A stretch of DNA of 64,000 nt, from assembly GCA_021399435.1 (NCBI GenBank), contig JAJTUP010000068.1:62001-126000 (forward strand), read 5' to 3'. Origin of the DNA: Diaporthe sp. PMI_573 (Eukaryota; Ascomycota; Sordariomycetes; Diaporthales; Diaporthaceae). The number at the start of each line of letters is the position of its first letter. The first letter of the stretch is position 1. The notes under the pieces were generated by a model that was not told where the DNA came from, made no database searches, and saw nothing but the letters and a program-made list of their open reading frames with translations. Below are positions 1 through 64,000 of this stretch, in pieces. The translations under genes and the position numbers were made by a program.

Positions 1-32
1 CCGGGAATAGGCGTTGTGTATAGCAGCACCTC

Positions 33-180
33 ATGCCGTATATACTCAACGAAGCCAGCAAGATCAGTATTTCCCTCGGATGTAAAACGCTTGCGAATAT
101 GATCAAGGGCAAATATCCAGAGGAGATTCGTCAAACATACAACATAACTGTCAGAGAATTACGTCATGTGTGGGCCCCTC
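33..180 (+). pseudogene. SKP1 C-terminal fragment
   Basis: The reading frame at 33-180 contains [19 protein letters not shown] followed by QTYNI. This matches the highly conserved C-terminal part of SKP1, the SCF ubiquitin-ligase adaptor, where helices bind F-box proteins. Sequence after the QTYNI stretch no longer resembles SKP1, so the acidic tail of the family (NDFTPEEE type) is missing, and only a little of the upstream helix is present. The fragment is a relic or the end of a broken gene running in from the left edge. A second, complementary SKP1 fragment lies at 30219-30674 on the other strand and stops at the same conserved CKT residues. Function is unlikely. Confidence 0.75.
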
Positions 181-296
181 GGCCCCATAGGGTAGCGAGA
201 ATAGCTACTATATGGGGGCTTCCGCGCAGCAAGGGCGCCTTCAGAGAGACTCATATATTATGTTGTTGTGATAAAGACTTAGTCCTCAATAAATAG

Positions 297-1241
297 AGCC
301 GATTTATATTTTTGTTGCTTACTTTCTAGAACGCAAACGGTGATTAATACCCATACATCCATCAACTTTCGTACCACCAGACCACACCTTCTTCCCCCTA
401 TCACTCCTATATTTTTGACTGTTGACGCATCTCGCCTTTGTCTCCAGTGAGGCCCGATCGGCGGGTACCTCAAACATCCCCTTAAGACCAACGAGAAGAA
501 ACTCTCAATTTAGAAATATTACTTATTTCTGAAAATGACACGATCCAACAGAAGTTATTAAAAAGTGAACTAAAACTTTTGACGGAGAATTCTGAATCCT
601 TACTTTCACCTTGATGCTCATTCAACGACCAGGAGACCGAGCGGCTGGCGTAGGGGGAAAATTGGAAACTCACTGCCAGGATCATCAATCCTTGTAGTAC
701 ATTGTACCGTACTTTCCAGAGCGTGCGACTCCTTTAGTTTCGCAGCCGTCAGGTCTTCACCTCTTCATCTTATACTCCCTAATTAGGTCTTTGTCAGCAC
801 AGTTCTTCGATGGCTTTTTGTTGTCGCCTTAAGCAAACAGCATTACTGTAGGGCGTTTTATTACATAAGCTCAAGACTGGCTATTTCAGGGCTTTCGCGC
901 GGCAGGGGTGGTAAACACATTCTGCATTCGAGCCAAATGCGTAAGGATTTTCCTGAAGTGGTTGCATAAAGAGTTACCGCTTCATGAGCCAGCAGGTAAA
1001 CTCGGGGTGCACTGTCATGAAGAGAAATATAGAGGTAGTCAGAGTGCATTCGAGATTCTTCAACAATTCTACATCTACGCCACCAAAGATTCCGCCAGCC
1101 TCAAAAGAACCGACCATCCAAGTGTACCCGGATGATTGTAATCATGTCTCGTCAGTTACCGTCGGATCGCCAAATTGCGAGGACCTCCGGAAACGGAAAT
1201 CAAAACAGACTCCTTCCTCAGACAATGCGATAAGCACCATA
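297..1241. other. Stretch without recognisable gene
   Basis: Both strands hold only short open frames with no recognisable domain, no convincing start context and no intron pairing. Nothing else was identified. Confidence 0.5.
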
Positions 1242-2190
1242 TCACTTCAACCCTTCTTTCAGTCCGTAGTGGCCCTGAATTGCGAGCACCTCCAATATAG
1301 AGAGCATCTTAGACAGTAGGAACAGAGCTGGATGGAACCCAGGGATGTGGGTGTGGACGCAATCGTGAGTCTCTTTTAAAGAGCTGATACCTGTTTCATC
1401 CAGCAACACTTGCCCTCCACGCCCATCCTGAGCCTCCCCATTGCCAGCATTCTTTTCGGCCGCCCGCTTGGAATTGTCTTTGTCGCACACAAATCGATAC
1501 CAAACAATAGTTAGAAACAACAGACACCACGTCACAATGGCCGTGACAACCCCTGAAAAGTATCTCGGCTTGTGCGTCCACAACTGCGGCGCCCCAATAC
1601 ACCCCGCACAATACCCGATGAAGAACATGGCATTGACGATGGCCCGCTTCGTATTTCCTTTGACGTTCGAGGCTGTCAGGGAAATGAGAATGGACCACGG
1701 CGCAGTAATGCAGGATGACAACCACGAGGCGGCGATCATGCCCCAGCCAACGTCCAGGGACAGCTTTAAAAGACAGATGGTGCCTGCTAGGGGTGGAATC
1801 ACGAGGATCAGGGCAACAAGTGTGCGGTTTCGCGGCATCAAGACGCATCCAAGCACGCCAATCCAGAGCATGGCGATCTGGACTGCACCTGATGGAGCTG
1901 TGTACAGCATTGTGTGGTACTTGTCGTACCCAATGTTGTTGATCACCAGGGAAGCAAACTATCGTCCAGTTAGCAGACATTCCTTGGCATTTAGGATGAG
2001 TTCGGAAAACAAGTATTTACCGTGAGCACAGGCGACTGCATCGTGACGAGCACCCCAAATGCAAAGACAAACCATGACTTGGGATCGGAAAGGGCCTCCC
2101 TCAGCTGGGATCTTGCACTCGCAGCCTTGCCGCCTGGTTCTGCATGCTTTGTAGCAGTCCTCCTTCTGGCATCTCGATCCCTTCAATAAG
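1242..2190 (-). pseudogene. MFS permease (allantoate/Dal5 type), C-terminal half
   Basis: Two exons on the minus strand give the second half of a major facilitator of the anion:cation symporter (Dal5-like) family: a basic central loop, the LREALSDPKSWFVFAFGVL helix, then VINNIGYDKYHTMLYTAPSG, a SLTASNVKGNTKRAIVNAM segment and FIGYCAGCIGAPQLW. The intron at 1959-2020 starts GTAAAT, has GCTAAC as branch site and ends ATAG, and it restores the frame exactly. About six transmembrane segments remain. The N-terminal six helices are absent: the frame is closed upstream near 2190, where DUF6589-like sequence begins. After the LLDET motif the usual ENxxFRY tail is also lost. It is a truncated gene that can hardly transport anything by itself. 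Confidence 0.75.
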
Positions 2191-2500
2191 CTGACCAGTT
2201 GTGACCGAGTGGAACGAATTCTCGTTATCAACACGCTGTTCTTTGACATGCTCCATCTGTTCGAAGTTGTCGTATGCAGTGACAGCGGTTGGCTGTTGCC
2301 CCTTCAGAGTTACCGCTTCTGCTGCTGCCTCTGACTGTCTCTTGATCACTTGCAGTGTCTTGTGATATGAGCAGCAAAGCCCAAGGCGGTGTAGAGCCTC
2401 TATCTGCCGCCGCTTGACGCCTTTGGAATGGAGATATACACTCAGCTGCAGCTGAAATCCAGAAGACCCATTCCGCCGCTGTGTTCCACACATCACCACC
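2155..2500 (-). pseudogene. DUF6589-type fragment
   Basis: The frame reads YLHSKGVKRRQIEALHRLGL, then AVTAYDNFEQMEHVKEQRV and LIEGIEMPEGGLLQSM. This order resembles fungal DUF6589 proteins, where a leading helical part is followed by a D/N-N-F-x-x-M motif; these proteins are often transposon-linked and have no known activity. Only about 115 residues remain of a family several times longer. The fragment continues in frame from the LYR protein upstream and overlaps, in another frame, the first codons of the MFS half-gene downstream, so it sits at a double junction. Family assignment is from remembered motif order, not an alignment. Confidence 0.5.
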
Positions 2501-2507
2501 AAACTGG

Positions 2508-3045
2508 CGGCCGGGTTTGTCTGGCTGGCCTTGATGTCGGGCCTGGGGCTGTGGGCTGGACCGCGCTTGGCCTGGGCGGCGGCGAGGGCGCGCAGCTTGC
2601 GGGCATCCCACTTGTCCAGCCAGTCCGGGGGCCGCTGGGCGGGCGCGCCGTCGTTTGCGGTGTACGTCCTGGCCTGCGTGTCGCGTGCGATTGCGGCCTC
2701 GAGTTGAACAGAGTCGACGGGCGGGTCCTGTCGCAGGAGGGCATGGATGAGCAGCCTCCTCCTGCCGCCAGTCCTGCCGAAGACGAGCAGCATGATGCGG
2801 TACAGATTGTCTACCAGGCCGTTGTTGGCGGCGCACAGGAAGCGGAGGTCATGGCGTGCCTGCCGGACGCGGCGCCTTGTCTGTGGGCAGGTGGGCGGAT
2901 GGGCAGCATGTCGGCGGAAGCGGGAGACGATCTGTTGTCTGATGTATGGCTGGCATATTGGGGGCAGGTAGGAGGCCTGGCGGAGGAGGCCGCGGTAGAT
3001 GTGGAGGGTGGTGTCGGCCGGGGCGAGCATGAGGGAGCGGCGCAT
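2508..3045 (-). CDS. LYR-motif (Complex1_LYR type) protein, C-terminus replaced
   Basis: Starting at the ATG for MRRSLMLAPADTTLHIYRGL, the protein carries the LYR-family opening (IYRGLLRQASYLP) and then Arg-rich helices (RRRVRQARHDLRFLCAANNG, LLVFGRTGGRRR). Family members are small mitochondrial helical proteins that bind acyl carrier protein and assist Fe-S or respiratory-complex assembly. This copy resembles fungal members with a WLDKWD segment near the C-terminus. After about 178 residues the frame runs without a stop into the DUF6589-like fragment, ending at 2101, so the natural end is lost. It may still fold. A broken duplicate of a housekeeping gene is equally likely. Confidence 0.6.
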
Positions 3046-3934
3046 GGTCCGGAGAAGACGCCCGTGCTGCGGGTTGCGCTCCGCGCTGGCGTGTGAGGGC
3101 AAGGCGGGTGAAGAGGACGCTGTCGGTGATTCGATGAATGCGGGCAGGTAATTGCACAGTAAGACTGCCTGGGTACGCGGGTACAAGGGTTCAAGGGTAC
3201 GTCCGTGTGCAGAACTGCCCGACGCGTGTGGTGGGTGCGTTTGGTGGTCCGTGCTCGAATGACCACACACGAACTCCGCACGAAACAGACACGTCCCGGG
3301 GGTTGCGAGTCCCATGCTCACCTGACCTCGCGCGCCAGCAAGAGAGTACCTAGTCAATCCCTCTCCTCGCCCTCGTCCCTCTCGCCATTGGTACCCCGGC
3401 ATGAGACTGAGTCCTGGTGGGATATCCGCAGTCTCGTGTGTGCAGGTCATCGGCCTGCTGAGTCCGTCCTGCCCTGTCCGCCCAAGGTACCTTCGCACTT
3501 CGCAAGCACCGCGCCTCGACACTCGTCCCGACTCAAATCCTCCTCACCCACCCGCCTCGAGTCGACATCCTCGTCAGCCCGTCAGCACGCAAACTCCCGC
3601 CCCACCCCGACCGCCAGCCACAGTCGCGCATGTCTGCCCCGTAACTGCGCTGCCTGAACATCCCTCGCCGTCCTGCCCTCTTCTCGAAGAGACAGGCCGC
3701 CACCCCACAGCGTAGACCATCGAGAACAAGTCATTGTCGCAGTATCAATGGGTCTCTGACGCTCGCCATCTCGTCCCAATCCCAACCACCCAAGGTATCA
3801 TCACATCGGCCACATCTTACTGCGCAGCCTGTCGCCGCTTCTCACACTCTTCCCAAGGCGCTCCCAAACGTCTATCACATGATCCGGATCGACAGCTTCC
3901 TGCCGCCATTTCGTCCCTTTCGCGCCCATGCCAC
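3046..3934. other. GC-rich intergenic, 5' flank of APSES gene
   Basis: This stretch lies between the divergent LYR and APSES genes. It is C-rich on the plus strand after 3300, with many CCC and TCC runs, as is common in 5' untranslated leaders of fungal regulators. The long open frames here are by-products of GC content. No TATA box was seen. Confidence 0.4.
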
Positions 3935-6900
3935 ATGGGCCAGCCGTCCTCCTCGCACCAGTATCACATCCCCCCTTCGCAACAGTCCGCCAGCTTCCCC
4001 ATCAGCGAGCCTTCCTCCCAGCCTGTTCGCCCCGCCAGCGCCGCCTACTACCAGCCTACAAACCCCTTGTCATCCACCATGGACGACGATCATTTCCCCC
4101 AGATCTATTCTGTCCGTGAAACTCCTCCCCCAACAACCCCACAGCTCACCGCACACTGCGCGGCCGGTGCCACTGACCCTACTTCCGCAGTCCGTCTACT
4201 CCGGCGTCGAAGTCTACGAGATGGAGGTCAATGCCGTCGCCGTCATGCGCCGCCGTCACGATAGCTGCCTCAATGCCACTCAGATTCTCAAAGTTGCCGG
4301 CTTGGACAAGGGGAAACGAACCAAGATCCTCGAGAAGGAGATCCAGACCGGCGAACACGAGAAGGTCCAGGGCGGCTACGGGAAATACCAGGGCACCTGG
4401 ATATCTTATGACCGAGGCGTCCAGGTCTGCCGCCAGTACGGTGTAGAGGACCTCCTCCGGCCACTGCTCACCTACGACATGGGCCAGGATGGCACTGCTG
4501 CGGGCCGTGGCGACCTCAACACCCCGACCAAGGAGCAGGCCATGGCTGCCCAGAGGAAAAGGCTCTACAGCCAGCCTATCAACAACAGGTCCAACAGCAT
4601 GTCTGGCACATTCTTCAAGAACTCCACCGCCTCCAATGCCGTTGCCGCCATCAGCAAAGCCAGACTGGACTCACCGGGGCCCAGGAGCCGCGGTGGCCTC
4701 TCGAGGGCCCCCAGCTTCAATCGCCAGCCCTCGGTCTCGATGCAGAGCTTGGACGACTTCCCCGGCAACTCGCAGCAGAGCTTCACCTCTGATCACGCCC
4801 GCAACGGCGACTCCGCATACTCTGCACAGCGTAACAATGCGCAGCCAATGAGCATCGACGGGGCTGAGCCTCCTAGGAAGAGACCGAGGGTCGCGGTGAC
4901 GCCGGCAGATAGCTTCGGGCAGTCGCAATCCCAGTCGCAATCCCAGTCCCAGTCACAGAGCATGTATACAAGCTTTCTATCACTGGTACATCCATGTTCC
5001 GCTTTAATGGATCGCAATTTGGAATCTCCGCCAGCCAGGCCATCTGCCGCGGACCCAACGAATGACGTACTAGACCCGCAGAAGTCGCAGTTCGAGCAGT
5101 TGAAGGAACAGCACACAGCGGATCGCATGCGCCTGGACAACGAGTACGAAGCTAGGAAGGCGGAACTCGATGCACAACTGTGCCACGTGGAGGACCAATT
5201 TGGTTCGGACTTGGATCAGACCGCCCGAATGGTGCGCGAGGCTTTTGTGACGGTCCAACAGTCCTTCAGTTTAGCAGTCGCGAAACAAGTAGACCTTCAC
5301 CTGAAAAAGAACGAACTACATCGCGAATATGAAGGGACGAAAACAAAGGCCGAAGCGAATCTGCTTAACAAGGTCCGAGAATTGATTACCGGTTCGGCCG
5401 CCGAGCAAAATACAACCCTTGGCTCCGTGCTTGAGGAGACGGCATCGACCTCTTCTACCATCGCGGTAAGCTTACGAGTGGATAGTTCATACCATCAATG
5501 CTGACCAACGACAATAAACAGGTCACCACTATGGACCAATCCGTGTTGCCAGCCAGATTGCATCGGACGCCTCGACCACACTACTTCAATGCGACCCGGT
5601 CTATCGAGGCCAGACCTCCCGGCGCAGACGTTCATGCGCCCACGCCTCAAACACTTCTGCTTACACCTTCCCGGCCAGCATCGACGCCACAAGCTTCCCC
5701 TCTCCAAACGTCAATGTCCGGAGAACTCCCGCCCCAGGATCCGACCCCCTTAGCAGACATGCATAAGAAGGATTATATCACGTCAGCGCCGTCCAAACCT
5801 GCGTTGCAAGGAAAGCCGTCAAACCCAAATCCTGAACCATCATGCTCTGCTCGACCTCCGCGTCCACCGTCGATACCTGATGAACCCATGGGCAATGCAC
5901 GACAACGAACGCCTGCTTCGGCAACTCAATCCCGCCAGAACGTAAAAAGGAGGGCTGTTGAGTTACCAGCTGAAAGCACCATGGTTGTGCCGAAACGCCG
6001 ACGCATGGAAGGATCAGCTGCAGTAGCACAGCAGACCTCGGCGGCGGAAAGTTCAGCGGAACAGCAACATAGCACATCTTCACGACCAGATCTAGCCCAG
6101 GAAAAAGCAACACATCGCGTCGTGACCTTCGAAGAGGTTTATCAACAAGGAGAGGCCAAATTCAAGCACAAGATCTTCGAGTATAAGGAAGGTTCCGGTA
6201 ATTGGTACATCGTCAAGTGTGATAAGCATAAAATGCATTTTGGGCTTGGGAATCCCTTGCATGGCGCTGCCAAACACTTGCACAGCCCTCAGCACGGTAG
6301 ATTGGAGAAGACGCATCATCTTGCCATTCAGAATTGTGGCTTTCTCGTGAAGGATTGTACGGCGGAACTTGCAAACCTGAACAACACTGTGTTCGAGGAA
6401 GCGTTGAAAAATGGGTACAAGATCTTGAAGCCAACAAATAAGACAAGCAATCAATCAGTCGCGGCAGAGCTGTCCAATTTGTCGAATGATGGAAACAGTC
6501 AACAGCAAAACTTCAGGAAAGCACAAGCGAAGCCCCGCGACATGGAGCGTCAAGTTGCTGCCGCTCAGCCCGAGCCGCACAGCGACCTTAGCGACAAGAG
6601 AGGCCACTATCTCATCGCTAATCTTGGCTCTAACCAGGATGAACCCGACTGCATCGTCATTCCTTCAGGATCAGCATCACATTCGAATAAAGAGGATACT
6701 TCCGGAAACGAAAGTGAGGATCAGGAGCTACGCGCTACCGGTAGACCCTCTGCTCATGATCACGACTCATCGGCATCGAGCACTGGGCAGAGTAGTACCA
6801 GAAAGCAAGATGCAAACCCCGTGGTCAGCGCTGCTGCGTTTGATCAACAGCTCTTACGGAGTGAAAATGCTCTCCGAGCAGTTGAGAGAGCAACATCTGG

Positions 6901-7024
6901 AAGTATCCGTCTGGGTGTACCTGAAGTGGAACGGGATAGGCATGATACGAGGGTTCCCCGCGACAGCTACGAGCGATTTGATCAGCTAACGGTCCAGATG
7001 AGAAGCAACGCCGCCAATCAGTGA
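3935..7024 (+). CDS. APSES DNA-binding domain fused to accessory nuclear-type protein
   Basis: Proposed exons are 3935-4111, 4191-5465 and 5522-7024. Intron 1 starts with a weak GTCCGT but has CTGACC and CGCAG at its end; intron 2 is GTAAGC to AACAG and keeps the frame. Residues about 60-155 form an APSES/KilA-N domain of the MBP1/SWI4 type (MRRRHDSCLNATQILKVAG, VQGGYGKYQGTW), which binds MCB-like DNA in G1/S control. A nuclear-localisation-like PPRKRPR and an SQ repeat follow. The ankyrin repeats expected next are missing. From an internal ATG at 5007 the protein becomes an unrelated one: a coiled coil, a Pro-rich linker, basic PKRRR, and a conserved fungal module with Cys/His spacing (CDKHKMHFGLGNPLHGAAKH). 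It may be one fusion gene, or an APSES relic beside a gene starting at 5007. Confidence 0.6.
4919..4957 (+). repeat. Hexamer repeat coding Ser-Gln
   Basis: CAGTCN-type hexamers encode an SQSQ tract. In the combined reading frame this tract is the last recognisable part of the APSES protein before unrelated sequence begins, so it marks the probable fusion point. Confidence 0.7.
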
Positions 7025-7438
7025 CAATCATTATACCAAGCCTCAGGAGGTGCGATAGGACACAGCCACAACACGGTAGTGTCCTCGCTGCATATCAGAT
7101 TCCTGGAGATGACAGCCAAATACTGCGCGACGGCTTCTCTTCGGAAGGTTGAAAAAGGATACGACGAGAGAGACTAGCAACTGAAGATGGCCCTTAGAGA
7201 AGTTGAAGTCCTCAAAGCAAGCTTGGCGGCCGTAGCACCCGCCAAAAGGAGGAAGGTCGAAGCGAGCCCCAACTCGAGGTTCGTCAATATTGAGGCTATC
7301 TGGAAGGCGAAAATCGAAGCCGGTGAGGTTGTGGATGAGCCAATAGGAAGATAAGCATCAGAAGAAACGGAAACACCAGAAGATTGTATCGTGGCGGCTT
7401 ATCGGGGCGTTGTTGACGAGGATGAAGTCGAAGGGTAG
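7025..7438 (+). pseudogene. Decayed C-terminal extension of the preceding protein
   Basis: After the stop at 7022 the same frame stays protein-like for about 410 bp: EVEVLKASLAAVAPAKRRKV, then FVNIEAIWKAKIEAGEVVDE and an acidic end. It is interrupted only by TGA (7022), TAG (near 7174) and TAA (near 7353). Each stop is one C-to-T step from CGA, CAG or CAA. Low frameshift content plus nonsense-only damage indicates that the original gene ran to about 7438 and was shortened by point mutation. Confidence 0.6.
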
Positions 7439-7643
7439 TTGTCGTAGGTGGTGGATTCCGGTGGCCCAGATAGAGAAGAGGTAGACCGGATGTGCAGTAG
7501 CCGACTTAATCATCAACCCGGCCACGGACACCATACTGGACGCAAGCCCACACACCAACTACGACCTACCGCCAAGCCGGCCTCCTTCCCGTATACGCTG
7601 TCCATTCAACACTCACACCGGTGATGACGCCTCAACGGCACTC

Positions 7644-8099
7644 ATGTTCACACTCAGCAAATGCTTCATACGTTCTTATCACCCTGCGAGCCAGGCCTTT
7701 CTCGACCTCGTCGATGATCCGGACTTCAGCAACTCCCAGGACCCTACACGGCGGCTTCGCCTCCGGGCCGGATGTCGTAAGCTCCGTCCCGCCGCAGCCA
7801 TCCTAGCGGACCCGGTGGCTAGTGATGTGGCCCAGCCGCACCTAAACCGCGCCGCCCGGCTGTACGAGTCTGGTGCCCGCAACGAGATTACATTCTGGCC
7901 ACCGGCAGCTGGGTCAATGGGAGCGTGGCCTACCGATCCCGCCCTCCTGGCAGAACTACACCGCGTCGTCAACCTCCCTGAACATCTCGGAGCCGTCAAG
8001 GGGGCGTGGGACGAGCGATCACTCGTCTACTCCACGGGCGGCGGCCCCGGCCGGGATGGTGGCATGCAGGCGCTCGTTTTTGTCAACTTTGGACCCTAG
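7644..8099 (+). CDS. Conserved fungal hypothetical protein (151 aa)
   Basis: The ORF begins with ATG and encodes Arg/Leu-rich RRLRLRAGCRKLRPAAAILA, then ARLYESGARNEITFWPPAAG, WPTDPALLAELHRVVNLPEH and WDERSLVYSTGGG. I recognise the pattern as a fungal family of unknown function, without catalytic motif, signal peptide or membrane segment. Codon use is GC-rich and unlike the AT-rich flanks. The frame ends shortly after ALVFVNFGP, where related proteins seem to continue, so the end may be cut. It lies between the decayed fusion tail and an antisense DUF1996 relic. Confidence 0.45.
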   Translation: MFTLSKCFIRSYHPASQAFLDLVDDPDFSNSQDPTRRLRLRAGCRKLRPAAAILADPVASDVAQPHLNRAARLYESGARNEITFWPPAAGSMGAWPTDPALLAELHRVVNLPEHLGAVKGAWDERSLVYSTGGGPGRDGGMQALVFVNFGP

Positions 8100-8201
8100 C
8101 ACCCGCCTGCCGGGGCTAAAGGAATGGGGAGACGAATGTCCGCGTCGCGACAGTGGGTACGAATCCGGTCATGGGGAGGAAGAGGACATCGTGGTCCTTG
8201 A

Positions 8202-8496
8202 TCATTGCTGCGGGACGCGCTTGAAGGTACCGTTGCGGGCGCGGAAGTAGAGACTCGCGGTCCAGTAGTTGGGAGAAATCATCGGCATAGGTGCAAGAGG
8301 TGCACGTGGAGAGAGCGCTAGGGTCGTAGGTCACCGGTGTCATGGTGGCATTGAACGAGTTACCTCCGGCGATCTGATGAACGTGCGTTGTTTGAAGGCT
8401 CTCGGCAAGCTGTGACCATGAAAGTTTCGATGCAAACGAGCCGATAGAAGCGTTGTTAGTCCATGAGACTGATATCTCAGAAGCCTGAGAAGCCAT
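8202..8496 (-). pseudogene. DUF1996 fragment with frameshift
   Basis: The minus strand reads THVHQIAGGNSFNATMTPV and STCTSCTYADDFS, the core of DUF1996, a domain of secreted fungal proteins often paired with WSC domains. Just after DDFS one extra C shifts the frame. The shifted frame continues correctly as NYWTASLYFRARNGTFKRVP to a TGA at 8202. The N-terminus lacks a clear signal peptide and the C-terminal two thirds of the domain are missing. It is a broken fragment. Confidence 0.7.
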
Positions 8497-8604
8497 AGAT
8501 GCTAATACGCAGTATGTTACTGCGTGGCATGCGTTAACTGAAGAGTTTTCTTTAAGACCTAATCAAATTCAGATCCTCGACGAGAGCGGTGGGCGAGGAG
8601 GGCG

Positions 8605-10287
8605 ATGCCCACAGAACCAATACCCTTTGAGACGGGAGAATGTTCAAGACCTACGGTGAAGGCAAGAGAACGGGAAGAACGGACGACAACGCTGGTCCCA
8701 CCGGAGAAGCTTGACTTCCCTATCGCCGCAGTCGCAGAAGGGACCCCGGAAGCCCCAAAGGGAGCAGATCTAGTGGACCTTATTCGTGCGGAAAATCATC
8801 AACAAGCACTAGGTCTAAAGGATGGCCGCCTATGGGTGCCGGAAAAGACGAGTGATGGGCACATTTTCTTACGTACCGCCTTAGTCCGCGAGGCACACGT
8901 GCCGCAGATCTTCGCGCACCAGGGACAGAACAAGACTATTAAGGCTTTGGAACGAGAGTACTACTGGCCAGAAATGAAAAAGACGATCCGCCAGTACGTG
9001 AGGAACTGTTACGAATGCCATCGGAACAAAGCTACACACGACAAAACACCAGGTCTTCTCCACCCATTGCCTATCCCTCAGACTGTATGGGAGCACGTTG
9101 TGGTTGACGGAAAGGATATGCCGAAGGACCGGTACGGATATGACTATGTGTGGGTTTTTATCGACAAATTCAGCCGCATCATTGCAACCCTGCCCGGAAA
9201 GAAGTCTGATACCGCAGAGGATGTTGCTGCTCGTTACTATCGTTATCTGTACCGGATCTTGGGCGCGCCGGCAGTCTGGATAACCGATAACGCGGGACCC
9301 TTTGTGTCCAGGTTCCTCGCCAAATTGAACGAACTTACGGGCACGAAGCATCGACATGGTAGTGCTTACCACCCACAGACCCAAGGCGCCGTGGAGTTCA
9401 CAAACCAGGAGCTCGACCAGCGACTACGGTTCTACGTGAACAAGTATTGGAGCACACACCTGCCGGCACTAGACTTTGCTCATAATTCCTCGTGGCACTC
9501 GTCAATCAACATGGCACCGTTAAAGGTCGCCCTCGGTAAAGATGTCCGGAATCCCCTGTCCCTTGACCTTAGAACGGCAACAGCGTCGTCCAGACCAGAA
9601 GAACGCGCCCTGGAAATCCTGAGAGAAACCAAGACCGTACAGGACTCAGCTCGAACAGCAGCTCAGACAGCTCAAAACCGACAACAAACACAGGCGAATC
9701 AGAAACGACGCCCAGCAGACTTCTCTGTTGAAGACATGGTTTTCCTAAAGAAGAAGGGGTTTTCTACAACCGCCCCAACAACGCGTTTAGAATCCCAGTG
9801 GGTAGGCCCGTTCAAGATCAAACAAGAACGGGGGTACAGTTATGTTCTTGACTTGCCCCCGTCGTACTCAATGACAAACCTGTTCCATGCCGACAGGTTG
9901 AGAAAGGCCCCGGATGACCCGCTACCGCAACAACACCAAACCCCACCGCCACCAGAGGACATTAACGGTGAGCCAGAGTATGAAGTCGACCACATAGAAC
10001 GTTCACGGCTGCTTGGAAAGACAAAGACGTTACAATATCAAGCCGCCTGGCGCGGCTGCGATCCGGATGATACTTGGTACCCAGCGAGAAACTTCAAGAA
10101 TGCCCCCATTGCCTTGGAAAGCTTTCATCAACTCCACCCGGATGCCCCAGGACCGCCTAAACGACTACAGGAATGGATCAGAGCCGCTGCCAATGACGAA
10201 GCCGATCCTGATCATGACGAAGACAACGTAGCAGCGCACGGAGAGCTGGGGTCCAAGACCAAGACCAAGATCAAGCGTCACCTTTAA
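8605..10287 (+). CDS. Ty3 chromovirus integrase with chromodomain, 5'-truncated pol
   Basis: The 560-residue ORF is the 3' end of a Ty3/mdg4 (gypsy)-class pol gene. A H2C2 zinc finger (HQGQNKTIKALEREYYWP, then CYECHRNK) is followed by the retroviral-type DDE core: first Asp in VVDGKDMP, second in WITDNAGPF, Glu in TNQELDQRL. A GPFKIKQERGYSYVLDLP segment follows, and finally a chromodomain (YEVDHIERSRLLG to YQAAWRGCDPDDTWYPARNF) that in chromoviruses guides insertion to heterochromatin. Reverse transcriptase, RNase H, protease and gag are absent; the sequence before 8600 is unrelated. The ORF has no stop or frameshift, so the loss was recent. A near-identical inverted copy of its last 330 bp lies at 43574-44093 and a diverged relative at 48025-49215. 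Confidence 0.9.
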   Translation: MPTEPIPFETGECSRPTVKAREREERTTTLVPPEKLDFPIAAVAEGTPEAPKGADLVDLIRAENHQQALGLKDGRLWVPEKTSDGHIFLRTALVREAHVPQIFAHQGQNKTIKALEREYYWPEMKKTIRQYVRNCYECHRNKATHDKTPGLLHPLPIPQTVWEHVVVDGKDMPKDRYGYDYVWVFIDKFSRIIATLPGKKSDTAEDVAARYYRYLYRILGAPAVWITDNAGPFVSRFLAKLNELTGTKHRHGSAYHPQTQGAVEFTNQELDQRLRFYVNKYWSTHLPALDFAHNSSWHSSINMAPLKVALGKDVRNPLSLDLRTATASSRPEERALEILRETKTVQDSARTAAQTAQNRQQTQANQKRRPADFSVEDMVFLKKKGFSTTAPTTRLESQWVGPFKIKQERGYSYVLDLPPSYSMTNLFHADRLRKAPDDPLPQQHQTPPPPEDINGEPEYEVDHIERSRLLGKTKTLQYQAAWRGCDPDDTWYPARNFKNAPIALESFHQLHPDAPGPPKRLQEWIRAAANDEADPDHDEDNVAAHGELGSKTKTKIKRHL

Positions 10288-10329
10288 AAGCCCGCACGCC
10301 TCTGCCGTCCGCGCTTTGGAGGGGGGTAG

Positions 10330-10490
10330 TGTGGCGGTTGTCACCACTAGACGGGCTGACACCACCACAAGGTGCTGGCAGGGGGGGGCCGGCCCCTGCG
10401 ACAGGCACGGACCACGGTTATTAAACTTCTCCACGCGTCGCACATCGCGAGTTTCTTTCCTTCCTTCTTCTCTCCTTAAGCTTAGAATCT
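10330..10490 (+). mobile_element. Probable 3' LTR start of the chromovirus
   Basis: About 40 bp after the integrase stop, TGTGGCGGTTGTCACCACTA starts with the TG expected of an LTR and is preceded by a purine-rich GGAGGGGGGTAG like a polypurine tract. The same block, including the CCTTAAGCTTAGA end, recurs inverted at 43574-43728. The true right end of the LTR could not be fixed. Confidence 0.55.
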
Positions 10491-10599
10491 TCGTACGTAG
10501 TGCCAATACAACAGCTTCCATGCTGGACATTGCTGGCCGTTACATATATAATATTGTATCAACAAAGAAACTGGAACTTCTTATTGGATTTACGGATTT

Positions 10600-10985
10600 C
10601 TAATCCGTATACCGTTAAGTGATTCTTTACATTTGAAATCCGATTCCTCAAACCATTTTAAGATATACAACATAGTCTCGGCAGTGGCGACTTTTTATCT
10701 GCCCCTTCTCAGAATAAGGAATTCACATCACGGGATTAAAAATAAATTTCTTCATTTATAATATGTACATGCAGTACTGCAATCAAGCTTTACGGTTCTG
10801 AATATTATTTGCACAATAACTTGATTAATGCATGTCTGCTATTTTCGGGCAATCAGCCACTACTTTGTTTCTTAATTTAGAAATTCTTATCTTAAAAATG
10901 AAGAAGTAGATATTTAACAGTTTAATTTTAAAGTTCCTTAAATCCCTACACCTCACGCTCATCCAATCCTATCGGCAGATGCGTC
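10600..10985. other. AT-rich stretch without gene
   Basis: The sequence is AT-rich after the LTR-like block. No coding potential, RNA gene or repeat structure was recognised. Confidence 0.4.
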
Positions 10986-11104
10986 ATAGTGAGGTCCTTC
11001 AATTTCCAAAACCATATGTCCGGAGTCGGTAAAAAAAGAACACAAGAATCTCCGAGCGCCGCTAAAGCGGCTCAGGAATATGGCTTGAAGAATTCCAGTA
11101 GAAG

Positions 11105-11185
11105 TAGAGGTAGCGAAGTATCGGCAGCGAGGCAGCGGCAGCGAGGCAGAGGCAGCGAGGCAGAGGCAGAGGCAGCGGCAGCAGT
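11105..11185 (+). repeat. GGCAGC/GAGGCA low-complexity repeat
   Basis: Imperfect hexamers of GGCAGC, GAGGCA and AGAGGC type repeat over about 80 bp. They inflate the open frame that spans 10989-11438, which otherwise shows no known domain. Confidence 0.7.
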
Positions 11186-11439
11186 GGCGAGGGTGGCGAG
11201 GATGAGGCCACAGATACCTCCAAGGGACGCAAACAGAAGCAGGACTGAGTTTTGGTGCACCAGCCTTTCACGGCACCTTTTGCTGCCATTTTCTGCGGCT
11301 TTGAATCCTGCAAGTGCTTGCGTCGTTGCTGAGTGGACGTGCCTTTTTTGTATTTTTCCAATTCGAACCAAGTTGCCCACTATTCATTCTTCGTGGGATG
11401 TACGTATTTCCACTACGAGCCGTGACATGCGTTTCTAAG

Positions 11440-12440
11440 TACCAGTCTCACATCTTCTGGTCACGGCCCACCCCACATTCGCGTTTACGCGTGACCGCGT
11501 CTTCACCCACTTTAAAAAAGGATTTTTTTCTGATCGATTCGAGAAAACAAATAGAAGCCTATATAATAATGTTCATCTACCGAGTTTTATAGAAAGTGAA
11601 TCCTGGCCATCAGTGACTCACGCGCCGGAGGGTCACGAGGTCCGCGCGCCCTCAAACCTACACCCCAGGGTCTAACCTGTGGCGTAGATATTTACAATCC
11701 ACAATCTCCAGCAACTATTAACCTTCTAAAATTGAACAATTGCCTCGCTCTCCATAACAGATCATTCGACGAGATCTGAATTCCACAATCTGGTCTGGCG
11801 GTTTACAAAAATTAATAACATATGTTGAATAAAACGTTTAAACATTTTCTGGATCTGTACCTGGGACTGTTGTTGTAAGCAACGTTGTGATGGTTCGAGT
11901 AAACGTGAGCACCTTTAACCCAAATTCCGGAATCGTCAACATTCGAGTGGCGGAGCTGACACCGGGGAAGCCAAATATACCGTCCCCTGTCTTGTCGTTG
12001 GATTGATCAGAGGTCTTTGTATTGAATTGTGTCTCAATAGACTGGGTTGTGCTTAAGGTCTGAGTGCCTATATGACCTGTGCTTATATCCCCGTTCCCAG
12101 CCGCTAGGTTAGACGTCACATCCGGGAATGGTTATGTTATTCCATGCGGGGATACCCGCGACGGCAATGCGAGATGATATCGGCCAGTCCAATCCAGAAG
12201 CCTGCGTTGGACCTGGTGCTAATTCAGGTCTGTGCACCGAGCTATTCCCGGAAAGTAGTCCTGTATTCCTTAAGGAGGCAGTTACTGAGGCACGCAGCAG
12301 TACCGAGCTAGGCAGCTATCATACATGGTTGCCGTATACTAGAGATACGGCAGGATTATCGAAAAAAGGATTGTGCTATATCTTCTATTAATAAAGACTA
12401 TAGGTCGCTTGTCTGGTTCTTGATTCTGGATATAGTTTCT
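11440..12440. other. Stretch without recognisable gene
   Basis: Short frames occur on both strands (for example a Ser/Thr-rich one at 11838-12119 minus), none with a domain or matching splice sites. No function is proposed. Confidence 0.4.
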
Positions 12441-12442
12441 AC

Positions 12443-12655
12443 ATGATCGGCCGATTCTGAGTGCGGGACCTACAGTACCTAAAGAGTTGCACGGAGGACT
12501 TCTGAGTCGCATACAGATGCTTGAAGTAGAGCGAGGTCAAAGGGAGCATGAAATCGGCCGGACTCGCTAAGAAAATCAAAGGCTTCGCCTGGAGGTTGAA
12601 CACTACACTGGCACTATCGAGAAGATTGCTATGACCCAACGACAACCAGGGGATT
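12443..12655 (+). pseudogene. Decayed copy of coiled-coil gene at 40270
   Basis: This block aligns base by base with 40357-40541 (for example CTTCTGAGTCGCATAC and CGCCTGGAGGTT are shared). It carries an in-frame stop where the other copy reads CGCCAAGAA, plus several substitutions, and it loses similarity after the AAGATTGCT stretch. It is a mutated partial paralogue of a small coiled-coil protein gene, shared between two distant parts of the window. Confidence 0.75.
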
Positions 12656-13203
12656 AAATTAAAAATACTTTTTTTGTTTCCATATCACTCTTTTAAAATG
12701 CCTATCTGTCATGTAGGTCCTTGAGTTGCCGGCTGGATTGTATTGCGTGAGATAGCATAGATACTTTAAGCTTTGTGAAAATACGTATTTACTGCTTTCC
12801 ATCCCTATAGGACACAGAAGGAGGCCCTTTCATTTTGACGAGTCTAAAAGATTGTAAATTCACGGTTTCGCAGAATCCCTCTGAATCCAGGTGGGACTCA
12901 AGCCCCATGGCACGTGTTATTATGAAGAAGTCAATTTCGTTTGCCTTGTGCTCTGAGGCGTAAGAGAAACGAGGGGGAAGCAGTGTCCTTTTATGCCTTC
13001 GACCAATCTTTGCAATGCATTAAGCACAAAATAAAAACAATTTACTCGCAGTGTTTGTAAAGAATCGCGCTTGTTGACGCTCAAAAGGATCGTCCGCGCA
13101 GTCATACGGCAGAAGAGACTGTATGCTCACGACAGGGTGAACACGGCAGTTGGAGTCGTACTTGTCAAAATCCAACTCGTACGCCAGCTGTTGGAAGACT
13201 TTC

Positions 13204-14757
13204 TCATCTGGGCAGCCTGGTCTCAGCTGTTACAAGACAACGCCTCTTCCTCGGCCGACCGCGTTCCTCTTCTGAGCTTGAATATGAATCGTCCGAGTCC
13301 TCTTCCTCACTGTCCACCTTGATGACATTCCAACCTTCTTGTCTCTTCCGCTCAGCTTCCTGGGCATCGGTGAGATATACGCAGCCAATTCTCCATACCG
13401 CCCTGCGCCCGAGCTCCGGATCACTAGCTGGAGGAGTGGGGGCCTGCTCGGTGGGCTGCTGCTGATAGGACGAGTTTTCCGTCCCCGCCGGAACGCCGCC
13501 GCCCTGCCGATTACCAGGTACATCTTCTTGTGGGTGGATCTTCTTTACAGGATCCCCAGCAGTAGGGTCTCCTGAGCTTGGGAGCATAGCCAAGGTTGCA
13601 GCAGGTAACCCACGCAAAGATGCTCCTATCTGCTTCTTTGCTGCCATATTCTCAATACAGCACATATCGTAGTGATGTCGCAGCGCCTCACAGCTGACAT
13701 ATTTTGGCAAATGTGCCTTTACGCCGTGGTATCCGGTGATCACATCATAAGGCATGAATGCGCGAACCTGGTGTGTGGTCGGGTGAATAGACAGGAGCTG
13801 GTACACGTTAATCAGCTGCGGCGGGCCTGAAGACAATTTGACGACAATGAGAGGAGAAGAATAGTACGCACCCTTGCGTCGAAGCATTGATGTAGGTGGC
13901 TCATTAATAGCAGGCCATTTGTTGGGTCCCACGTTCGTTCCCATGCCTCTCTCAAACCGGAGATATCATCTGTTGATGCGATGCTCTGATCATGGCGTGG
14001 ATGAACATTCCAGTGGATTTGTGGAACAATATGTACGGCCTGGATGGCAGGACCTATGCCAGAGTTCCACCATGCGCTGCCTTGCCTGCTGATCACGCAG
14101 CGAGAATCTCCGCCAGAAATAACGGACTGCCTGAACTCATTGATAATGGGGCGTGCCTCGTCGGCTGGTATAAATATTTCGGGAAAGACATCATCGCAGC
14201 CGATGGTATCGTCGCTACCCTTAGTTGGCGACTGACTCCGACTTGGGGACGTTGAAGAGGTTCGCGGGCGCTTTTTGCCTCGAAGTGGCACCGTCTTGAA
14301 AAAAGGGTTGTCGTCTGGCTTTCCGATAGGTAGGTAGCGGGGATCTTTTCGTTGTTGCGGTCGTTCTCCTGGTCGTACACATGTGCCTGAAGGCGTCAGC
14401 CAGGGGAGCTTCTTGCACTCATAGCTACATACTTGTCAAAGAGTGTTCCGTTGTTGACCCACAGCTTGGGTCGTGGGAAACATAGTAGTAGGCTACCTGT
14501 TGGCCCGGCGGCGGGGTTGGGAATGCTTCCAGGTTGCTTCTGTCAAGGGTGATAATCGAGCCCCCATCAGTTCGCACCAGGGCTGGTGGCCAAGGGTCAT
14601 CTTGGAGCTCGAAACATAGGTCCAGTTCGCGCCGGATGTCTGCCACGGTCGCAAAGTCAGCCTGTTGGTAGAAGCCAGCAAAACTGCTCATGGTGTGGCT
14701 GTTGAGAATCCTGACATTCCAGCCGATTTCTCGCTGATAAGCAGTGATTCCAGCCAT
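13204..14757 (-). CDS. Fungal HNH_2-type endonuclease-domain protein
   Basis: The start at 14757 gives MAGITAYQREIGWNVRILN, the N-terminal signature of a fungal HNH family of unknown role. The HNH core follows: CVISRQG (metal-site Cys), IQAVHIVPQIHW (HIVP motif), then TNGLLLMSHLHQCFDA (the N and H of HNH). A 74-bp intron at 13798-13871 (GTGCGT to CCAG, branch GATTAAC) restores LLSIHPTTHQVRAFMPYDVI. The tail is acidic, Ser-rich and ends with a basic PRKRR. Near 14430 the frame must change between the N-terminal part and YECKKLPWLTPSGTCV; I could not decide between a small intron and a frameshift. If it is a frameshift, the gene is broken. The family is common near NLR and HET genes. Confidence 0.7.
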
Positions 14758-15289
14758 AGCAGAATGTCAAGATGGAGGCCGATTGGGTTGTGGGTGGGAC
14801 TATCGTGTCGAGGTGAGGAGATGATGATGTGGATGTCATCAACTTGGAGTTGGCATTCGGCTAGCTTCATCGCGGAGTTGTTGCTAGGGTGATGGCGTAG
14901 TCTCGGGGCGTGATCGACGGGCGGGGATGTCCCATGCTCAACCACGCTTCTTCCCTGCCAGGGGCATCCTTGCGCTATGGCCCAAGCTTGCTGAGGACCC
15001 CTCGCCAAATTAAAAACACGCGCGAGTGGCTCATGTCATTGATGCCGATTTGCTTCGCGACACGCAATCTTGGTTTCCCCTGCTGGACTGAATACTGCTT
15101 TTTCCTCCCTCTTCTAGATGCTGCATATGTAGTAAGACTCTTCCAGCGCAGCTCCACTGTCAGCGTTGCTGCCGGTAGTGAGATGGCTCGCAAGCGCTGG
15201 CGGAGGCACACAAGTGAGGAGGCTGAACTGGTCCCAGCGTACGTGTGAAGCTTACTCCTTGCTCAGAGCAGCTGTGCCTCAGCCGCTAA

Positions 15290-15727
15290 TTCCACGCCAG
15301 CTCGTTCGGGCTTGACTTTGGAGCCAAAACATCCAAGCTCACGCTCGTCACCGATCGCCAGGACAGAGGCCTGGAGATCGACCGGGTGCTAGCCAGTGTG
15401 CCCCAGTCATATTCCACCACCAGAAGCCTCTTTGAAATCCCTGCAGAGGCAGCCTTGGACAACGGCCGCAAAGCTTTTGCAATCAAAATCGAGCTCAAGA
15501 ATTTCCGTTATATTGGGAGGTCCTGGAATGGTCATCAGAATATAGACATGATGATGGAGGACGCAGCAAAGTTCGCTTTCAATATTGCCAATGACCGAAG
15601 ATCATTCGCTCTTGAGCAGTTTTTCAGTCTACCTATGAATTGTATCACCCAATTTAAAGACACAGCAAAAGGTTCTGTTGAGAGGAGGACGCCTGAGACG
15701 CTGAGAATTCAGAGTTTGGCCACATGA
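15290..15727 (+). pseudogene. Conserved fungal hypothetical fragment
   Basis: The frame from about 15299 reads FGLDFGAKTSKLTLVTDRQD, GLEIDRVLASVP, SLFEIPAEAALDNGRKAFAI and ends RRTPETLRIQSLAT. It looks like an internal part of a large fungal protein: no start, catalytic motif or signal peptide is visible, and the frame is closed just upstream. It directly precedes the DUF3723-like fragment on the same strand, with about 55 bp between, and may have belonged to the same gene. No firm family name can be given. Confidence 0.4.
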
Positions 15728-15783
15728 GAATCAGGTATCGGGAAAAAGAAAAAGGTCAAACAATGTAAAAGATCAGTCGATGG

Positions 15784-16422
15784 ATGTTGGAAGTTCAACG
15801 CAGCGATGTACAGCGATTTCAACAAAGAGCATACGATCTCGGATTTCGGACCCTCAAGCTAGAAGGACGGGATATAGTCCAGGCAGATCCAGCTCAAGGC
15901 GTCACAAACAACGATACTCAGCATGATATATCAAAATGTCTAGTATGGAGGGCAGGGAAGCCTTATTTGAGCGGATACATAGCTCTGCAAACTGAAGAGG
16001 TGGAAAGCCAGATTGAACACCATTCTGTCCCAACGGATACTCTATCGCACATTTTGGTGATGGCTAATATTATCGGCCACTTTCTGAAAACATCAGAATC
16101 AGATCCAGCCGAAGAAGACTACGCGAGTTTTGTCCACGTTTCCAATCAATCCGTCGAATATACATGGGGCAAAGGGGATATGGATACAGGACATCCTGTG
16201 GACATTGACCAATGGTCAGAGAGTGATTATTCCACGATCTGTGTGTCAAACACTGCGGTCAGTGAAATATACAGTCAAGCTCAACAAGTTATCGCTAAAA
16301 TGGCATATACGACATTTGGGACGATTCAAATAGGGCAGTTTTATGTGTTTGATACTCCCTGCTGTGACGACTACAGCCGGTTCATGGCTAATAAGCTTAG
16401 TGAGGGGGGTTTTTCTCTGTAA
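15784..16422 (+). pseudogene. DUF3723-like protein fragment
   Basis: The ORF encodes VQRFQQRAYDLGFRTLKLEG and HILVMANIIGHFLKTSESDP and is clearly the paralogue of the larger gene at 61151-62158; DNA identity looks roughly 85 percent over about 400 bp. The longer copy shows upstream features of the DUF3723 family (a large fungal family of unknown biochemical role, common in accessory regions). Here the N-terminal half is missing. Beyond the shared block this copy continues another 75 residues to GGFSL, which the other copy lacks, so together the two show where each was cut. Confidence 0.5.
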
Positions 16423-16429
16423 AGGAAGT

Positions 16430-17078
16430 TCAAGGTGGCGACGATCTGAGCAATGTCAACAATGATGATCAAAAGATCCAGTATACTGCATTATACATGT
16501 AGTAGTTCCATTCAGGGTGAATACTTAGATTGACTCCTGAAGAGCTGTCCTAAGCTAATGCTACCATATGGCCTACGCCTCACGACACTAGAAGCTTGTT
16601 CATCCACATCATCGTGCCCAGCGTTCCTAAGCAACTTGTATAGGCGGTCCGTTCGGGATGTCCGAAATCGTCTATGAAGTCGTCGGAGCTGTGGTTCTGT
16701 AAGGAAAGTTCCGGCTTCCGTACGGCTCGTGTTGAAGAATGGGTGTCCCCATTTTCAGTGTCTAGCAGCGTGTCCAGAGCGATAATTTATGTACTACACT
16801 GAGTGAGGTTTTATAAACCAGCTTTAAAAAGTTCTAATTTAAAACATGTTATTTCATATTAACTACGAGACTTTTTCTTAGAAGAGTGAATTTTCCAGAA
16901 ACAGAATCTGCGGAAAGATATAAAACACTATGTCGCTACCTGCGTACATATTTTGTTCCCTCATACAACAAAATGAACCACCTAGACCATGATGCGATCC
17001 TCGGCCTCAAGTTCTACGCCAGGGGGGAGTACAAGGCAGCAGTAAATGTCTCGTCATACCACTGCCGCTCTTGCCGCT
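16430..17078. other. Stretch without recognisable gene
   Basis: No supported feature was found. A plus-strand frame at 16886-17107 runs into the truncated gag boundary and shows no known domain. Confidence 0.4.
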
Positions 17079-19340
17079 TCAACGCCTCTGCCGCGCCGGC
17101 ATTTTGATATCAAAATTCGATTCGACCAGAAATTGTTGGAATTGACTGAACGTCTCAGGAGTAGGACTTTCTTCGAAGGTATCGTCGGCGTCGTGGCTGG
17201 CGCTAATACCGGCAGCAAGCTTTGATACGGGGGGCTGCTGACGGGTGTAGATGCTGAGGGGCCTACAGGGCGGCTTCTGTCCGCCGAGACTCTTATTCTT
17301 CTCGAATTCTTTGTCGTTTAAGTCGTACGGAGGTTCTTCCCCTATAACCTGACAGGCTTGGAGGTATTGATCTCTCGTGCGCTTCCTCTCAGCTTCCGGG
17401 TGATTTGTGGACCAACAGCCTCCCTTTTTGCACACAAAGCACCTTTTGTTTTTGAAGGTGCGGCTCCTGAAGGGCTGCTGTGAGGAAGATCCTGTACGGT
17501 ATGAAGGAGATCCCGTGCGGTAGGGCATTACTGCTTGTCTCTGATGTCCCTGTGACCGTCCTTTTCTCTACGGCACCTTCTGGCGGTCTTTGAATGGTGA
17601 TTTGTACCGTCTGTCCACAAAGTTGATCTCTGGTGTTGCTTCGTACGCGAACTGCCGTGTGGTTGCCTTTCTGTCTTGGGCAACTTGAAGGGATCCTCGA
17701 AGGTCTGAGAATAGACCTTCGCACGTAGGCTTCTGTTGCATAATAGCCATTTCGAACTCCGGGATTCCCCTACAAGCCCGAACTACAGCTGTACGAAGCG
17801 CAATTTCTCCTTGATAGCCCTCTCCTAGGGCCCGTTGTACGAGCTGTAGCCGGTCTAGAAGCATCTCCAAGACTTCCTCCTGTTCCTTGTCTGGATTCCT
17901 TTGGCTAAGTTGTACGAAGGTGAGTGTTGTCCAATCTGCCCAGTATTGGTTGTGGTTGGTGTTGGTATTAAAGTGCATATCCATTAGAGTATACACTTCA
18001 TCCCAACGCCTCTCTGGGCCAATATGCTCAAGCCAGAAGTCGTACGCACGATCCTCTAGGATAGTAGGGAACACAGCGTGATATTGATCTTCTCGTACGC
18101 CAGTGTGGCGGCATGTTGCGATGAATGCTCGAGTCTTATCGTACAGCAGATCGTACTTCTTCCCTGTGTAGTTTCGCTTCTTGTTCCAATGATTTGAGAA
18201 TTGTGAGCTTTGGTGCGGCTCAATTGGGCTATTGTAAACAATTCGCATTGGGGGAAGATCGTACACATTGCTTCTCGGAGGTATAGGGCGTGCCACGTCT
18301 TCCGTGCGAGGAAGTTGTGGGTATGCTTCTATCTCTTGCGAGAACCTTGATCCCGGGGATGCTTGTCGTACGGCTTGAGCATCTGCCGTTTGTAACCTTG
18401 TTGCCCGGTGTGGCTCTTGGCTTCCCTGATGTGTAGTCCGTACGAGTGGGCTTCGGGATGCTTCGATTGTCGTTCGGATGCTTTCAGGCTGAGCATTTTG
18501 GGGTTCGACTTGTACGGTGGGTTCTTCTCGAATAGGAGGTTCGTTTTGGGTTCGCACGGGAGTTGGTGAGTGCTCTTGGGTTCGTACAGGTTGTTTGTCT
18601 ACCGTTTGGGACCTCCCCACCCTTGCTGGCTCTTGACTCCCTGGGTATGTGTTTCGTGCGATGGGTTCTTGGTATTCTCGTGGAGCGGGACTGTTGATGG
18701 GGTCTTCGACTGTGGATCGGATGTCTCGGGATTCGGGTCTCTGTGGGGATTGTTCCTGGAATCGTACGGGCTGTTTTCCTCTTGCCGTAGCGTTTTCTTC
18801 AAGCGCACGAAGTTCCTCATCGATGTTCTGGATAAGCGTGGCTATTCTTTGGGCACGCTTCCGTATGGGGGGAAGACCGACGCCTTGTTCCTCAAGTACT
18901 TTGATAAACTCCTTAAGGAACGCTTCGTGTACCCCTTCGAACTGGACTTCTGTCCATCCCTCAAAATCTTCGCACAGCGACAGACGTAGGGAAGTTGTTG
19001 TTTGCCGTATGTTGATAGTTTCCATCATCCTTCGTGCGAAGTAAGTTGTAACCTGTTTGTCTGTTGGACCACCAAGAGGGTCCACTTCTTGTTCCCAGAT
19101 ATCCAAATCCACATAAGTCTTCCATATTCTCAATGGGATCTTGCTCCCTTCTTGAATGAAGTCGTCGTACGTCAATAGATCTTGTTGTGCGAGTGTATTG
19201 TTCGATGGGCCCGCTTGTAGTTGTTCTTCGGGAGTTCCTTGGGAAGACATCTTGGCTTTGGTTCGCTTCGTCGTGCGAATCCGATTGGTTGTGTGTAGGC
19301 TATGTCGGTTCGTATAGCCTGATGTTGTGTAACCGTGCAA
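17079..19340 (-). pseudogene. Ty3-type retroelement gag with amber stop
   Basis: The minus-strand frame from 19340 to 17079 is a Gag polyprotein. It has an N-terminal helical region, a long Pro/Gln/Arg-rich spacer with repeated QEP and VRTQ motifs, a capsid-like part (YDKTRAFIATCRHTGVREDQ, FWLEHIGPERRWDEVYTLM) and one zinc knuckle-like CFVCKKGGCWSTNHP. A single TAG at 17568-17570 divides the frame with no shift. CAG to TAG is the simplest cause, in CpA context. Protease, RT and integrase do not follow: the element is cut near 17079. The upstream flank holds direct repeats that may be LTR sequence. Confidence 0.8.
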
Positions 19341-19452
19341 TGGCGCACACCTTGCTAGTTTCTCTTACAAAGAAGATTCCTCAGTACAGTACAGATTCTT
19401 CTTTGTACGAAGAAATAGCTTAGTCGTCCGGAATCACTTCCTGCTCTCCCCT

Positions 19453-19573
19453 TGAGTCAACAGTACTGTAACTCCTCAAGTTGATAGTCAGAAAGTTCTT
19501 CCGGGATTTAGCACAAGCGTACGATCCACTACCTTCCTGAGTCAACAGTACTGTAACTCCTCAGGTTGATAGT
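19453..19573. repeat. Pair of 36-bp direct repeats
   Basis: TGAGTCAACAGTACTGTAAC followed by TCCTCARGTTGATAGTC occurs at 19453 and again at 19538, 85 bp apart, differing at one base. They lie just 5' of the gag start on its strand, where an LTR or leader would be. Confidence 0.75.
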
Positions 19574-19789
19574 CCTCGTGCGGTCTCGTCTCTTCACTCT
19601 TGCTAATCTGTGAATTGCCAAGCAATCCACTGATCAGTGTTGAATGGCCTTTGCCATATGGCGATAGTACGTACGTACGTAGGGGTCTGGTTCTTCGGTT
19701 GGTAATTGCATGTATTCGGGGGCGTTTCGTACGAGGAAGAGGACACTCCTCCTCGGCTATGCCCCTGGCTTAGTCAGCCTGCCCAACCA

Positions 19790-20188
19790 ATGGGACTACG
19801 TGCGATCCAACAGAGTGCTATTCCAACACTAAGAGAGACAGCTTCACATTGGCATCACGCTTTTCTGAGAGAAGCTGATACCTGCCGGAAGTTACAATCG
19901 AACTTGTCGGAAATGATGGTTTATATTCAACGTATTGAACGATTGCTTTATTCACTTTCATCTAGAATTGTATGTGAATCTTAATGGTTTTAGTGCTGTG
20001 TACATTTATTTTATAAATGTTTAACACGGCTTTTACAGCCCGAAATTCCTACTCAACGTCAAGCATATATTTGCGAGCTTTGTTCACGGACGACTTCACT
20101 CGGACAGAACAACAGGGACATTCGAATAAGAGATGGATCTGAAATTAGTGACTTTAGTCACATTGCCTCTGAAGATGATGATGGGTAA
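19790..20188 (+). CDS. Small two-exon hypothetical protein (109 aa)
   Basis: Exon 1 is 19790-19969 and exon 2 is 20039-20188. The 69-bp intron starts GTATGT, carries a TTAAC branch-like site and ends TTACAG; both exons are in phase 0. The protein begins MGLRAIQQSAIPTLRET, has a helical, coiled-coil-like middle (LREADTCRKLQSNLSEMMV, YIQRIERLLYSLSSRI) and ends in ICELCSRT and an acidic SHIASEDDDG tail. The good splice sites and absence of stops suggest a real gene. Size and helical layout recall the protein at 40270, but I see no clear sequence match. Confidence 0.5.
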
Positions 20189-20567
20189 CTAATACAAATC
20201 GTGACGGAAGGCGTCGTCTCCCAGAGTTCGCAGAATTGTGGATCAGATTTCGAACTTCAAAGGTGGAAGAACGGACTGTTCTCAAAATTCAGTGGACATC
20301 TAGCATGATAGCTCGAAGCTTCCACCGAGCATATGTACCTCTCCTGTTTTCAGATACCAGCTTTGTGATACAAGGCCAATGACAGTAGTCTCGAGGTGCC
20401 TTAGAATTAAAGCCACTAGGCAGAAGCAATTCTTCCTGTGTGAGGGAAACCTTAAATCCGTCTTGCTCAACGGCCACGGTGAGGCTGGGCCAAGGATGGT
20501 GATCTTTTCCGCAACGTTACCCATCAATTCGCTCGAATACTAAAACATTTATTCTTGGGCTTCTTCT

Positions 20568-21068
20568 TTGCTGCTGCTTCTTGCAGGTTCAACAGTCAAC
20601 CTCGCATACAAACATGACAATGATAGTATCGAGCTTACTGCGTCGTATCGCGGGCTCTTCCACGAGCGGCGAATCTTCGACGCTCCTATCGCCAAATTCC
20701 GCCTCCCCGAGACGAAAAGGTACGGCAAGTCGACCATGGCCACGCTTAACATCGACCGACACACGTATAAAGAAGAAGGCTGCCTCGATCACACGTTGGA
20801 TTACCTCGTGCCCCGTCCGGGGAGCATATGGCGCCACGCCATGAAGGTCTTCCCTCTAGATGAGGAGGAGAAACTGGTTGTCGCTCTCGCCGGGACTTGC
20901 AAGGCTGAAGACGACCACTACTACATGTCGGAGAACCAAGCTCAGCAGTGCCTGAACCTGCTGCAGCGCTTCCCCCCCGATGCCAAGGAGTATATAATCA
21001 ACGAAAGGCTTGTGGGAAAGACAAACGGACCGTACAGCAGGATGGCTAATCAACCCCCCAGGCCCTAA
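20568..21068 (+). CDS. Hypothetical protein (about 160 aa)
   Basis: The frame reads SIELTASYRGLFHERRIFDA, DYLVPRPGSIWRHAMKVFPL and YYMSENQAQQCLNLLQRFPP, ending at NQPPRP. It has no ATG near its beginning, so the start may lie in an exon not found or at an internal Met. No signal peptide, membrane helix or known domain is seen. Codon use is GC-richer than its flanks. The coding call rests on frame length and a protein-like composition only. Confidence 0.4.
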   Translation: MLLLLAGSTVNLAYKHDNDSIELTASYRGLFHERRIFDAPIAKFRLPETKRYGKSTMATLNIDRHTYKEEGCLDHTLDYLVPRPGSIWRHAMKVFPLDEEEKLVVALAGTCKAEDDHYYMSENQAQQCLNLLQRFPPDAKEYIINERLVGKTNGPYSRMANQPPRP

Positions 21069-21069
21069 G

Positions 21070-21720
21070 GATTAAGATGTGGACGAGTATCTATCTACGA
21101 ATATTTCATTTTTTCCCCCTCGGTCTTACCGTATATTCAAGCTTAGTTTCCCTCTACCTACATACAATGTCAGCAAATAAAGAGTTTAGCATCTGAAATC
21201 ATGATTCGTTCGCTGGCATCCTTGGTGAACACCATGAGTGAAACCTATACTGTCAACACGTCTAGCAAGGACCATTATTATTATGTGTAGCAGGACTTTA
21301 TATTGATGAACTCGCTCTACAAAAAAGGCAAGACAAGGATAGGTCTACGGTCGGGGTATAGATATTGGTCAAGCTTTGCTCTTACTCGTGTAGTGATCAA
21401 TGTTCAAATCTCGCATTATACCCCTTAATTATTCTACGTCATAGCTCTCGTGGCCTTGTATTCCTCTCGTGGCATTATTCTACCCTCGCCTTCTTATGCA
21501 TACCGAGCCAAAAGTATTTACAATCTTCGTAGCTTTTATCGTTTCCATTTACTAAACTTTTATTTTCTTTATATCACAGTAAGCGCAACGACCCGAACTA
21601 CAGGTTGGACAAGTCTCGACTATTATATCAGTCCCGGAATGGCCGCATGCATACTGGCAATAGTCGGTTAGTAGGACATCGCAAGCAACGAGACAGGCAC
21701 ACCACGAGACTGAAAGTGAC
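21070..21720. other. AT-rich stretch without gene
   Basis: No coding or RNA feature was recognised. It replaces the 3' part of the truncated gene at 21725-22366. Confidence 0.4.
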
Positions 21721-21724
21721 GCAC

Positions 21725-22366
21725 ATAACTAAACCGGCATAAATTCCCTTCACTTCGGCAACTAATTGTTCTTGACTGATTGGACGGGTTTCTGGTTGCC
21801 CAATCATCGTATTCACAGAAGGATCTTCCTCTGCCGACTGAGTACTGACTTCGTCGTCGCGTCCGCGGGACTGTCGAGGATTTGGTTGAGGTGCAGGTTG
21901 GGCTGGCACCGAAGTTCGGGTTGAAATCGGGTTACCCTCATTCCATAATCGACCTCCTGTTCTCCGGGCAGGAAAATCAGGCGTCGACTCGTCTGCCGTG
22001 GTGGCTTTTGGTCTCGAGCGTCTACTTGGGGAGGGCGAACGGGTGCGGTCGCCGGCTTTGACCGAGTTCGTCGGGCTTTTTAGCTGGTTTCTCGCTGGCG
22101 AAGCATCTTTAGTCCCTGTATCACCACGTGAAGCAGGTTCAGGAGGATCTCGCGGAGCAGCGTCCTCAGCGTTATCGTTGCTGGGGCCTTGCCGTCGCTG
22201 TTCTCTTGCCGAGGTCGACGAAGACCCATCGTCCCTCATGTCCGTTGGGGCAGCTTGGTCGCTATAAAAAAGTCAGTCGAGCACACTAAGAGTTCGACCC
22301 CGTCGCAACACACTTCTTTGCTTGTCGGCGTAAATGGTTGATCCAGCCTTGAGCTATGTTGGCCAT
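21725..22366 (-). pseudogene. 5' end of a conserved fungal gene, cut inside an intron
   Basis: Exon 1 (22314-22366) starts MANIAQGWINHLRRQAK. Its intron (22262-22313; GTGTGT, CTGAC branch, TATAG) leads in phase to exon 2 (DQAAPTDMRDDGSSST onward). Exon 2 is Ser/Pro/Arg-rich and ends ISQEQLVAEVKGIYAGLVM at a GTGCGT donor at 21724. I recall this last motif from a fungal family in which more than 150 helical residues follow, but none of it is present downstream. The 5' end and splice sites look intact, so the gene was cut within intron 2. Function is unknown. Confidence 0.55.
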
Positions 22367-22399
22367 ATTGTATATTGCAAGTAATCGGAAAAATGATAT

Positions 22400-22930
22400 T
22401 GTGTGGCAGATAGTTTGAAGACAGTATTTAATATTCAAACAGAACAAGATTAAGAAGCTAAGGGATCTAACCTCTATTTATACACATCCTGAATGATCAG
22501 GTTATGCCTGATTCGAATATACAAGAGAAGGTTTTCTGTCGCCTTACAGAGGAGTGAGGGCAAACTACGCCTCCCAGCTGGTGGTTCGCCATTAATTTCT
22601 AGCCGCACTTTCGGGGTCTATGGGTGCTCCCCATTTTTAACATTGCCGAAGGACAACATTAGTCCCACTTACATGCACACAGCTTCACCTTTGTTGAATC
22701 CTGCTATATAGCATAGGATAGATGAGAGCTTGGTTACGCATGCCAGGGGCACATAACAGTGTAGAGTTCGGCTTTATGTTGCTATATATAAGCGTTTGCC
22801 CATGCTTCCTGGGTTGATTTTAAGAACACCGTGGGGTTGATTGTGCCCGAATCAGCCACTAGGGATAGGTGGATTTCTCTATGGTTATTCTCTGCTCATC
22901 CTGCTTGACATCCTGCTACCCGCCCGAGGG
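22400..22930. other. Stretch without recognisable gene
   Basis: No supported feature was found. Confidence 0.35.
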
Positions 22931-22995
22931 TAGCATTTAGGCAGCAATGAGCGGGAAATAGGCTCAACTTATCTTGGTCTACGATCATCGATGCC

Positions 22996-23802
22996 TTGCG
23001 GGATGTATTCGCGGCTAGAGGTGAGCCACATCACCTCCAGATTACCGGCACATCAGGCAGTGCGGCTGCTCAGATCGGCGGGACGACACTCCACTCAGCC
23101 TGCGGACTGGATATCCGTCGTTCTAACAACAAGCAGCAGCCTCCAATATTCTCAGAAGCGAAAAAATGGATGTGGAAGCAGAAGTTGGCTCTCGTGATCG
23201 ACGAAGTGAGCATGCTCGGGGGAACCACTCTATTCGATGCCAACTGCCGCCTCCAGGCCCTCCGTGACTGTCCTGATAAACCATTTGGAGGTATTCCCGT
23301 TGCCGAGGCCGAGGCAATGTACGGGCGGGTGCTGGATGGCTACGAGAAGGCGTTAGGACCGGGTCACACGTCGACGCTCAGCACGGTCAACAATCTCGGC
23401 AACCTCTACAAAAACCAAGGGCGACTTGACGAGGCCGAGGCGATGTACGGGCGGGCGCTCGATGGCTACGAGAAGGCATTGGGACCGGGTCACACGTCGA
23501 CGCTCGACACGGTCAACAATCTCGGCCTGCTCTACGCAGATCAAGGGCGACTTGACGAGGCCGAGGCGATGTACGGGCGGGCGCTCGATGGCTACGAGAA
23601 GGCATTGGGTTTGACCCAAGCTAACCGATATCTCCCTGCCCTAAATACGCTTCAGAGCCTCGCTGATCTCTATATTGAACTCAACAGGGCACATATTGCT
23701 CGGCCCCTATATACTCGTTGCCAAGCAGGGCTCGCAGTAGTCTTCAGCCCACAGCATAGTAGGTATCAAGAGATATCTCAGAAGTTAGCTACATTAGATT
23801 GA
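22996..23802 (+). CDS. Helitron Pif1-helicase piece fused to TPR repeats
   Basis: The first ~95 residues are a Pif1/Helitron helicase segment: LQITGTSGSAAAQIGGTTLH, then the Walker B-like LALVIDEVSMLGG, then CPDKPFGGIPV. At that point, in frame, the protein becomes kinesin-light-chain-type TPR units (AEAMYGRALDGYEKALGPGH, TVNNLGLLYADQGRLDEAEA) and ends in a typical NLR TPR cap (LPALNTLQSLADLYIELNRA). The Walker A loop and helicase motifs III-VI are missing, so helicase activity is excluded. No ATG begins the frame; upstream IIDALRDVFA still matches helicase, so the 5' side is also cut. Most likely a Helitron captured or landed next to the end of an NLR gene. Whether it is expressed is unknown. 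Confidence 0.7.
   Translation: MRDVFAARGEPHHLQITGTSGSAAAQIGGTTLHSACGLDIRRSNNKQQPPIFSEAKKWMWKQKLALVIDEVSMLGGTTLFDANCRLQALRDCPDKPFGGIPVAEAEAMYGRVLDGYEKALGPGHTSTLSTVNNLGNLYKNQGRLDEAEAMYGRALDGYEKALGPGHTSTLDTVNNLGLLYADQGRLDEAEAMYGRALDGYEKALGLTQANRYLPALNTLQSLADLYIELNRAHIARPLYTRCQAGLAVVFSPQHSRYQEISQKLATLD
23311..23620 (+). repeat. 126-bp TPR-coding tandem repeats
   Basis: Two and a half units of 126 bp (42 residues each) are nearly identical in DNA, not only in protein. Such homogenised repeats are typical of fungal NLR recognition domains that change copy number by recombination. Confidence 0.8.
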
Positions 23803-23809
23803 GCTCAAT

Positions 23810-24440
23810 TTTTCATATATCGCACTGACGGCTTCAATATTTCATAATGCAAACATTTTTATTGCTTCAAAGAAAAACCAACCCGGCTGAACTTCGGATT
23901 CGGTCAAGCAGGAAGATCACAAATCAGTGGCTGTACCTCATATTAGCGATGATTTTGCACCAGCCACAATCCTAACAGCCACTGTGCGGACTCATTCCAC
24001 ACTAAACCGGAATCAGCGCTTGCTTGGATTCGAAGTCCTGATGCGCATGACGACCTCATGAATATCAACGCGCCACAATAGCCCAAAATGCTTGCAAAAG
24101 GCTGCAATTCTGTTATCTATATACTCCAGCCTAGACATAACCTGTTCATAGAAATTAGAGATGATAAAAGCTCGAAGATAGGACTATCATGAGAGAAGTC
24201 GGATTTGCCATAAATGGAGGCACTCTCTTCGTCAGCCGCCAGGGCAACTCTGTGAGGCCAGATCCTCGTCAAAAAGCTGTAAGATGACTGAGGAACAGTC
24301 AAAGAATACGGGGTTTCATTTTTTCGGAGACACTGACATTTGTGGCGTCTTTGACAAGATTTGAAGTCCATGTACCTGGCATTTTTTCCGGCACGCGGGG
24401 TTTTCCGGGACGCAGGGATTGACGTTATCCAAATAAATCC
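23810..24440. other. Stretch without recognisable gene
   Basis: No supported feature was found between the TPR chimera and the hAT relic. Confidence 0.35.
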
Positions 24441-24444
24441 GGCC

Positions 24445-24535
24445 CCTGCGATTTGATTTGATTTGAATTCGTTTTAGCTTAATTTGATTTGATTTGATTT
24501 GGATTTATTTGAATTTATTTGAACTCATTTATTTG
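24445..24535. repeat. ATTTG-rich simple repeat
   Basis: TTTGATTTGATTTGATTTG-like pentamers with variants repeat for about 90 bp, directly 5' of the hAT fragment. Confidence 0.75.
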
Positions 24536-24546
24536 TTGACAAGTAG

Positions 24547-25392
24547 CGGACGGGATGGGTTTGGGAGCACGGATACGATATCGAGAAAGATAGCTCCGGT
24601 CACCGTTTCTGGCTCTGCAAAGAGTGTCACCGGGCAAAGGCTGCCATCACCCACATGTACGATGCTGTGTCTACGAGCCAAGCCAACGGTCACATGGAAG
24701 ATGTCCACAGCATCAACAGAGGCGGGCAAATGTCACCTCGCAGGAAGAAGCAGCGTACTCTCTTTGACATGGTCGACCTGGACGCTCGCCAAGGGAAGGA
24801 TCAAGCCGTGATGAACGCCTTCATAGCCTCCTTCGACCCTCTGCGCTTTCAGCGGCTGCTTATTCGTTGGGTGGCCTGCGACAACGTCCCTTTTAACAAG
24901 TTGGAGAGCCCTCACTTCCGAGAGCTTATGGAATACGCGAACAGCGCCATTATCGAGTCTGGAAGTCTCCCGACCCATAACACGATGCGCGAGTGGATCG
25001 TACGGACCTTCAATTGCCATAAAGGCGTCGTGACTGAGCTTCTCAGTCGCTCCCTCAGCCGCATTAATGTCTCCTTTGACGTGTGGACGTCCCGCAAGTT
25101 CACATCTCTCCTCGGCCTCACCGTACACTTTCTTGACGACGAAGGCAAGTTCCGCACGTTCCTGCTCGGCTTACCGCAAATCGAGGGCCGTCACAGTGGC
25201 GAAAACCTTGCGGGTCGCGTAAGTGAGATCATCCACGAATATGGCTCCGACGGTCGCGTGGGGTACTTTGTCACAGACAACGCAGAAAGTAACGACACAT
25301 GTCTGGAAGAGCTCCCTATTGAGCTTGGCTTCAATAAGCAGCACCGCCGGCTTCGGTGCTGCGGACATCTCATAGTGTCTTGCACCAAGTAA
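24547..25392 (+). pseudogene. hAT transposase, N-terminal half with BED finger
   Basis: The open frame starts right after a stop with GWVWEHGYDIEKDSSGHRFW and holds a BED zinc finger (CKECHRA, later H-x-x-x-x-H). The hAT core follows: FDVWTSRKFTSLLGLTVHFL (first catalytic Asp), HSGENLAGRVSEII, FVTDNAESND (second Asp) and RRLRCCGHLI. At that CxxH point it ends in a stop. The helical insertion, third catalytic Glu and C-terminal dimerisation domain are all absent. It is therefore inactive. A separate hAT C-terminal piece lies at 41391-41899, but nothing shows that the two came from one element. Confidence 0.85.
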
Positions 25393-25399
25393 ACCACTC

Positions 25400-26550
25400 C
25401 GAACGAACGACATTCGTCCTTCGCCTGACGAAATACCCGCCAACATGGTGAATATGTTCAGAGTTTCTGCAATTATCAAATGGGATTAATACAGGCTCAG
25501 CCGACAGCCTTTGGCAAGCACATGGAAACATGAATAAATTAATGGCGGAGACTGATCAAAATCACCTGACCTGCACTCTCTTTGAACCAAGATCAGGCAG
25601 CTTGTCATTTGGAAGGGTACGAGAACGTATGAAGGGTCTCGTATTTTACGTAGTAAAACAGACCCAATGTATAGCGGCAACCTGGCGAGAAGGTTATATT
25701 CCTCTCAGTGGACCGTTAAAGGGACTTCAGGTTGTGTGTGTCGGCGGGAGGAGAGTAATGTAATTCCGTTGTACAATAAAGAAAGTACCTAGGTAGAGAA
25801 GAATTATGCTTATTTAAGACTACGTTATAAATTTTATCAGCGTCAGTTGTCCTACGCTGCGTTCCGCTATACGATCATCGGCATGCTGTTCATCGTCGCG
25901 TTACATTTAGCACCCCGTAACGTCCACTTACCTTCTCTCAGGTAAGTTTACTACTTCGTTCTGTTTTGGCTCACATGCAGGCTACCCGCCCGCGCACACA
26001 CGATATATCGTCCGCATTCTTTCTTCTGCCTCGGTCACACTTCAGTACCCACGCCGTTGAGATTGACATGGAGGTCCTACGGGACACCAGGCTATCGACT
26101 TCATCATGGGGGACAGGCTCTCCTCCCCCGATCGCAAGCTTGTTTGTGTGCACGGCCTGTCTTGACATAATGACACTGAATTTGGAAGTGATAATCCGCA
26201 TTTTCCCATTGTTCCGGGATGTCTTCGTGGCCTAGGTGTTGGTCATCCCCATGGGGAAATTCAGTGGGCTTATGGCCTGACCAAACATGCCACAATACGG
26301 CGGAGCAGGTCACACCACCACTCCATTCTTGGGTACATAAACTAGCCGTGAAACTGCCACGAAACAATTTAGATCAAACATTCTTTGAAGATATAGATTC
26401 GGCGATATATACCTACTCGCCTCTGCCTCTCCGCTCCAACCGTTGCTGCCCCGATCCGGTTCCACGTTCCTTCACTGCTGTGGTCGAAAGCTCGAATCCC
26501 AATTGACGTCAGCTTCGATCCGCAATTTCAAGCCACAACAGCCACAACAG
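25400..26550. other. Stretch without recognisable gene
   Basis: Only short frames without domain evidence were seen on both strands. Confidence 0.35.
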
Positions 26551-26555
26551 CCAAA

Positions 26556-26759
26556 ATGTTCCAGCAGAGGGCCGCCCAACGTCTGCTCACTGCCCTGCGA
26601 CCACAGGTCACGCGCCGAATGATCGCCACGCAGCCTTCCAAGGCTGCCCAATCGACAGTATCAAAGACTGAATTCTTCACTTCAGTTATTGCATTCAGCG
26701 GAGCGACAGGCGTCATTCTTGCTTGCGTCATGCCACCATCATCATCTTCGTCCTCATGA
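26556..26759 (+). CDS. Small mitochondrial-type single-pass membrane protein (67 aa)
   Basis: ATG follows an A-rich leader (CAGCCAAAATG). The first ~27 residues (MFQQRAAQRLLTALRPQVTR) are rich in Arg, Ala and Leu and lack acids, as in a mitochondrial presequence. After a Ser/Thr linker comes one hydrophobic helix (FFTSVIAFSGATGVILACVM) and a Pro/Ser end. Size and layout resemble small inner-membrane subunits of respiratory complexes, but no subunit can be named. It has no intron. It is intact and could be functional. Confidence 0.55.
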   Translation: MFQQRAAQRLLTALRPQVTRRMIATQPSKAAQSTVSKTEFFTSVIAFSGATGVILACVMPPSSSSSS

Positions 26760-26769
26760 GGTTAAGCTT

Positions 26770-27295
26770 AACACATTTGTACGTGAGATTCCCAAATCAA
26801 TCTTATACCGTTCCTGCTGACATTTTCATGCTTCTGTCTATAGTAATACCCGGGTAAAGAGATGTGGTAGTCACTAGCAATGTGACACTCAGGGGGCGTT
26901 TTGGAGAAGTAGAGCAAAGAATACACAGGCGTATCTGCTACGCCTCAACTGCCTTGACTTCAGCTTGGATATTGACAGCGGGTGCTGAATGGGTCAATCA
27001 TGATTTCTAGTTACCTAAGTAGTGGAGAACTCGCGACACGTAGGCCGCACCCAACTACACCAGCGGAATGCTCTCATAGACTGAGAATATAACATCATTC
27101 GGAGTTTTGTACAAGAAGTTTGCCCAGACCTCAATGATTTCGTACTAAGGGAAAGTACTATTCATGCATCTGTCGAGTTCGCCACTCCAAAACCCCAAGG
27201 ACGCTATGTGGAAACGAAATAGTGCCGATTGACACCCACTGGCACCCTAGAAGCCCTGATTAAGGAGCGAAAGCATGCCTGGCCTGTGGATTTCG
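26770..27295. other. Stretch without recognisable gene
   Basis: No supported feature was found. Confidence 0.35.
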
Positions 27296-27299
27296 GCTG

Positions 27300-28699
27300 C
27301 TACTTATCATGCCAGTTTGTCTCCCTTCGAAGGTCGATCGGCGCCGTCTCTTTCCCAAGTGGACCTGTACCCACCACCCTGCCCTCCTTGATGTACCCGA
27401 CGCCAGAAATGTGCAGAGGCCGCTCCTCCCTCTTGAGACTTGAATATCTGAGGTAAATGAACCAAGCAGCAAATACGCCAGCCGTGAGTGCAACTGTGAC
27501 ACCAAGGTACACCTTCCAACTTTGAGACGCGTCCAGTTGAAAGAGGTCCGCGGACCATATCGACTAGTCGCTGTCAGCACATTGTTCACTAAGGTATAAA
27601 AGCAGTAACAACAAGGCTTTGAAAATATTTACCGTGACGAGTGTAGACGGAAGAAACAGAAGGGTTAGTACTGTGATGGTTTTCATTGTCTCGCTATCCC
27701 GTGCAGCAAGCGTCGCGACATGGTTGGAATCTTCAGCAACTGCGAGATTGATCTTGCTGTCTCGTTGGGCGACAAGGTTGAAGGCCTTATAGGTTTGAGT
27801 CAGCCGGTCGATGTTGCAAAGATATATATGGACATATATCCGCGTTGTCAAGATCACAAGTCTTATAAAGATATTATAGCAGAAGTATGGTGGCTCACCA
27901 CATTGATTTGGCCCTTGACCCTCTCCAACATTTCCCGCGTCTTATCGGCAGTCAGGTCACAGCGAGACCGCGTGAACGCGATCCTCTCACGCAGGCACCT
28001 CAATTCTCTCTTCGACAAGGGTGCCAGGCCGACCTCTCCACGCAAGTCCTCCAGCATCCTGAGCGCGGCCAGCAGGAAGTCCCCAAGCTTGATGGAGAAG
28101 GTCGTCACCGTATCGAAGTGGCTCAGCTCGGTGTTGCTCGCGTACAACATGCGCAGGAGGTTGTCGTAGTCTGAGAACCACTCCCACAGCCGGGGGGAAA
28201 GTTGCATCTTCCAGGTGTTGCGCGTCATGCCTGTCGCAGTCTCGACCACGTTGATCTCTTCCAGGATGTCGTCGAACCAGGTCTTGTACTCAAAGCAGCG
28301 GTCTTCATATATGAGGGCCAGGAAGTAGAGCGGGTGCTTTGCGAGAAGATGCTGGCGCTCTACGCATTTGCGACGAATGTTCTGCGCGGTCTCCTCGTTC
28401 ATGCATGTGAGAAAGACGACTGTGGCTAAGTCGGTTAATCGAATCCGCATAGCGACACTGATGGATTGGCTGTTTCTTGGGATCCGGAGAAGCAGCAATA
28501 GGGCGACGGGATCTTCGCTGTTATCCCCATCATATTGAATGTGGTGTGACAAGTGGAAGCGCTTTAGTCCACATGCGACAAGGGTAAAGGGCGGGAGTCC
28601 ACACGCAATGAAGAGATTTGCGAGCGTAGCCTTCGATATGTTGACCGGCTGGCTCTTGTATGCTGGATCTCCGGCGGAAGAACTGACATTCTCCGTCAT
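27300..28699 (-). CDS. CorA-like fungal membrane protein, three exons
   Basis: Exons are 27899-28699, 27633-27785 and 27300-~27563. Intron 1 (27786-27898; GTGAGC, CTGAC branch, TATAAG) joins MLERVKGQINV to AFNLVAQRDSKINLAVA. Intron 2 (~27565-27632; GTAAAT to CTAG) joins TLLFLPSTLVT to SIWSADLFQLDASQSW. The long soluble N-terminal part is followed by a coiled-coil arm and two membrane helices (TITVLTLLFLPSTLVT and YLGVTVALTAGVFAAWFIYL). This is the layout of fungal CorA-like Mg-transporter-fold proteins that often lie near HET genes. The GMN signature of true CorA channels is not present, so ion transport is uncertain. The start at MTENVSSS is the first Met after a stop. All frames join without damage, making this one of the best intact genes here. 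Confidence 0.7.
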
Positions 28700-28944
28700 C
28701 AGCAACGGAGCTTTTTCGAAGAATCAAAGCTTCTTGCGGTCTCAAGTGCAGTCAGAATTATGTAGATGAGACATGTGATAGCGCCCGCGTTATCCGGGCT
28801 TGTCGCCTGAAGTGCATGGGACAGTCCATCCAGGCAAGCCTGCAGAAGAGGGGATTCTTCCTGTTGGTCCCATCCCTCAAGTAGGACGTGTGCAAGCCGG
28901 AATTTTATTACAAAGTCTAGCATATGTACTTCCTGGATGGGCAA
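28700..28944 (-). other. Unassigned open frame
   Basis: The frame contains VLLEGWDQQEESPLLQACLD and AITCLIYIILTALETARS, helical and protein-like, but no family was recognised. It overlaps the start of the CorA-like gene in another frame and may be an extra upstream exon or a relic of a different gene. Confidence 0.25.
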
Positions 28945-29085
28945 TGCATGATCGCGTGATGGCCAACCATTTGAGGGTGTATCGGTGCATCCAGCAGACC
29001 TGATGCCAATTTGAGGAGGAGCCTGATTTACCTTATATCCTCTATAACTATCTCATCTGATCCTCCCCACTCACTCGATTCCCCT

Positions 29086-30149
29086 CTACAAGTCATTCCA
29101 GGAGCAGAGCTGGTGTTGGCAGTCGAGAGTAAAAGTCGGTTGCCTGAAAAGGCAAAAAACGCATGTCCCGGTCAGGTCAATGGCCGTAGCTGCCGAACCG
29201 ATTAATCTCAGACAATGGGCATGTGAGGTGGCCGCCTTTAGCTTATTTTCTCGATTCTTGAGGACAACAGTGGTAAAGGCCCTCTCTATTTGGGATAAGA
29301 AGGCTTGCGCAGCCACCGCAGGACGCAGTTGTCCGATGATGTGCTTGTAAACAGCCCGGAACATGTCTTTCGGGCGAAAATCTGCAGAGGAGGTTAAAAA
29401 GGGTGAAATGAAACGCAACGAATAGGGCCTGACTTACGATGCATCCCAGGGGGAAATGCATCCAGCACTAGTGCCGATGCGACGAGCCGAGTAAGCTCAG
29501 ATATGCGAGAATCGAATGCCTTGACAAGTCGTTGCAGGTGGAGCTCAGTGGACCGTGGGACAGGATTGGTAAAACGTGATGCTGTCACGAAATCCGGAAG
29601 GACTAGATTGTCGCAGAAGTGTTCAAGTGATGTTTGAACAAGGAAAGACCTGTGCTGTTGGGCGAAATTCAATCCAAGCCTCGTGCGGATTCCATTTGAT
29701 TGTTCTGCTAAGCTTGAGATAGCTGATGATAGTTCCGATTGGCGTATCAGTTTTGAGGCTCTCAATTTACTTTTCGGGTCTCCTATGAACATGCGTAAAA
29801 CTTTTTCAAGGTACGGGTCCTCGTTCTCTCCTGTGACGATGAGGATGTGAGGGCTAAAACGAGAGACTGTAAGCGGTGACCGTGCCCAGCCCTGTAGTAT
29901 ATCTGCTGTTCTCGAGGGACCAACCGCTGCAACAAAGATAACAATCACATCGCTGAACGGAGCAAGGACGTCCCAGTAAAGCTCAAAGCAGAAATAAGCA
30001 AGTTCATCCTGGGTCGCTGTTTGGGGTAGCTTCCGTGACAAGGCAATCTCATGATATGGCGATGCGGGATTTCCGAGTGATCTTGGGCCACCCACTTGAA
30101 ACCCACTACACTGAGGGATTTGGGTGGGGCTTCCATATCCACTACACAC
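29086..30149 (-). pseudogene. N-terminal part of a patatin/NLR-type fungal protein
   Basis: Two exons joined by a clean 56-bp intron (29382-29437; GTAAGT to CTGCAG) give a protein with FSDVIVIFVAAVGPSRTADI, PHILIVTGENEDPYLEKVL, then MFRAVYKHIIGQLRPAVAAQ and a CxxC-type TCVFCLFRQP followed by LDCQHQLC. Fungal proteins with this order continue with a zinc-finger end and a patatin phospholipase domain and act in incompatibility-like cell death. Here the frame stops at LCSWNDL, exactly within the zinc motif, and no patatin domain follows. The 5' end also lacks an ATG. It is an internal fragment, about 70 bp from the truncated SKP1 gene on the same strand. Confidence 0.6.
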
Positions 30150-30218
30150 AAGGGCGGAGTGGGTTCAACTGGGATTGATTCCAGGGCTGATCAGGGACAC
30201 GTGGATAACGAGCATATA

Positions 30219-30674
30219 TTATTTCGAAATGTTGCGCCCGCTGGTGATGACGCAGCTGTAACGGTTGTCACCGCTAAACGTCTTGCACCCAAGGTCGAGG
30301 AGTGCCTTGATGTCCAAATAATTGGCAGCGAGAAGAATCTCAAAGAGCATCTCCTGGTCTACCTCCATATACTTCTGATCCCACTCGTCGATTGCAGCAT
30401 TCTCAACACAGGACTCGCTTTTGAGATCTTGGGTGGGGAGAGGATCGTCACGGTGATGTTCGCACCACATGACAATCTTCTCGAGAACGGGCTGAGTTAC
30501 GTTTGGGAGGGGCACAGGCTGGGCGGTGGCCGCTTCGAGACCCAAATCGTCAATTAGATTCTTTAGAAGGATGGAGCGCTTAGCAACTGGCAGGTCAACA
30601 AGCACGATGCCGCCGTCGTTGCATTTGAGCTCAAGCTGACTCTTCTTGCGCGCGGCATCTTGGTGTTGAAGCAT
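30219..30674 (-). pseudogene. SKP1 paralogue truncated before its F-box-binding end
   Basis: From MLQHQDAARKKSQ onward the protein follows SKP1: the BTB/POZ fold (AKRSILLKNLIDDLGLE), PLPNVTQPVLEKIVMWCEHH, IDEWDQKYMEVDQEMLFEIL and LAANYLDIKALLDLGCKT. SKP1 links cullin-1 to F-box proteins in SCF ligases. After CKT the sequence turns into FSGDNRYSCVITSG and stops, so helices H6-H8, which hold the F-box, are missing. No splice donor leads to a downstream NMIKGK exon within the next 200 bp. The N-terminal half could still bind cullin. Sequence drift (LELKCNDGGIVLVDL) shows it is a diverged duplicate rather than the main SKP1. Confidence 0.8.
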
Positions 30675-31589
30675 CTTGATAGTTCACCGTTGGCAAAATT
30701 TGGAAGTAGATCTGCTTACTTTTTGGGTCACTGACTCTGTTCTCGAGCCAAAATTGCAGAGTAGAAATTGAACAGGATATATAAATCCTTGGTGAGAGCT
30801 GGTGCATTGTACTTTACTATGCAGTAGAACGACCTTTTGAAATAGGCACAATCGGCGAAGGAAAGCAACTTAGGCATTTAATTCCATATGTACATATAAA
30901 TGCATAACCCCTAACTTAGTTCTAGAAGGAAGTTAAAATAAAGTACGCAAATAAGTATAAGAAAGTACGCCCAACGACTTTTATACAGACGGTTTAGGAA
31001 CTTAGTACAATGCCGAATATATAATACATAAAGCCCACAACTTCCCCGATGCACGCTGGCCTGAGCGAGGCTCAGCCCTGACCTGGGCGCCGTATGGGCC
31101 TGAGCTGTGCTGCGGTGCCTTTCGCCGATGCTACTGTCGTGCTCTACAGGAGACTGATGTAGAGGGAGCTCCACGGAATCACCACGGCTCACTGGTCACA
31201 TGTTTGATATGGCCTTTGGTGTGAGTATTGTAGATATGGATGAGATTGAGTCTCTCTAAGCTATAGATGCGATGGATGCTCGTCTTAAGTAGACGGAGCG
31301 TGATCACGTGTAAATCTGGGTACGTACCGTAAGGTCCCAGATTTGGCGTGACAGCTACGGCGCCCTCCACCGGGCCTCCGACGGGCCCGAAGTGCTGCCT
31401 TCCAACAACTAGTATTTCTGTTTCTTGACTTTAAAATCATATATTTTGGCTTTTAAAGTTTATGATTACTCTATTTGGGACTTAATATTCTAAAATTTAC
31501 TATTAAAGATTCAAAACGAGGTTTCTCGTTTTCCTTAGTCTTAATGCAAGTTTAATTTGTCCATGAATGCTTTATACTGTGATGCAGAC

Positions 31590-31602
31590 CAAGTATAAAT
31601 AT
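31590..31602 (+). promoter_or_regulatory. TATA-box-like sequence
   Basis: AAGTATAAATATAAG lies about 135 bp before the ATG at 31735, the only clean TATA-like element seen upstream of a candidate gene here. The mirror copy is near 38640. Confidence 0.4.
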
Positions 31603-31734
31603 AAGTCAATCCCGCCGCCGTCGCCAGAAAAAAAGAAGGAAAACAGACTCTCGAAACATTTTTATTCATATTATTCCTGCGTCACAATTCATTCACCAGA
31701 AGAAGTCATTTCTACAAAAACATCCAATCCGAAG

Positions 31735-31992
31735 ATGGCGACAACATCTTCCTCAAATGCAGTAAAGATGCAAGGAAGGCAGACCCGCAGCAGCTCGAAA
31801 GCTGTGAAACCTCTCAAGACCGCGCAGTTGGCTACGCCGCCACCAGAGGCTGGCACTAGCACTACTGACACTCACCGAGCCCCCAGAGGTGACACCGATA
31901 ACGAGGCGCCAGCAGACAAGGTTAAAAAGACGCCGAAGCAGCGCAAGAAAGATTCAAAACAGCCTACCAGCTGCCTCTCAAACATTCGATAG
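31735..31992 (+). CDS. Small basic hypothetical protein, left-arm copy (85 aa)
   Basis: From the ATG at 31735 the protein is Ser/Thr/Lys-rich: MATTSSSNAVKMQGRQTRSS, then a Pro/Glu segment and a basic KVKKTPKQRKKDSKQP near the end. It looks disordered and nuclear-like, with no known domain. The frame could begin earlier at 31567, but the TATA-like site favours 31735. A further protein-like frame (LKDNESGYYVQQCVMALRKL) follows the stop in another phase, so the present end may be a frameshift. Confidence 0.35.
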   Translation: MATTSSSNAVKMQGRQTRSSSKAVKPLKTAQLATPPPEAGTSTTDTHRAPRGDTDNEAPADKVKKTPKQRKKDSKQPTSCLSNIR

Positions 31993-32242
31993 ATATTGAA
32001 GGACAATGAATCCGGATATTATGTTCAGCAGTGTGTAATGGCACTCAGGAAGCTGATGTACATAATTCTTTCTGCTGGTTTGGATCCAGATGGCAATCAA
32101 ATTTCTTGCTGGCACACCGCCTCCTGAATTACAACAACAAGAAGAACAAACCAACCCCCCCCCCCCCAAAAAAAAAGGGGGGACTGGAATGCAACGCCGA
32201 CTCAGGTCTGAACCTAAACCCGCGCCCCTCCCTGTTCCTCCC

Positions 32243-32336
32243 GCTACCCTGCGCCATGTTCCGGGCTTAGCCAGCCCGGAGGATGGTCCAGCACTATGTT
32301 CCCGGTCTGGCCAACCGGGAGGATGGCGCAGGGTAG
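32243..32336. repeat. Double-hairpin element, short form
   Basis: CTACCCTGCGCCAT opens and ATGGCGCAGGGTAG closes a 94-bp palindrome. Inside are two GC stem-loops (CCGGGCTTAGCCAGCCCGG and CCCGGTCTGGCCAACCGGG) spaced by GATGGTCCAGCACTATGTT. It is mirrored at 37904-37997. Confidence 0.8.
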
Positions 32337-32772
32337 AGAGCTGGAGTTGGTGGTGGATTGACTGTTTGCTTGGCGGTGGGATTTGGGCCAGGGAGAGTCC
32401 GGTATCTTGGTGGGCGGACAGGTGGAAATATGCAGGAGGAGAGTTGGGGGCAGGCGCTTCCGACAACTATAACAACCAGAATTCTTTACCAAAAACCCGT
32501 GGGATTCGTTGCAAAACCACAATCGCCTTTACACACACGCACCTCGATCCCGGTTGACTAGTCTCTCGCTGTAGCGAACGAAGGGACCGGAATACAACGC
32601 CCGCCGACTGGAGCGAGTCCATCTCGCCTGTTATGTCTGAATCCCTCCCTGCCATAATCCCGTCCCTGTCCCTCCTATACTATGATGACCGATGACGACA
32701 GTAATACCGAGAAGAGCGGCAATACAAGGCTAGAGAACCAACGGAATTGCTAGCATTGGGGACACTATTGAC

Positions 32773-33036
32773 TTGCTGGGCGAGGCTGACATATGTGACG
32801 ATGAGGCGATGGCATATGCATGCCAATCGGAAGTGGGCGTTACAAATCTGAAGCTGCTGCAAGCAAGGAGACAAGCACCTGCAATGCAAGATCGAGAAAG
32901 AACAGGAGGATGTCGACGACATAGTGGAAGCCGAGAACATGGTCGTAGAACCATGTACCAATTTGTTCGGCGCACTCCAGAAAATGAGATTACCAAGGAG
33001 AAGGAACAATTCCTCGAGAAAATTCGACATGATTAG
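32773..33036 (+). pseudogene. Frameshifted coiled-coil gene relic (left arm)
   Basis: Three frames take over from one another: first EADICDDEAMAYACQSEVGV, then KIEKEQEDVDDIVEAENMVV and LFGALQKMRL, then ITKEKEQFLEKIRHD to a stop. Read together they suggest one Glu/Lys-rich coiled-coil protein broken by at least two indels. The right-arm mirror at 37204-37467 has the same damage, so the damage is older than the duplication. Confidence 0.45.
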
Positions 33037-33094
33037 ACGGAGTAAGAGACAAACGGGGCAAGTTTCGAGAGGGCGGCGGAGAGGAAAAAGAGAA

Positions 33095-33315
33095 AAGACA
33101 AGAAAATTATCTGTTTTTGTGACCTCGAATTGATCAGTGGTTGAAGCTGTGTTAGGAAGTACCCTATGCCATGTTCCGGGCTTAGCTAGCCCGGAAGATG
33201 GTCCCGCACTATGTTCCCGGTCTGGCTAACCGGGAGGATGGCATAGGGTACTTCCTAACACAGCTTCAACCACTGATCAATTCGAGGTCACAAAAACAGA
33301 TAATTTTCTTGTCTT
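33095..33315. mobile_element. MITE-like element with 78-bp terminal inverted repeats
   Basis: AAGACAAGAAAATTATCTGT begins a 78-bp arm that returns inverted at 33237-33315. The core is the same double stem-loop as at 32243 with changes (CTATGCCAT ends instead of CTGCGCCAT). It has no coding capacity. A MITE or foldback element is the simplest reading; flanking target duplications were not established. It is mirrored at 36925-37145. Confidence 0.7.
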
Positions 33316-33562
33316 GAGAGCTGGGGTTGGTTGGTGGTGGATGGTTGGGGGCTGCGATTTTGGTTAGAGCATCTGGTGGCGTTGGTGGTAGATGTCACGG
33401 TTTTGGCACCGTATCGGCCTCTCGTCCTCTATATGCATTGCATGCTTTCTCGCCGGGCTGATCACCCGGTTAGAAAGGCCGGGCTGATCACCCCGCTAGT
33501 TGACAATCTTGAGTGATACTGTGGATAGTTATAGAATTGAACGAGCAATCTAATCCAGTCAC

Positions 33563-33722
33563 TTTCGTGGCTTTACGTTTCGTGGCTGTATATTCCGTGA
33601 AGGTACGCTTCGTGGCTGTATGTTTCGTAGCCGTAGATTGCGTGGCTGTATATTTCGTGGCCGTAGATTGCGTGGCTGCATGTTCCGTGGCTGTATGTTT
33701 CATGGCCGTATATTCCGTTTCC
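33563..33722. repeat. 15-bp minisatellite (left arm)
   Basis: About ten imperfect 15-bp units of the form TTCCGTGGCTGTATA cover this stretch. On the minus strand they read as a Thr-Ala-Thr-Lys-type pentapeptide repeat. The mirror lies at 36517-36676. Confidence 0.8.
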
Positions 33723-34766
33723 ATAGCTCTCTCGGGCTGGAATGAAGTCACATAAAATCAGAGAGATTTTCAAAAAATGCAGTTCCAGTTTCAGAATTGC
33801 AACAGAAGTACGTACGATCAGTAGTGCAGGGTCGCCGCGAACCAGACCTCAGTCTCCAGAGCATCATGCGAGGATAAATCCATAGCCTGTCTCCAGAGAC
33901 AGGACAGAACATTCTTTGAAAGTGTATCATTTAAATAGCGGCGACCTAGACCCCAGGCTATTCATAATTGATCAAAATGCCACTAATAATGAGCCAGGAG
34001 TAGCTGGCTCAGTATTAGATAATAAAAACTATTTCTATAACTCTCAAAGGCATCTAAATCCCCATCTTCCGGTACAGGCGTCAAGGGGCCCACAGAACGT
34101 TGATAATTTGTATTGTCACCGTCGGCTCCGATGCCCACAGCACCTCACTAGTCTTAGACCGTAGGGGATCCTGATCTAGGGTTTTGAAAGTTGATTGCGC
34201 CTGGTCAGTTGAGGAAGACGAAGGTGCCTGGCTCCCATGCCGGTTAAGCAACATAGAGTCGTTTTCGGATGCTTCGCCGTGCTCAGCACGAACACTGAGA
34301 AAAATGCTAGTCCTCATGTCGCTTAACCATCTTTCTGATACACTCCGATCCCCAAACTGGTTCATAAAATTCGTTGATTATGCCTGAAGGAAAGTCTCCG
34401 TGCATTCAAGCCATAGAAAATATTAGTAAATATTGCGAGGGTATGCTATTCGTGGCGTGGGTTTTGATGCTCACTTACCTTGATGGACAGTTCTGAGAAG
34501 CCAACAAATGAAAGTCCTCCTTGGGCATTGCAAAGGGCTCACATGAGGTAGGAGAGCTGCTTGCTCGAATAATTTGAATGCCAAAGCAGTGGAATTTGAG
34601 GCTTCGGTACTGTATATTCAAATACTCGACAGAAGTCCTGTTTTTTGAAAGGTTACATCATGGCTGTTGGATTGAGTACAGGGACTTGTGGCACGCAGGA
34701 AACTTTGTTGCATGTAAATGTTCATTTTTAGAGGTAATTTACTGTGGCATCATATTATTTATTTTT

Positions 34767-35399
34767 CGAATAAAGTACGTATGTAGTAGTAAAGAAATCG
34801 GTACTGTACAATACAGTAGTGTACTTATGCTAATGTCTTATGCCCTGTTATAGCAAGCGAGCCTTCTATGTACGTTACCTCATAGTGTATCTGCCGTACA
34901 TAATAACGTACTATATTATCTAGACCCTTCATTCTAAAAAGAGTTACAAAGTACGGCGGACTTAATTAGTGTAAAATATGGTTTTCTTTACAGTTCTTTC
35001 CATGTTTTAAAGGTTGGTTCGACATTAGAAAACTAAAATTAACAATCAATCTTATGTACTGTCTGTACATATGTACATAGTACTTGTGACAATTTGTATT
35101 CTTCAATTCTCTCCTAAGCTTGAATACAGTACAGTAACAATTATGTGCAGTACGCTACTAGGTATTCCCAAGTATTTCAGGAAAGTATCGTATTTGTTAT
35201 GTATTAAAAATACCACAAATCCAAATAATATCGAATACTTAATAATGCGGTAATCTTACAAAGGCCTTTACATAGGAGAAGAACCTTACAGTAAATAGCT
35301 CGCCGAGCAATAGCAAAGATTCATGGTTGGATTAGGGATGCAGAAGCATTATCGGTGGTATTTTTACGGTCATTATGCTAGAGCCCTTCGGTGTCACAA
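34767..35399. other. AT-rich spacer between the palindrome arms
   Basis: It is AT-rich with many GTAC motifs. No gene, RNA or origin motif was recognised. Confidence 0.5.
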
Positions 35400-35473
35400 A
35401 AGGTTACACACACACACACACACACAATTTATTCCGCCCGGCGGGCTTAACCCGAAAGGGCAACTATGGCTTG
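35400..35473 (-). mobile_element. GC-hairpin plus (GT)n tail of a non-LTR-type element
   Basis: Read on the minus strand: GTTGCCCTTTCGGG, CCCGCCGGGCG and then a (GT)n run. Almost the same 60 bp recur at 56236-56300 in the same orientation. A shared GC-rich end followed by a dinucleotide tail fits the 3' ends of two strongly 5'-truncated retroposons (LINE or SINE type). This is inference from two copies. Confidence 0.55.
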
Positions 35474-36924
35474 AAAATAAATAATATGATGCCACAGTAA
35501 ATTACCTCTAAAAATGAACATTTACATGCAACAAAGTTTCCTGCGTGCCACAAGTCCCTGTACTCAATCCAACAGCCATGATGTAACCTTTCAAAAAACA
35601 GGACTTCTGTCGAGTATTTGAATATACAGTACCGAAGCCTCAAATTCCACTGCTTTGGCATTCAAATTATTCGAGCAAGCAGCTCTCCTACCTCATGTGA
35701 GCCCTTTGCAATGCCCAAGGAGGACTTTCATTTGTTGGCTTCTCAGAACTGTCCATCAAGGTAAGTGAGCATCAAAACCCACGCCACGAATAGCATACCC
35801 TCGCAATATTTACTAATATTTTCTATGGCTTGAATGCACGGAGACTTTCCTTCAGGCATAATCAACGAATTTTATGAACCAGTTTGGGGATCGGAGTGTA
35901 TCAGAAAGATGGTTAAGCGACATGAGGACTAGCATTTTTCTCAGTGTTCGTGCTGAGCACGGCGAAGCATCCGAAAACGACTCTATGTTGCTTAACCGGC
36001 ATGGGAGCCAGGCACCTTCGTCTTCCTCAACTGACCAGGCGCAATCAACTTTCAAAACCCTAGATCAGGATCCCCTACGGTCTAAGACTAGTGAGGTGCT
36101 GTGGGCATCGGAGCCGACGGTGACAATACAAATTATCAACGTTCTGTGGGCCCCTTGACGCCTGTACCGGAAGATGGGGATTTAGATGCCTTTGAGAGTT
36201 ATAGAAATAGTTTTTATTATCTAATACCGAGCCAGCTACTCCTGGCTCATTATTAGTGGCATTTTGATCAATTATGAATAGCCTGGGGTCTAGGTCGCCG
36301 CTATTTAAATGATACACTTTCAAAGAATGTTCTGTCCTGTCTCTGGAGACAGGCTATGGATTTATCCTCGCATGATGCTCTGGAGACTGAGGTCTGGTTC
36401 GCGGCGACCCTGCACTACTGATCGTACGTACTTCTGTTGCAATTCTGAAACTGGAACTGCATTTTTTGAAAATCTCTCTGATTTTATGTGACTTCATTCC
36501 AGCCCGAGAGAGCTATGGAAACGGAATATACGGCCATGAAACATACAGCCACGGAACATGCAGCCACGCAATCTACGGCCACGAAATATACAGCCACGCA
36601 ATCTACGGCTACGAAACATACAGCCACGAAGCGTACCTTCACGGAATATACAGCCACGAAACGTAAAGCCACGAAAGTGACTGGATTAGATTGCTCGTTC
36701 AATTCTATAACTATCCACAGTATCACTCAAGATTGTCAACTAGCGGGGTGATCAGCCCGGCCTTTCTAACCAGGGTGATCAGCCCGGCGAGAAAGCATGC
36801 AATGCATATAGAGGACGAGAGGCCGATACGGTGCCAAAACCGTGACATCTACCACCAACGCCACCAGATGCTCTAACCAAAATCGCAGCCCCCAACCATC
36901 CACCACCAACCAACCCCAGCTCTC

Positions 36925-37145
36925 AAGACAAGAAAATTATCTGTTTTTGTGACCTCGAATTGATCAGTGGTTGAAGCTGTGTTAGGAAGTACCCTATGCC
37001 ATCCTCCCGGTTAGCCAGACCGGGAACATAGTGCGGGACCATCTTCCGGGCTAGCTAAGCCCGGAACATGGCATAGGGTACTTCCTAACACAGCTTCAAC
37101 CACTGATCAATTCGAGGTCACAAAAACAGATAATTTTCTTGTCTT
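36925..37145. mobile_element. MITE-like element, right-arm copy
   Basis: Inverted copy of 33095-33315, with identical stems and loops. Confidence 0.7.
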
Positions 37146-38247
37146 TTCTCTTTTTCCTCTCCGCCGCCCTCTCGAAACTTGCCCCGTTTGTCTCTTACTC
37201 CGTCTAATCATGTCGAATTTTCTCGAGGAATTGTTCCTTCTCCTTGGTAATCTCATTTTCTGGAGTGCGCCGAACAAATTGGTACATGGTTCTACGACCA
37301 TGTTCTCGGCTTCCACTATGTCGTCGACATCCTCCTGTTCTTTCTCGATCTTGCATTGCAGGTGCTTGTCTCCTTGCTTGCAGCAGCTTCAGATTTGTAA
37401 CGCCCACTTCCGATTGGCATGCATATGCCATCGCCTCATCGTCACATATGTCAGCCTCGCCCAGCAAGTCAATAGTGTCCCCAATGCTAGCAATTCCGTT
37501 GGTTCTCTAGCCTTGTATTGCCGCTCTTCTCGGTATTACTGTCGTCATCGGTCATCATAGTATAGGAGGGACAGGGACGGGATTATGGCAGGGAGGGATT
37601 CAGACATAACAGGCGAGATGGACTCGCTCCAGTCGGCGGGCGTTGTATTCCGGTCCCTTCGTTCGCTACAGCGAGAGACTAGTCAACCGGGATCGAGGTG
37701 CGTGTGTGTAAAGGCGATTGTGGTTTTGCAACGAATCCCACGGGTTTTTGGTAAAGAATTCTGGTTGTTATAGTTGTCGGAAGCGCCTGCCCCCAACTCT
37801 CCTCCTGCATATTTCCACCTGTCCGCCCACCAAGATACCGGACTCTCCCTGGCCCAAATCCCACCGCCAAGCAAACAGTCAATCCACCACCAACTCCAGC
37901 TCTCTACCCTGCGCCATCCTCCCGGTTGGCCAGACCGGGAACATAGTGCTGGACCATCCTCCGGGCTGGCTAAGCCCGGAACATGGCGCAGGGTAGCGGG
38001 AGGAACAGGGAGGGGCGCGGGTTTAGGTTCAGACCTGAGTCGGCGTTGCATTCCAGTCCCCCCTTTTTTTTTGGGGGGGGGGGGGTTGGTTTGTTCTTCT
38101 TGTTGTTGTAATTCAGGAGGCGGTGTGCCAGCAAGAAATTTGATTGCCATCTGGATCCAAACCAGCAGAAAGAATTATGTACATCAGCTTCCTGAGTGCC
38201 ATTACACACTGCTGAACATAATATCCGGATTCATTGTCCTTCAATAT

Positions 38248-38505
38248 CTATCGAATGTTTGAGAGGCAGCTGGTAGGCTGTTTTGAATCTTTCTTGCGCT
38301 GCTTCGGCGTCTTTTTAACCTTGTCTGCTGGCGCCTCGTTATCGGTGTCACCTCTGGGGGCTCGGTGAGTGTCAGTAGTGCTAGTGCCAGCCTCTGGTGG
38401 CGGCGTAGCCAACTGCGCGGTCTTGAGAGGTTTCACAGCTTTCGAGCTGCTGCGGGTCTGCCTTCCTTGCATCTTTACTGCATTTGAGGAAGATGTTGTC
38501 GCCAT
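38248..38505 (-). CDS. Small basic hypothetical protein, right-arm copy
   Basis: Identical inverted copy of the protein at 31735-31992, with the same TATA-like flank. Both copies being intact is a consequence of arm identity, not independent evidence of selection. Confidence 0.35.
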   Translation of the reverse strand: MATTSSSNAVKMQGRQTRSSSKAVKPLKTAQLATPPPEAGTSTTDTHRAPRGDTDNEAPADKVKKTPKQRKKDSKQPTSCLSNIR

Positions 38506-39249
38506 CTTCGGATTGGATGTTTTTGTAGAAATGACTTCTTCTGGTGAATGAATTGTGACGCAGGAATAATATGAATAAAAATGTTTCGAGAGTCTGTTTT
38601 CCTTCTTTTTTTCTGGCGACGGCGGCGGGATTGACTTATATTTATACTTGGTCTGCATCACAGTATAAAGCATTCATGGACAAATTAAACTTGCATTAAG
38701 ACTAAGGAAAACGAGAAACCTCGTTTTGAATCTTTAATAGTAAATTTTAGAATATTAAGTCCCAAATAGAGTAATCATAAACTTTAAAAGCCAAAATATA
38801 TGATTTTAAAGTCAAGAAACAGAAATACTAGTTGTTGGAAGGCAGCACTTCGGGCCCGTCGGAGGCCCGGTGGAGGGCGCCGTAGCTGTCACGCCAAATC
38901 TGGGACCTTACGGTACGTACCCAGATTTACACGTGATCACGCTCCGTCTACTTAAGACGAGCATCCATCGCATCTATAGCTTAGAGAGACTCAATCTCAT
39001 CCATATCTACAATACTCACACCAAAGGCCATATCAAACATGTGACCAGTGAGCCGTGGTGATTCCGTGGAGCTCCCTCTACATCAGTCTCCTGTAGAGCA
39101 CGACAGTAGCATCGGCGAAAGGCACCGCAGCACAGCTCAGGCCCATACGGCGCCCAGGTCAGGGCTGAGCCTCGCTCAGGCCAGCGTGCATCGGGGAAGT
39201 TGTGGGCTTTATGTATTATATATTCGGCATTGTACTAAGTTCCTAAACT

Positions 39250-40265
39250 TAGATAATGGAAAGGATGGCTACGCCGCTTTCCAAAGACCGAGGAATGGTG
39301 AGCAAAAGGCCGGGTGTTAGTTTAACCCAGCAGAAAAGATCAAACTCTCAAACAAACAGAACCTTGGACGCAACTACCTTTGATACATCCTGACGACGTC
39401 GAGGAGTGATCTCGCCGCCGCAATAATGTAAACAATGTTGGTCACGGTGACTGCACCGCTCATGCGTCTTGAAATGATCTTCCGGTCTCTTAGATCTGCT
39501 CCTCGCTCTGTAAAGTACTATCCACTCGAAGAAAATATATAAGAGTAAGGAAGCCTTCTTTAAGTACTGATGGAAATTCTACGAGCATCACCTTTATACA
39601 GTATCCCTTAGCAAGAACAAGGTAAAACATCGTCGTATGGGTCGTAGTATCCCTGCAGGTCACTACAAGGGTTGTGGCTAAGCCGGTGCAAGGACACGTA
39701 AGGCGTGGCCAGACTCATCATATATACACAGGGAGCCCCAATCCTGGTCTATATCCTTTACCTGGTTTATCACTTTGATGTTAAACTAGTAGTGGCCTGT
39801 AGGGTTTATGTTAGCAGGTTGTCGGCGGGTTAGAGGAAACCAGATGAGGTATGATTCTGTTAGATCACTCATTGTCGCTTTGTAAAGATTTGAGACAATT
39901 GAAAAAGACATCCACAATGACTTACAGCTTATTTAGAGCTAGTGTCGGCCTACGGTTGTATATCAACATGGTTAGGCAACTGACTGAATGAAAAAAGTAC
40001 GAATTAAGGATTCGTAAAAGGCAACCGGTGATAGGTAATGAAACGGAAATTTGGTAATTATATAGTATTATAAAATTGAATGAATCTTTAGAAAACAAAA
40101 TAGCCACAAATACGCAAATATCCTAATTTAAGGACTAAGAAAACATGTACGAGGCTCAGAGTTATAAGGGGATCTGAAGCCTATAAATCCATACGATAAA
40201 TAAGTGATAAAGTATGCTTGCCTTTTGACGCATTTCCAATCTAAAAGTTTGAATTAAGCAGGGAA
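39250..40265. other. Stretch without recognisable gene
   Basis: No supported feature was found. Confidence 0.35.
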
Positions 40266-40269
40266 CAAG

Positions 40270-40662
40270 ATGTCCGCCGGTGATGTTCGTGAAAAGGCGT
40301 TGCCCCCAATACCGCTTGTACCCGAGAGGCGCCCTGTACCACCAGCCCGCCTCCATGATCGGCCGATGCTGAGTGCCGGACCCACGATACCTAAAGAACT
40401 GTACGAAGGACTTCTGAGTCGCATACGGATACTTGAAGTAGAGCGAAATCAAAGGGAAGATGAGATTGCCAGGACTCGCCAAGAAAACCAGAGACTTCGC
40501 CTGGAGGTTCAACACTACACTAGCACTATCGAGAAGATTGCTTCCGCCTTGGACGCAATATTTACAGAATTCTTATCAACCCGACAACAATCGCATTTAT
40601 CTCAAGCCTCAATCCTAAAAGATATTATCAAAATTTATAGGTCGTCGTCACTTTGCTTATGA
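40270..40662 (+). CDS. Small coiled-coil protein (130 aa)
   Basis: ATG opens MSAGDVREKALPPIPLVPER, a Pro-rich head, followed by an extended coiled coil (LLSRIRILEVERNQREDEIA, RQENQRLRLEVQHYTSTIEK) and a helical end (SHLSQASILKDIIKIY). There is no catalytic or DNA-binding motif. A decayed partial copy at 12443-12655 shows the gene has been duplicated inside this region, perhaps as cargo of a mobile element. The frame is intact here. Function is unknown; a dimerising adaptor is only a guess from shape. Confidence 0.55.
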   Translation: MSAGDVREKALPPIPLVPERRPVPPARLHDRPMLSAGPTIPKELYEGLLSRIRILEVERNQREDEIARTRQENQRLRLEVQHYTSTIEKIASALDAIFTEFLSTRQQSHLSQASILKDIIKIYRSSSLCL

Positions 40663-40929
40663 ATCGGATGATATTGTCTATCGTCTGCATCGTGGTCATC
40701 CCATCAGTTCAGAAAGAGCCAGACAACGCGGTCACCTGAAGGCTCCTACCGATGCTTGTCCCCTTTCCAGGGCGCTTCGCCGGTGTTTCCACCCCCCCCC
40801 CATATGTACCCAGAGCACACGATTATTAAGGATTCGTAAGAAGCAACCAGTAATAGGTAAAACCGCAAGGAAACACAGGATCAAATCATATCGGCGATAT
40901 CCACTGAGGTTCAACAGATCGACTGGCCA

Positions 40930-41179
40930 AGCGACGGCGAGGGCGACTTCTCGAGCGACGGGCAGATAGATGGGCAGATTGACAGGCAGATATGAGTCGT
41001 TGACGCGTGATTCTTTACGACGGGGTCGGTTGTTCATCCTGTCGCGTAGGGTAGATTCAGGGATGTTAAAGATCCGTGCAGCCTGACGTGTACTTAAGGG
41101 TTTCTTTTGATTTTTTTTTAGATTTCTCAATTGCCTGGAGTGCTAGTTTGATTTTCTCCTCTTTTGAGTAGATTGGCAT
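40930..41179 (-). pseudogene. pogo/Fot1-type transposase N-terminus (psq HTH)
   Basis: It starts MPIYSKEEKIKLALQAIE, continues after a one-base slip in a poly-A run as LSTRQAARIFNIPESTLRDR and MNNRPRRKES. This is the pipsqueak-type helix-turn-helix that opens pogo/Fot1 (Tc1-mariner superfamily) transposases. The CENPB-type HTH and DDE domain are absent. It is a short, frameshifted relic. Confidence 0.75.
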
Positions 41180-41390
41180 TGTGGATGTTGATTTCTAGCG
41201 TGTTGAAGAGAAAGGCTTGCAAAAAAGATGCTAGGGCCCGAGTTCCAATGGACAGTACGATTGTATTGTTGCCAATAAGTGCAAAAAGGTTATCGCAACC
41301 CTCATAACATTTGTTAATGACACAGCCGCTGACTTGATCTGATCACAGATCATAGCCGATTTCATTCGACTATCCAGAGTGTTGCGAGTT

Positions 41391-41899
41391 CTTATTCATT
41401 TGAAGCGCCACATACAGCCGGTGAGGTTTATCGTCAGATCCAGCTAAACCCAGACATATCACGAGACTCCAGCGATGACAATAACGCCTTCGAGTTTGAC
41501 GACGAATACGAAGTGTGGCAACAGACGAGAGAAAAGACGGACCGTATGGTCACCGATCCGATTGCATACTGGCACGAGAAGAGACTCCGATATCCGCGCC
41601 TCTCCCGAATGGCTCTCGATTTTCTTACGATACAGTCGATGTCAGCGGAGTGTGAGCGTCTCTTTTCTGGGGCAGGGCGTATGGTGACGCCATGCAGAAA
41701 CAGACTGGACGCGCGTACCATCTCGATGGCCCAAGTATTGCGGAGTTGGCTGAGGGCAGGGCTGATCGACGAGCTGGACCCGTTGTTTTTACCCGTATGC
41801 GAAGAAAAGGAACGTTCACAACTCGTCACCGCGGGCGACGGCGACGAGAAGGGCGACGGCGAGGTTCACGATAAAAGCAGTGCGTGGTTGCGTGGCTGA
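41391..41899 (+). pseudogene. hAT transposase C-terminal dimerisation domain
   Basis: The frame contains DPIAYWHEKRLRYPRLSRMA, IQSMSAECERLFSGAGRMVT and RNRLDARTISMAQVLRSWL. These are the conserved end of hAT transposases, where the C-terminal domain mediates dimerisation. Upstream an acidic EFDDEYEVWQQ segment fits the family, and before about 41391 the frame closes. Nothing of the catalytic core is present. The domain itself is undamaged. Confidence 0.85.
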
Positions 41900-42057
41900 A
41901 TAAGGGCTGCAGTTGTAATTGGTGGAGTTGTATCAACCTCCAGAAAACGAAGTCGTGATACTAAGACCATACAATTTCAGCCTTCATCCTTTTCCTATTC
42001 TAGAATAGCGTCGCTATGTCCACGGTGTACATACACTCCATTTGACCCTTATATTGA

Positions 42058-42486
42058 TCAATTATGCCGACCTGTGACTGCGCAGCAACGGGCAGGTGTG
42101 TGTGGAAATTGAGGTATTTGCGGGCGAGGGATGGCAAGTGAGCGCCAGTAAGACGGCAGTTGGCCAGGCGTAGACGTAGGGAACTCCCAAGACTCAAAGT
42201 CCGCAACTACGGGATACTTAGGGTCTGACGGGTGATGGAAGTAGTAACGGTCGGCGGTAAGGATGCAGTCGGGGTTATCTAGAGGCACGGCTGGCCCATC
42301 TGGTGTGTCGGCCGTGAGGTAACCATCCCACATATTGTTTGCGAGTATCGCGCACGCGATGCGGGCTGTCTCATGGTGGACAAGGGCTGGTTGGCGGTGG
42401 TTTGTGGCAGTGATATTTGAGTTCCAGTTGGCACAATCCACCTGCCACTGCACCTCGAGCCCCGAGTAGTCAGGGACTTGGGCCAT
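42058..42486 (-). pseudogene. Second fungal HNH-family fragment, N-terminal part
   Basis: Starting MAQVPDYSGLEVQWQVDCAN, then ILANNMWDGYLTADTPDGPA, ILTADRYYFHHPSDPKYPVV and DFESWEFPT, this matches a fungal HNH-domain family different from the one at 13204. The frame reaches RCCAVTGRHN, the first Cys-containing element of the HNH motif, and then stops. The HIVP and N-x-H parts never appear. The protein was cut at the start of its nuclease domain. Confidence 0.55.
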
Positions 42487-42499
42487 CGCTGCAACGCCC

Positions 42500-43110
42500 A
42501 CAAATTGAAATTTGACTAGATAGGGTTAATCTCTGATGACGAATTGACCGATTTCATAAAGTAATTAGTCGATTTGACGACGTCGTGGTGGTGGGCGGGT
42601 GTGTTGAAGTTGGTGGGCAGAGGAGGTTATTCAGGCCGCTTGAACGCGGCTCCAAAACACACCATGTTGGGTGGTGCGACGTTCTGAAATGGCGCGATCT
42701 GATTGGCTGCAGCCGTGATTAGTCAGAAAACCGCGTGTGGCATCCGTTTTACCGCGTACGAATATCCGGATTCCTAAGTAATAACTGAAGGATTCCTCTT
42801 CAGAAATCCGTTCACCCAGTTCTTTCCGAGGGGTTGCAGGTCGCCCTTAGTCTTTTGACCTGGTGGCTCTGCCTCGCCTGGTCGTTAGAATTGTCAGAGG
42901 AGAGAGATACAGCCAGCTGTAAAACTCTGGTTGGCTGTTCGTTGGTTGACGGAGCGTGGCTGATTACGCGATATATAAGTCGGGCGGCCCACATTCGGCC
43001 CACCCCTGATTCGGCCCACCGAAGAAGTCCTTTCCCAAGTTTGTCTGCTGCCAAGGTCACCATCCTGATCACTCTTTAGTGCACGATAATTCTACTACTG
43101 CCGTCCTGTT
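42500..43110. other. Intergenic stretch, probable 5' flank of the next gene
   Basis: A TATATAA motif near 42971 lies about 145 bp before the ATG at 43117 and may serve as a TATA box. Nothing else was recognised. Confidence 0.35.
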
Positions 43111-43116
43111 CCCATC

Positions 43117-43578
43117 ATGGATGCGTATCCACCTGATGCCATACTTCCTCGTACTGAGGAGGGGTGCACACCGTCACTTCAGAGCATTACTGACTCCATC
43201 CTGAACTGCCTTTGCGGCAGTGTCATTGCCTCCCGACCCATCCACGACCACCGCCACCACACTTACCGCCTGATTCAAGAGAAGCCCACCCCGAATCCTC
43301 AACCCATCTACACCAACAAGCAGGCCCGCACCACCGAGAAGCGAGCCTCGGACGAGAATACTGCAGCCAGGATCGTCGCCATACTCCGCACTACCAAAAA
43401 CACGGGCACAAAGCTCAGGGAGGAGCTGGAGGGCCACCACGGCCCAGTCGGCGCGGCGGGCTGGTCAGAGTGGCTGGCCGAGAATATCTTCCACGCCCTG
43501 AGGTCCATGCTCGGCGACAAGCTGGACGGGGACGAGACGAAGTGGGCTGTGGCTCTGACCGACGCGTACCATGTCTAA
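43117..43578 (+). CDS. Hypothetical helical protein, C-terminus cut by retroelement
   Basis: The ATG follows a TATATAA box by about 145 bp. The product (MDAYPPDAILPRTEEGCTPS, SITDSILNCLCGSVIASRP, then WSEWLAENIFHALRSMLGD and WAVALTDAYHV) is mostly helical with no known domain. Its stop codon lies inside CTTAAGCTTAGA, which belongs to the inverted chromovirus tail starting at 43574, so the true C-terminus was replaced. No frame damage is seen. Function is unknown. Confidence 0.45.
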   Translation: MDAYPPDAILPRTEEGCTPSLQSITDSILNCLCGSVIASRPIHDHRHHTYRLIQEKPTPNPQPIYTNKQARTTEKRASDENTAARIVAILRTTKNTGTKLREELEGHHGPVGAAGWSEWLAENIFHALRSMLGDKLDGDETKWAVALTDAYHV

Positions 43579-44093
43579 GCTTAAGGAGAGAAGAAGGAAG
43601 GAAAGAAACTCGCGATGTGCGACGCGTGGAGAAGTTTAATAACCGTGGTCCGTGCCTGTCGCAGGGACCAGCCCCTGCCAGCACCTTGTGGTGGTGTCAG
43701 CCCGTCTAGTGGTGACAACCGCCACACTACCCCCCTCCAAAGCGCGGACGGCAGAGGCGTGCGGGCTTTTAAAGGTGACGCTTGATCTTGGTCTTGGTCT
43801 TGGACCCCAGCTCTCCGTGCGCTGCTACGTTGTCTTCGTCATGATCAGGATCGGCTTCGTCATTGGCAGCGGCTCTGATCCATTCCTGTAGTCGTTTAGG
43901 CGGTCCTGGGGCATCCGGGTGGAGTTGATGAAAGCTTTCTAAGGCAATGGGGGCATTCTTGAAGTTTCTCGCTGGGTACCAAGTATCATCCGGATCGCAG
44001 CCGCGCCAGGCGGCTTGATATTGTAACGTCTTTGTCTTTCCAAGCAGCCGTGAACGTTCTATGTGGTCGACTTCATACTCTGGCTCACCGTTA
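43574..44093 (-). mobile_element. Truncated inverted copy of chromovirus 3' end
   Basis: The reverse complement matches 9964-10485 with only scattered changes (for example TTGGAAAGC against TTAGAAAGC). It includes the chromodomain end of integrase, its stop, the purine tract and the start of the LTR. Both ends are abrupt: one inside integrase, the other inside the LTR. Confidence 0.9.
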
Positions 44094-44538
44094 GAGAAAG
44101 CACTCGATTATTAAAAAAAAAATAGATATGCCCTTTTTTTCTATATTTACTTGAGTCTTCAGCTAAGTATTAGCTGTTGCTACTAGCAGAAATTTAGAAG
44201 AGTACCGGTAACATAAACCGTCTATCTCTTCCAGGGTTCTCCTCTAGGTTTCCGCGATATTTGGCGTGCGCAAGCGGTGTGACGTGTGCGTGCAGTCTCC
44301 GCTGGTGGCTCAGCCACCACGTTCACGTACCTCCTGGACCGGGCACTGCCACACTCGGTCCGCTTTTCATCTAAAGTCTTTCGTCCTGGAACACGTCCCA
44401 TAAAAAGAAAGGAAAGAAAAAAAGGGGGGACTATCGTCTCCCTCTAACGCGAGAATTGTTGAATGCTAGCCCAGGACCACCGACTCGGTTACCGCGCTGA
44501 ATTACGGCAGTCTCAGAATCTTGGCCGGAGTCCCGCTC

Positions 44539-45540
44539 ATGGACGGTATCGAAACCACTTCAGATCCACAAAACCAGGAAGCCTACCGCATCATCCAGCA
44601 AATCCGCCGCCAGCTCAAAGAGCAGAGTCGTCGACTCTGGCAGAACAGGCCACAGTCATGGCGTTATCTCCTCAGCCTGCTCTGCGGCATACACTTTGCC
44701 ATCCTATTCGGCCGTCTCTCCAGTGACTTGGCCTTCTTTGGCCTGCGACTCACGCCGCTAATCATGCTCGGTGCCGCCGCCGTCCTCATCGCCATCGCAA
44801 CCCGCATCGTCTGGCATGCCCTGTTCAAGAACCCGTATGCCTTCCTCGGCTATCGGCGCCCCGGCACCCCGTATCGCCGGACGGTGCCGGCTCTGATCCT
44901 GCACGTTGCCATGATTCGCGCTTCTGCCAAGGCTCTCCGTCCGTTGATGGTCGATTTGATGGTCGATTTCATCCAATCAATAATGGCGTTGGTCCTCCTG
45001 CTTACTGCTATCGCCCTTTACATCTGGATGCTGCAACGCTTTCTTCTACGACACAACAACGATTATGAGCCGACAGCGCCGCTGCCCGTGCCAGAGGAAA
45101 ACACCACGCCTAGCGTAAGACAATTGGCGCCTCGTCCATCACCATCCGGTCATCTCTCAAGGGCGTACGCCCGGCAGCGATCCCATATCCACAGACGAGG
45201 TGAAGAGGGCCAGGGTCGCTGTTCGCAAGTGGCGGATGCTGCGGCGTCGCGCGGGGCGACCGCTTCAGGCACGGCCAGCCCGTCCCAATCTACCACTCCT
45301 GTTCCCTCCGCTTCTAGTCAACCTCCACGGCCACTTAAATGTCGGACGATAGCCCGTTTTGACTACCTGCCCCATTCACGGCTATCGGATCGTCTCATCA
45401 TTCTGGTCATGGCAGTCTATGGCATCTTGATCACATATTTGCTCTGCATGCTGATTCAAGAAAACAGCCTTTCTAAGCTTCCTTCACCGTATGCTATCTT
45501 TTTCTTCTCTGTACCCTTTCTAGCTGGCCATGTATCCTAA
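44539..45540 (+). CDS. Multi-pass membrane protein, part 1 (hypothetical)
   Basis: From MDGIETTSDPQNQ the protein has a basic helix (IRRQLKEQSRRLWQNRPQSW), then hydrophobic spans (LLSLLCGIHFAILFG, LIMLGAAAVLIAIATRIVW, SIMALVLLLTAIALYIWML), a 130-residue Ser/Pro-rich loop and two further spans (LIILVMAVYGILITYLLCML, PYAIFFFSVPFLAG). The family is unknown. It overlaps the next frame by 11 bp near 45535; an unresolved intron there may make both one gene. No signal peptide is evident. Confidence 0.5.
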   Translation: MDGIETTSDPQNQEAYRIIQQIRRQLKEQSRRLWQNRPQSWRYLLSLLCGIHFAILFGRLSSDLAFFGLRLTPLIMLGAAAVLIAIATRIVWHALFKNPYAFLGYRRPGTPYRRTVPALILHVAMIRASAKALRPLMVDLMVDFIQSIMALVLLLTAIALYIWMLQRFLLRHNNDYEPTAPLPVPEENTTPSVRQLAPRPSPSGHLSRAYARQRSHIHRRGEEGQGRCSQVADAAASRGATASGTASPSQSTTPVPSASSQPPRPLKCRTIARFDYLPHSRLSDRLIILVMAVYGILITYLLCMLIQENSLSKLPSPYAIFFFSVPFLAGHVS

Positions 45541-46186
45541 CGTGGTATTTAGGAAGGCGAAAGGCGGTCTGTACGCGCCACTTGGCGTCTTCCTCCTCTG
45601 CGCCGTTGCCGCCAAGCGCATGAGGCGCTCGTCACTCTTTGCAAAGGCCCATATCGCTGCTCCTAACCCATGGGTCCGGATCGAGACCATGTTTGGCGGG
45701 CCGGTCTTCCGTAACTCGGAAGACGGATCTACCACCGCTGTCGATCCCCGTCTTCGTGTCTTCCCCATTAAGCACCGAGACTACATTGCCGAGTACAACG
45801 ACACTCGTTCGGCCTGCGAGCAGTATTGGGGCCATCTTGGCAGGGAATGGGTCACTAGTTTCCGCAGCCGGCCCACCCTCTTGAGATTTGTGATCCTCGG
45901 GATTGCCTTCTGGCTGTTTGCCAAGGGCTTCCTCTGCATCTTTACCTATCCTGTATACAAAGGCGAAGATGCCAAACAGCCCCACCTCACTCCTTCCGAC
46001 TTACAACGGCTATTAAGAATCATGTACTTACAAGTGAAGCTAATGGCAGCCACCATTCCTCTTGCCCTCATTGTTCTGTTTTATACCGGTTTCAGCAGCC
46101 TCAAGCTCTTCAGCCTGTGGACCGACGCAATCATCAAGTATGCACCGGCGGTACGGCCGGGGCTGGGGCGGCAGACTCATATCTAA
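45530..46186 (+). CDS. Multi-pass membrane protein, part 2 (hypothetical)
   Basis: The frame contains YAPLGVFLLCAVAAKRMRRS, an RIETMFGGPVFRNSEDGS segment, FVILGIAFWLFAKGFLCIFT and MAATIPLALIVLFYTGFSSL, giving three hydrophobic spans and a soluble loop. I recognise no family. The codon style is the same as in the preceding ORF, and the overlap of an end and a start suggests they are the halves of one gene separated by an intron that I could not place in phase. The last residues (PGLGRQTHI) give no clue. Confidence 0.45.
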   Translation: MYPNVVFRKAKGGLYAPLGVFLLCAVAAKRMRRSSLFAKAHIAAPNPWVRIETMFGGPVFRNSEDGSTTAVDPRLRVFPIKHRDYIAEYNDTRSACEQYWGHLGREWVTSFRSRPTLLRFVILGIAFWLFAKGFLCIFTYPVYKGEDAKQPHLTPSDLQRLLRIMYLQVKLMAATIPLALIVLFYTGFSSLKLFSLWTDAIIKYAPAVRPGLGRQTHI

Positions 46187-46506
46187 GATATACCCTAGAC
46201 GAGTTGGATATCACGCTCACTCGTCGTTTCGAATTCTCGAATCAGACTCATATCAAAAACCCTCCCAACACCTAGACGTCGGAACGTGTGGCTCTCAAAA
46301 CCGGTCTCCTCAAGGAGGAGCACATCAAGCACTGGATCATGGTCCTTAATCAACATACCGCTTCGCGCAAATCTTGTCGAGACGTGCAGCGCATGCACGG
46401 CGATGCCTGCGTCGGCGCAGATGGTAGCTTCGTTGCCATTCCTCAGACGCTCTGCTGAACCCCATCCGGCAATCACGTCAGGCCTAGCCGGAGTACACAA
46501 GGCCCT

Positions 46507-47919
46507 CTATTGACAAGGGAACGTGGGATGCTTGCCATAGGCTGTGGCCGTAGCGGCCGTTTCCAGATAACTCTCGATCTCCAGGTATCCGCGAACGTGG
46601 ACTGTGCGCACCTTGCCTCGGGTGTGGAGGCAGGCGAACATGTTGGTCGGATCGAACCGAGCTCTTTCGCCTATCCCGCCGTTTGTACTCTCTAGTCGGC
46701 GAGCCATCCAGCCCTTTTCAATAACGTAGTCTGGTGGGTGGTCGTGGCTATCTCGGCGTCTTAGACATAGCCCCGTCACCTTGAGCTCCTTCTTTGTTCC
46801 CTCATCCCTCTCTGCACATTTAACCGGCGTCACGAGCGATGCCCAAGACCACGATGGGGCCTGGTCGACTTTGGTCGTACACGGCGGCGCTGAGTGGTCT
46901 TCCTCCCAGATAAGCCCGTGGTGGAGATCCCGGAGCCACAGGCCAGCCACGTACACTTCGTACACCTCGTGATGCACACCGTCCACCACGGCTTCCCGCC
47001 GCACCTTGTTCGCGAGTATCAGTCCCGTTTCCTTAGCTATGCCAGCGACGGCTAGGATACGGTCCTGGCCCGGCTTGGTGAGGTGGCAGGACGAGTACAG
47101 CTCCAGAGCGCGGTACCAGAAGTCCAGGATAGAGGGGCTGCCGAAGTGGAAGGACCCCTTGAGGCGCAGCTGGGACTGGAGGTCGGGCTTCGCGTTCTCG
47201 ACCCAGATCGTCTCTCTGTATTCGGTCCGCATGACGCCCGTGTGGCACTCGAAGAACAAGCCCTTGGAAGTGTACCACAGGAGCCGCTTGGTCAGCAGCC
47301 ACTCTTGCAGGACCCAACCGCGGCGGAGGAGGATGCTCTCGCGGACAGTCGTCCAGTAGTCCTCTGCAGCGGGCACTCGGCGTTTGTACACGAAGAAATG
47401 GCCGGTCTGCACGCATGTCTTGTTCCGGTATGGCATCCGGACGAGCTGAGACCCCCAGGGCGCGTATTCGTCAGGATAAGCGCAGAGCAGGCCATTGGTC
47501 GTATCGGACATGGTCCCAGCAATAGTGAGGTATGAGAACTGGTAGTACTGTGCCATCTTGGGCGCCTCTCTCCGCCAATCCGCCCCGTCGTCACCTGATT
47601 GGATGATGCAGATAGAGTCGATCCAAACATATTGGACTCCCAGCTCCGCCGCGATAGTGAGGGCATCCTGGAAGAGTCGCGGGAGCGTTTCCCAGTCGAC
47701 CTCTTCCTGCCTCTCACTGTAGTTCGCCACGGTTGTCTTACATCGCTCTGTTCCGACATTCCAGCGGTGCGTCAGCGTGATGTAAGTGCCGTCCTGGCCC
47801 TCGGTAGAGACAAGACGGGTGCGCAGGCTTGGATCGCCGCCGGTGGGGATGATTTCGATGCACCTCGCCGGCAGCGGCGAGTCCAGAGTTCTCAGCCAAT
47901 TATGACTACGCCGCCCTTC
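46507..47919 (-). CDS. HET-domain (heterokaryon incompatibility) protein
   Basis: The open frame runs from 47919; the HET domain begins near LPARCIEIIPTGGD with YITLTHRWN, then WETLPRLFQDALTIAAELG, YVWIDSICIIQSGDDGADW, REAPKMAQYYQFSYLTIAG and RRGWVLQEWLLTKRLLWYT with FECHTG. All three conserved HET blocks are present. A 200-residue C-terminal part follows, ending KHPTFPCQ. HET proteins trigger programmed cell death on non-self recognition. No ATG lies at the 5' end: only about 15 codons precede the domain before a stop at 47920, and retroelement sequence starts about 100 bp further on. The N-terminus is therefore probably cut or in a lost exon, while the domain is intact. Confidence 0.8.
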   Translation of the reverse strand, partial: EGRRSHNWLRTLDSPLPARCIEIIPTGGDPSLRTRLVSTEGQDGTYITLTHRWNVGTERCKTTVANYSERQEEVDWETLPRLFQDALTIAAELGVQYVWIDSICIIQSGDDGADWRREAPKMAQYYQFSYLTIAGTMSDTTNGLLCAYPDEYAPWGSQLVRMPYRNKTCVQTGHFFVYKRRVPAAEDYWTTVRESILLRRGWVLQEWLLTKRLLWYTSKGLFFECHTGVMRTEYRETIWVENAKPDLQSQLRLKGSFHFGSPSILDFWYRALELYSSCHLTKPGQDRILAVAGIAKETGLILANKVRREAVVDGVHHEVYEVYVAGLWLRDLHHGLIWEEDHSAPPCTTKVDQAPSWSWASLVTPVKCAERDEGTKKELKVTGLCLRRRDSHDHPPDYVIEKGWMARRLESTNGGIGERARFDPTNMFACLHTRGKVRTVHVRGYLEIESYLETAATATAYGKHPTFPCQ

Positions 47920-48024
47920 TCAACACCGATTCAGGCCCAAAACCCCAGTCAGTCGTCAACGGTGAGATATGGATATGTGGCTCGAGTTCCAAGTCAGCCA
48001 CAATCAAAGCCAAGGAGCTTGTCT

Positions 48025-49215
48025 TCAGGATTTACCGCCAGGATGCTGCAGATGTGGCCACCGACGCCGCAGGAGGAAGACCTTGTCGTGAACCTTAAAG
48101 TTCACCGAGCGACGCTTCTTGTTTGCCTGGGCCTTCTGTTTCTCCTGCGTGCTGGCGGCGGCACGGCGGGCGAGTTCCTGCACCTCCTTGGTCTGTCTGA
48201 CCAGCTTAAGGGCCGTCTCGGCTGGTCCTGCTGTTGCCTCTGCTGTGCTTGGGTCTAAAGACAACGGGTTCCGTATGTCCTTGCCTAGCATGACCTTTAG
48301 TGGTGACATATCGATTGCGGAGTGCCACGACGAGTTGTGCGCGAAATCAAGGGCTGGCAGGTGTACACTCCAATCGTCTTGGTACTTGTCGATGTAAAAC
48401 CGTAGCCGCTGGTCCAGCTCCTGGTTCGTGAACTCGATCGCACCTTGAGTCTGGGGGTGGTAGGTGCTCCCGTGCCGATGCTTTGTTCCCGTTAGCTCGT
48501 TCAGCTTTGCGAGAAAGGCTGAGACAAAAGGTCCGGCATTATCACTGATCCAGGTCGTCGGCAACCCTAGGAAACGGTACAGATAGCGATAGTATCTCGT
48601 GGCCAGTGTCTCCGCTGTATCGGCCTTCTTCCCCGGAAGTGTGGCCAGGAGTCTGCTTAGCTTGCACACAAAACCCCATACGTAGTCGTACCCAAATCGG
48701 TCCTTGGGCATTGTCTTGCCGTCAACGACAACATATTCCCAGACTTCTCCCGGTACTGGCAGCGGGTGAAGTAGCCCTGGTGTCTTGTCTCGAGGGATCT
48801 TGTTCCGCCGGCACTCGTGGCAGTTGCGGATATACTTGCGTACCGATTGCTTTAGCTGTGGCCAGTAGTATTCTCGCTCCAGCATCTTAATAACCTTGTT
48901 CTGGCCTGGGTGCGCGAAGATCTTCGGGACATGTGCTTCTCGGATCAGGGCTGTCTGCAGATAGATGCCGCTATCTGTTGTCTTCTCTGGCACCCAAAGA
49001 CGTCCGTCCCTCGAACCAAGTCCTTGGACTTGGTTTTCCCGCTTGATAAGGTCGACTAGGTCTGCGCCCTGAGGGATATCGGCGTGGTCGGCAAGGTCAG
49101 CCGCGGCAATCACTTCGCGGTCCGGAACTGTTTCCACTTGCTCGGCAGGCTGGGCTGTAGGCGATAGTCTTGCCTTAGGGATCAGAGCCATGGTCCTCTC
49201 TTCTCGTTCACGAAT
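48025..49215 (-). pseudogene. Diverged Ty3 integrase, truncated at both ends
   Basis: It is a relative of the integrase at 8605, with zinc finger (HPGQNKVIKMLEREYYWP, CHECRRNK) and DDE core (VVDGKTMP, WISDNAGPF, TNQELDQRL). It stops in frame after VHDKVFLLRRR near 48025, before the GPF/Y and chromodomain parts. The first Met of its own frame is at 49191; upstream, the frame belongs to the membrane-protein pseudogene. WGFVCKLSR replaces the expected VFIDKFSR in the core, removing an Asp that the other copy has near the active site. It is inactive as it stands. Confidence 0.85.
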
Positions 49216-49223
49216 GACAGCCA

Positions 49224-50157
49224 CGATAGCCAGCGAGAGTTCGGCGAAAGTCCCAAACACTGCCCGGAAAATCCCAATGAAGATTTCTCGGCGCAACTTT
49301 TGTATTCACAAGACTAGATCCTCTGAACACATGCGAGTCACCATGGAGATGGGAAGGAGCGAAAGAATTGCTGTCCAGAACTCCACCATACTTCCGGGTA
49401 GCTTCAGGTGAACAACTAAAGTAGTGATCCCCAACGCGACTGCGAGCGCGAGGGAGACGTAAAGTCTTAGCTGCCAGTAGTCTAGTTCTGGCGATACCTT
49501 GATGGACCCCATAGGGCTGATAGAAGTAATGGAACTGATGGGCGACATTCTTGGAAGTGCGTGAACTGTATGCCTGAGCATCTCGCGAAGCTTGAAGTCA
49601 GCGTTCTCCTTAAACTCTCCGGCGTCGACGAAATCAGTCAGGCCGTAGGATGTCAAGGCAATGGCCGGTAATGACGCCCGCTCAAAAGTGACAGGGCTCC
49701 AATTTGTATTGTGCTGCTAGACCGGTGTCGAGTTATCGCTAGAAAATGCAGGCGTGTTCGGCATCGTTGAAGAACTGTGCATGTCCCTGCACTGCATTAG
49801 GCTTTGATCAACGTTGTCCTGAAGTGCCGCGACCGCGCTACCACTATCGATTCGAGACGCTGTCATCGGCATGGCGTGATACCACATGTCCGAGGTCTTT
49901 TGCATGGCTGAACCAATACAGACAGGTGTCAGTGATGTTGAGGGGTTATAGTTGTTTATCACCGTGGTGTCACTACCAATGGAAATATCTCCGCCTTGGA
50001 AAGGAGTCGAGTCCCTCAGTAGTGCTGTCTGAGCATTGTAGAAAATAAAGGCTAACGGGTATATATCAAACCAAGACGTCCCTGATGGCGTGTGTAGTAG
50101 AGATTGGCTATTGGTGTACAAGACCTCAAAATATGAAAGACTATAATAAAGGCCCCG
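49224..50157 (-). pseudogene. Membrane-protein gene with two nonsense codons, interrupted by integrase
   Basis: One frame can be followed from YYSLSYFEVLYTNSQSLLHT through NAQTALLRDSTPFQGGDISI, a TAG near 49719, PVTFERASLPAIALTSYGLT, a membrane helix (LYVSLALAVALGITTLVVHL), a second (FWTAILSLLPIS), a TGA at 49306 and REIFIGIFRAVFGTFAELSL. At about 49215 it passes in frame into integrase sequence. Apart from the two stops there is no frameshift. TAG fits CAG with C to T; TGA fits CGA with C to T. The parent family is not recognised. Confidence 0.6.
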
Positions 50158-50159
50158 GA

Positions 50160-51530
50160 AGGGAAAAGACTTGTGCAGGCGTTAACGCCACATGCCTAAG
50201 TACAGCTCCATATAACTTAAACATAGATGGACTTCTGTAATTTGCGGTCTAAGGATGTCGGCCCATTGAACAGGCAGCTCGGGCGGGGCAGAGGCGTGCT
50301 TTGCAGGAGGTCGTAGTTGGTGTCTGGTCCCACCTCCGGGACCACCTCCGGAACGGTGTAGATGGCTGGGTTGATGATTATTCCACCGCCAACGGTGTGA
50401 AGATTCGGGTCCTGGTTCCTGGTGTTGAGCCTCAGCAGAGAATGGAGCGCAAAAAACTGTCCAAATTTGTTATCCGGCTGTCACTCGGTGGAAAGATTCG
50501 CCCTTCAATCCACAGCGAAGGCAGAACTAGCCATTCGCCTCTAGTGCAGTATATGCATGGCTTTTTACCTCTCCTAGTCTTTCGATCAACACCGAGGACA
50601 TGCATAAGGATTCCAAATATTTGGCTTCGATCATTACCCCATTGCTGTCTACCGCAACCATGAGTACCACGACATCGACTACAGCTAATTTTCTCGGAAC
50701 CCTTTGTTTAACAACTCCTCAGCTTCCCCTCATTGCAGGCGTATCTACCGTCTCCGCAGTGTAAGTCTTGATTAATTTCCTCTGAGTCCATTACTGAATT
50801 CATGCCGTTTTAGGTACGATCGCCCATTTTGGAACAAGTGCCCGGCATATATCTTCCAAGTTCCCATATCGCGCCGCAGCTTGACTTCGGGGATTACTAT
50901 CTGAGTAGCCTGGTGCACCCCAATTGACATGATCTTCATCACTTCTGACACGTGAGACTTGCTGACATCGCGCCACCGTTAGGATTGTTCTTGGAAAAGT
51001 TCAGAAAGAAGCGCTGAATTATAATTTCCGGGTAATTCTCTACCATGAGTGCGAAAGTATGCCTAGGCCCTCTCATCAGACTCACATTTAAAAAGAACCA
51101 AGACAAGGGTATTCCAGTACAGAGGCCTTGAACGCTCCATGATTCAAAGAAGTGGGAATCGGAAACAAAGAAGTCGGCGACTCAGTTGATGTAGACAGAG
51201 TGGAGGCCGTGTCTACAGCGAATGGCGCTATTGAATCCCATCGTTAATGTCCCGGGACTTTGTTGGCGTTTGGTCTCGCGTGATTAGAGATGCTGCTGCT
51301 GTAGAAAGAAGAGGAGGACAACCCCTTTCGAACCTGGGTGATTAGTGTTGAGATTGGTGATGTCTCTCGTCTGAGCGATGCTTTGGGCCTCTCAGCGGCC
51401 TACAATCCTTGCATTGCGTGGTGGTGTAGATGACCCCAGGCACGGAACCTCTACAGTACAATCTACCACCCAGGTACTGTACAGTCTCATCATTCATTGT
51501 TTTAAGGTGATTCACCGTGTTTTGATATCA
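50160..51530. other. Stretch without recognisable gene
   Basis: No supported feature was found. The open frame at 50301-50663 has no domain. Confidence 0.4.
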
Positions 51531-51537
51531 AGATGAA

Positions 51538-51840
51538 GTGGCCTGGCTTTCCAAACCTGCCTTATGCCTTGAGCCAATTTTGGAAATTCTTGCACTATTC
51601 AAAGTCAAAGCAATCAAAGAATGGCCCACACCTAAGAACGTCAAGGACGTTAGAGCATTCCTCGGTTATGCCAACTTCTACAGGCAGTTTATCAGGAACT
51701 ACAGTAGCATTTGCAAACCACTCACAGATCGCACAACGAAGGAACGAGTGTTAGAATGGAGGACGGAAACTCAAGAAGCGTTTACCTTGAGAGGGACCGA
51801 GCTGCTGCGATCGACCGCCACGATCAGGGAGTCAAGACGG
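51538..51840 (+). pseudogene. Ty3-type reverse transcriptase/RNase H linker fragment
   Basis: The frame reads KVKAIKEWPTPKNVKDVRAF, LGYANFYRQFIRNYSSICKP and LTDRTTKE. This is the invariant segment after the RT palm in Ty3 elements (the W-P-x-P to FLG-x-x-x-Y-R stretch) leading into RNase H. About 100 residues remain; YxDD and the RNase H active site are not present. The flanks are unrelated. Confidence 0.85.
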
Positions 51841-52671
51841 CGGTCGCTACGGTCGCTCAGTACGAGACAGCAGTCAAGAAGAAGAAACACTGGGACCTCG
51901 TGCATATGGCTAGCCAAATATGGCCCGAAAACCCTAATGCATGTATTACACCATCCGACAAACCATTCATATTCAATTGATCGTGGCGGCAATTCAAAGT
52001 AGCGTTATCTCCGAGACTCTGAGAGCAGCTTTGCCATGTTCCATCACATTGGCCAATCTCAATGAGGGCAGCTAACAGAGGGTGATCTCTTCTTGCATAA
52101 TGCAGCTCACAGTAGTGGCTATCTAAGAGGCTTTTTTAGTGATATCTCAGCGCTGGTGACTAGGTGTGGGCACCATTCCTCCAGATGTCTTCTCACCCGG
52201 TGATTTTCGTCTGGGATGTGCTGACAATTTAAACCTAAAAGTCCCACGCATGCTAAGAGCTTTTCCTGTTGCAGCTCTGTGGCCGAGCTAGTAGTTCGAA
52301 GCGTAGACATCGAGATTGTCACCTCGGTGATGCTACCATGGCACAGCGACAGACCTGGCTTCTTGGATGGGAAGTATCAGAAGTATGATTCTCTCCTGGC
52401 ATACACCCCTGTGAGTTTAAATTCAAGAAATTGGCTCCCTTGCGAGCTCCGTAATATGACTGGTGCCTTCTTTCTGCGTTGGTGCCAGTTACCACTCGGC
52501 GACATTTTTCTACGAATCAAAGTATTCAAGGCGTCCATTTCTTCAACGCAGCTTGTTCCGGAGCACTAGCTCAAGAATCACCTATCTTTGTGGCGCGATT
52601 CAAGGATTCGTGGTCTGTCCACCTATGACCTTTTAGACGTGCTAAGCAATCTGCTTACACGATGAAAGATT

Positions 52672-52983
52672 TATGGACAGCTTTACTATGTCCCGTTCTA
52701 CTTTTTATCTGTCAAGCTCTATGACCCTATTCATACCGGGCTCGCTCTACTACCTGTAATGGTTACACTTGTGCCCGCCTCGATGCTTGCGGGTCTAGTG
52801 GTGACACTTACCGCAAACTACCGCAGGCCGATTTGGATCGGCTGGGCTTTGACTAGTATCGGCTCCGGCCTTACGCTCTTATTCAATGACAAAACGCCAG
52901 TTGGACTGTGGGTGGTTGCACTTATCATCCTCGGCCTCGGCCATGGTGCTGTCCTGAATGCACGAAACTTTGCCGCTCAGGCC
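52672..52983 (+). pseudogene. MFS (DHA2-type) drug-transporter fragment
   Basis: The frame reads YGQLYYVPFYFLSVKLYDPI, HTGLALLPVMVTLVPASMLA, WIGWALTSIGSGLTLLF and LIILGLGHGAVLNARNFAAQ. This follows the C-terminal half of DHA2-type 14-helix facilitators, with the YGQxYYxPFYF and LGxGxG motifs. After AAQAIS it goes out of frame and no further helices follow. It is a relic of roughly four transmembrane segments. Confidence 0.7.
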
Positions 52984-53526
52984 ATTTCGCTGTATTGTCG
53001 GCACTATCGTCATCCTGTCAAGTCCTCTCTCGACTACTGCTTTGGGACATCTTATGGATATCCCTAGGCATGTTATTGACGAAAGACTGGATCTAATACA
53101 GTCTGTTCTAAGTATCCCCGAAACTTAGGGCGAATCGACCATGCATTCTTCCAACGGGCAGAAGCCGAGTGTATCCGGCAAAGCTTGTGCAAAGCCAGTC
53201 AGCTGCACGGTGTAAAAGCATTGTTTGCAACGGCAGCCATCAAGAAATTTCAATCTAAGCTTGTTCAAAACAGATCATACTCGACAGCTCTGAGGGCTGC
53301 AGTAGGGCCTGTTGTCTCGCTCCGCGCAAAGGAGCATCCGCGATAGTGGTGATTAGGTAGGTAACTGACCACCCCCCTGCATATTTGCAGGGATACAGCG
53401 GGCGACAAACCCAAGAAATTAAAACGCAGCAGATATTGCCGCCGGTTCGTTCTCCGACAACTCATGTTGCTTGCCCCTTGTCTCGGCACAACACGAGACT
53501 ACATCACTACTGTACCCACGCCTATA

Positions 53527-54439
53527 GCGTTCACATTTTGTATTTTGCTCGATCTTCTACAATGGGCTTCAAGCAAAAGGCTCTCTGGGGGGATATACAC
53601 TCATCATTATTGTCGTAGTCCTTTTCAGTACAGCCAGTTTTGGCTTCAACCTCTACGCCATCGTTGAAGCTCGCAAATGGCTCGGGGACTTCGTTCGACT
53701 CTCGGGACATGGGAGCAATAACTGGAACTGGGCCGTGGCCATCCTCTTTTTCGCCTCCAGCGGATCCCTCGGCAACAGCGTCGTGATAGGATGTAGCTAT
53801 AAGCTTCGGGGACCCGGGTGTTGGCGCAATGTCATTTTCGGCCTGGAAGGTGCTTCGATCTTGCATCTCGTCATCACGGCGCCGGCATGGGACGCCGTGC
53901 ATAGGTACCGCTGGGCCGAACTCCTGCGCGAGGCGGGACACGCCGACCACGCCTACCACGTCGACATATTCTACAAGCTCGGAGAGACCGTGATCATCTT
54001 CTGGTCCGTCATTGGCTTCATCTGCTTAGTCGTGGTGCTGTGCCACCTTGTGTCAGAGCATTGTCTTAAACGAAGCACGGATAGCCTCTGTGAGGAGTCA
54101 GAGCAAACGAAGAAGCACCGGAGCCAATTGCAGGCAAATCCAGACGTGGAGAAGGGCGACAATCCGAAAAAGGACGGGCGTCTCAGGAATGAGCCTGGCC
54201 CACTCAATCAGCACCCAATTTTCACCGAGGAAGACATGCCTAGTACGGACAATACTGCAAACCGAGACCTCATGCGCTATGTCCAGAATGAAAACAAAGC
54301 TGTTCTATGCGGCCAGAACTATTCCGACAGTGTCAGCGATCTCTCGTCTGCGGACTATATGTTTGTCAAGGATTACGAAGAAGTTGATATTGGTTTCTAT
54401 ACAACGCTAACGCCCCCTCCATTTGTAAAACGTACCTAA
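53527..54439 (+). CDS. Multi-pass membrane protein with acidic tail (hypothetical)
   Basis: The frame is open from 53527 (no ATG until 53735). It has a hydrophobic span (TLIIIVVVLFSTASFGF), then NWAVAILFFASSGSLGNSVV, a GLEGASILHLVITAPAWDAV segment and a last span (TVIIFWSVIGFICLVVVLCH). A 130-residue hydrophilic tail rich in Glu, Asp and Lys follows and ends YTTLTPPPFVKRT. The family is unknown. Because spans precede the first Met, an upstream exon with the start is expected but was not found. Confidence 0.45.
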
Positions 54440-55455
54440 GCAATCCTTCCTGAGAATTTCAATGGAGACTCACAAACTTGCGGTATCAAAAAACATCACT
54501 GAGGCACGCCGCACTCAAGACGGAAGCTGCACGATAGCCGCTCACACAAGGAACTGCTTGGACGATCAGAGGGTAATCGAGAAGTTTTATGGAACAGCAC
54601 TCAGTATCGCCGTACGCTTGATTGGATGACAAAGCCTATCGCTTGGCGCAGGCATGCTTGCTTTTGCTTCACAATATTTGGGTTTCTCAAACCGTATTAC
54701 AGGTTTCATAGGCATCGCGTTCGGCTCGAAAGAGATTGAGGCCGAAGAAGTTCAAGACGAGATTGTGGCCGACATTGGTGAACAGTCTGACCCTGACGAA
54801 GGGGTATAAGGCTATCCTGGTAGATCTCACTGCTTTTCTTCCTCTCTTGATCAGGATATCTTGGAGGCTCTGGATAATGACTCGGTGTTTCAGAGCTGGC
54901 GGGCCTAAGGAGTGGATAGATAGTAGTATTTTGCAATATAGAGTGTTCCATATAATGGACGGCCAAGGGTCCACTTGAATTATTGTTGACAACGTAATAG
55001 TCTCAAAATGTTTAAATCTTTTCTTGGAATAGTATGATTGGTATGTGCTTCAGGATGGCAAAGATTTTGGATTGACTTGTGTATGTGGAATCGCACCTCG
55101 CTAGACCTTGCCTTCTCGATCTTCTGTTTTTTCCGGTGATAGTAATCGCAGTAGCAGCATTTGTGAGCCACCCATGGACTGGCTCTTTTCACTTCGTACC
55201 AAGATTGGAAATCGATCGAGTGATCGATTTGATCGTCGATCGCCATGTATATCGAAGGTGTCTGGGGTAGATAGGGTAGTATGCGCCAGTTCTTTCGCCG
55301 GACGCGTCTGCCAAAACATCTTTGTAAGCCACCAGGCAGCCGTAGGCAGCCACACGCGACAGCGACGCGCTACAACGGGAATGACCGAAGAAAAGGAACT
55401 GAGCGGCGAATTCGAATTCGACTTGACCTCTGTACTGTTTGTAGCCGTTTCCAAC
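54440..55455. other. Stretch without recognisable gene
   Basis: No supported feature was found. Confidence 0.35.
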
Positions 55456-55459
55456 CACT

Positions 55460-55762
55460 ATGGACTCGATTGATGAAGAGATAGAGGATGACTCCTCAGC
55501 GGCGCTGCCTTCCGAGCCGCCAAGCAGTTCAGCCTCAACAAGATATGCACCCAGCAAGTTTCCAGATTATGAGGCTTGGACGACTGATAAATTTGAGCGG
55601 TTCCCCGGCTTCACGATATGTCACGACCCTTCTCGAGAGCGGACATGGTGGTGGCAATTCGGATTCAGAATGAAGGACAACAGGTCACAGCCCAACAAGA
55701 TTGTATAGATCTATGAGACATGTCTCGGCCGTAACAACAACAACATCCGCTTCGGTTCTTTT
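55460..55762 (+). pseudogene. hAT/BED transposase N-terminus
   Basis: From [20 protein letters not shown] the sequence follows the head of a fungal hAT group: [40 protein letters not shown], then the first half of a BED finger. A TAG near 55706 stands where the family has Trp (IVW), a TGG to TAG change that equals C to T in CpA context on the other strand. The same frame continues to SFK near 55762 and is then lost. Confidence 0.6.
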
Positions 55763-56235
55763 AAGGTAAGTTTCGAATGTTGATCAACGTCACCTCGACC
55801 CAATAGAAGAGAAATCTCAAACTTTGGAAGGCCTGGGGTCGCCGGGGTAGAGCGTAAGATCTGCGGCGTGAATGCACGTCGTTGGAGCCCACATTTTGCT
55901 CAACCTGCTTTAGCGATGGCAAGACCTTTTCGTCAGATTTCGGCTACTGACCATCGGCAGACTTATAGAGACGGTCGGAAGAATCTTGACTTGTACTCTA
56001 GTATGGTTTTGACCTCTGTGATCCTTTGTCAACTCCTGAAGCTCAACGCCTAGTTCTTGATCGGGATTGAGGCGATAGTAGGGAGGCGTAGGAATTGTGG
56101 ATTGCCGATCACGGTACTAGCAGAAGCATCCCACACCAGCCGCCATAGATCACGAAATCGTCACGCGTCAGGTACTTCGGTGTGATACCGTGGTACAGTA
56201 CTGTACTGTATGTATTGTTCACTGTACTGTAGTAC

Positions 56236-56300
56236 ACACACACACACACACATAATCAATTAACGCCCGGCGGGTCTGACCCGAAAGGGCAACTATTACT
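56236..56300 (-). mobile_element. Second GC-hairpin plus (GT)n tail
   Basis: GTTGCCCTTTCGGG, CCCGCCGGGCGTTAAT and (GT)n on the minus strand match 35400-35470. The CA run is again followed by a different flank, as expected for independent insertions. Confidence 0.55.
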
Positions 56301-56375
56301 CATCTACTAGTACATTTCTAAAGTTGTCTCTTAGTCTGTGGAGTGTTCCTCCTCAACCTTAATTTGACCAGACGG

Positions 56376-57160
56376 TTAGAAGTCCAGCAGGTCGATCTGA
56401 ACCTTTGGGTGCATCTCTCGGGCTCTCTTCCTAGCTTGTTCCTCTGCCACTCGTACTTCTTCTTGATGCCGCTTCTCGACACCATAGCCGTCGTCGAACA
56501 GTGGGCAGTTGCCTGTCTTTCCACCCCGTCTGGCATCGTCAAAATGGCTATAATCGCACGACTTCGAACAGATGTAGCACTGAATGTTCCTACACTTCGT
56601 GCAGGTCATCTTGTTGCCGCCATTTTCCTTTATAAATGGTGCTGAGCATTTGTTGCACGTCCGTATCAAAGCTGCCGACATTGCTTCCTCAATCTCATGC
56701 CTAGCAGAATGGCCGTTGTCCAAGGTTGCCTCGGCACATGTTTTGGGGACATGGGTTTCCTTCCTGCACGATCGACAACTCGTGACAGCACAATCTGGAT
56801 TAAGGCATCGGAACTCCTTGTCTTCCTCGATGGGGGGATACTCGGCGGCAAATGGACACTGCGGACACGTCTCAAGGTTTTCAATTCCTGCTTCTCGCTG
56901 AACGGCCTCTTGCTCGATGCGGTCCAAAGCCGTCACAGAGTGTGTATCGAGGAAGATCTCCTTTTGGTCCGTTACAAAGCCACCCGTACAGCCATCTGTA
57001 GACATGCAGTCCAGGCGGTACTTCGACAGCCCGATCTGGGTCTCGGCCATCATCCTTGCACAATCTCGACAGAACCAGTGCAGGGTCTCTCCATCGCAAT
57101 GGACCATGCGATTCAGAGCGTATTCGACGAAGCAACATCCGCAGTCAGCGACATTATTCT
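56376..57160 (-). pseudogene. RBR (RING-IBR-RING) E3 ligase, RNF216-like, 5'-truncated
   Basis: The frame opens at NVADCGCCFVEYALNRMVHC and runs through RING1 (CRDCARMMAETQIG, CMSTDGC), the IBR (CPQCPFAAEYPP, CLNPDCAVTSCRSCRKETH) and RING2 (RTCNKCSAPFIKENGGNKMT, CRNIQCYICSKSCDYSHFDD). The catalytic RING2 Cys of the RBR transfer mechanism lies in the NIQCYIC region. This spacing fits the RNF216/TRIAD3 group, which transfers ubiquitin through a Cys thioester. A coiled EEQARKRAREMH tail ends the protein. All zinc ligands look intact, but the N-terminal half (substrate part) is absent: a stop lies about six codons before the RING. It is either a missing upstream exon or a truncated duplicate. Confidence 0.8.
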
Positions 57161-57179
57161 AATGGCGGCCGTCACGTAG

Positions 57180-57478
57180 TTCCAAATTGACAGATATTAG
57201 TGCGGACCCAAACGGCGCACTTTCCCAGTTTCTTTGGGCGGGCAGCTTGCCTGCTATTAGGTATAATTTGTTGATGCTTACTCACTTGTAGGGCCACGAT
57301 TGGATATGGATTTCCATAACCTGACGCCAACCAGTGCCTTTAATATTATCGTTTGGAAGGACACCAATCCCTGACGCCAACACTGAGAACATCACATGCC
57401 CCGACTACCGAAATGATCTGATTCCCATATTCCAATGTGAAAATAGCTACGAACAAGATCCTTGCGAAGGGTGACACC
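57180..57478. other. Intergenic stretch with short direct repeats
   Basis: CCTGACGCCAACcag and CCTGACGCCAACact occur about 50 bp apart (near 57320 and 57370). They might be subterminal motifs of the transposase-like gene to the right, but no inverted mate was found. Confidence 0.3.
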
Positions 57479-60400
57479 TCACTCTGTCGACAAGGAACAG
57501 TCCTCGTGAATCTGATGGTCTCTGAGATATTGCTGTATCAGGACCTCAATGTGTTGTCCAGCCGCGGCCATGTCAACTTCCTCCACAGCCCTTCGTAGGC
57601 ACACGAGACGCTCACGCCTCTTTATTTCTTCACCCCTTTGGCAAGCGATATTTTTCGTGACGTGCTTGATCTTGCTTTCAAGTTCGCTCCTCAAGACGAC
57701 ATTGCTCTTTAAACCCTTGGCAGATTTAATCATATCTCTGAGGAGAGTCTCGTCATGTTGCAGTTCGTGCAGGGGATCTTGCAATTGATCGGTCAGAGAG
57801 GATCGTGCATTTTCAATGGCCGACATCAGGGTTGTCAGTTGTTGAAGAGCTGCCTGAAACGATCGGAGCTTGGAGACGCAGGCATCAATGTGGTAATTTG
57901 CGGCCTCTTGCTGTCGTTGTAAAAGTTTTCTCATGGTGCTCTGCAACTCTCTGTTACCCTGAAGCGTATTCGCAGAGGCTAAAGTCGCACTAGCCGCATC
58001 CATATCGTCTGGGGATAAACCGAGGAATTCATGTTCATATGCGACTTTGTCAGAAAGCATATCCCAGAGCCGTAAAGGGCCTGCGACCGGAACGTCGCTA
58101 TATTGGCCGCCACGGCTAGCCACGTGCACAAAATTGACGTTTGTACCTAGAGCGAGCAGAAACAGTCGATAAAGCTTGCTGTCGATCGAGGATGGCGCGT
58201 CTATACCAGCAGCATCGTAGGCAGTCATAATGATACAACAGAGGCCGCAGTCGTAAGAATTGCTCTGCTGCAGGATTTTGGTCGGATGTGCAATATGCCA
58301 GCCTTTGTCCCAGTCATTGTACGGGTCTGGGAGCCGATTGGTGACAAAACGGCGAGCTAATTGCAAGCACTGGTCATTATTGTCCTCAGTTGGCCCGTTT
58401 GGATCAAACAGCACAGCCTCACGTGGACCCACGTAAATTCTGAGCAACACCCAGTGCTTGTTGTTGACGTTGATTTGGAGGGCAAAAGTACTAGACTCGT
58501 GGCACGGGAGTGTCCATTCAGTTGAGTCCTGACAGTCCCACGCGCCGCTGGACATAGTACTGATTTGAGAGGCAACGGAGGTAAAATACTCCGCAAAAGT
58601 GTTCATAAGGCAATCATTGAGCCATCCACTCTGATCATTGTTGCATTTAAGCCTCTCGAGATCCTGTGGAAGGAATGGCAGCAGCGGTGCGAAAAGATAC
58701 GGCTGCGCTGGGCCTGCAGTATCTTGAGTTAAGTCGATCGGATCCTGCTGACTGGTAATGTGGGAATGTCTCGTAATTCCAACCTTAGTAGGGCCCAGGC
58801 ACTGTGTGTGTTGTGGTGATAGTTGTGCTGGTGTGGATGGTGTGGATCGGTGGGCGAGCGATTCAGGCAATATTTTGCAAGAAGATGGCGTGTCACTAGC
58901 CTTTTTCTCCAAGTCCCTCACGCCCCAATTTTGGCTTGGACTGCTACCTGTGGCTAGCTCTGACGTATTGCCATTGGGTCCTTCGGAGTAGCTGTGACCG
59001 CCTCTTTCAGAGGCGGGATTAGGTAAGCCGTCAAGGATGTCCATCATCTCCAACGCCTGCCAAAGAGCGCCGTAGTTGCCGTGTATAGCATGGCCTTCCA
59101 GCTCGAGGGTAGCGTCTTTAAAGGGCTTTAGCAGAGCGACAAATCTCTGGATTTCCTCCCAATCGCTTCTCTTGAGGAAGTCCTGGCTCAAATCATAATC
59201 TGCGTCCCTCTCCCACTGTGCACAAAACACCTCAATTGCATTCCTAAGCTTAAGCGCGCGCTCAAGCATAGAGAAAGTTGAATTCCACCGGATCCCGCCG
59301 TCCTTGATAAGCTGTAGGCTGAAAAGCTCATCATCTTGCAGGGCCTCGGCTTGTAGAGTCTCGAAATGCTGTCGGCGCTGATCTGAGCGTGTAATGTAGC
59401 GAACAATATTATGAACTTTGCCGATAACGCCTCGTTGCCGCCAGATCGAGAAGGATTCTTGGTCGTTACAACACTGGAGCTGTCGTTCGGCCTTACTCAC
59501 ACCTTTGCCATAGAGAATTGCCTTGACAACGAGGTTGATAACGTGGCCAGAACAGCGGAGTCGTCTCCAGTCCGGATCGAAACCAAATCGCGTAGCTAGT
59601 TGTAACACGGCGCGATCGTTATCCTTGGCGTTATCCATCATGAGACAACCAAACTTCGGCTCGAGATCGTACTGCGTAACTACGCTAATAAGGCAATTTG
59701 CTATATTTTCGCCTGAGTGAGAACCATATAGCCGCGGGAGGCCGAGAAGAGCTTGATGATTGGTGTAGTCCACGCCTAGTAAGCGGAGGTTAAAAGTTGG
59801 ATTAAGCCTTATATAATAAAACGTCTGAATAGTAAAGGGCATCATATATATATACGTACCTACAAAGTGCGCAACTACGCCGCAGAGGCTCATCCCACTA
59901 GTTGACGTCCATAAGTCGCAGCTTAGGTGGACCGCACTCCTACATTCCTTCAACTCAACCTTCAAACTCTCCCTGCGTGTTTCAAATGCAGCCATTATCC
60001 AACTGCTCAGCGTCGTCGCGGACGTAGGGAGAAGCCGCTCTAACTCAGGCCTCCCATACGAGAGTAAGTCACACGTATCTCCGGCAGTTGCGCTTCGAAA
60101 GCTCACGTCGTGAGCAACAACCCAGTCCAGATACTGCTGCCTGTAGCCTTCCCCAGTAATAGGAGTCCGTAGTGGACCAAAGCTATTAGCCTTCTTACTT
60201 CGATCCCATGGGTTGGAAACCCGGATATGCTGAGGAACTTCGCCGTCCTCAGAAATGCCGTGTTTGTGCTTTAAATGGTAGGCGATCGCACTATTTCCGT
60301 TGTATTTAAATATTGTAGAACAGTCGCTGCCAGTCTCATGGCATCTCCGACAAAGCCAGTACTGCTCATTTTCTGACTCGATATTGGCACCGTGGTCCCA

Positions 60401-60685
60401 AATCCAGGACTTCTTTGTCTTGCCGGTTGTACGCTTGTGCTTCATATAGTAGTGCGCATCGCTTAGACGTTTGTTGTTGTACTGGAGAGCACCCCAGCGA
60501 ATTGGGAAGGCACCATCGGCAAGAGGTCTCGGAGCTCGGACAGATGAAGGAGATGACAAGGGCCCAGTTGAAGGCGTGGTCGATTTCTTGGCAGAGGACT
60601 CGATTGATGGTTGGATTGAGAGCTCCGTAAATTGGTCTGCTGAACGCGACGATGACGGCGTGGAGGAGAAGGACGGGGCCGACAT
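57479..60685 (-). CDS. hAT transposase N-terminus fused to Ulp1/C48 SUMO protease
   Basis: The frame is open for 1068 codons. An in-frame 84-bp intron (59776-59859; GTACGT to CTAG) splits AHFV from GVDYTNHQALLG. Numbering unspliced, residues 93-143 form a BED finger (WIWDHG, CRRCHETG, H-x-x-x-x-H). The hAT core has Asp257 (HLSCDLWTS), Asp351 (LMMDNAKDND) and CSGHVINLV at 378-386, then ends after WNSTFSMLERAL and a LEGHAIHGNYGALWQALEMM segment. The third catalytic Glu and the dimerisation domain are missing. After a Ser/Pro linker comes a SUMO-interacting-like DPIDLTQD (648-655) and a C48 protease: WLNDCLMNTF, His744 (NNKHWVLL), Asp761 (LFDPNGP), Gln806 and Cys813 (SYDCGLCC). A long coiled coil ends the protein. 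The protease triad is complete, so DNA-targeted deSUMOylation is plausible. Undamaged length suggests selection. Confidence 0.85.
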   Translation of the reverse strand: MSAPSFSSTPSSSRSADQFTELSIQPSIESSAKKSTTPSTGPLSSPSSVRAPRPLADGAFPIRWGALQYNNKRLSDAHYYMKHKRTTGKTKKSWIWDHGANIESENEQYWLCRRCHETGSDCSTIFKYNGNSAIAYHLKHKHGISEDGEVPQHIRVSNPWDRSKKANSFGPLRTPITGEGYRQQYLDWVVAHDVSFRSATAGDTCDLLSYGRPELERLLPTSATTLSSWIMAAFETRRESLKVELKECRSAVHLSCDLWTSTSGMSLCGVVAHFVGTYIYMMPFTIQTFYYIRLNPTFNLRLLGVDYTNHQALLGLPRLYGSHSGENIANCLISVVTQYDLEPKFGCLMMDNAKDNDRAVLQLATRFGFDPDWRRLRCSGHVINLVVKAILYGKGVSKAERQLQCCNDQESFSIWRQRGVIGKVHNIVRYITRSDQRRQHFETLQAEALQDDELFSLQLIKDGGIRWNSTFSMLERALKLRNAIEVFCAQWERDADYDLSQDFLKRSDWEEIQRFVALLKPFKDATLELEGHAIHGNYGALWQALEMMDILDGLPNPASERGGHSYSEGPNGNTSELATGSSPSQNWGVRDLEKKASDTPSSCKILPESLAHRSTPSTPAQLSPQHTQCLGPTKVGITRHSHITSQQDPIDLTQDTAGPAQPYLFAPLLPFLPQDLERLKCNNDQSGWLNDCLMNTFAEYFTSVASQISTMSSGAWDCQDSTEWTLPCHESSTFALQINVNNKHWVLLRIYVGPREAVLFDPNGPTEDNNDQCLQLARRFVTNRLPDPYNDWDKGWHIAHPTKILQQSNSYDCGLCCIIMTAYDAAGIDAPSSIDSKLYRLFLLALGTNVNFVHVASRGGQYSDVPVAGPLRLWDMLSDKVAYEHEFLGLSPDDMDAASATLASANTLQGNRELQSTMRKLLQRQQEAANYHIDACVSKLRSFQAALQQLTTLMSAIENARSSLTDQLQDPLHELQHDETLLRDMIKSAKGLKSNVVLRSELESKIKHVTKNIACQRGEEIKRRERLVCLRRAVEEVDMAAAGQHIEVLIQQYLRDHQIHEDCSLSTE

Positions 60686-60699
60686 GGTGGTGTGTACTG

Positions 60700-61150
60700 C
60701 CGGAAATTTTCCGTTGTGCGTACGTGTAGGGAGCGTTGCTATATGTAAAAAGAGATGCTGAGTCTAGACGGGAGGGCAAGTTGAAGTTCGAACGGAGGCC
60801 GCCAAAACTCTCGCTAAGACGCGTTACGCGTCGCGCATCTGGCACGTCGAACGGAATGGCTCGGGACGGTCAGGTCGGGACAATCAAATGACAGGGATTA
60901 ATGCGCTAAGCAAGGGGTTGAGAGACGCCGTCTCTGGGCTAGGATCTGAATAGGAAAAACTCGGTCTTTACATCGAGTTGAGATCCACTAATAGGTATCT
61001 GGGAGGGTTTTAGAAAACCCCCCTCTAAATCCAACCGTTAACTAGTTAACTGACAAGCTTATAACGTCCCTAACGGTTGAAATGAGGAACTTATAACGTC
61101 CCTAACGGTTGGTATTACGTAAGCCGTTAACTGGTCCGTTATCCAAATGG
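60700..61150. other. Upstream flank of the hAT-Ulp1 gene
   Basis: It holds direct repeats and GTTAAC palindromes (see next feature). No gene was found. Confidence 0.4.
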
Positions 61151-61165
61151 TTAACTGACTATTGG
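61033..61165. repeat. Subterminal-type repeats (AACGGTTAGGGACGTTATAA)
   Basis: CTTATAACGTCCCTAACGGTTG occurs at 61058 and 61090, and GTTAACT/AACCGTTAAC motifs flank them on both sides. Such clusters are typical of hAT subterminal regions. The cluster ends where the DUF3723-like gene has lost its 3' part. Confidence 0.5.
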
Positions 61166-62158
61166 ACACACTGCCACAGGATGTCCTGTATTTATATCCT
61201 CTTTGCACCATGTATATTCGATGGGTTGATTAGAAACTTGGACATAACTTGCGCAGTCTTCTTCAGCTGGATCTGATTCCGACATTTTCAAAAAGTGCCC
61301 GATAATATTAGCCATCACCAAAATGTGCGACAAAGTATCTGCTGGGACAGAAGGGTGTTCAATCTGGGTCTGCACCTCTTCAGACTGCAAAGCCATGTAT
61401 GCGCTCAAATAAGGCTTACCTTCCCTCCATACTGGGCAGTTTACATCATGCTGAGTATTGTCGTTCGTGGCGGCTTGATCTGGATCTGCCTGAACTCTTT
61501 CTCGTCCCTCTAGCTTGAGGGTCCGGAATCCGAGATCATATGCTCTTTGTTGAAATCGCTGTACAGCGCTGCGTTGAACTTGTCCCACTAATCGATGGCC
61601 ATCCTTGCCACAGAGCGGGGATTCGTAGCTAAGTTCCGCGAAGTTTTGCAGCGCGAATACGAGGAGTCTTGTGTACGCCCTGTAAAACGCGTCTTTGCCT
61701 AAATGATCGTGTGCATAGTGACACTCATCTCCACTCTCGCAACCGTGTCCCTCGCTTGGCTGGAACCGCCTTTTGAGCACATTCCTCAATGTCGGCTGGT
61801 CTCTGCGTCGGGATCGATCTGGCGCGACAAATTTCCAGATGGCCCTAACTGCGGGTGAAAAATACAGCATATCCTTGTGAAGTGTCTCGATGCTTGAAAT
61901 ACGCCGCTTTACTGTGCACACGCTTTGCTCTAGACTTAGGCGTTCTCCCTTGTCAGTAATATCTGTGAAAACTTCGTTTGAGCGAAACAAGTCCCGGATC
62001 ACGGCAAGGTCCTCGTGATGATTTGGAAAGAGTTTTTCCAGTCTACGAACAGTATCCACATCGACAGCATTAGCAAAAGCATCAACACCTAAGGTGATGA
62101 GATCCCACGTTTCATAAACACATCCGAGATAATAGATGATCTCTTCATCGCAATGCAA
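61151..62158 (-). CDS. DUF3723-like protein, 3'-truncated
   Basis: The frame reads IIYYLGCVYETWDLITLGVD, AVDVDTVRRLEKLFPNHHED, RRISSIETLHKDMLYFSPAV, RDQPTLRNVLKRRFQPSEG, a Cys/His pair (GCESGDECHYAHDH), then LLVFALQNFAELSYESPLC and the block shared with 15784-16422. The TW-x-L-I-T-L-G to VDVDTVRRLE order is what I associate with DUF3723, a fungal family of unknown role. The start is a TTG in the present frame, so an upstream exon is likely. After TGHPVA near 61181 the sequence leaves the paralogue and stops within 6 codons. The body is undamaged. Confidence 0.5.
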   Translation of the reverse strand: MHCDEEIIYYLGCVYETWDLITLGVDAFANAVDVDTVRRLEKLFPNHHEDLAVIRDLFRSNEVFTDITDKGERLSLEQSVCTVKRRISSIETLHKDMLYFSPAVRAIWKFVAPDRSRRRDQPTLRNVLKRRFQPSEGHGCESGDECHYAHDHLGKDAFYRAYTRLLVFALQNFAELSYESPLCGKDGHRLVGQVQRSAVQRFQQRAYDLGFRTLKLEGRERVQADPDQAATNDNTQHDVNCPVWREGKPYLSAYMALQSEEVQTQIEHPSVPADTLSHILVMANIIGHFLKMSESDPAEEDCASYVQVSNQPIEYTWCKEDINTGHPVAVCPIVS

Positions 62159-62169
62159 TTTAGAGTGTG

Positions 62170-62960
62170 ATAGTACTAGAAGATCCCCCTGTCCGATATG
62201 CTATTGGGGGTAATAGACTATATTGAGGAATGGAGGGCAGAAGCGAAAGAAGTGAGAGGTTTTGAAGGCGTACAGTGCCCACTAGCCTGCTGCGCACCCA
62301 TCAGAAGAGTCTAAAGTACAGTAAAAGGCGAAATGGGCTTCACCAAAATCTTTAGTTAACATTTTTAGTAGTGGTGGTGTGGGTCCGTGGCTTAGAGGGC
62401 TTGGCAGACAATGCTTGTAGTGTCGAAGTACTCAGGGAGAAATCGCTAACAGAGCCAGAACTGGCTTACAGATAATCCGTCAGGGACACAACTTCTCCAA
62501 AAGCTGCTTCATCTCCCTCCTTATCTCTCTCCGCCACAGCTACCGTACTGTATCAACCATCCAGTGTCAGAGCAATACAAACTGACAGAGGGACTAGTAT
62601 ATCTGTATTTAAGCAAGAGTCTCTAAGCATCCAGTATCTTTTGCAGAGCATCAGATTGTTAAAGTGTAATAGATAACCCCGCTCTGTTTTCCTGACTCCT
62701 CATGGCCTAATCCGTCAAAGGAGCAATCAGTCCAATGATGCACTGCTATTGCCTGCTGTGTTACCTTACGTCAGCCGCCATGATTTCATAAGGCATCCAG
62801 CTGCCTAGAGGATATCAGTCTACCCCTCTCATGTGCGGAGGCGACTGAAACTCACATCTGTCACGTCATCGTTGAGCAGCTGGCGCGCATCCCCATATCG
62901 CCAGTGAACGTTCAACCCGCTGGATAGCTTTGCCTTCGTCTGCCTATAAGCAAGAGCTTG
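62170..62960. other. Stretch without recognisable gene
   Basis: No supported feature was found. Confidence 0.35.
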
Positions 62961-62966
62961 GCATCT

Positions 62967-64000
62967 ATGGACCTCACTCACGTGGGCTACTTACTTGCGA
63001 TTCTGAGCCTTGTCATTTATCGCCGAATTCTAATTGCGTCGCAGCAAGCAGGAACCAGTATGCCACAGTGAGATACCGAAGTGAGCTAGGCCAATACTAG
63101 ACACATAAGCCAGGAGATAATAGACAGGATGGGGCATAATGGGACAGATAACGGAAAGTACGAAGCGGTAGGTTGATCCACACAGAAGATAGGCTGGAGA
63201 TTCTTATAAACAAGTCATGATCTCTAACCTAGGTGTTTTTGGTGATGATATAGGATGTAAGTATTACTGCCTGCCTCCCCTGCCTCTTAAGGCTTGTTTC
63301 TAACCTGGGTGTTTTTGGTCGTGATATAGCATGTAAGTATTACTGCCTGCCTCCCCTGCCTCTTAAGGCTTATTTCTAACCTGGGTGTTTTTGGTCGTGA
63401 TATAGTATGTAAGTATTACTGCCTGCCTCCCCTACCTCTTAAGGCTTATTTCTAACCTGGGTGTTTTTGGTCGTGATATAGGATGTAAGTATTACTGCCT
63501 GCCTCCCCTGCCTCTTAAGGCTTATTTCTAACCTGGGTGTTTTTGGTCGTGATATAGCGGGTAAGTATTACTGCCTGCCTCCCCTGCCTCTTAAGGCTTA
63601 TTTCTAACCTGGGTGTTTTTAATCGTGATATAGCGGGTAAGTATTACTGCCTGCCTCCCCTGCCTCTTAAGGCTTATTTCTAACCTGGGTGTTTTTGGTC
63701 GTGATATAGCATGTAAGTATTACTGCCTGCCTCCCCTGCCTTTTAAGGCTTGTTTCTAACCTGGGTGTTTTTGGTCGTGATATAGTATGTAAGTATTACT
63801 GCCTGCCTCCCCTGCCTCTAAAGGCTTGTTTCTAACCTGGGTGTTTTTGGTGGTAATATAGGTTGTAAGTATTACTGCCTGCCTCCCCTACCTCTTAAGG
63901 CTTGTTTCTAACCTGGGTATTTTTGGTGATGATATAGGCTGTAAGTATTACTGCCCGCCTCCCCTACCTCTTAAGGCTTGTTTCTAACCTGGGTGTTTTT
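62967..64000 (+). CDS. Candidate split gene with codon-sized exons (runs off the window)
   Basis: Proposed exon 1 is 62967-63057, starting MDLTHVGYLLAILSLVIYRR, a signal-anchor-like helix. A donor GTATGC at 63058 pairs with AATAG at 63123; exon 2 (63124-63167) reads RMGHNGTDNGKYEA and ends in phase 0 at donor GTAGGT. Its intron (63168-63253) has CTAAC and ends GATATAG. From there ten 3-nt units (63254-56, then every 76 bp: GAT CAT TAT GAT CGG CGG CAT TAT GTT GCT) are each flanked by TATAG and GTAAGT. All ten are sense codons in this phase. The array continues beyond 64000, so the last exon and stop are unseen. The model is an inference from splice motifs only; an untranscribed satellite is the alternative. 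Confidence 0.3.
63225..64000 (+). repeat. 76-bp tandem array, at least 10 units
   Basis: Units begin at 63225 and recur every 76 bp without length change. Each contains, in order, CTAACCTGGGTGTTTTTGG, GATATAG, a variable triplet, GTAAGTATTACTGCCTGCCT and CTTAAGGCTTRTTT. Outside the triplet only a few positions vary. Confidence 0.97.

Follow-up and report, generated by a model that had tools for sequence, protein, structure and literature searches.

How is a tandem repeat to be read when each of its units looks like a complete intron followed by a single codon? Such a repeat runs off the end of the window, i.e., the 64,000-nucleotide stretch of Diaporthe sp. PMI_573 DNA analysed here, and belongs to a locus that we term C183. 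Our analysis makes it very probable that the triplets are real one-codon micro-exons, which would build a variable N-terminal peptide of HET (heterokaryon incompatibility) proteins. The evidence for this reading, along with that for the alternatives, is presented below.

Results

Anatomy of the array

A first-pass annotation had described ten consecutive 76-bp units, each carrying GTAAGT, CTAAC, TATAG, and a single triplet. This description was confirmed by TRF, which returned a 76-bp tandem repeat (10.2 copies, 95% matches), and by direct reading, according to which each unit consists of a 73-nt intron plus one codon, with the triplet flanked directly by TATAG and GTAAGT and with CTAAC present within every array intron. 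The first ten triplets (GAT CAT TAT GAT CGG CGG CAT TAT GTT GCT, in order) are spaced at 76 bp. The array extends past the window by six further units (TAT TAT CAT TAT CGG TGG) for a total of 16, with the terminal TGG codon at C183:126391-126393 (L009 2392-2394). The features are as follows, with the supporting evidence in parentheses.

63129..63167, + strand: first exon (39 nt, phase 0) predicted for the HET gene, MGHNGTDNGKYEA (spliced frame, homology)
63168..63253, + strand: predicted intron 1, GTAGGT...CTAAC...TATAG, 86 nt (sequence, spliced frame)
63223..64000, + strand: tandem array of 76-bp units, running on beyond the window (TRF, direct reading)
63254..63256, + strand: micro-exon 1, GAT (Asp) (direct reading, site-chain search)
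63330..63332, + strand: micro-exon 2, CAT (His) (direct reading, site-chain search)
63406..63408, + strand: micro-exon 3, TAT (Tyr) (direct reading, site-chain search)
63482..63484, + strand: micro-exon 4, GAT (Asp) (direct reading, site-chain search)
63558..63560, + strand: micro-exon 5, CGG (Arg) (direct reading, site-chain search)
63634..63636, + strand: micro-exon 6, CGG (Arg) (direct reading, site-chain search)
63710..63712, + strand: micro-exon 7, CAT (His) (direct reading, site-chain search)
63786..63788, + strand: micro-exon 8, TAT (Tyr) (direct reading, site-chain search)
63862..63864, + strand: micro-exon 9, GTT (Val) (direct reading, site-chain search)
63938..63940, + strand: micro-exon 10, GCT (Ala) (direct reading)
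L009 2010-4605, past the window: micro-exons 11-16 (Y Y H Y R W) and HET exons (sequence, spliced model)

The site-chain search looked for [CT]AG-NNN-GT[AG][AC]G sites 50–110 nt apart; chains of at least three such sites were absent from 40 simulated 62-kb sequences (first-order Markov, both strands), and the array is the sole chain of two or more within the real window. Units of non-standard length were excluded from all counts of entropy, diversity, and consensus. Across the 14 standard-length units of the locus, no variation is seen in GTAAGT or in the final six columns of the intron, in line with the invariance of splice motifs noted at first pass. The accompanying claim that the triplet is the most variable site holds for the three-column block in all four arrays so compared (C183, C163, C28, and C34), but not column by column: the C183 triplet columns rank 1, 2, and 5 of 76 by entropy, with two intron columns varying more than the third triplet position.

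The array leads in frame into a HET-domain gene

Beyond the window, the last unit leads into an exon of a HET-domain gene. A spliced model comprising the 39-nt exon 1, all 16 one-codon exons, and the exons further downstream encodes 703 aa in frame with no stops. When a 576-aa part of this protein was compared with Pfam, residues 188-343 of that part matched HET (PF06985; E 7e-28, 98.2 bits, cut-off 22.5). No other Pfam domain was found in this protein at E up to 1, NACHT-ANK (NLR) architecture included. An in-frame EKR-repeat minisatellite lies near the C-terminal part of the gene (L009 about 4222-4385) and is shorter in the paralogue C8.

Arrays with 7 to 52 units also lie 5′ of other HET genes (C8, 11; C136, 10; C153, 8; C163, 16; C28, 23, from two overlapping loci joined by coordinates; C161, 7; C34, 52), and first exons of 39 nt homologous to that of C183 were found in C8, C163, and C153. 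Spliced models were built for six of the eight HET-linked arrays with a unit count (C161 and C136 being left out), and all six are stop-free, either through the HET exon (C183, C163, C8, and C153) or through the exon after the array (C28 and C34); for C34, CAAG had to be taken as the acceptor that follows the final micro-exon, as a nearby TAG breaks the frame. The predicted open-frame chains contain 8, 11, 16, 16, 23, and 52 one-codon exons. The micro-exon junctions are in phase 0 in the models built, such that the frame would be kept by any number or subset of units.

None of the six NCBI models examined for these genes (P0001-P0004, P0045, and P0046) contains the micro-exon strings: five start downstream of the micro-exons, and one (P0045) translates introns as protein. 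By eye, the Dactylonectria protein P0006 also appears to include translated intron sequence. A search for spliced relatives among metagenome- and transcript-source proteins returned none that settles the splicing question.

Stop codons are avoided in the triplets

An open frame would also result if the whole array were spliced out from first donor to last acceptor, as the flanking exons join in phase 0. The triplets would then never reach the protein, as would also be the case if the inner introns were merely a splicing or expression device. The spliceosome, moreover, has difficulty in defining exons of 3 nt. Skipping of this kind does not predict the observed absence of stops from all 143 tandem codons of eight arrays and all 37 non-tandem codons (see below; five of the 37, with a donor outside the regex, were read by eye). 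Column-shuffling of triplets within arrays gave a mean of 8.2 stops in the tandem set and never zero in 20000 runs. Array units are related by duplication, and in the conservative test, in which a triplet recurring within an array is counted a single time, 2.9 stops were expected (P 0.029). These counts suggest that the triplets are coding. Four array peptides were also tested for an amphipathic helix, with no significant result (C34, P 0.21).

Arrays and predicted one-codon exons recur at HET loci

Protein searching led to 30 fetched HET loci, of which five were duplicates, leaving 25 distinct loci. Tandem arrays are present at nine of these (one, C206, being decayed and interrupted), short arrays at two (C79 and C193), and one-codon exons between non-repetitive introns at eight, i.e., 19 of 25 loci have either arrays or one-codon exons. 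In C136 the gene is decayed and one of the ten codons is preceded by a broken acceptor. The HET paralogues C136 (L011) and C206 (L029) both contain stops and look rich in A/T, as might be expected after RIP, and C206 has an insertion within its array. At C172 (L023), C12 (L034), and C123 (L044), C183-type HET exons are, as judged by eye, joined to other upstream sequence; there, the array region seems to have been lost through rearrangement. At C135, two scattered sites are present without forming a chain of three, and no sites were found within the 1.5 kb fetched for C196 and C27. Array-like places with no HET gene in the stretch read number four: C20, C139, C143 (non-tandem), and C153:521158. 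The array count for the genome is a lower bound, being drawn from the first 100 of 144 sites.

In all eight non-tandem paralogues, the regex places a Tyr codon alone between splice sites, a pattern noticed after the sites had been listed and resting in L043 on the single site there. The introns flanking this Tyr exon are no more alike among the eight paralogues than shuffled sequence (similarity 0.569 vs 0.556 and 0.556 vs 0.549), and the exon that follows appears by eye to be homologous across subfamilies (LxxxW...DN). Persistence of one Tyr micro-exon between unalignable introns is a further point against skipping of the triplets, which on the combined evidence we regard as unlikely.

In searches of the protein database, the C34 N-terminus matched solely itself among 73 candidates, and the misread N-terminus of the C161 protein matched itself and, at E 8e-8, one protein of Fusarium solani, which suggests that F. 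solani may hold similar arrays.

Intron families probably share an old origin

Intron bodies are 45–70% identical between C183, C161, and C34, yet the TAG-codon-GTAAG design persists. The introns of C183 and C34 (45% identity) are not above shuffling; those of C161, however, resemble both C183 (0.625) and C34 (0.695), with neither value reached by any of 300 shuffles. The families are thus distantly related, and their recurrence counts as one origin, not three; a single old array unit probably underlies them all. By intron consensus, C34 introns also resemble those of the HET-less C139 array.

Such relatedness bears on whether the arrays might be neutral minisatellites, with chance intron-like motifs, spread by segment duplication. 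One old repeat could indeed underlie all of these distantly related families, array relics without a HET gene do exist, and segments around C183-type genes have been duplicated, with flanks 81–98% identical. A neutral repeat would not be expected to keep TAG-codon-GTAAG while its introns diverged so far, nor to show an open frame and stop avoidance, nor does it account for the eight paralogues in which one-codon exons sit between non-repetitive introns. We thus consider the minisatellite explanation highly improbable.

Many near-identical introns within one gene would also be produced by introner-type mobile introns inserted repeatedly at one place. BLAST of four intron types against the 83.7-Mb genome found close copies confined to their own lineages, the counts being lower bounds: C34-type introns on at least one contig, C161-type in at least three HET genes, C139-type at one place at least, and C183-type at seven or more HET loci plus C20, C153:521158, and a fragment on C164. 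Among the copies found, near-identical introns are therefore not dispersed over unrelated genes, for which reason introner elements were rejected; we give this account next to no credence. Stwintrons were likewise rejected on reading, as the array introns are separate and non-nested, and a donor, a branch-like motif, and an acceptor can be read in every one of them.

Triplets vary far more than the introns around them

When units are aligned, with each codon paired with the intron after it, triplet diversity exceeds that of intron bodies in six of six arrays (ratios of 11.0 in C183, 11.9 in C163, 8.7 in C28, 5.5 in C34, 11.8 in C153, and 6.7 in C136), bearing out at 5.5–12× the earlier claim of excess triplet variation. 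Such an excess is unexpected if the triplets are never translated. Between C183 and C163, the flanks are 95.3% and 98.0% identical, and the two arrays share none of 15 codons (terminal TGG excluded).

Closest unit pairs were compared using both flanking introns. In C28, units 7-8 and 11-12 form an exactly duplicated block, with zero differences in both flanking introns. Of seven such pairs in C34 (at most 4 differences over both introns), three differ at all three triplet positions and three at none, and both C163 pairs differ at all three. Concerted evolution would homogenise triplet and intron alike and is thus insufficient on its own to explain the triplet excess; recombination inside introns, combined with diversifying selection, would account for it. 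Given whole 3-nt differences between some units with near-identical introns on both sides, a mutation process directed at the triplet is also thinkable.

The HET exons have dN/dS values of 0.22–0.32 between diverged copies (9 pairs); judged by these ratios, they are under purifying selection at that distance. Values for the youngest copies are 0.58–1.29 (6 pairs), where purifying selection is not measurable.

Discussion

We propose that the array constitutes the 5′ part of a HET-domain gene in which each unit would be a spliceosomal intron followed by a one-codon micro-exon. Splicing would join exon 1, the string of one-codon exons (16 in C183), and the long downstream exons, yielding a HET protein whose N-terminal peptide would be hypervariable. 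The earlier proposal of units made up of a full intron and a single codon, whose turnover would alter a peptide residue by residue, fits the tests run (frame, stops, motifs, HET recurrence, Tyr exon, and paralogue codon turnover), with splicing itself predicted. We infer that the introns would be spliced in the cell, that the N-terminal peptide would help to set recognition specificity, and that units would be gained and lost by unequal exchange, with selection maintaining their diversity; some units may also be skipped by alternative splicing. More tentatively, and with rather less than even confidence, we suggest that HET recognition tags may be composed of exchangeable one-codon cassettes, in which units are gained, lost, and exchanged under very strong diversifying selection or triplet-directed mutation, and from which alternative splicing may draw many tags per array.

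The first-pass annotation knew of no described fungal system of this form, a statement that must be withdrawn in light of the nank (NACHT-ANK) genes of Tuber melanosporum, for which codon-sized, alternatively spliced micro-exons are reported (Iotti et al. 2012, as cited in portions of PMC3689799, PMC4986451, and PMC10197012). As described in those portions, both systems involve non-self-recognition-type fungal genes, tens of 3-bp exons (predicted ones in Diaporthe), and proposed protein diversification. The nank genes, however, are truffle NLR genes with variation in sensor domains (PMC10197012) and reported alternative splicing, whereas the Diaporthe genes are HET-domain genes in which the predicted exons are N-terminal and the intron-plus-codon unit is repeated in tandem up to 52 times. 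The consulted parts of the PMC literature, outside of which most subscription papers fall, contain no report of tandem intron-plus-codon arrays, of one-codon exons in HET genes, or of N-terminal placement. PMC11121469, in the available part, describes a fungal micro-exon of another kind, in Xlr2, and states that functional micro-exons were previously undescribed in filamentous fungi.

Repeat-based diversification is a feature that the Diaporthe arrays share with incompatibility genes of Podospora anserina, which contain hypervariable protein repeats (PMC1805685, in part); in Podospora, each repeat of the DNA specifies a complete protein repeat, while in Diaporthe it would encode one residue. 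In ascomycetes, multiplied sequence-similar introns are also found in Hypoxylaceae, as stwintrons and repeated introns (portions of PMC8469720 and PMC9024468), with the difference that those introns are nested while the Diaporthe introns are separate, in one array, with a codon between.

Two further comparisons come from general background. The hypervariable repeats of P. anserina het-d and het-e are WD repeats. In Schistosoma, micro-exon genes contain chains of short symmetric exons that give rise to variable proteins, as proposed for Diaporthe; the Schistosoma exons are usually longer than one codon and are not known to be head-to-tail copies of a unit.

Were the arrays to function as proposed, addition, loss, or swapping of a unit would rewrite a HET protein residue by residue, with the introns around each codon providing an internal standard against which selection on individual residues could be gauged. 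If spliced as predicted, (i) runs of 16 to 52 successive 3-nt exons would probe how far exon definition can reach, (ii) the range of codon-sized micro-exons would widen beyond truffle NLRs to include HET genes, a landmark fungal incompatibility family, and (iii) the missing N-terminus in the automatic models of these HET genes would be explained.

Other features of the window

Upstream of the array lie an ORF with a DUF3723 match (61154-62200, − strand) and a 1094-aa ORF with an Ulp1-type protease match (57482-60763, − strand). A second HET-domain ORF (46510-47919, − strand, E 2e-20) adjoins an ORF with retroelement integrase domains (48028-49305). Two arrays of a 15-bp repeat (33563-33711 and 36528-36676) are mutual reverse complements about 2.8 kb apart, and are perhaps the ends of a transposable element. 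The ORF at 22951-23799 (+ strand) contains 2.5 copies of a 126-bp TPR repeat (91% matches; Pfam TPR_10 and TPR_12) and a PIF1-like helicase match just above the cut-off; near-identical repeats occur in fungal NLRs, of which this ORF is reminiscent.
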